DNA of 26,339 nucleotides from a virus. Numbering within the stretch: the first letter of the stretch is position 1; the number at the start of each line of letters is the position of its first letter. Of the stretch, positions 1 to 26,339 are shown one piece after another. The position numbers and the translations under genes are program-made. The DNA lies in IMG/VR virus record IMGVR_UViG_3300031603_000024, positions 1 through 26,339 of that record; one strand, 5' to 3'. The notes beneath the pieces are model-generated. The model had not been told where the DNA came from, made no database searches, and was given only the letters and a program-made list of their open reading frames with translations.

Positions 1-62
1 TATAAAAGTTTGAGGAATTTTTTAAATTCTTGTTCTACAAATCTTTTATTGGCCTTTCCCAT
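1..62 (-). CDS. Possible small protein, 3' end outside window
   Basis: A leftward reading frame opens with ATG at 60-62 (MGKANKRFVEQEF...) and is still open at the window edge, so only about 20 codons are visible. They are basic and probably helical. No convincing ribosome binding site precedes the ATG. It lies just downstream of the tRNA cluster on the same strand as all the small genes, which is the main reason to list it. Another 19-codon leftward frame (MGYVSTFEKY...) lies between it and the tRNAs and is probably not a gene. No function can be suggested. Confidence 0.3.
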   Translation of the reverse strand, partial: MGKANKRFVEQEFKKFLKLL

Positions 63-186
63 ATCTTTAATTATATATGGTATATAGCCACAGTTTTTTA
101 TTTCTTAATATTCACACGTTTATGTGTATATTTTTCAAAAGTTGAGACATATCCCATGGTTCTTATATCTATATTTATTATAAAAG

Positions 187-260
187 TTGCGCAGCGGGGA
201 TTTGAACCCCGAGATCATTCGCATATGAAACGAACGGCTTACCAATTTGCCTACTGCACA
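187..260 (-). tRNA. tRNA with CAT anticodon (Met, or Ile2 if lysidine-modified)
   Basis: The reverse strand folds as a full cloverleaf. The acceptor is TGTGCAG/CTGCGCA with one T-G pair, and the D-arm is GGC/GCC. The anticodon stem TTCGT/GCGAA encloses loop TTCATAT (anticodon CAT). The T-arm is CGGGG-TTCAAAT-CCCCG and the discriminator is A. No CCA is encoded. The first acceptor pair is T-A, unlike the C1 x A72 mismatch of bacterial initiator tRNA, so it is an elongator Met tRNA or an Ile tRNA reading AUA. Confidence 0.9.
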
Positions 261-285
261 ATGGTATTGTATATATCATAATTCG

Positions 286-359
286 TCGGTGTAGAAGGAT
301 TCCAACCTTCGATCCCTCGGCCCCAAACCGAGTGCGTTAGCAGGCTACGCCATACACCG
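286..359 (-). tRNA. tRNA-Pro(TGG)
   Basis: Cloverleaf on the reverse strand: acceptor CGGTGTA/TACACCG is perfect; D-stem GCGT/ACGC; anticodon stem CTCGG/CCGAG with loop TTTGGGG (anticodon TGG); variable loop GGATC; T-arm GAAGG-TTGGAAT-CCTTC; discriminator A. The 3' CCA is not encoded. The T-loop starts TTGG rather than the usual TTCG/TTCA, a minor oddity. Confidence 0.92.
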
Positions 360-372
360 AATTTAATTTATC

Positions 373-579
373 TTAGTCCGTATTTATCAATGCCGCAATA
401 TATTCACCGATTTGGTCTTGTACTGTTTCAGGATTCTCTAATTTTTGAATCCTGCCCCAGCCACGAACATTCAATAATATCTCTCCGGCGGAGTCCTCGA
501 TAAAAATACCCCCAGGGTTATATCTTACGGGTTTTCTTATTTGTGAATATCCCAATGGGAATCTATCTTTCATTTTCAT
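373..579 (-). CDS. Small hypothetical protein, 68 aa
   Basis: A 68-codon leftward gene between the Pro and Thr tRNAs. Its ATG at 577-579 follows GGAGATTTAAG, a good Shine-Dalgarno sequence at normal spacing. The product is soluble and of mixed charge, with segments such as YNPGGIFIEDSAGEILLN and VRGWGRIQKLENPETVQ that look like a small beta-rich fold. No family is recognised. Its place inside a tRNA cluster and its ribosome binding site support a real accessory gene. The leader upstream contains two inverted repeats (604-641 and 659-678) that could act as processing or regulatory structures. Confidence 0.75.
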   Translation of the reverse strand: MKMKDRFPLGYSQIRKPVRYNPGGIFIEDSAGEILLNVRGWGRIQKLENPETVQDQIGEYIAALINTD

Positions 580-603
580 CTTAAATCTCCATTATTAAAA
601 AAC

Positions 604-641
604 GTGACATACAAACAAAGCATGACTATGAAGTATGTCAC
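604..641 (-). other. Inverted repeat in leader of the 68-aa gene
   Basis: GTGACATAC at 604-612 pairs perfectly with GTATGTCAC at 633-641 around a 20-nt loop, just upstream of the 68-aa gene and downstream of tRNA-Thr. It has no T-run. A tRNA-mRNA processing site or leader structure is possible, as is a protein-binding palindrome. Confidence 0.45.
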
Positions 642-658
642 TATGTCTACCTAATCAA

Positions 659-678
659 ATATAACATCCAAGTTATAT
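659..678 (-). other. Short hairpin after tRNA-Thr
   Basis: ATATAAC at 659-665 pairs with GTTATAT at 672-678 over a 6-nt loop. It sits directly 3' of tRNA-Thr in the direction of transcription and could mark a processing boundary. It is AT-rich and weak, so evidence is limited to the symmetry. Confidence 0.35.
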
Positions 679-680
679 TG

Positions 681-754
681 AGCTTCCGACAGGCATCGAA
701 CCTGCGACCTGAATTTTACAAGAATCCTGCTCTACCGAACTGAGCTACAGAAGC
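681..754 (-). tRNA. tRNA-Thr(TGT)
   Basis: Complete cloverleaf: acceptor GCTTCTG/CGGAAGC with one T-G pair; D-stem GCTC/GAGC with loop AGTTCGGTA; anticodon stem GGATT/AATTC with loop CTTGTAA (anticodon TGT); variable AGGTC; T-arm GCAGG-TTCGATG-CCTGT; discriminator T. CCA is not encoded. It is the most canonical tRNA of the cluster. Confidence 0.95.
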
Positions 755-763
755 TATTTATTG

Positions 764-856
764 TGGGGGGCCTTGGAGTCGAACCAAGTCACTGAATAAA
801 TCAGCAGAAGGTGTACAGTCTTCCCGTATTCCCCCTTTAAATACTTTCGCCTCCCC
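764..856 (-). tRNA. Aberrant tRNA-Tyr(GTA)-like gene, possibly degenerate
   Basis: The 3' part is tRNA-like: T-arm CTTGG-TTCGACT-CCAAG, 3' acceptor strand GCCCCCC plus A, a long variable arm with CTGA/TCAG stem, and anticodon loop CTGTACA (GTA). The 5' part is abnormal. The anticodon stem GAAGA/CCTTC has an A-C mismatch. The D-arm is replaced by a 5-bp hairpin GTATT/AATAC whose loop is TAAAGGGGG. The best 5' acceptor strand GGGGAGG leaves two mismatches. An alternative start at 835 would give a D-armless 72-nt molecule. It may be a decayed copy of the neighbouring Tyr tRNA or a genuinely unusual tRNA. Confidence 0.55.
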
Positions 857-868
857 ATGTTAAAAACG

Positions 869-952
869 TGCCAGCCGTTGGGAATGATCCAACCATGTGT
901 CATAAACACCGAAGTTTTACAGACTTCTTCGCCACCAAGGCTGTTGACTGGC
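869..952 (-). tRNA. tRNA-Tyr(GTA), class II
   Basis: The acceptor GCCAGTC/GGCTGGC is fully paired with one T-G. The anticodon stem GAAGT/ACTTC has loop CTGTAAA, the classical Tyr loop with GTA. A long variable arm (GTGT/ACAC) marks a class II tRNA as expected for bacterial Tyr. The T-stem is GTTGG/CCAAC with an unusual T-loop ATCATTC. The D-region pairs only as GCC/GGC. Discriminator A; CCA is not encoded. Confidence 0.85.
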
Positions 953-960
953 TAATTATG

Positions 961-1032
961 AGCGGGTACAGGGAGTCAAACCCTGCCCTTAAGATTGGAA
1001 ATCTTTTATGCGATCACAAACACCTTACCCGC
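961..1032 (-). tRNA. tRNA-Gly(TCC)
   Basis: The acceptor GCGGGTA/TACCCGC is perfect and the T-arm is CAGGG-TTTGACT-CCCTG. The anticodon loop TTTCCAA gives TCC. The D-stem GTGT/GCAT relies on G-T pairs, and the outermost pair of the anticodon stem (AAAGA/TCTTA) is A-A. Discriminator T, with no encoded CCA. It lies 8 bp from tRNA-Tyr, so the two are probably co-transcribed and processed. Confidence 0.85.
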
Positions 1033-1042
1033 TATTTAAATA

Positions 1043-1123
1043 ACTATTAATCTGGTGTATCTCCAAATGACGGACCTCCATGTGGCGACCCCCGAGTTTC
1101 GATCCCGGCTTCAAATTAATAGT
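1043..1123. other. GC-rich structured block flanked by 9-bp inverted repeat
   Basis: ACTATTAAT at 1043-1051 and ATTAATAGT at 1115-1123 are perfect inverted copies. They enclose 63 bp that are much richer in G+C than the surroundings. The block includes a T-arm-like piece on the plus strand (CCGAG-TTTCGAT-CCCGG, one mismatch). The total of 81 nt is tRNA-sized, but neither strand gives a cloverleaf. It could be a decayed tRNA, another small structured RNA or a small inserted element. Confidence 0.4.
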
Positions 1124-1148
1124 AATATTTTTTTGTCAAAGAATCATC

Positions 1149-1424
1149 TTATTTTCTAACAAGATTTCTGTAATAATCAAGATACATGACATCCACATCT
1201 TCTTTTTCACAGCAATACATTTCAACATTAGAAATCCAGTGACGACATTCTTTTGGAGAAGTCCAGACGTTAGAAACGTCATTGACACTCAAAAGATTTT
1301 CATCGGAAAGGTCGCAATTCAAGATAATTTTGTTGGTACCACGAAGACTTCTATTATACCCGCGGCTCCAAGATTTGTTTGAGTCATTACCGCAAGTGAC
1401 TCTTTTTCTGTAACTTCTACTCAT
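1149..1424 (-). CDS. MSRSYRK small protein, 91 aa (paralogue of the 2688-2963 gene)
   Basis: A 91-codon leftward gene starting with ATG at 1422-1424 after AGGAGAACACA, a clear Shine-Dalgarno. The product begins MSRSYRKRVTCGND and ends in a hydrophobic/basic tail (YLDYYRNLVRK). It has five cysteines, including a CC pair. Its N-terminus, 91-residue length and C-terminal Leu/Val-Arg-Lys match the gene at 2688-2963, though the middles have diverged strongly, so the two look like old duplicates. The basic MSRSY(R/K)K start recalls nucleic-acid-binding tails, but no function is known to me. It has its own promoter-like sequence at 1506-1530. Confidence 0.8.
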   Translation of the reverse strand: MSRSYRKRVTCGNDSNKSWSRGYNRSLRGTNKIILNCDLSDENLLSVNDVSNVWTSPKECRHWISNVEMYCCEKEDVDVMYLDYYRNLVRK

Positions 1425-1462
1425 TGTGTTCTCCTAATTAATATTATTTAATTATTGAACAC

Positions 1463-1590
1463 CATCCATTTTATTTTTCATTTCCATTCTCCGTTGTTTC
1501 CGTTTTAATTATAATGTAATATACGGAATTATTTGTTAATATCCTAATGATTTCTAAGTTATTTAAATGTCATCCATTTTATTTTTCATT
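1463..1590 (-). repeat. Two identical 20-bp copies encoding MKNKMD-type mini-frames
   Basis: The same 20 bp occur at 1463-1482 and 1571-1590. On the minus strand each begins with AATGAAAAATAAAATGGATG and opens a tiny frame: an 8-codon MKNKMDDI after AGGAACA, and an 11-codon MEMKNKMDGVQ after CGGAGA. They may be short leader peptides or remnants of duplicated gene starts; the 93-aa gene at 4563-4844 also starts MEMK after the same type of leader. Confidence 0.5.
1506..1530 (-). promoter_or_regulatory. Leftward phage promoter (box TTCCGTATATT + TATAAT)
   Basis: On the minus strand TTCCGTATATT is followed after exactly 4 bp by TATAATTAA (the -10 lies at 1508-1513). The same arrangement recurs before other leftward genes. 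It would drive the MSRSYRK gene and the tRNA cluster downstream. Confidence 0.6.
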
Positions 1591-1603
1591 GTTCCTGTTC
1601 TCG

Positions 1604-1699
1604 TTATATAAAATAACCAGCTATCAGTCCCAAGATAAACCCAATTATACCAATTCTAAATAGCCACAAATTTATATAATCCGCTCTCATGTTTTTCAT
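1604..1699 (-). CDS. Tiny single-pass membrane protein, 31 aa
   Basis: A 31-codon frame starts at ATG 1697-1699, after AAGGGAAAATTTATT, which provides a plausible ribosome binding site. The product has a polar start (MKNMRADYINLW) and then about 18 hydrophobic residues (IGIIGFILGLIAGYFI) that reach the C-terminus, so it is predicted to be a single transmembrane segment. It follows the two-helix gene at 1729-1923 by 29 bp, so the two may form a membrane-protein pair. Small membrane proteins of this type are common among phage early genes, but no family or function is recognised. It is real if the start signal is used; its short length limits confidence. Confidence 0.5.
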   Translation of the reverse strand: MKNMRADYINLWLFRIGIIGFILGLIAGYFI

Positions 1700-1728
1700 A
1701 ATAAATTTTCCCTTTTGTTATTTACCGA

Positions 1729-1923
1729 TTATTCCTCTTCACGTTTTTCATGAGCAACCGCACTTATAAACATTACCAGGAAACAACATGCGACAAATAT
1801 GACGGCATGATAATTTAATGGGTCTGTTGGGTAGGGGGAGTCTAATGCGAACACTCCAAAAAATCCCAAGCCGAAACTAATATTTCGAATATTTGCCAAT
1901 TTCACGGCTGTTGTATTCTTCAT
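1729..1923 (-). CDS. Small membrane protein with two helices, 64 aa
   Basis: The start at 1921-1923 follows CGGAGAAAAGAAAA, a good ribosome binding site. The 64-residue product has two hydrophobic stretches: about residues 15-28 (ISFGLGFFGVFAL) and 40-57 (AVIFVACCFLVMFISAVA). They are separated by a Pro/Asp turn (DSPYPTDPLN), and a charged tail HEKREEE follows. This predicts an inner-membrane hairpin. It is driven by the promoter at 1958-1982. The function is unknown; early phage membrane proteins often affect superinfection or the host envelope, but nothing in the sequence shows this. Confidence 0.75.
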   Translation of the reverse strand: MKNTTAVKLANIRNISFGLGFFGVFALDSPYPTDPLNYHAVIFVACCFLVMFISAVAHEKREEE

Positions 1924-1957
1924 TTTTCTTTTCTCCGTTGATCCGTTGATCCGTTCT

Positions 1958-1982
1958 TAATTATAACACAATATACGGAATT
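1958..1982 (-). promoter_or_regulatory. Leftward phage promoter
   Basis: The minus strand reads TTCCGTATATT, 4 bp, then TATAATTAA (-10 at 1960-1965). Further upstream lies CTTGGTTCTTATCTG, also seen before the promoter at 2646-2667. The leader downstream contains a short repeat of CGGATCAA. It serves the membrane-protein gene at 1729-1923. Confidence 0.65.
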
Positions 1983-2007
1983 TCCAGATAAGAACCAAGG
2001 ATTATTT

Positions 2008-2445
2008 TCAGATTACTTTTTCCTCGACACCATCAATATGGTTTAATTCGTGTTGGAAGATCTGACTTGGTAATCCCCTCAACATTTTATTGTACTGCTT
2101 ACCATTAATATCAAAGTAACTCACGGAAATTGACATGTGCCTATCTGCCGATATTCGTCTTCCGGGCCAAGTTAGGCAGCCCTCATCTTTTTTAAGTTTC
2201 CAACCGAATGTCTTTTCAATTTTAGGGTTGACGCATAAAATTGGTAGTTTACCCAATCTCATCATAAACGCCCGGATTTGAAATCGCTCACCGTTCAGTG
2301 ATGTCTGGTTTGCGGCCAGTCCTGCCGCGGAATGTAGGTTGGTCGAATAATTAAAAAAATATTTCAACTTGGTTACATTTTCATCATTTAGGACAACCTC
2401 ATCTTCAACTTTCGGGGTCTGTTCATTTAATATGATATCAAACAT
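2008..2445 (-). CDS. def: Peptide deformylase
   Basis: A 145-residue peptide deformylase, a metal-dependent hydrolase that removes the formyl group from the N-terminal Met of new proteins. All three family motifs are present: GLAANQ (residues 42-47, motif I), EGCLT (88-92, with the metal-binding Cys90) and HELNH (132-136, the metal-binding His pair and catalytic Glu133). It is shorter than the roughly 165-190 residues of bacterial enzymes and lacks a long C-terminal helix, as in the short forms known from marine phages and organelle-derived phage copies. The start at 2443-2445 is chosen because GAGGAGTAAA precedes it. The preceding gene stops 1 base upstream with its last Glu codons forming that ribosome binding site, so translation is probably coupled. 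It likely supports rapid processing of phage proteins or alters host ones. Confidence 0.9.
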   Translation of the reverse strand: MFDIILNEQTPKVEDEVVLNDENVTKLKYFFNYSTNLHSAAGLAANQTSLNGERFQIRAFMMRLGKLPILCVNPKIEKTFGWKLKKDEGCLTWPGRRISADRHMSISVSYFDINGKQYNKMLRGLPSQIFQHELNHIDGVEEKVI

Positions 2446-2446
2446 T

Positions 2447-2620
2447 TTACTCCTCAGATTCTTCGTCTTCATCCGAAGCTGGGATTGCATGCATTCTCTC
2501 AATATAATCAAAGGCTGCTTCGGCTTCATCATCTGACATAGCCAGGACTAAATTTGCCAAAAGTGTGTGGGGTGTCATAAACTCTAAGATCCACTCCATT
2601 CTATTTAATCTTGTCATCAT
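2447..2620 (-). CDS. Small acidic protein, 57 aa, coupled to deformylase
   Basis: A 57-codon leftward frame from ATG 2618-2620 (a second ATG follows at once) ends 1 base before the deformylase start. The product starts MMTRLNRMEWILEFM, has a helical middle (LANLVLAMSDDEAEAAFDYIERMH) and ends in a very acidic tail (SDEDEESEE). The last two Glu codons GAG GAG serve as the ribosome binding site of the deformylase, so the two genes must be translated together. Its own start has only AGAAAGAAT in front. Acidic mini-proteins can mimic DNA or bind basic partners, but nothing more is visible. No family is recognised. Confidence 0.7.
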   Translation of the reverse strand: MMTRLNRMEWILEFMTPHTLLANLVLAMSDDEAEAAFDYIERMHAIPASDEDEESEE

Positions 2621-2645
2621 ATTCTTTCTGTTGATGTTAATGTTA

Positions 2646-2667
2646 ATTATTTCCTAATATACGGAAC
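2646..2667 (-). promoter_or_regulatory. Leftward phage promoter
   Basis: GTTCCGTATATT on the minus strand is followed after 4 bp by AATAATTAA, a weaker -10 at 2646-2651. The upstream block CTTGGTTCTCACCT matches the promoter at 1958-1982. It reads into the acidic protein and deformylase pair. Confidence 0.55.
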
Positions 2668-2687
2668 TTTTAGGTGAGAACCAAGGA

Positions 2688-2963
2688 TTATTTTCTTAGA
2701 TATTTTTTTATGTCTTCGGTTGTCCAGTCTATACAATACGCCATTGTTCCTGTTCGGGGGGTGCCAAACCAACCCTTACCATCTTTTTTAAAATTACATG
2801 TATTGGTAACTTCACGAACATTATCAAAGAACTCCTCATCCCAAAATCCCTCGAGTTTTAATTTATTTATTTTCCGGAATCGCTTGTTCGCCATTATTTT
2901 ATCTTTTTTATCGGATCCGTCGGCGTGGCCTCCGATGGGCACTTTTTTATATGATCTGGACAT
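2688..2963 (-). CDS. MSRSYKK small protein, 91 aa (paralogue of the 1149-1424 gene)
   Basis: The start is the ATG at 2961-2963, because CGGAGTGAAT lies directly before it. A GTG two codons earlier is less likely. The 91-residue product begins MSRSYKKVPIGGH and is rich in Lys and Arg in its first half (DKKDKIMANKRFRKINKLKL). It has an aromatic-rich centre (EGFWDEEFFDNVREV) and ends AYCIDWTTEDIKKYLRK. It shares start, length and end pattern with the gene at 1149-1424, so the two are divergent duplicates. Phage proteins with this MSRSYKK opening are common in my recollection, without assigned function. A weak version of the leftward promoter lies at 2985-3010. Confidence 0.8.
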   Translation of the reverse strand: MSRSYKKVPIGGHADGSDKKDKIMANKRFRKINKLKLEGFWDEEFFDNVREVTNTCNFKKDGKGWFGTPRTGTMAYCIDWTTEDIKKYLRK

Positions 2964-2984
2964 ATTCACTCCGTTTTTTGTTTT

Positions 2985-3010
2985 TAATTATAGGACAAAG
3001 TTACAAAATT
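2985..3010 (-). promoter_or_regulatory. Leftward promoter, degenerate box
   Basis: TATAATTAA (the -10 at 2987-2992) is present on the minus strand and the upstream CTTGGATCTTAACTG block is conserved with the other promoters. The central box, however, is altered to TTTTGTAACTT. It would serve the MSRSYKK gene. Confidence 0.45.
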
Positions 3011-3042
3011 ATCAGTTAAGATCCAAGCGCCGTTCAGAATAA

Positions 3043-3078
3043 AAAAACTCCTATAAGAATTAACCAATAGGAGTTTTT
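3043..3078 (-). terminator. Rho-independent terminator (works on both strands by symmetry)
   Basis: AAAAACTCCTAT at 3043-3054 pairs perfectly with ATAGGAGTTTTT at 3067-3078 across a 12-nt loop, and seven T residues follow on the minus strand. It separates the 3212-4844 leftward gene group from the next leftward promoter. The stretch 3079-3211 holds only an unconvincing 24-codon frame. Confidence 0.8.
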
Positions 3079-3211
3079 AACTTTTTCAATTATATAATTC
3101 TCCATTATGGTCGATAGGTATATACCCCGCCCGGATTCCCCATTGTCGTTTTCGTATTTGTCATTGTTGTTGTTTTCATAATGTATATAGGCCGGCTATG
3201 TTTTAAATTTT

Positions 3212-3472
3212 TTATCCGTTATACTCGTTATCCCAATCAGACTTAATCTTAGGATTCTTTGATAATATTTTGCTAATTTTTCTTTGAGTTTCAATTTCTT
3301 CTTTCTTATTCATGACTGTAAAATCTAATATTGGCATATCTTCATATTCATCATGCATAGCAAAATACGTTAATAATGGCTTTGCTAATTCCTTACCCTT
3401 CATGTCAGTAAATTCTATTGTTGTCTTCCAAGGTCTACCCTCATTCATTGTAAATTCTTTAAAATTTTTCAT
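3212..3472 (-). CDS. Small protein with MKNFKEFTMNE start, 86 aa (possible capsid-targeted protein)
   Basis: The 86-residue product begins MKNFKEFTMNEGRPWK and is otherwise charged and soluble (TDMKGKELAKPLL, KKEEIETQRKISKILSKNPK). Its first 11 residues resemble the capsid-targeting peptide of T4 internal proteins (MKTYQEFIAEA type), where cleavage follows the Glu; this is by-eye similarity only. Unlike its neighbours it has no Shine-Dalgarno: the leader is nearly pure A and C (AAAACAAAAAAACA). The region upstream carries three TATATGAA repeats and an ATATATAAC stretch resembling the late-promoter candidates. It may therefore be expressed late, although it lies on the early strand. Function unknown. 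Confidence 0.65.
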   Translation of the reverse strand: MKNFKEFTMNEGRPWKTTIEFTDMKGKELAKPLLTYFAMHDEYEDMPILDFTVMNKKEEIETQRKISKILSKNPKIKSDWDNEYNG

Positions 3473-3500
3473 TGTTTTTTTGTTTTTTTCATATAAGTTA

Positions 3501-3524
3501 TATATGAATATATGAATATATGAA
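3501..3524 (-). repeat. Three tandem TATATGAA octamers
   Basis: The octamer occurs three times in a row just upstream of the 86-aa gene, followed by a partial TATAT. It is simple AT-rich sequence lying where a promoter or regulator site for that gene would be. Confidence 0.6.
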
Positions 3525-3547
3525 TATATTTTTTATAAAACATAGGA

Positions 3548-3811
3548 TCAACTCGGATTTTTTGGAGCTAAGTATATGTCTACGAATCGTTTATCGAATT
3601 TATATAATTTTTTTTGTTTGTAAAATTCTTCGTCCACACTAAGGATAATCTCCTGGATTTCCCCATTATTTTTAATACATCTCATATATAGATATTTGTT
3701 CGTGTCAATGCGACACACCTTATATCTATAAATGTTCGTTGTTTTTAGGTAGGCTCCTTGGAACGTCCCCACAAGCTTCACTGATTTAGAATCCAAAAAT
3801 AATGTAACCAT
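3548..3811 (-). CDS. Hypothetical protein, 87 aa
   Basis: The start is ATG at 3809-3811 with GGAATTTTG before it. The product is a likely beta-rich small domain (MVTLFLDSKSVKLVGTF, YKVCRIDTNKYLYMRCIKNN) with a basic C-terminal part (KQKKLYKFDKRF). It lies 22 bp after the next upstream gene (3834-4115), in a three-gene leftward run with the gene at 4133-4498. No transmembrane segment or known motif is seen, and no family is recognised. Confidence 0.75.
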   Translation of the reverse strand: MVTLFLDSKSVKLVGTFQGAYLKTTNIYRYKVCRIDTNKYLYMRCIKNNGEIQEIILSVDEEFYKQKKLYKFDKRFVDIYLAPKNPS

Positions 3812-3833
3812 CAAAATTCCAATTTATAAAAAA

Positions 3834-4115
3834 TTATCCAAAGTCTGTTATCTCCTGCTCCGTTGGCTCACTCATGAAGAACCATCCCGGGGCACCCTTC
3901 TTACTCGTAAATTTAATAATGCTGGTTGGGAACTTCTCGAGATTGAGTTTGCTGTCGGTCAACAGCACATAATTTTTTGTATTATACATTCCTCGTATAA
4001 ATGCCCTATCTAATATGAATTCAATATCATCACTCCAGAACAGTTCATTATGACCTCTCTTCAGATTGAGGGGAGATAAAAAACTCGCGTCTAAATTAAT
4101 AAGAATGTCGGACAT
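3834..4115 (-). CDS. Hypothetical protein, 93 aa
   Basis: ATG at 4113-4115 follows AAAAGGTTATAG, a usable ribosome binding site. The product has alternating hydrophobic and polar residues suggesting a compact alpha/beta fold. It includes LFWSDDIEFILDRAFIRGMY and YVLLTDSKLNLEKFPT, then KFTSKKGAPGWFFMSEPTE, and ends with a short acidic tail. It is the middle gene of a three-gene leftward run with 17-22 bp gaps, so it is probably co-transcribed with both neighbours. No family is recognised. Confidence 0.75.
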   Translation of the reverse strand: MSDILINLDASFLSPLNLKRGHNELFWSDDIEFILDRAFIRGMYNTKNYVLLTDSKLNLEKFPTSIIKFTSKKGAPGWFFMSEPTEQEITDFG

Positions 4116-4132
4116 CTATAACCTTTTTATAT

Positions 4133-4498
4133 TTAATTATTCATTTTATAATTTTTTATAACATTGGATCTCCACAGTTTATTCTTTTCCGGAGCCATCT
4201 TCAACATATACTTAGGACAGACAAACTCTTTAATAAGTTCAGTCTCCTCAATTTTATGGTAACCCCATCGATTTTTATATGAACGGATCAAGAACAGTTT
4301 TATTATGGTGTCGTGGATAATTCCACCCTTTTCGATTTCCCAGACTGTCCACAGCTGATTCCAAGTTTTCATTGAACTTCTTTTACAATGAAAATTATAT
4401 TCTGTTTCGTCAATTTTCTGGGGGTATGTTTTTTTAATATTTGATAGTAATTCCTTCTTGCTATCCCAACCAAAAAACCAATTATTGTTCCGTACCAT
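4133..4498 (-). CDS. Small conserved phage/plasmid protein (DUF6927-like pattern), 121 aa
   Basis: The 121-residue product opens MVRNNNWFFGWDSKKELL and has WTVWEIEKGG in the middle. Its second half carries the pattern W-G-Y-H-K-x-E-E ... C-P-x-x-x-L-x-x-A-P ... W-R-S-N-V. From memory this layout (a GW...S/D-K-K-E-L start, then WGY..ME/EE, CP..L..P, WR..V) belongs to a small family of unknown function found in phages, plasmids and integrative elements, which I recall as DUF6927; the family number is uncertain. There is no Shine-Dalgarno before ATG 4496-4498. A TATAAT at 4536-4541 on the same strand could be its -10. It starts a three-gene leftward run. Confidence 0.7.
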   Translation of the reverse strand: MVRNNNWFFGWDSKKELLSNIKKTYPQKIDETEYNFHCKRSSMKTWNQLWTVWEIEKGGIIHDTIIKLFLIRSYKNRWGYHKIEETELIKEFVCPKYMLKMAPEKNKLWRSNVIKNYKMNN

Positions 4499-4535
4499 AA
4501 TTAATGTGAACTTTGTTTGATATAATGTTTGGTTT

Positions 4536-4545
4536 ATTATAGGAT
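4536..4545 (-). promoter_or_regulatory. Possible -10 element of the 4133-4498 gene group
   Basis: The minus strand reads ATCCTATAATAAACC, with the TATAAT at 4536-4541 about 37 bp before the ATG. The TTCCGTATATT box is absent, so it differs from the main leftward promoter family. Confidence 0.35.
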
Positions 4546-4562
4546 ATTTTTATATCGATGTT

Positions 4563-4844
4563 TCACATTAATTCTTTAATGAACTGATATAGGGGGTGTT
4601 TATCATCAAACTGAAGGAAATCATCGAGTATACCACACTCTAATAACACGGTATCGATGAGTTCATCTTCTGCTAATTCTTCAGGAGTTAGTGGGATAAC
4701 ATTTGGGCCGGGGCCATTATAATGTAACTCTCTTGCTGCTTTCATTCTTTTTGTATCCAACTCCTGACATCTGCGTACGGTTACGAATGCCCATTCCTCG
4801 GGAAGGAGTGTACTGTTCTCGAGCGTTGTTATTTTCATTTCCAT
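4563..4844 (-). CDS. Hypothetical acidic protein, 93 aa
   Basis: The start is ATG 4842-4844 after CGGAGAAATAAA, with promoter TTCCGTATATT-like/TATAAT at 4880-4900; this is the first leftward gene after the divergent centre. The product starts MEMKITTLENSTLLPEEW and continues with a helical basic part (VRRCQELDTKRMKAARELHY). A Pro/Gly hinge (NGPGPNVIPL) follows, then an acidic, leucine-rich helical half (EELAEDELIDTVLLECGILDDFL). As the first gene it may be the earliest expressed on this side. No family is recognised. Confidence 0.75.
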   Translation of the reverse strand: MEMKITTLENSTLLPEEWAFVTVRRCQELDTKRMKAARELHYNGPGPNVIPLTPEELAEDELIDTVLLECGILDDFLQFDDKHPLYQFIKELM

Positions 4845-4879
4845 TTTATTTCTCCGTTTTAGTGTTGTTTGTCTTTTTA

Positions 4880-4902
4880 ATTATACTACAATATACGGGT
4901 TA
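4880..4902 (-). promoter_or_regulatory. Leftward phage promoter
   Basis: ACCCGTATATT on the minus strand precedes TATAATTAA (-10 at 4880-4885) with the usual 4-bp gap, and TTGGAATTG lies upstream at the conserved TTGG position. It drives the 93-aa gene at 4563-4844. Confidence 0.6.
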
Positions 4903-5010
4903 TTTCCCACAATTCCAACCTTTTTGATTTTATTCAAAAAAATAAATACAACTTTTTTTGGGAAGTTGGGTATAAGAATTAACTGATTCAAAAAGAAGCA
5001 GGGTATACCT

Positions 5011-5136
5011 AAACAAATTTAATTATAGTTATTCCAAAACAAATTTAATTATAGTTATTCCAAAACAAATTTAATTATAGTTATTCCAAAACAAATTTAA
5101 TTATAGTTATTCCAAAACAAATTTAATATACATTCC
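5011..5136. repeat. 26-bp tandem repeat array in divergent intergenic region (iteron- or operator-like)
   Basis: Four perfect direct copies of a 26-bp unit start at 5011, 5037, 5063 and 5089. A fifth copy begins at 5115 but diverges after AAACAAATTTAAT. Each unit begins AAACAAATTT and ends TTATTCCA. On the minus strand each contains AACTATAATTAAATTTG, that is, the same TATAATTAA as the leftward promoters. The array lies in the 331-bp gene-free gap 4845-5175 between leftward and rightward genes, followed by A-rich sequence with two AAAACAAAATAGAAA copies before the nuclease start. It may be an operator, a promoter array or replication-initiator sites. Confidence 0.9.
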
Positions 5137-5175
5137 ATATAAAAACAAAATAGAAAAACAAAATAGAAAGTAGAA

Positions 5176-6312
5176 ATGAAAACGGACAAACTAACTCTGT
5201 TGTTTGATGGAAACTTTATTTTTCACCAGGCGCTTCATGTTATTAAGGGATATGAGAAGAGATCCTCCAAATTTCTTTCGAAGCAAAAAGATATTAACAT
5301 CTTTATGGAAAAATTAATCAACGATTTTATTGGCATAACGAACAATTTCAAAGGCTATAAGCGAATAATCTTTTGTTACGATTCCAGAAGTTGGCGAAAG
5401 ACATTCTATCCAGAATACAAGGCCAACCGGAAGAAACAACAAAAAGACGACACAGACTGGTCCGTATTTTTTAACCTCATCAAAGAATTTGGAGATCTGT
5501 TAAAACTGAATAATGTCATTGCATCCTCCATAGACGGCTTTGAGGGTGACGATCTACTTCACCTCTGGAGTAAGTATCTGTTCGATAATGGGGAAGACAG
5601 TATTGTAATAACAGCAGATAGTGATTTAACTCAGATTGTTGAATATGGACATGGTAATTTTGTGGGAGTATATAATAATAAATCCAGTACCCGAAAAATT
5701 ATAATGAAGGATGGGTTTGAAGATTGGGCTCAGACGGCCTTTGTGAAGCCCACTAATGACAGTTTATTGGATATGACGGCATTGATGAAGAAGCTATCAC
5801 ACTCATTTAGTGGTACAGATATCATATCTAATGCCAAGAAGAACCTAAATTATGAAGAGATTGATCCTAATAAAGTGAGGTTGGAGAAGGTTGTATGTGG
5901 AGACCCCGGAGATAATATAATGGATATCTGGAAGAGGAAAAAAGGATCCGCAATAACAAAGGTATATAAACAGGTTCTTAAATTTGTTGAGACATACCAG
6001 ATGGGCAATATCAATATCAAGAAATTTATAACTGACGAAAAATTTCTTCGTAGACTCAAAGCTGTTATAGAGCAGGCTTCCATTTCAAATTTGAACTACG
6101 CGGATTTTAAAAATGATTTATTAAGAAACATCCGGCTGGTTTATTTGGACAAAGAATATTTACCAGATGGTATGTATGAAACATTTTTAAAAGGTACGGA
6201 TAATGAGTTGTCTATCTGTGAGGATTTGACGGCGCACAACATCTTTGAAAATAGTAAGTATAAACAGAGTAAGACCCCCGGCAAGATACAAATAATTTCA
6301 GATGCATTTTAA
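5176..6312 (+). CDS. 5'-3' flap exonuclease / RNase H (T4 RNase H-like)
   Basis: A 378-residue FEN/5'-nuclease superfamily protein. Acidic metal ligands appear in the family order: LLFDGNFIFH (Asp11), IFCYDSRSWRK (Asp69), GFEGDDLLHLW (Glu123, Asp125, Asp126) and VITADSDLTQIV (Asp148, Asp150). A helix-three-turn-helix signature VCGDPGDNIMDIWKR follows near residue 240. The basic region YPEYKANRKKQQK fits the DNA-clamping helical arch. In T4 the homologue removes RNA primers and flaps from lagging-strand fragments; the same role is inferred here. The ATG follows AGAAAGTAGAA. It is the first rightward gene after the repeat array. The next gene begins 9 bp after its stop with its ribosome binding site in the gap, so they form an operon. 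Confidence 0.9.
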   Translation: MKTDKLTLLFDGNFIFHQALHVIKGYEKRSSKFLSKQKDINIFMEKLINDFIGITNNFKGYKRIIFCYDSRSWRKTFYPEYKANRKKQQKDDTDWSVFFNLIKEFGDLLKLNNVIASSIDGFEGDDLLHLWSKYLFDNGEDSIVITADSDLTQIVEYGHGNFVGVYNNKSSTRKIIMKDGFEDWAQTAFVKPTNDSLLDMTALMKKLSHSFSGTDIISNAKKNLNYEEIDPNKVRLEKVVCGDPGDNIMDIWKRKKGSAITKVYKQVLKFVETYQMGNINIKKFITDEKFLRRLKAVIEQASISNLNYADFKNDLLRNIRLVYLDKEYLPDGMYETFLKGTDNELSICEDLTAHNIFENSKYKQSKTPGKIQIISDAF

Positions 6313-6321
6313 GGAGTAGAA

Positions 6322-6783
6322 ATGGCAAAGAAGGTAGTTCCAAAGAAAGCTAAACCAAAGAAAAAGAAGAATCCGGATGACCTCTTTTTCTTTATAAATA
6401 TGCTTTGGAGAGAAGATGAACTTAATGCACTGACTGATTACCAGATTGGAAAACATCATTTTATGATTAATAAATTCATGTCAATTCAGTGGCCCCTAAA
6501 TGCGGCGTTTATGGGACATCAGGGAATCAATCCTGCCAGTGCCGTTCGGTATTGGAGGAAAATGCTAATACTTCAATATTACAGTCCTCCCAAATGGTTA
6601 TATGCCACCGGAGTGAAAAAACCAAAAGCTACATACACCGCCAGCCCCGAAGCGATAGAAACATATTGTCGGTGGAATGAGTGTGGCCTTAGAGATATTG
6701 AAGAGATTACATCAATTTTTCCAAAGGAATTGGAAGAGGAACTAAAAGCCATAGAGGCTCAGGGTGTGATTTCTAAGAAATGA
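6322..6783 (+). CDS. Lys-rich 153-aa protein, possibly clamp-loader small subunit-like
   Basis: The ATG follows AAGGAGTAGAA, a strong ribosome binding site placed right after the nuclease stop. The N-terminus is a basic tail (MAKKVVPKKAKPKKKK). The rest is a helical domain: DDLFFFINMLWREDEL, then YQIGKHHFMINKFMSIQWPL and NPASAVRYWRKMLILQYY. The spacing of an FIN segment followed by a Y..xFMINKFxS segment recalls the small clamp-loader subunit (gp62) of T4-like phages, and the neighbour is a replication nuclease. This is a by-eye resemblance and could be wrong. The Lys-rich tail suggests DNA contact. Otherwise treat it as a conserved phage protein of unknown function in the replication block. 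Confidence 0.5.
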   Translation: MAKKVVPKKAKPKKKKNPDDLFFFINMLWREDELNALTDYQIGKHHFMINKFMSIQWPLNAAFMGHQGINPASAVRYWRKMLILQYYSPPKWLYATGVKKPKATYTASPEAIETYCRWNECGLRDIEEITSIFPKELEEELKAIEAQGVISKK

Positions 6784-6790
6784 TTATTTT

Positions 6791-6800
6791 TTATATATAC
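6791..6800 (+). promoter_or_regulatory. Candidate late promoter TTATATATAC
   Basis: The motif sits 24 bp upstream of the neck-protein ATG in a spacer of only 40 bp. Three near-identical motifs precede the sheath, DHH and tape-measure genes. Confidence 0.5.
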
Positions 6801-6823
6801 ATTATAAAAATAATATATAGTGA

Positions 6824-8794
6824 ATGACAACATCATTATCACAAATAATTCAAACCGCAGGAGACTTCATAATATTTGGAGCCTCCTCTTCATATTCGAA
6901 TGTGGCGGAAATAACAGCCGTAACAGAAGATATTGAACAAACCTCCGGAACCCTAATAAGATACTATCGATGGAGCTATAATAATAATTCATATAGTCAG
7001 TGGGTGGAGTTATCTGTTGAGAGTATGAATGAGGAGATTTTGTATTTGGATAATGATCAATTTTGGGTTCAGTTCAAATATGAATTATTGGAGGAGGGGA
7101 ATGTAACAATAAATTCCGTTTCCTTGGAGGTCGCAGCACAAGATCTTACAATAGTGGCCAAACCTATACCGACATTTTATTCCAAGGAAAAGGGCAACAA
7201 GCATTGGCCTGTTCGTATGAAATCGTTTACCTGGAACCCATACCGCCAGAACGAAAGCATCAAGTTACAAAAAGATTTATCATTTACAATGAACCAGATA
7301 TATGGCCACGAGGCTACATATTTCAGGGCTGTTCCTATTACAGAGAGTCGGGATGTGGTATTCTTGGAGTGGACGTTGTTTAATGTATCTCCGGCAAAGT
7401 GCATAAAAGTGGTGGTCCCCGAGAACACATTTCCGGAACAAAAATTAAATCATAATGCATTTGGAGTGAACTTTGAATTACCTTTCGAGGTTCATATAGA
7501 CAAAAGATACTTTGAGAGTATTTTCGGGCATAACACACATCCACAGAAAAGAGACATAATCCATCTCCCCCTAACCAACAGAATGTATGAAGTTAGTTCT
7601 TCGGCAGTGATCGGGGAATTTATGCATGAGTTTTTATATTGGGATGTATCATTGGTCAAATACCAGCCTAAGCATAATAGAATCATGTCAGATGAAATAA
7701 AAAATAGTATCGACAGTTATACTACGGGAATTGATAAGATGTTTGGGGACGAGTTGGATACAATTATGGAAGACATAACAAACCCGAAACAGTTACAAGA
7801 GACCACGTCACATTTCGACCCAGTGCGACAATATGTAGAAAGTGAATCGATGAGCATACAAGAGACATTATTAAATTATCATACAACGGTGGCGCAGTAT
7901 TATTATGATTTATATAAATTGTATCTGGATACGCATAATGAATATACGAGAGCTGTTCAGTACAAAGAAAAAAACACATTTGGGCCGGATAAGGATCTTG
8001 CATATACCTGTTGGTTCCGGAACATAGAACATAAAACAATATCGAAGGATGTCCTGTCGGTGGCACTATTGGAAAATGAACTCACGATTAACTATACTAA
8101 CGCAATCCTGCCGTATCTGAAAGTTGGTAGCTATATAGGAATAGGGGATTCTAATTCAGTAAACTTTGGGGTATTTGGAGAAGTTGTGTCGTTCGATGAA
8201 GACCCAACGGCATTACAAGTGGTTATAAAAGTTGATGATTATATTCTACAGGCGGCAGATTCAATTTTCCCAACATGGAAAACCTCCACCAATCTATTAT
8301 CGAAAGAAGTGGGCAGACGAAATTTCTTGTGGGGATATGATGAAACCCTTAGCCGTGGAATTGTAATCGACACCTTTGATATGAGATATATTAGGATCAA
8401 ATTAAATAGTGATATAATATGGTTCCCATTTACAACACCCCTTGAATATGAACATTGGTATGGCTTCGTTGTGAATATCTTGAACACTTTTGGACAAGTG
8501 TCATTCCATATATGGGAACGCCAGGAATCAACAGAAAAGACATCCGGATTACGCAGTGTTCTGAAAAGGGTGATAAACAATCTACCGAACATTGATCGCA
8601 GTGTGGATATAAATTATGAAGTTCTTGCGTCTCCATTACACCTAACAAATATTCGTCTAATGGATGTGAGTCTGGAAGAGGATGAGCAGTCGTCGTTCCT
8701 GAATAAGAATATTGTAAGAAACTCATCTCACGCTATCATCATTGACAACGCAATACCAAGAACTCGACTGCCATATGCAGGAAAAGTTAAATAA
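6824..8794 (+). CDS. Virion protein with T4 gp14-like neck segment, 656 aa
   Basis: A large structural-type protein. Residues about 215-290 follow the layout of the T4 neck protein gp14: a beta segment FEVHIDKRYFESIFG, then KRDIIHLPLTNRMYEV (T4 gp14 has a DLIYFP...LFEI segment here), then EFLYWDVSLVKYQ and an acidic helix. Before it is a 200-residue beta-rich domain. After it come a Tyr-rich helix (QYYYDLYKLYLDTHNEY) and a C-terminal beta-domain (residues about 400-650) that looks like a lectin/laminin-G fold, with HWYGFVVNIL and FHIWE segments. Position supports a neck role, because gene 14 lies shortly before 16-17-18-19 in T4. At 656 residues it is over twice the length of T4 gp14 (about 256), so it may be a fusion with a surface-exposed domain. 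There is no Shine-Dalgarno; a late-promoter motif lies close upstream. Confidence 0.7.
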   Translation: MTTSLSQIIQTAGDFIIFGASSSYSNVAEITAVTEDIEQTSGTLIRYYRWSYNNNSYSQWVELSVESMNEEILYLDNDQFWVQFKYELLEEGNVTINSVSLEVAAQDLTIVAKPIPTFYSKEKGNKHWPVRMKSFTWNPYRQNESIKLQKDLSFTMNQIYGHEATYFRAVPITESRDVVFLEWTLFNVSPAKCIKVVVPENTFPEQKLNHNAFGVNFELPFEVHIDKRYFESIFGHNTHPQKRDIIHLPLTNRMYEVSSSAVIGEFMHEFLYWDVSLVKYQPKHNRIMSDEIKNSIDSYTTGIDKMFGDELDTIMEDITNPKQLQETTSHFDPVRQYVESESMSIQETLLNYHTTVAQYYYDLYKLYLDTHNEYTRAVQYKEKNTFGPDKDLAYTCWFRNIEHKTISKDVLSVALLENELTINYTNAILPYLKVGSYIGIGDSNSVNFGVFGEVVSFDEDPTALQVVIKVDDYILQAADSIFPTWKTSTNLLSKEVGRRNFLWGYDETLSRGIVIDTFDMRYIRIKLNSDIIWFPFTTPLEYEHWYGFVVNILNTFGQVSFHIWERQESTEKTSGLRSVLKRVINNLPNIDRSVDINYEVLASPLHLTNIRLMDVSLEEDEQSSFLNKNIVRNSSHAIIIDNAIPRTRLPYAGKVK

Positions 8795-8822
8795 GAATTA
8801 ATTCATTTTTAGGAGTATATTA

Positions 8823-9575
8823 ATGGCCAAGGCAGAAAAGAAAAAAATTCCCGTCAAACAAAATATTGACGCCGGTTATAAATCAGCATTGGATTCATTA
8901 CAGGGCGTAAATGATGATATCTTCCTGGGAGATGACAACATATCAAATCCTTCTGATAAAGTACGCCCGGCATGTAATTTCATGGAATTAAAGACAAAAT
9001 GTGAAGAGAAAACAAACGACTTTGTTGATTATCTGGTGGAATTTTATCTAAGTAAAGAAGTTGTGGGCCTCCCTCATACTCAATCCAAGATCGATGACGA
9101 CAAAAATACCCTATCTAAGCTATTATTCCAGATTGAAACGTCCGAGCACGCGATTATGAGGTGTCTGGAGCGCATAGAGTACGCACCTGAGGCGAGGTTG
9201 TTCGAGGTGTTATCACAGTGTCAAAGAGCCCAGATGGACATAATTAAGCACTACGAGGCCGACAAAAAACTCATAGAGGATAATTATAAAATGATAAAAG
9301 AGTCCTATGCAATTCAAAGGTTGGAATTGCCTGAATCTACAGGAGATGGACGACCCATGAAACAGAAAAGAGATACAAAGAGTATTCTAAGAAGTGTACA
9401 TGATAAAGTAGGATCGTTGGATGTCAAAGAACATAAAGTTGGTGGGAATGTTGAAGAGTTGACGGACGCCATTGAAATTACCGATACCAAGAAGAAGCCC
9501 AAACAGAAACCAAAAAGAAAATCACAAAAAAAACAACCCGAGCCATCATGGCCAAAGGGAGTTAGGCCAATCTAA
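8823..9575 (+). CDS. Putative small terminase subunit, 250 aa
   Basis: It lies directly before the large terminase; its TAA stop overlaps the terminase ATG by one base (TAATG), which indicates translational coupling. The ATG follows TTAGGAGTATATTA. The protein is helical, with a basic N-terminus and a long predicted coiled coil at about residues 85-165 (SKLLFQIETSEHAIMRC to KHYEADKKLIEDNYKMIKES). It ends with a Lys/Gln-rich tail (KKKPKQKPKRKSQKKQ). A coiled-coil core with basic ends and this position match small terminases (T4 gp16), which recognise viral DNA and start packaging. Length is greater than T4 gp16 (164). No diagnostic motif exists in this family, so the call depends on position and helical content. 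Confidence 0.7.
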   Translation: MAKAEKKKIPVKQNIDAGYKSALDSLQGVNDDIFLGDDNISNPSDKVRPACNFMELKTKCEEKTNDFVDYLVEFYLSKEVVGLPHTQSKIDDDKNTLSKLLFQIETSEHAIMRCLERIEYAPEARLFEVLSQCQRAQMDIIKHYEADKKLIEDNYKMIKESYAIQRLELPESTGDGRPMKQKRDTKSILRSVHDKVGSLDVKEHKVGGNVEELTDAIEITDTKKKPKQKPKRKSQKKQPEPSWPKGVRPI

Positions 9576-11368
9576 TGCCAGTTTCAAACAAACTTAAAGC
9601 TGAAATGATTGTGTGGGATACCGTCAAGATTGATACGCATATACAAGAGAAAATAGACAACATCGAACACACATTACCAAGCCCATTTTTTGAGGGAGAT
9701 AAAGATATCTCAATGAGGAAGGGAAATTTGGAATTTGATTTGACGGATTGGGAGTATGATGAAATGTGTAAATGTGCAACGGACATTGTATATTTCGCAG
9801 AGAAGTATTGCTACTCAATGACAGATGACGGCTATAAGAATATACATCTATATCCATATCAAAAACGAATACTGAGGGATCTGAAGGAAAACAGATTTAA
9901 TATTTGGCTTGCTGCGCGACAGGTTGGTAAAACCACCACAGCATCGTTTTTTATGATGTGGTATGTCACATTCCACGTCGAACGAAATGCGTTGATTGTA
10001 GCCAACAGGGCGGAGACAATGCAGGAAATTATAGATAAGTGTGAGATCGTATATTCATATCTTCCATTTTTTCTAAAGGTTGGAATTACGGTGAACAATA
10101 AACGGCGGATGGAATTTGATAATGGTTGTAGAATCATTGGACAAGCAACAACCCCAAAACCGGCACTTGGTTTTACTATACATTTATTATATGCAGATGA
10201 GTTTGCTCATATCCCAAAAAACATTATCAACCCGTTCTATAAATCAATGTATCCTACACTATCAAGTTCTCAAATTTCACGAATACTTATAACATCCACT
10301 GCAAATGGCAAAAATAAATTTGAAAAATTGTATATGGATGCGACCCGTGGGCATAATACATATCATGCCATTCGAGTTGATTGGTGGGAGGTTCCGGGGA
10401 GAGATGAGGCATGGAAAGAGACGGAAATTCGAAACTTTGGTCAGGAATATTTCAACCAGGAATACGACAATCAGTTCTTATCAAATTCAAAAATACTACT
10501 GAACGGGCCTGTTCTACAATTTTGGAGTAGAATTCAAAAGGATTTTGAATGGAAGGAGTGGGACGTATTAGAGAATTATAATATGGACTATGACAATTTC
10601 CTTTGGGTCCCAGGGTTTGATGATTTTGATCTGGAGGACAATCTCCGCAAATTTGTATTGTCCATTGATGTATCTGAAAGTTTAGAACAGGATTATAATG
10701 TCATTAACGTATTTGAGATTATGCCTCTATCCCTTTCTAAAATCCGCACACTCATAAAATATAAAGACGAGACTGATTTCTTCCGGTTGCGTCAGGTGGG
10801 CATATATCGATCAAATACCATTCCAATTCCAGAATTCGCAAAATTAATATCCTTATTAATATTTAAGATATTGGGAGCAGAAAACATAATAACGATTCTT
10901 GAGATGAACCGAGCTGAGGGGCAACAGATCCATGAAATATTAAAAACCGTGGAGGATTATGATGATGGCCTCATGCTACAGACATTTCATACAGTAAATG
11001 CCATACAAAAAAAAGTTGGTGTGAAATTAACCAAGGCCTCCAAGCCGTCACATTGTAAATCGTTCAAGCACCTTGCTGCCGAGGGAAAAATTATAATGGA
11101 GGAAACGGCATCTGTGGTTGAGGGAATTGAATTTGGTGAAAGCTCTGATGGTATTTTTGAAGGGCAGGGAGACAATGATGATATCATAATCACCGCCATA
11201 AATTGTGCTCCATTATTTGAGTCCCTGGAATATTTTGAAATGGTAGGTCTAATGTATGACTGCCTCCCTGCGTCAACCTTGGCGGCAATAGAATATAAAC
11301 TGGACAGGTTACCTGAGAACATATTTACAGGAGAATTAGACTATTCTGTAGTGAAAGGTTTAACTTAG
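9575..11368 (+). CDS. terL: Terminase large subunit (packaging ATPase/nuclease)
   Basis: A 597-residue T4 gp17-type packaging motor. ATPase domain: an adenine-type motif YPYQKRIL near residue 94; Walker A ARQVGKTT (114-121); Walker B LLYADE (204-209) with catalytic Glu209; coupling motif TSTANG (240-245). The RNase H-like nuclease domain has VLSIDVSES (Asp365), ILEMNRAEG (Glu443) and GDNDDII (Asp533-Asp535). Length is close to T4 gp17 (610). It hydrolyses ATP to push DNA into the prohead and cuts the concatemer. The start overlaps the stop of the preceding gene, and GGAG sits 12 bp upstream within that gene. The sheath gene follows after 89 bp with its own candidate promoter, preserving the T4 order 16-17-18-19. 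Confidence 0.96.
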   Translation: MPVSNKLKAEMIVWDTVKIDTHIQEKIDNIEHTLPSPFFEGDKDISMRKGNLEFDLTDWEYDEMCKCATDIVYFAEKYCYSMTDDGYKNIHLYPYQKRILRDLKENRFNIWLAARQVGKTTTASFFMMWYVTFHVERNALIVANRAETMQEIIDKCEIVYSYLPFFLKVGITVNNKRRMEFDNGCRIIGQATTPKPALGFTIHLLYADEFAHIPKNIINPFYKSMYPTLSSSQISRILITSTANGKNKFEKLYMDATRGHNTYHAIRVDWWEVPGRDEAWKETEIRNFGQEYFNQEYDNQFLSNSKILLNGPVLQFWSRIQKDFEWKEWDVLENYNMDYDNFLWVPGFDDFDLEDNLRKFVLSIDVSESLEQDYNVINVFEIMPLSLSKIRTLIKYKDETDFFRLRQVGIYRSNTIPIPEFAKLISLLIFKILGAENIITILEMNRAEGQQIHEILKTVEDYDDGLMLQTFHTVNAIQKKVGVKLTKASKPSHCKSFKHLAAEGKIIMEETASVVEGIEFGESSDGIFEGQGDNDDIIITAINCAPLFESLEYFEMVGLMYDCLPASTLAAIEYKLDRLPENIFTGELDYSVVKGLT

Positions 11369-11388
11369 AAAAAAACCAAATAGGAATC

Positions 11389-11405
11389 TTATATATAATG
11401 TATAT
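11389..11405 (+). promoter_or_regulatory. Candidate late promoter of the tail sheath gene
   Basis: The 17 bp TTATATATAATGTATAT are identical to those upstream of the tape-measure gene (21487-21503). They sit 53 bp before the sheath ATG in the gap after the terminase. T4-type late promoters are likewise a single AT-rich box (TATAAATA) without a -35. Confidence 0.55.
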
Positions 11406-11457
11406 GACATAAATAGGTCACAAAAAAGGAAATAAAAATAAATATTAACAATACAAT

Positions 11458-14400
11458 ATGGCAAAGTATTTTTTAGATCTAACAGAATTTAAAGCATCAG
11501 GGGTGTATACCGTCGAGTATGACAACTCCGAGTCCATTCGTTTGAACACACAGACGGTCAGATTGGTTATTGGGTTTTCAAAGAAAGGTCCAATCAATGC
11601 GCCAGTATATTGCCCAGACAAAGCTTCGGCATTGCGGGTATATGGAGATATTGACACGTTCTTGGAACGACGAGGTTCATTCTTCCACCGATCATTATTA
11701 ACATGCCTCGAACAGGGTCCTGTATTTGGACTAAATTTAATGGCATTGAACAATGACCCAGATTTTGGAGACAAAACTCCATATAGGTCATTCAGTGTAG
11801 CATCAACAGAAGCAAATGGTAAAAAAGTATGGAAATTATACGCATCTTACTATAATAAAGAACGATTCTGGAAACCGGATCAGGATTACTTATTAGGAAA
11901 TGTGAACAGTCCTGGATCAATCAACGAAGGTAAAATTTTCAACCTCGTTAATTTAAGTCAGACGCCCGTAAGCGTTCTTATTAAGAAAGCTGATGTATCT
12001 GGATTTGCTGTGACGGCAAGATCATGGTATGGTGTCGGAAACGTTCCACAATTCATCGATGAATATGATTTCATTGAAGATTATTTCATTCAAGTGGTCA
12101 TAGTAGAGGGAAATTGGACAAATTATACACAGTTATCAATTGATCCAATATTCAGTGAATACTTTGATAGCCGCGGATTAATCAAATCAAAAGAAAGAGA
12201 TTTTTATGGCTTAAATGAAGTTAGTGTCATTGGCCAGTGGACTGGTTCAATCATCCCCGACCTCACGGACGGAAATGGAGTGACACACTCAGTTGATACG
12301 ATAATTAATAATAGTGTAGCAACAACAGGTTTATTCGTTGCTATTGACAGAGACGTATTAGAAAACTATGACGCAAGTGCAAATGAACAGGATGATGATC
12401 AACTGAGTGCAGTTGATATGGTTGGTCACAACTTTGCGGATCCTACCAGAGAAAATCCAGACATTATTAATTTCTTGAGTTACAGAACAGCAATAAAAGA
12501 GAATCTTGTATTTAATCTCAACGATGACTTCACAGAGTGGACATACGATTACAACTCAGTTGCATATCCCGTAACTTCGGATTCGCGTCACCTTGGCCTT
12601 GCATATGGTTATCTGGATAATGTTATCGTGATTCCGAAACCAATTGATGTTGAAGACGATAACGACCAATTAGTTGATTATACTACAATGAAGAATTTAT
12701 TGGAACCAGGTGTTTCATTAGTTCAAATGAATGGCACAGCAGTTAATGATTACGGGGATACCGAAAATCGTTGGGCTACAGTTGGACAGATTTGGGAAGA
12801 AGAAAATGCAATTGATGGATTAACATATTTGAAAATTGCATATAAACATTCTATAAAGGAAAATGAGTTGGCCCTACAGGGACTTGATATTAGTAGTTTG
12901 ATGGGTAACGAGGTTGCATTACTTGATCCAACAGATGACGCGGATTACTTATCAAAAATGACCGCATTGGGAATTGATACAACGTCTATGCATATCGTTA
13001 TTAACGAACCTACAGTAGACGCAGATGAAATTGCAAAATTTAACTTGGCTGTTGATGATGTTGATAATACAACATATCTCAATATACCTAAGGTAGGCCA
13101 GGATGTTTTAATTGAAGATGTTTCAAATAAAATTTCATACTACTTTAAAGTTAGTGAAGAAGTCGTAGTATATCCTGATTCACTTTCAACTGCTGACAAG
13201 GCCGCTATTGAAGCTGGTGGATATGACGGTTATGGTTCATGGGACGATATTCCAAAACAGATATTTATTCCAATCGTAACTCGCGATGATATCGGAGATG
13301 CATTAGAATTAATTGACCAGAACTTAACAAACTATCAATTATTCATGAGCAACTCAGATTATGTAAATTCATTTGAATTGTATACTAACCTACCAACGTT
13401 CGTCTATGAACCAGATAAATTAGTTTTCTTGGATGCTGAAGCTGCCGCGGATTACATGGATGGCACGACAGTTGTTTCTGCAGGAGAAGATGATCCAAAT
13501 CTTTACATTGCATACAAAGGCCATAAACTATATGAATACTATGAAGCTGGTGCATTGTTGCCGGGGGATAAATTCTATACAGGAACCTTGGCAACAGATT
13601 ACTTTTATGTAAATTATGACAAAGCAGTTGATTCTGAAGGAATTCCGATTCTGAAGATTCAAATGTTCGATACTTATACAGATGAAAAATTTGGCTACGA
13701 TCCAACATTTGAGTATACAAATGGTTATGATTTCTCACCATTGGATAACAGATTGAAAACTGAAACTGACTCGGAATATAATTTACGTCTGACTGGATCT
13801 GCAGTTGGAACACCTGTCATTACAGATGTAACTGAACTGTATATGTATGTTTCGGCCGACGACCTATACGACGAGATGCAAATTGTCAATAACAGTTGGA
13901 ATGCATACAAAACTAAGTTCGCAGTAAGACAAGAATATTCGACAGGAATTACAGTCGGAGATTATATCGTATCAAAAACAACAGATGACGACGCAAACGA
14001 TCATTATAAACTTACAAAGGTTATTAGTAAGAAAAAGGTTTATAATACTGAGCTTCCTGGATATGTTCAGGAATATGAAGTTAATCAACCGATTTATATA
14101 ATTGATAGATCAGCGCTTGGAAAATATATTACAAGATATAAACCACTTGATGATTTCATTCAGAATTACCAGATGTTCCATTTAGATGGATTCACCTTGA
14201 CAGATTATCATTTGCCGGGTGGAGCTTACAAAAAAGCACAGTTGGAAAAAATTCTTGGTATGTTGAATCCCGCAAATTCAAACTTGATGGAGGTTTTATC
14301 AGATAAACACCTCATTTCATTCCGTTACATTGTTGACACATTTGACGGCGGATTAGCACCAATGACTGGGCCAAAAACATGGCTAACAAAATTGGCAAAA

Positions 14401-15255
14401 GAGAGACAGAAATGTCTTGCAATTATGAACGCACCGAGCATGAAGGAATTTGCGGATTCGAATAATCCAAGATTCACATCAGAGCCGACACGAGTTGATC
14501 CTAAGCCAATTCTCAATACGAGATTTATTCCAGATGGTGGAAACCAAGACTTGGGACCATCGTTCTCCTTCACATTGCCGGATGAAACTTACGGATCTAA
14601 ATTCTGTGGGTATTTTGCACCATTCTTAAAATTATATGAAAATGGCAAACAAATTTCAGTTCCTCCTGCAGCAGATGTATCAAATAAGTTTATCCAGAAA
14701 TTTAAAACTGGAAATCCATTTGGTATCGTGGCTGGTCCAAAACGAGGAGTTCTGTCTAACAGAAAATTGGTTGGACTTGAATATGATTTCTTGTTGAAAG
14801 ATCGAGAATATTTGGAACCATTTGGTATCAACCCAATCATTCAACGCAAGGGTGTTGGCTACATGATATTTGCAAATTCAATGGCATTTCAGAACACAAG
14901 AAGTGCATTTAATAGTATTCATGTTAGAGATCTCCTAATTACAATTGAAGACAGAGTGGAACAGGTTTTATCGAATTATTTATTCGAATTTAATGATGAC
15001 ACGACAAGGCTTGAAATTAAGACAATCGTTGAAGTGTATTTGGATACTGTCCGTGCTAACGGTGGAATCTATAACTATACAGTTATTATGAATGAAGAAA
15101 ATAATACTAACGAAGTTATTGACGCAAATACAGGAATTATTGATATAGCAATTGAGCCAGCCAAAGGATTACAGAAATTTATTAACAGAGTTACTGTCAT
15201 GAAAACTGGTGGAATTAGTTCAGGTGGATTCAGTGTAGCCGGAGTGCAAGTATAA
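11458..15255 (+). CDS. Tail sheath protein, giant form (1265 aa)
   Basis: A contractile tail sheath of the T4 gp18 family by terminal domains and position. The N-terminus has the sheath-type opening ASGVYTVEYDNSESIR and a RLVIGFSKKGPINAPVYC core. The C-terminal 380 residues carry the conserved domain: DGGLAPMTGPKTWL, KERQKCLAIMNAPSM, YFAPFLKLYENG, and near the end FGINPIIQRKGVGYMIFANSM, FNSIHVRDLLITIEDRV and GIYNYTVIMNEENN. The protein is twice the size of T4 gp18 (659). The extra part is roughly residues 330-880, an acidic beta-rich insertion presumably exposed on the outside of the sheath. There is no Shine-Dalgarno; the leader is A-rich (AAATATTAACAATACAAT), as for the tube gene. A hairpin follows the stop and the tube gene begins 84 bp later. 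Confidence 0.95.
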   Translation: MAKYFLDLTEFKASGVYTVEYDNSESIRLNTQTVRLVIGFSKKGPINAPVYCPDKASALRVYGDIDTFLERRGSFFHRSLLTCLEQGPVFGLNLMALNNDPDFGDKTPYRSFSVASTEANGKKVWKLYASYYNKERFWKPDQDYLLGNVNSPGSINEGKIFNLVNLSQTPVSVLIKKADVSGFAVTARSWYGVGNVPQFIDEYDFIEDYFIQVVIVEGNWTNYTQLSIDPIFSEYFDSRGLIKSKERDFYGLNEVSVIGQWTGSIIPDLTDGNGVTHSVDTIINNSVATTGLFVAIDRDVLENYDASANEQDDDQLSAVDMVGHNFADPTRENPDIINFLSYRTAIKENLVFNLNDDFTEWTYDYNSVAYPVTSDSRHLGLAYGYLDNVIVIPKPIDVEDDNDQLVDYTTMKNLLEPGVSLVQMNGTAVNDYGDTENRWATVGQIWEEENAIDGLTYLKIAYKHSIKENELALQGLDISSLMGNEVALLDPTDDADYLSKMTALGIDTTSMHIVINEPTVDADEIAKFNLAVDDVDNTTYLNIPKVGQDVLIEDVSNKISYYFKVSEEVVVYPDSLSTADKAAIEAGGYDGYGSWDDIPKQIFIPIVTRDDIGDALELIDQNLTNYQLFMSNSDYVNSFELYTNLPTFVYEPDKLVFLDAEAAADYMDGTTVVSAGEDDPNLYIAYKGHKLYEYYEAGALLPGDKFYTGTLATDYFYVNYDKAVDSEGIPILKIQMFDTYTDEKFGYDPTFEYTNGYDFSPLDNRLKTETDSEYNLRLTGSAVGTPVITDVTELYMYVSADDLYDEMQIVNNSWNAYKTKFAVRQEYSTGITVGDYIVSKTTDDDANDHYKLTKVISKKKVYNTELPGYVQEYEVNQPIYIIDRSALGKYITRYKPLDDFIQNYQMFHLDGFTLTDYHLPGGAYKKAQLEKILGMLNPANSNLMEVLSDKHLISFRYIVDTFDGGLAPMTGPKTWLTKLAKERQKCLAIMNAPSMKEFADSNNPRFTSEPTRVDPKPILNTRFIPDGGNQDLGPSFSFTLPDETYGSKFCGYFAPFLKLYENGKQISVPPAADVSNKFIQKFKTGNPFGIVAGPKRGVLSNRKLVGLEYDFLLKDREYLEPFGINPIIQRKGVGYMIFANSMAFQNTRSAFNSIHVRDLLITIEDRVEQVLSNYLFEFNDDTTRLEIKTIVEVYLDTVRANGGIYNYTVIMNEENNTNEVIDANTGIIDIAIEPAKGLQKFINRVTVMKTGGISSGGFSVAGVQV

Positions 15256-15272
15256 AAAAAGAAGTAAATCGT

Positions 15273-15298
15273 TTCCGGGATAGTAAAATGTCCCGGAA
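15273..15298 (+). terminator. Hairpin between sheath and tube genes
   Basis: TTCCGGGA at 15273-15280 pairs perfectly with TCCCGGAA at 15291-15298 over a 10-nt loop. The sequence after it (GTTAAAAGC) has no real T-run. It may therefore be a partial terminator, an RNA-stabilising 3' structure or a processing site that sets the sheath-to-tube ratio. Confidence 0.55.
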
Positions 15299-15339
15299 GT
15301 TAAAAGCAAATAAATAAATAAAAATAAATAAATAATAAT

Positions 15340-15900
15340 ATGCCAGGTTTTGGTCACTACAGAAACAGTCCTACCAATGTGAATCGGTGGGAGCCACTCT
15401 TTACGAATCTCTTTGATGTAACCATACAACCTCCATCTTTAGTTGCAGATAAATGGGGTCAACTCGTTTTGGACAGTATTTTGAAGGTAGGCGGTTTGGA
15501 AACTGAAAAAATGCCAGGAATTGTAGAGCAGAAATTCAAGGGACACACAAGAAGATTTCAATCTGCTGTTCCGGAGTCGACGACAGTCGATATAACAATA
15601 GGGTTTGCAGTTAATATAGACGATAGTAATAGCGTTTATGTATACAATGCATTGAGATCATGGTCTGATCTCGTATATGACCCACTTACAGGTGCAATGT
15701 CAAATAAGGTCGACTATACAGGCGGACCAATGACTGTGTCACTTCACACAAGAGTTGGAGATATATTTAGGCAGTGGAAATTCCCTTGGATATGGCCAAT
15801 GGCTCCACTCCCAGCAATAGAACTTGATTATACTGCGGCAGATCCGTGGGAAATGGAAGTTGTATTCGCCGCGGACTATTGGGAGGACAATACACTTTAA
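15340..15900 (+). CDS. Tail tube protein (T4 gp19-like)
   Basis: A 186-residue protein directly after the sheath. Its length is close to T4 gp19 (163) and the fold pattern is that of tail tubes: an N-terminal SPTNVNRWEPLFTNLFDVTI, a beta-rich core (FKGHTRRFQSAVPESTTVDITIGF) and a helix in VYVYNALRSWSDLVYDP. The end (WPMAPLPAIELDYTAADPWEMEVVFAADYW) matches the usual tube C-terminal strand with a W-E-V/I-xFxxDYWE-like finish. Hexamers of such proteins stack into the channel that carries DNA. There is no Shine-Dalgarno; the leader is a run of AAAT/AATA repeats, suggesting start selection by an unstructured A-rich leader. A strong terminator follows. Confidence 0.92.
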   Translation: MPGFGHYRNSPTNVNRWEPLFTNLFDVTIQPPSLVADKWGQLVLDSILKVGGLETEKMPGIVEQKFKGHTRRFQSAVPESTTVDITIGFAVNIDDSNSVYVYNALRSWSDLVYDPLTGAMSNKVDYTGGPMTVSLHTRVGDIFRQWKFPWIWPMAPLPAIELDYTAADPWEMEVVFAADYWEDNTL

Positions 15901-15928
15901 TAACAACAAGGTGAAATTTTTTCTATAT

Positions 15929-15964
15929 AAAAACCAATGACAAATCCCTGTCATTGGTTTTTTT
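15929..15964 (+). terminator. Strong rho-independent terminator after tail tube
   Basis: AAAACCAATGACA pairs with TGTCATTGGTTTT over the 6-nt loop AATCCC (15943-15948), followed by a run of T. It ends the sheath/tube unit and lies immediately before the homing endonuclease gene. Confidence 0.92.
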
Positions 15965-15981
15965 AAATTAAGGATATTGGT

Positions 15982-17754
15982 ATGGAAATTATAAATGACA
16001 TGGTTAAAAATTCAGAAAATCTTTTGGAATTTTTTAAAAAATATAAAATTTTAAAAAAGACAAATTCTGATGTTGAGGCATATATTATATCAAAAACTTC
16101 ATTTTTAGAAGAAAGATATTCAAATATCCATATAAATCAAAGACTTGTCCATATTTACAATAATTATTACGAGTTTTACGTTTGTGAATTTTGCGGGGAA
16201 TTAGTTCATAAGTATGTGAGTGTAGATTTAAAAAATGATGTTTATTATAATACAATTTGTAAAAATAAAAAATGTATAATATTAAAACGGAAGGCCGCCA
16301 ATTTAAAAAAATATGGGGTCGAAAACGCCGCCCAATCTAACACCATTAAAGACAAAATGAAGGCCGCCAATTTAAAAAAATATGGGGTCGAAAACGCCGC
16401 CCAATCTAACACCATTAAAGACAAAATGAAGGCCACCAATTTAAAAAAATATGGGGTTGAAAATGTATCTCAATCGGAAGTTATAAAGAAAAGGAAGATA
16501 TCCACATGCTTTATTAATTTCGGGGTTGATCATCCCATGCAATCGAAAGTTGTTCAGGAAAAATCGGAAGATACTTGTATGTCAGAATATGGAAAAAAAT
16601 ACACATTCCAGACGGATAATTTTAAAATGAAGGCGAGACAGACCTGGGAAGAAAATTATGGTGTTAAGAATCCAAGCCAATCCGAAAAAATTAAAAATTT
16701 AGCTCAACAGACATACGCAAAGAATTTTCTTGTTAATTCATCCATTTTTGTTGATTTGAAAAAGAGAAGATATGAAATGCTAAATTATATAGGGAGTATA
16801 TTCACATTAAAATGTCCAAAATGTAATGAAATTTTTAATATTCATCATAAATTATTATATAGTAGGTTGTATAATCACTGTGTAGAATTATGCGTCAATT
16901 GTAACCCTCTTGATTCACATATCTCAGGTCAAGAGGTTAAACTAAATGAATTCATAAATTCACTTGGAGTTGAAACCGAACAATCCAACCGAACAATCCT
17001 TGGTAATAGGGAAATTGACATTTATATACCCTCCATGAAAATTGGATTTGAATTTAACGGAATTTATTGGCACTCGGATAAGTATAAATCGAAAGATTAT
17101 CACCAGGAAAAGAAATTTCTTGCAGCAAAGAATAACATCAATTTAATTCATATCTGGGAAGATGATTGGAATTTTAAAAATGAAATTGTCAAAAGTAGGA
17201 TTCGAGCTGTCCTTGGGATATCGAAACGTATCTATGGCCGTAAAACTGAAATAAGAGAGGTCTCCTCCGTTGTCTCCAGGGAGTTTTTAAATATAAATCA
17301 TATACAAGGACATATAAATTCAAAACATCGTATAGGGCTGTTCTATGAGAGTAATTTAGTGGCATTAATGACCTTTGGTAAAAGAAATGATCGAACCGAG
17401 ATGTTAAGATATTGTAATCTATTAAATTATACTGTCATTGGAGGATTTTCAAAGCTGTTGAAATATTATATTCAAACATATTCACCGAAAGAAATATTTT
17501 CATATGCCGATTTGGACTGGAGTAACCCAAATAAAAATGTATATTTAACGACAGGATTTAAATTTTGTGGAAACACTGTTCCAGGATATAGTTGGGTAAA
17601 GTCCGGTATACGATATGGGAGGCAACAATTCCAGAAACATAAATTGGTAAATGAAGGTTTTGATCCATCTAAAACAGAAACAGAAATTATGCATGACCGA
17701 GGATACAATAAGATATATAACAGTGGTAACGGCAAATATTTATATAAAAAATAA
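15982..17754 (+). CDS. Homing endonuclease, Vsr-like PD-(D/E)XK (EDxHD) type with 23-residue repeats
   Basis: A 590-residue free-standing homing endonuclease. The order is: N-terminal helical part; zinc-finger-like CEFC...CKNKKC (about residues 71-95); six 23-residue repeats of the form NLKKYGVENxxQSxxIKxKM (about 103-245), probably DNA-reading helices; a second zinc ribbon CPKC...CVNC; and the nuclease core. The core reads GNREIDIYIPSMKIGFEFNGIYWHSD, then LIHIWEDDW; the Asp, Glu and His residues match the Vsr-like/EDxHD group that includes phage I-Bth0305I. The C-terminal domain (FLNINHIQGH, LVALMTFGK, LRYCNLLNYTVIGGFSKLLKY) is shared with T4-type Hef/Mob proteins. The enzyme would cut phages lacking the gene and spread itself. 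It lies between a terminator and the DHH gene, a typical intergenic insertion. The start follows AAGGATATTGGT. Confidence 0.9.
   Translation: MEIINDMVKNSENLLEFFKKYKILKKTNSDVEAYIISKTSFLEERYSNIHINQRLVHIYNNYYEFYVCEFCGELVHKYVSVDLKNDVYYNTICKNKKCIILKRKAANLKKYGVENAAQSNTIKDKMKAANLKKYGVENAAQSNTIKDKMKATNLKKYGVENVSQSEVIKKRKISTCFINFGVDHPMQSKVVQEKSEDTCMSEYGKKYTFQTDNFKMKARQTWEENYGVKNPSQSEKIKNLAQQTYAKNFLVNSSIFVDLKKRRYEMLNYIGSIFTLKCPKCNEIFNIHHKLLYSRLYNHCVELCVNCNPLDSHISGQEVKLNEFINSLGVETEQSNRTILGNREIDIYIPSMKIGFEFNGIYWHSDKYKSKDYHQEKKFLAAKNNINLIHIWEDDWNFKNEIVKSRIRAVLGISKRIYGRKTEIREVSSVVSREFLNINHIQGHINSKHRIGLFYESNLVALMTFGKRNDRTEMLRYCNLLNYTVIGGFSKLLKYYIQTYSPKEIFSYADLDWSNPNKNVYLTTGFKFCGNTVPGYSWVKSGIRYGRQQFQKHKLVNEGFDPSKTETEIMHDRGYNKIYNSGNGKYLYKK
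16291..16428 (+). repeat. Perfect 69-bp tandem duplication inside the homing endonuclease
   Basis: Copies at 16291-16359 and 16360-16428 are identical at every base. A third, diverged copy starts at 16429. Each unit encodes one 23-residue KKYGVEN repeat. Identity including synonymous sites shows a recent duplication. Confidence 0.92.
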
Positions 17755-17755
17755 T

Positions 17756-17765
17756 TTATATATAA
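17756..17765 (+). promoter_or_regulatory. Candidate late promoter TTATATATAA before the DHH gene
   Basis: The motif overlaps the spacer after the endonuclease stop. If transcription begins 5-8 bp downstream as at T4 late promoters, the ATG at 17769 would be lost from the mRNA, favouring the start at 17811. Confidence 0.5.
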
Positions 17766-17810
17766 GTTATGCGAAACAGAAATGAAATTAATAATATAAA
17801 AAAAGAAATT

Positions 17811-19301
17811 ATGAACGATTATATCATGGGTCATGACGATTATGTAGAGTTTTTAAATGAATCCATAAACATAAGTAAACAGGATTGGGCCTCTATGAGG
17901 GAAAAATATAAATCGGCCGAAATATTTTTCCACATGGATTTGGATGGGGTTACAAGTGCCATCGCCATGAAGGAATATTTGGCGGATCATGGGATGCCAA
18001 CGGCGGCAGCCCAGGTTATACAGTATGGAGGAAAGGAATTTTCTGTTGCGAAACCCAAGACAGATCATTTGGCAGTGATGGTGGATTTTGCACACGGGAA
18101 ACCAACAATGCACATTCATACAGATCATCACGACAGTCAAATTGGTGTTGAAGATACAACAGCATCCGCATTTAAAAGTGCTCCGTCAAATGCAGGAGTC
18201 ATATCACAAGAAATTTCAAAAAAGGATTTATTCCCCCCCGAGGACATCAAGTTGATAAACATGGTAGATTCTGCGGATTTTGCAAAACACAATTTATCTC
18301 CAAGTGATATCTTCAAAGGATTTTATAAATTTGATAAGACTGCTGGGGCCGAAAAAAACAGACAGGCAATGGGCTTGGTAGTCAATAAGATGCTATTAAC
18401 ATTCAAAAACAAAGCAAATTTCTTGGTTCGGTTGGTATTAGAGGCATCTACATCTTTAATTTCAATATACACAACCATCAAGAAAATTACATCTGAGGAT
18501 CCCTCGACATATCCTCTTCAAGACATCGAAAAAAATACAAACTGGAATATTGAAAAACAAATAGGTCTCAAAGTTCCTCCACTAACAAATTTAAAAGATA
18601 TATATAAGTTCAGACAGGGTAATAATGCCATGGTTGGTAACTGTTTGGTGCAGTATGGTGCCACAGTTATGAGAGGCTATGACAGGTATATTGCATTTGA
18701 AAACAATCCGGAGGCTGAATATATGATAATTGGCTGGCCTATGGGCCTTTGCCAGGCGTCAAAGAATCCATTCAAGAAGGGTAAGAACCCAATCAATCTT
18801 GGAGAGATGGCCCAGAAGGTATTGAAGAAGATGAAATCGAAGTTAAAAGCTGAGCTTAGTTTCGCCGATATCAAGAAGACATTGGAAATGGATATATATA
18901 AGTGGAATAAAAAAGATTACAAGTGGGAATATGATATCAAGAAGGGTTCATCGAAAGATTCCTTTGGTTTCACAGCAGAAGATTTAATGGCAATGTTTGA
19001 GGGGAAAATTAAATCAACCCCATATTTTAAAACTGATGCCGGCAAGGCCCTACTAACGGACATAGCCCATAAACATTATCGAAAATTAAGTCGCAAACAG
19101 ATTGAGATATTAGAAAAGGTTACCGTGAGTGTTTTTGACTTAATATCCTCACAATCCGGCGGCCATCGAGATATAACGAATGTGGCCGGACTTAATTTCT
19201 GGGCAAGTGTCCCAGGGAACTCATTCAAAGATATATCAACATTGATCAAAGATTTCATGGTAGCCTTTGCAGATCAGTTAAAAGATGCCAAATTAACATA
19301 A
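17811..19301 (+). CDS. DHH-family phosphoesterase (RecJ/NrnA-like), 496 aa
   Basis: It contains the DHH superfamily motifs in order: FFHMDLDGVTSAIAM (Asp43 and Asp45, motif I), VMVDFAHG (Asp92, motif II), HTDHHDSQ (105-108, the name-giving DHH, motif III) and NMVDSADF (Asp153, motif IV). Such Mn-dependent enzymes include RecJ exonucleases, nanoRNases and cyclic dinucleotide phosphodiesterases. The C-terminal half is long and basic and does not show an obvious DHHA1 GGGH motif, so the substrate is unclear; a phage-specific nuclease is the best inference. Frames also open at 17769 (14 residues longer), but that lies too close to the promoter. The start at 17811 gives MNDYIMGHDDYVEFLNESI, which resembles a T4 capsid-targeting peptide. 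Next to tail genes, a virion-associated nuclease is conceivable. Confidence 0.85.
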   Translation: MNDYIMGHDDYVEFLNESINISKQDWASMREKYKSAEIFFHMDLDGVTSAIAMKEYLADHGMPTAAAQVIQYGGKEFSVAKPKTDHLAVMVDFAHGKPTMHIHTDHHDSQIGVEDTTASAFKSAPSNAGVISQEISKKDLFPPEDIKLINMVDSADFAKHNLSPSDIFKGFYKFDKTAGAEKNRQAMGLVVNKMLLTFKNKANFLVRLVLEASTSLISIYTTIKKITSEDPSTYPLQDIEKNTNWNIEKQIGLKVPPLTNLKDIYKFRQGNNAMVGNCLVQYGATVMRGYDRYIAFENNPEAEYMIIGWPMGLCQASKNPFKKGKNPINLGEMAQKVLKKMKSKLKAELSFADIKKTLEMDIYKWNKKDYKWEYDIKKGSSKDSFGFTAEDLMAMFEGKIKSTPYFKTDAGKALLTDIAHKHYRKLSRKQIEILEKVTVSVFDLISSQSGGHRDITNVAGLNFWASVPGNSFKDISTLIKDFMVAFADQLKDAKLT

Positions 19302-19311
19302 AAAACAAAAA

Positions 19312-19926
19312 ATGATAGATATTATAGGTGGACTATTAAGGAAGCAGCAATTTAGATTACACAAAGTTCTATATCAAGATCTTCCGGACCCTGAATCAAT
19401 TAAAGAAGATTGGGCAGCCCTGGTAACCGAGACAGCAAAAAGATATGTTGGCTTTCAGGAAAAACCTGGAAATAAGGGATGGTATGATAAAGCCTTTGAA
19501 AAAGGTATGAGACTAATTGGGTTCCAAACGGGGCATGCCTGGTGTGCATATTTTACCGAAAAAGTATGGTTTGACAGTTTCATGACATTGAAAGATACAA
19601 AACACCTCGAGGGAGTCAAAAAATTATTTAGTGGATCAACACAAAAGACATTTGCCAACTTTAAGAAACATGGTGAAAAATATGGCTTCAGTATTCACCA
19701 TCTACCCCAACCAGGGGACGTAGTAATATGGTATAATGCGAAGAAAACATGGCAAGGTCACGCGGCAATCGTTGTGGCGGTGTTAGATAACAAAAAAATT
19801 ATTACGATTGAAGGCAACACGAATGGCTCTGGTAGTAGAGAAGGGGATGGTGTTTTTCAAAAAACAAGGAACGTCCAGAAGAACGGCGATCTCAAGTTAA
19901 AGGGATTTATAAGAACAAATTTTTAA
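19312..19926 (+). CDS. CHAP/NlpC-like cysteine peptidoglycan hydrolase, 204 aa
   Basis: The core reads GHAWCAYFTEKVWFD (nucleophile Cys78), PGDVVIWYNAKKTWQGHAAIVV (His150) and IITIEGNTNGSG (Asn169). This Cys-His-Asn/Glu layout, with Gly-Asp-Val before the beta-strand and EGNTN after the His, is typical of CHAP-type amidase/endopeptidases in phage lysins. There is no signal peptide and no separate binding domain; an N-terminal helix of about 35 residues precedes the catalytic part. It lies 10 bp after the DHH gene and 37 bp before the gp26-like gene, so it is expressed with tail assembly genes. That favours a tail- or baseplate-borne wall-digesting enzyme, although an endolysin is possible. 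No holin is seen nearby. There is no Shine-Dalgarno (leader AAAAAACAAAAA). Confidence 0.85.
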   Translation: MIDIIGGLLRKQQFRLHKVLYQDLPDPESIKEDWAALVTETAKRYVGFQEKPGNKGWYDKAFEKGMRLIGFQTGHAWCAYFTEKVWFDSFMTLKDTKHLEGVKKLFSGSTQKTFANFKKHGEKYGFSIHHLPQPGDVVIWYNAKKTWQGHAAIVVAVLDNKKIITIEGNTNGSGSREGDGVFQKTRNVQKNGDLKLKGFIRTNF

Positions 19927-19963
19927 TTAATTTACACATATTTCAATAGGAGTAACTCAAACA

Positions 19964-20959
19964 ATGGAATTAAACGAAGAAACGGCTAAAAAATTATTGG
20001 CCGAAAGAGAAGCAACATTAAAATCAAATGTAGAAGCAGGATCCAAGGATTCAAAGGTCAGTCCTGTTTCAGGGAAGCCAAGTCTTGGACAAATCCAGGT
20101 TGGTCAGAATCCAAACGCAGCAACGGGAGCAGGAAAAGAAAACATCCCAGGAATAGGATGGAAGAATATGCCGATGGATGTATTACCGTCAGAAGGAAAA
20201 TTTTATCCCGCGGGCACCACGATAGCAATTCGCTCGGCAGAAACAAAAGAAATTCGTCATTTTTCAACAATTGATGAAAACGATTTTCTTGATGTTGATG
20301 ACAAGATTAACGGCATTATTGAGAAGTGCACCCAGGTTCGAACTTCCAAGCCCGGAAGTTCATGGAAAGACATCTCAGATGTTGATAAGTTTTTCATATT
20401 ACTTTCAATTAGAGATTTAACTTTTGTGCATGGAGAAAATAAACTCACAATGCAGACACAGTGTGAACAATGTGGGCACACAGACAAGGTTGAAATTAAT
20501 AGAGATACACTTGATTTCTTCCGGTTGGATGAACGGCTACATAAATATTTTAATCCGGCAACGGGCGCGTTAGATATTAAAACCAAAGATGGCGACGCAT
20601 TCCCACTTTATATGCCAACCCTTGGCGTCAATTCATGGTTAAAGACTTATGCAAAAGGTAAATCACAAAGTCGTAAATTCTTGGATCATACGTTCTTGAA
20701 ACACGCACCATTTTTATTTGGTGACTGGAGAAGTATGAACGAGAAGGCCTATAGAGAAAAGGACATAATGTCCGTTGGCTGGAAACATAAAAAACTATCT
20801 GTTATTACAGGCATAATTGATAACCTCTTAGATAGTGTGAACCCGGACGTTGTCCATTCGTGTGGAGGATGTGGGGCAGATGTGGTTGCTCCCTTAGACT
20901 TTCAAGGTGGCGTCAAATCACTTTTCTTACTTTCAGATCCCTTTGCCGAACTGGCTTGA
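19964..20959 (+). CDS. Baseplate hub / tail assembly protein, T4 gp26-like
   Basis: A 331-residue protein. Residues 1-60 are low-complexity and polar. The domain then begins MPMDVLPSEGKFYPAGTTIAIRSAETKEIRHFSTIDENDF, the LPSxGxxYPxG...R..T..E+ pattern of the T4 gp26 baseplate family. A zinc ribbon is formed by CEQCGH (about 167) and CGGCGA (about 307), as in many phage homologues. The ATG follows AGGAGTAACTCAAACA. In T4, genes 26 and 51 are adjacent and lie before the hub and tape-measure genes; here the same order holds. The reading frame ends 53 nt inside an overlapping +1 frame that has no good start, so it probably also acts as the shorter product of a frameshifting tail-assembly chaperone pair like lambda G/GT. 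Confidence 0.8.
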   Translation: MELNEETAKKLLAEREATLKSNVEAGSKDSKVSPVSGKPSLGQIQVGQNPNAATGAGKENIPGIGWKNMPMDVLPSEGKFYPAGTTIAIRSAETKEIRHFSTIDENDFLDVDDKINGIIEKCTQVRTSKPGSSWKDISDVDKFFILLSIRDLTFVHGENKLTMQTQCEQCGHTDKVEINRDTLDFFRLDERLHKYFNPATGALDIKTKDGDAFPLYMPTLGVNSWLKTYAKGKSQSRKFLDHTFLKHAPFLFGDWRSMNEKAYREKDIMSVGWKHKKLSVITGIIDNLLDSVNPDVVHSCGGCGADVVAPLDFQGGVKSLFLLSDPFAELA

Positions 20960-21359
20960 TGAGTGGACTAAGGAAAAGAATCAAGAGATTATTTGGGAGA
21001 TGGAAGATCAAGGAGACACAAATTCTGTAAAAGAGGGTCTCTTTGGTCTGTTCCAAATTGACTTGGAAAGGCATATAGAATATCAATTTCTATTCTTAAA
21101 TCGTAAAGAGTGTGCATTTACAAGACATGATATACTGTCAATGCCATATTGGGAATGGGAATTAACGTTAGGTCATTTGGAGGAATATCTCAAGAAACAG
21201 AAAGATCAACAGGAAAAAGAAGATGGTGGTGGTGGTAATTTGAAACAGAATAAAATGTATCAGGATGCCAGTAAAAACATGAAGGGTGGTGGAAACTACA
21301 AAATGCCTAACATGCCAAAAGTCCCTGGATTTGGATCCTCCTCGATGCCTAAGATGTAA
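20907..21359 (+). CDS. gp51-like frame overlapping the gp26-like gene (probably read by +1 frameshift)
   Basis: This frame is open from 20898 and overlaps the previous gene. Its first possible start is GTG at 20907, with no ribosome binding site, and the next Met is about 30 residues later. Translation by frameshifting from the upstream gene is therefore likely (see 20939-20945); the coding part would then begin LPNWLDEWTKEKNQ. The product has a helical domain (GLFGLFQIDLERHIEYQFLFLNR; MPYWEWELTLGHLEEYLKKQ) and a low-complexity tail of Gly and Met-Pro repeats (DGGGGN, GGGNYKMPNMPKVPGFG). The PYWEWEL..L.EYL helix is like that seen in phage gp51-type proteins by memory. It sits just before the tape measure, where a chaperone for tape-measure folding is expected. 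Confidence 0.7.
   Translation: MASNHFSYFQIPLPNWLDEWTKEKNQEIIWEMEDQGDTNSVKEGLFGLFQIDLERHIEYQFLFLNRKECAFTRHDILSMPYWEWELTLGHLEEYLKKQKDQQEKEDGGGGNLKQNKMYQDASKNMKGGGNYKMPNMPKVPGFGSSSMPKM
20939..20945 (+). promoter_or_regulatory. Candidate +1 frameshift site CCC-T
   Basis: In the frame of the gp26-like gene the codons read GAT CCC TTT GCC. Slippage of one base at CCC T would continue as TTG CCG AAC TGG in the overlapping frame and give a fusion of about 464 residues. CCC-U is a slippery codon context known for +1 frameshifting, for example in Listeria phage PSA. The overlap where both frames are open is only 20898-20956. Confidence 0.5.
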
Positions 21360-21380
21360 AGATAATTTTTATCCTTCTTC

Positions 21381-21417
21381 TACAAGAAACCACGTCCTTC
21401 AGGTCGTGGTAGTTCAA
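21381..21417 (+). other. IS200/IS605-like terminal hairpin
   Basis: ACCACG (21389-21394), T, CCT, TC, AGG, T, CGTGGT (21405-21410) form a tight stem with one T-T mismatch, set in the context CAAGAAACCACGTCCTTCAGG and followed by AGTTCA. This CCACGxCCTTCAGGxCGTGG-x-GTTCA form resembles, from memory, the right-end/omega-RNA hairpin of IS605-TnpB elements. No transposase or TnpB remains nearby. Confidence 0.45.
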
Positions 21418-21444
21418 AAATAAACGAAACTTTTTTTTAAATAC

Positions 21445-21488
21445 AAACGGCGGTGGTATAATTATATGTCATCGTCGTTTTATTTTTT
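21445..21488 (+). terminator. Rho-independent terminator before tape-measure gene
   Basis: AAACGGCGGTG (21445-21455) pairs with CATCGTCGTTT (21470-21480), with two G-T pairs, followed by TATTTTTT. It ends the gp26/gp51 transcription unit. The next late-promoter motif begins within its T-run. The remainder of 21360-21525 holds the IS605-like hairpin and no gene. Confidence 0.75.
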
Positions 21489-21503
21489 ATATATAATGTA
21501 TAT
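21487..21503 (+). promoter_or_regulatory. Candidate late promoter of the tape-measure gene
   Basis: The sequence is identical over 17 bp to the motif before the sheath gene and lies 23 bp upstream of the ATG. It directly follows a terminator, so a fresh promoter is needed here. Confidence 0.6.
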
Positions 21504-21525
21504 AAATTAAAATTATTCTATTTTA

Positions 21526-24500
21526 ATGGCTAAAGATACAAAAAAGAAATCCCTGGGAACAGTTGATCCGGAAAAAGGAGAAAAAAAAGATGAATTATTA
21601 AATTCAGTGAATTCCGTATTTGGCTCTATTGGGGATCAAATGGATTCCATGAATCAAGATTCAAAAAAACAATCATCTCTTTTCGTTGGCATCGGCAAGG
21701 TTCTTACCAAACTCCAAGAGGAACCCAAAAAAGACAAATCAAAAGGATCTGGCGCCGTTGGTGGCACTGCCGATATCAATAAATCCCTCTCGAAATTAAA
21801 TGAATCTATCCTGGCACAGACTGCAATCCAGAGTGCCTTACTCGCTACCATTGCAGGAGCTGGAAAGAAATTACCCAATGTTAAAACACTCGCCAAGCAA
21901 GATCTCGCCAAGCAAGCAGCAAAACTGAGTTCTATTATAAGTGGATTGAAAAATGCCAAGCCCGGAAAAATGGGTGGTGACAAGGAAAAAGGTGATGACA
22001 AGGAAAAAACTGGTGGCAAGGAAAAAACCGGCATAATGGATAAGGCTAAAAATCTCTTCAAGAAGGGACCTCCGGCCAAGTTAGATACATCAGGAATGTC
22101 TCAACTTCTCAGATTCATGAAAGAATTTTCAAAGTTAAATATTAAAGATAATAATAGTCCAATCTTTGAAATATTTACTCCGAAGAACACTGACAATATA
22201 ATCAACTTCGTTAAAGCAACCAAGAAATTAGGCCAAGGGAAAATTAGAAAATCGGTTGCCAATTTCCAACTTCTTGTACTTGGGGACAAAAAATCTCAGG
22301 GTATTGGTAGGGTATTATTAACCTTATCCAAAGAATTTAACAAAAAAGACCAGTCTGAATCTAAGAAAATAATAGCCCTCATTTTGGGATCCCTAACGAC
22401 GATTGCAACAGGGATAAAAGCTCTTGCTAAAGCTGCTGTCTTTTCAAAATTGGCAGTTGGTACCATTCGAGTATTCGTTCAGATTGTTCATTTATTAAAA
22501 GACGCCTTCTCAAAGGGAACTTTTGGATCAGAAACAGATAATGTAATTGCAAAAGTTGCGGAGTCTTTAGAGAGGATTGGTGGCACAATTATCAAACTGG
22601 CCCTTGTTGCTGTTCTAACTCCAATTGCCGCAGTCTCTGTGTTATTTATATATGGGACATTGCGTTTATTCCAGACATTAGGTAAGGGATCAAAAAGTAA
22701 AAAATTAAGAAGGGGAATTCGCTCTCTGACATTATTAGGATTTGGACTCATTACATTCGTGGTTGCTGCTACACTTTTTGCGGTAGTGATATTGAAAATA
22801 ATAGTCCCTCTTGTACTTGGAATTTTATTAATATCGGCCGTTGGTGTCATTTTTACATTACTTGGGACGCTTCGAAAGAAAATTAAAAAGGGAAGTAAGG
22901 CATTAATCGCAATATCGATTGGCCTTGTTGCGTTTACCCTTGGAGCATTTGCATTGACATTGGTAATGATGGTTTCCCCTCTACATTTACTTGCAGGAAT
23001 TGCGGTCATTGGAATGATGGGATTATTATTTACACTTCTTGGAGTTTTAAGAAAGCGAATAATAAAAGGGGCCTTTGCTATGTTAGCTATGTCAATTGGG
23101 CTTGTGATATTTTCTGCCGCACTATACATAATGACTCTTGCAATGAAAAACACTACCTGGAAAATGTTGGCAATGATGGGAGCCGCCATAGCAGGAATGG
23201 GACTGGCTGCATTTGGCATTGGATCAAAACTAAAAACAATTGTACGGGGTGCCATTGGTTTAGCCGCATTGGGAGTCAGTTTAATGATATTCTCCGTAGG
23301 ACTGTTAATATTTTCAAAGGCGTCAAAAGACTTGACCTGGGATAAATTGGCCATGCTTGGTGCCACTATAACGGGTCTGGGACTTGCTGCGTTTGTGATA
23401 GGAGAAAAGATCAAGACAATTTTAAAAGGTGCTCTTGGCTTGGCCGCATTGGGATTCAGTTTAATGATATTCTCCGTAGGACTGTTAATATTTTCAAAGG
23501 CATCGAAGAACTTAACCTGGGATAGATTGGCCATACTTGGCGCCACTATAACGGGTCTGGGACTTGCTGCGTTTGTGATAGGAGGAAAGATCAATACAAT
23601 TTTAAAAGGTGCTCTTGGCTTGGCCGCATTAGGAATCAATTTAATAATATTCTCCATAGGATTATTAATATTATCAAAGGCATCAAAAGACTTAACCTGG
23701 GATAAATTGGCCATGCTTGGTGCAGTAATTACGGGGTTAGGTATCGCTGCGGCTGTTATTGGTCAAAATATAAGTACAATTCTAATCGGTGCCGTTGGTT
23801 TAGCCGCATTAGGAGTCAATTTAATAATCTTCGCAACAGGAATGTTAATATTTTCGAAGGCATCAAAGAACTTAACCTGGGATAAGTTACTCATGCTTGG
23901 TGCAGTAATTACGGGGTTAGGCCTTGCCGCGGCAGTTCTTGGTATTCCCCCAGTATCCGGTTTTGTATTAATGGGCGCATTGGTTTTGACGGCACTTGCC
24001 GTACCACTAATTGCATTTGGTTTCGCAATTGGTTTATTTGGGGATTCTGCAGATAAATTAACGGAAAAAAATATAAAAATGACTGGTGAATTTATTTCCA
24101 TGTTAGCATTTAATGTTCCAAAATTAGTATTGGCAACCGTTGGGCTACCTGCATTATTAGGAATATCTGCAGCATTACCACTATTAGCAAAAGGCTTACA
24201 GGAACTAAGTAAGGTTCCTGAGTGGACAGAAAAACAAAGTGAAAACTTCTCATTCTTAATGGGAGCCCTTGTTAGTGGAATGTTAGAAACCGTATGGCCT
24301 CCATGGCATGCCGCAGGAGTATTGGCATCTATACCACTTGTTGTTGGAATGGGTGTTGCGTTACAAGAACTTTCAAAAGGACTACAAGAAGCCTCGAAAT
24401 TTAACTGGGCGGAATTTGATATTGTTCCCATTCAAACTGTTCTTGTAGGATTAGCGGAGGCATTTGCAATGGTTGGTCAGGCAAGTGGAGAAGGCAAGGG

Positions 24501-26339
24501 AATGCTTGGTGGAATAACGAGCATGATTGGAATATCTCCAAATTCTGTTTTAATTGGTATTAAGTCAGTAAGTGGTGCAAGTAAGGCCCTCACGGAAGTT
24601 GGTAAGGGCGTCAAGGCATTTTTTGACATGACCGATGGAATGCCAAAAGAATCATGGGCAGTTAATGATGATGGTAGTCCGGCAGAGGGTTCAGTTCCAC
24701 AAAGAATTGCAACCGTTCTGGGAGTGATTGGAAAAGTCTTCGGGGACATTGGGGCATCTGGGAATACAAATGACAGTCTCATTGGCATGGTATTTGGTAG
24801 TGACATGAAAAAATCGGACACTGAAGTTGGAATAGAATCAACTAAAAAAGTAGGCAAGACGTTAATATCCGTGACAGAAGGCGTCCAAGCATTTTACAAT
24901 ATGTCAAACGGTATGGGTGACGAAGCATGGGCAGTCAATGAAGACGATAGTCCGGCAGAGGGTTCAGTTCCACATAGAATCGCAACCGTTCTTGGAGTAA
25001 TCGGTAAGGTATTTGGTGACATTGGGGCATCCGGGAACACAAATAACAGTCTCATAGGGATGATATTTGGTAGTGACATGAAAAAATCAGATGTGGAAGT
25101 TGGTATAGATTCAACTAAAAAAGTAGGTCGATCTTTAATTTCTGTGGCACAAGGCGTTGAAGTCTTTTTCGATTTAACTAAAGATATGGGTAAAGCCGCA
25201 TGGGCAACTAATTCGGATGATAGTCCATCTAAAGATTCAATTCCTTATAGAATATCAACTGTTCTTGGAGTTGTGAATAAAGTATTTGCTGACATCGGGA
25301 AACAAGGTAGTGGCGGCAGTTTGATTAGTATGGTATTTGGTAATGATTTCAGTCAGAATAGTGTCAAGGTGGGATCTGAAAGTGTTGAGATGGCAGGAAA
25401 AGCCCTTTCAAAAATTGGAGCGTCCTTGGGTGAATTTTGGAAATTTACTGAGAGTTTGGGTTCCGGAGTATGGGATCTTGATTCGGAAGGTAAATTCAAA
25501 GATGGAACGATACCCCACAGAATATCAACTGTTCTTGGAGTAGTTAATTCCGTATTTTCGGAAATTGGAAACAACAAGCCAAAAAGCGTTTTGGGATTAT
25601 TATCAACTGTATTCTTAGGAACTACCCTTACAACCTCGGACACGGACAAGGGAATAGAGTCAGTTAAAAATGCAGGAAGTTCACTGATACAAATAACCAA
25701 AGGTCTTGGTGAATTTATAAAAATGACAAGTGCTCTTGGGTCTAATGCATTTAAATCTATAGGCACAGGTAAGAATGGAAGGTTATTATTTGCAGCCGAT
25801 TCGATACCAGCTAAAATAATTAGTGTTCTTGGAGTTATTAATCAATCGTTTGGTGAGATTGGAAGAAATGCAGGAGGAGGATCAGGTGGAGCGGAAGGAT
25901 TATTATCTGATGTATTTGGTTCAGCCACCAACGACAATTTCGTTAAAAAGGGAATTGAGTCTGTTAAGGGAATTGGGGAGATATTTACAGGCATTGCTGG
26001 TGGAATGAAATCTTTTGCAAATGTCGAGAGTATGCTCGGAGGAGCAACTATAGCACAACTTGGTATAAATATAGGCTTAGTTTTAACTGTCATATCCGGA
26101 GTCTTCCAGAAAATTGGTGAAGGTGGTGGCAGTGGTGGAATGTTTAGTGATGGAGACATACAAGATGGCGTTGAAGCGGTTCAGGGTATTGGTGCGGTAT
26201 TTGGGGAGATTGCAACTGGAATGAAAGAATTTGCCACTCTCCAACAAATGGGACTAAGCCCAGAGGATTTCAAAGTTGGTGGTGGTGGAATGGTTGACAA
26301 CATAAAGAATATCATGATGGCAGTCACCGGAGTATTTGC
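21526..26339 (+). CDS. Tape-measure protein, N-terminal 1604 residues (3' end outside window)
   Basis: One frame stays open from ATG 21526 to the window edge, at least 1604 codons. Layout: a polar N-terminus of about 190 residues with a Lys/Gly-rich linker (GGDKEKGDDKEKTGGKEK); a helical part; seven tandem 60-residue hydrophobic repeats (about residues 386-805); a second hydrophobic stretch; then six or more repeats of 90-100 residues (from about 1014). Great length, helical and hydrophobic repeats, and position behind gp26/gp51-like genes are those of tape-measure proteins (T4 gp29 role), which set tail length and pass into the cell on injection. The start has no Shine-Dalgarno (leader AAATTATTCTATTTTA) but follows a late-promoter motif. 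Several long minus-strand frames across it are repeat-driven shadows. A large membrane protein is the less likely alternative. Confidence 0.85.
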   Translation, partial: MAKDTKKKSLGTVDPEKGEKKDELLNSVNSVFGSIGDQMDSMNQDSKKQSSLFVGIGKVLTKLQEEPKKDKSKGSGAVGGTADINKSLSKLNESILAQTAIQSALLATIAGAGKKLPNVKTLAKQDLAKQAAKLSSIISGLKNAKPGKMGGDKEKGDDKEKTGGKEKTGIMDKAKNLFKKGPPAKLDTSGMSQLLRFMKEFSKLNIKDNNSPIFEIFTPKNTDNIINFVKATKKLGQGKIRKSVANFQLLVLGDKKSQGIGRVLLTLSKEFNKKDQSESKKIIALILGSLTTIATGIKALAKAAVFSKLAVGTIRVFVQIVHLLKDAFSKGTFGSETDNVIAKVAESLERIGGTIIKLALVAVLTPIAAVSVLFIYGTLRLFQTLGKGSKSKKLRRGIRSLTLLGFGLITFVVAATLFAVVILKIIVPLVLGILLISAVGVIFTLLGTLRKKIKKGSKALIAISIGLVAFTLGAFALTLVMMVSPLHLLAGIAVIGMMGLLFTLLGVLRKRIIKGAFAMLAMSIGLVIFSAALYIMTLAMKNTTWKMLAMMGAAIAGMGLAAFGIGSKLKTIVRGAIGLAALGVSLMIFSVGLLIFSKASKDLTWDKLAMLGATITGLGLAAFVIGEKIKTILKGALGLAALGFSLMIFSVGLLIFSKASKNLTWDRLAILGATITGLGLAAFVIGGKINTILKGALGLAALGINLIIFSIGLLILSKASKDLTWDKLAMLGAVITGLGIAAAVIGQNISTILIGAVGLAALGVNLIIFATGMLIFSKASKNLTWDKLLMLGAVITGLGLAAAVLGIPPVSGFVLMGALVLTALAVPLIAFGFAIGLFGDSADKLTEKNIKMTGEFISMLAFNVPKLVLATVGLPALLGISAALPLLAKGLQELSKVPEWTEKQSENFSFLMGALVSGMLETVWPPWHAAGVLASIPLVVGMGVALQELSKGLQEASKFNWAEFDIVPIQTVLVGLAEAFAMVGQASGEGKGMLGGITSMIGISPNSVLIGIKSVSGASKALTEVGKGVKAFFDMTDGMPKESWAVNDDGSPAEGSVPQRIATVLGVIGKVFGDIGASGNTNDSLIGMVFGSDMKKSDTEVGIESTKKVGKTLISVTEGVQAFYNMSNGMGDEAWAVNEDDSPAEGSVPHRIATVLGVIGKVFGDIGASGNTNNSLIGMIFGSDMKKSDVEVGIDSTKKVGRSLISVAQGVEVFFDLTKDMGKAAWATNSDDSPSKDSIPYRISTVLGVVNKVFADIGKQGSGGSLISMVFGNDFSQNSVKVGSESVEMAGKALSKIGASLGEFWKFTESLGSGVWDLDSEGKFKDGTIPHRISTVLGVVNSVFSEIGNNKPKSVLGLLSTVFLGTTLTTSDTDKGIESVKNAGSSLIQITKGLGEFIKMTSALGSNAFKSIGTGKNGRLLFAADSIPAKIISVLGVINQSFGEIGRNAGGGSGGAEGLLSDVFGSATNDNFVKKGIESVKGIGEIFTGIAGGMKSFANVESMLGGATIAQLGINIGLVLTVISGVFQKIGEGGGSGGMFSDGDIQDGVEAVQGIGAVFGEIATGMKEFATLQQMGLSPEDFKVGGGGMVDNIKNIMMAVTGVF
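22681..23940 (+). repeat. Seven tandem 180-bp (60-residue) repeats in the tape measure
   Basis: Units start at 22681, 22861, 23041, 23221, 23401, 23581 and 23761 without net indels, apart from a one-residue offset in the first two. The consensus runs GxKIKTILKGALGLAALG, then LMIFSVGLLIFSKASK, then LTWDKLAMLGA, then TGLGLAAFVI. The first three are diverged; units 4 and 5 are nearly identical in DNA, indicating recent duplication. Confidence 0.93.
24565..26175 (+). repeat. Second repeat series of 90-100 residues in the tape measure
   Basis: Units start near 24565, 24838, 25111, 25381, 25660 and 25960, with spacings of 273, 273, 270, 279 and 300 bp; a shorter one begins near 26176. Common parts are STKKVGKxLISVxxGV, then WAVNxDxSPAEGSVP, then RIATVLGVIGKVFGDIG, then SLIGMVFGSDMKKSD. 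The first two units are the most alike. Confidence 0.88.

Follow-up and report, generated by a model that had tools for sequence, protein, structure and literature searches.

Phage and plasmid iteron or operator arrays, such as the lambda O iterons and the P1 iterons, consist of tandem direct repeats of about 20 bp within an AT-rich control region. A second group of described elements are the promoters recognized by the sigma-A factor of the Bacteroidota (sigma-ABfr), which are comprised of a TTTG element at -33 and a TAnnTTTG element at -7 (PMC6847099, PMC7366714, PMC9723704). In Flavobacterium johnsoniae, the mapped -7 box TAHHTTTG occupies positions -12 to -5, transcription starts 4–5 bases later, and AT-rich motifs are found near -18 and -28 together with a weak element at -33 (PMC6847099). 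For Flavobacterium psychrophilum a minor promoter class with the box TAnnTTGY is known (PMC9723704).

The stretch of DNA analysed here, in the following denoted as the window, is a virus record of 26,339 bases. Within a 331-bp gap between two divergent gene blocks it harbors four identical tandem units of 26 bp (5011–5114; no strand assigned), which read AAACAAATTTAATTATAGTTATTCCA on the plus strand and TTTTGGAATAACTATAATTAAATTTG on the minus strand and whose starts at 5011, 5037, 5063 and 5089 were confirmed by a direct sequence check. A partial fifth unit of 13 bases follows (5115–5127; no strand assigned). The period of 26 bases has an imperfect onset at 5004 and runs on to 5127; Tandem Repeats Finder reports 4.8 copies at 5004–5127 with a score of 234, whereas 1000 shuffles of the gap that preserved dinucleotides reached 80 at best. 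This places the array far outside the chance expectation; its copy number is that of the assembled virus record. A preliminary description had noted four identical units and a partial fifth in the divergent gap, which the exact copies, Tandem Repeats Finder and the shuffles bear out. Its start at 5011 is retained, but its end at 5136 lies about 9 bases too far, as the segment ATACATTCC (5128–5136) is off-period. Also correct are the claims that every unit carries one AACTATAATTAA and one TTGGAAT on its minus strand (4 each) and that 26 bp correspond to about 2.5 helical turns, placing adjacent copies on opposite faces of the DNA. The unit has a G+C content of 15%, and contains a 12-bp near-palindrome (5 of 6 pairs); no identical sequence was found in the collections of viruses and genomes searched.

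The leftward block begins with an ORF of 93 amino acids (4563–4844, minus strand; no family match), the rightward block with a 5'-3' exonuclease / RNase H-like ORF (5176–6312, plus strand; PF02739, phrog_107) that is followed by head-closure, terminase, sheath and tube genes. The order exonuclease, ORF at 6322, head closure, ORF at 8823, terminase, sheath and tube is repeated in many viral contigs found via the sheath. The terminase and the exonuclease have matches in large T4-like phages, among them phages that infect Flavobacterium, Tenacibaculum and Prevotella; the host of the virus is therefore likely a member of the Bacteroidota. Searches of the viral collection by exonuclease and by terminase led to a single close relative, the same contig in both cases: IMGVR_UViG_3300035698_016456 has the same divergent junction, with 80% identity for the exonuclease, 93% for the sheath and 73% for the first leftward ORF.

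Several other features of both genomes are recorded here. In the window, GGAG, often as ACGGAG, precedes the start codon of several genes (4844, 2963, 1923, 1424, 579, 6322, 8823 and 19964); Bacteroidota genes are reported to be devoid of Shine-Dalgarno sequences. In addition to tRNA-Met, tRNA-Pro and tRNA-Thr, a fourth tRNA-like match (961–1032, minus strand; Rfam, 39 bits) is absent from the ARAGORN output. The ORF at 15982–17754 (DUF7487) has an internal repeat of 69 bp and is 95% identical in the relative; located between tail genes, it may be a mobile endonuclease gene. A long ORF running off the end of the window contains tandem repeats of 180 bp and 273 bp (23248–23903 and 24649–25299), both multiples of three. 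The terminase of the relative (L062:6325-8717) is divided into two ORFs, QSGK|CYIYNTK...KL* and MFRSV...NGILSHN|TTTAAFF, apparently by an intein with an atypical split that interrupts the Walker A motif; the second of the two parts has a match to the structure of the VidaL intein (6vgv, E 6e-9). The terminase of the window is without this split.

The leftward genes are preceded by putative promoters with a common pattern. Aligned on an 8-base -7 box, all seven (five from the window, two from the relative) have TTGG or TAGG upstream, and in every case precisely 20 bases separate TTG/TAG from the box. The box itself is TATATT-N-G-like (TATATTNG-like) or TAACTTTG, and ATAATTAA is found a few bases downstream, such that the pattern reads TTGG/TAGG-N19-TATATTNG-like box, then ATAATTAA at the start. 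The promoter proximal to the array (4877–4918, minus strand) consists of TTGGAAT (4918–4912), the box TATATTGT (4895–4888) and the start region TATAATTAA (4885–4877), and is well conserved in the relative. The other four boxes of the window, placed by the register of the alignment and likewise on the minus strand, are TATATTAC (1516–1523), TATATTGT (1968–1975) and TAACTTTG (2996–3003), each with TATAATTAA downstream, and TATATTAG (2654–2661) with ATAATTAA downstream. The box TATATTGT resembles the TAnnTTGY class of F. psychrophilum.

In these promoters TATAATTAA (at 4885, 2992, 1965 and 1513) is located 2–4 bases 3' of the -7 box, where transcription would be expected to start. Because of this register, and because the starts mapped in F. 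johnsoniae lie 4–5 bases past the box, TATAATTAA is the predicted start region of the leftward promoters and not a -10 box; the latter reading is ruled out by the register together with the lack of -35 hexamers. The preliminary description had seen in each array unit the same -10 extension as in the leftward promoters. The nine letters do recur there, but their register differs and the likeness is one of text only.

In upstream regions of related phages, the box TAHHTTTG exceeds shuffles (34 occurrences compared to 18.5 ± 4.1), with no strand bias (34 sense, 40 antisense); the more specific words TATATTTG and CCGTATATT occur 12 times (2.4 in shuffles) and 5 times (0.0 in shuffles), and sigma-70 boxes are not enriched over shuffles in these regions. 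By eye, CCGTATATT-N4-7-ATAATTAA is found before ATG-led frames in other viral contigs (for example L010, L022, L029, L038, L050, L056 and L059); a scan for this pattern also returned many other matches unlike gene starts. Upstream of 167 TATATTTG sites TTG has no preferred distance, and the -33 element therefore cannot serve as strong evidence.

Within the array, the word that fits the -7 consensus of the Bacteroidota is TAAATTTG, a perfect TAHHTTTG box with five occurrences, all in the orientation of the leftward genes (minus strand). The five -7-like boxes are located at 5118–5125, 5092–5099, 5066–5073, 5040–5047 and 5014–5021. By analogy with F. johnsoniae (PMC6847099), transcription would be expected to start at about 5113, 5087, 5061, 5035 and 5009, respectively, at a purine (G) in every copy. 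The minus strand of each unit reads TTTG-N18-TAAATTTG, then TTTTGG, with TATAAT at about -18 to -13. Box 1 has a TTG 20 bases upstream (5146–5148), as in the other leftward promoters. Box 2 is preceded by the TTTG of box 1 at a distance of 18 bases; boxes 2–5 all have the spacing TTTG-N18, unlike the N20 of the other leftward promoters and differing also from the known sigma-A promoters. With a period of 26 bp, each box places its TTTG at -33 of the next one. Like the Bacteroidota sigma-A promoters, the array thus has an upstream TTTG, an AT-rich -18 region and a purine at the expected start; unlike them, it consists of five overlapping copies in which one box would serve two promoters.

We note that this match has to be read with care. 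Given the box, a TTG or TTTG near -33, present for all five boxes, comes free with the period of 26 bp, and TTG-N17-21-TAHHTTTG arises by chance in 7–11% of comparable tandem units (shuffled or non-coding). The promoter match of the array is therefore weak on its own, and the mechanism is not proven by it. The variant TAAATTTG is barely enriched in the upstream regions of related phages (sense 7, compared to 4.3 ± 2.2). Compared to the leftward promoters of the phage itself, the array shares the strand, the TTG-N20 spacing of box 1, and the strings TTGGAAT and TATAATTAA, but has both strings in another register; TATAATTAA lies upstream of the TAAATTTG box and overlaps its front, so the likeness is out of register. 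The array is devoid of the CCGTATATT core and does not show the full signature of the leftward promoters (TTGG/TAGG, a CCGTATATT-like core and ATAATTAA, all at constant distances). No sigma-70 site of the form TTGACA-N16-18-TATAAT is found in the array, and the surrounding 1-kb region has 6 compared to 5.0 ± 2.4 expected. The string TATAAAAA at 5138 was rejected as a late promoter, because strings of this kind abound in every AT-rich gap.

The 26-bp array is absent from IMGVR_UViG_3300035698_016456, which has a single TAAATTTG box and retains one CAAAACAAATTTA (minus strand: TAAATTTGTTTTG). This word precedes the start of the exonuclease by 64 bases in the relative and by 63 bases in the window, where the copy with the conserved position is contained in the partial fifth unit. 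The longest word common to both gaps has 13 bases, a length reached by about 1% of shuffles. A block adjoining the array (4943–5003, no strand assigned), TTTTTTGGGAAG..GGGTATAAGAAT.AAC.GATTCAAAAAGAAGCA, is strongly conserved as well. Around the shared word CAAAACAAATTTA the relative has a degenerate 13-bp tandem repeat of its own (1827–1867, core CNAAACA in three copies) with a score of 54, reached in 1.2% of shuffles; one seed thus appears to have given rise to a different repeat in each of the two genomes. In 13 more distant relatives, and likewise in LR756500, the exonuclease follows co-directional genes, with neither a divergent junction nor such an array. The preliminary description had named absence from the same junction of close relatives among the findings that would refute its proposals. 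The array is indeed absent there, but the single core copy is conserved in place.

This pattern is in part what would be expected of a (nearly) neutral repeat that arose by slippage or recombination in AT-rich intergenic DNA and contains at most one functional copy. The identical copies suggest a recent origin, the unit is without an identical counterpart in the collections searched, and the independent 13-bp repeats of the relative at the same spot suggest a slippage-prone site. Against neutrality, the array sits exactly on the one conserved core and nowhere else in the gap, and intergenic space in phages is compact. All boxes are intact, a fact that a recent origin explains equally. We consider a neutral repeat unlikely.

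The repeat of the relative at the same place also somewhat favors a different function, namely an array of operator or titration sites for a phage regulator that binds TGTTTTGGAA (minus strand) or the near-palindrome TAACTATAATTA. Cooperative binding would then control the divergent leftward and rightward promoters, and a site between divergent blocks, with a near-palindrome in each unit, would suit such a switch. However, the resemblance of the cores is that of AT-rich text, AT-rich palindromes are cheap, and no DNA-binding domain was found in the small genes near the array. A regulator-binding array is the foremost rival reading and possible, if on the unlikely side. The near-palindrome also accounts for the folding of the array: the plus strand folds more strongly than shuffles (z = -5.3), but the pairs derive only from its tandem repetition and Rfam has no match for the array, for which reasons an RNA element was rejected. 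The flanking block at 4940–5012 shows some folding (z = -2.3 and -2.6), with a structure that is not kept in the counterpart of the relative.

The least supported explanation, and a very improbable one, is that the array represents iterons or an unwinding element of a replication origin. Its AT-rich tandem direct repeats resemble phage and plasmid iterons, it lies beside a replication-associated exonuclease, and the GC skew changes sign at the array; the change in skew coincides with the switch of the coding strand and needs no origin. Unlike known iteron arrays, the locus has no DnaA boxes and no initiator gene nearby (none was found among the proteins scanned, the window being a fragment), and the close relative is without the array, as are the 13 other relatives, whose exonuclease lies in a co-directional block. 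The iteron option of the preliminary description thus found no positive support, neither in a DnaA-box cluster nor in the close relative.

Among the three options raised there, a leftward promoter array is the best, with TAAATTTG and not TATAATTAA as the promoter-like element. We tentatively favor, at somewhat less than even confidence, a tandem duplication, specific to this lineage, in which a single leftward promoter core of the Bacteroidota type (sigma-A) was multiplied, resulting in staggered, overlapping starts; the multiplication would most likely have been recent and local. The five -7 boxes would aim at the leftward early genes, with the predicted starts given above, and, as the period equals the distance between -33 and -7, each box would double as the -33 TTTG of the next promoter. 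With a footprint of about 60–80 bp, at most one or two RNA polymerases could be bound at once. Since promoters about 2.5 turns apart cannot all be occupied together, the duplication would act on the probability of capture and on leader length: a higher local chance of capture and starts staggered by 26 bp would feed the leftward operon, adding to the conserved proximal promoter at 4877–4918. That such an interlocked chain lets a Bacteroidota phage set its early leftward transcription by copy number, in the manner of a rheostat, is a more speculative and rather doubtful extension.

The transcriptional control of large T4-like Bacteroidota phages is little described. The leftward promoters provide a testable consensus for early promoters of such phages, TTGG-N19-TATATTNG-like box, then ATAATTAA, and imply that a reading in the style of E. 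coli, with TATAAT taken as the -10 box, misplaces promoters in these genomes. The array itself adds a compact example of two close relatives that may have diverged in promoter copy number.
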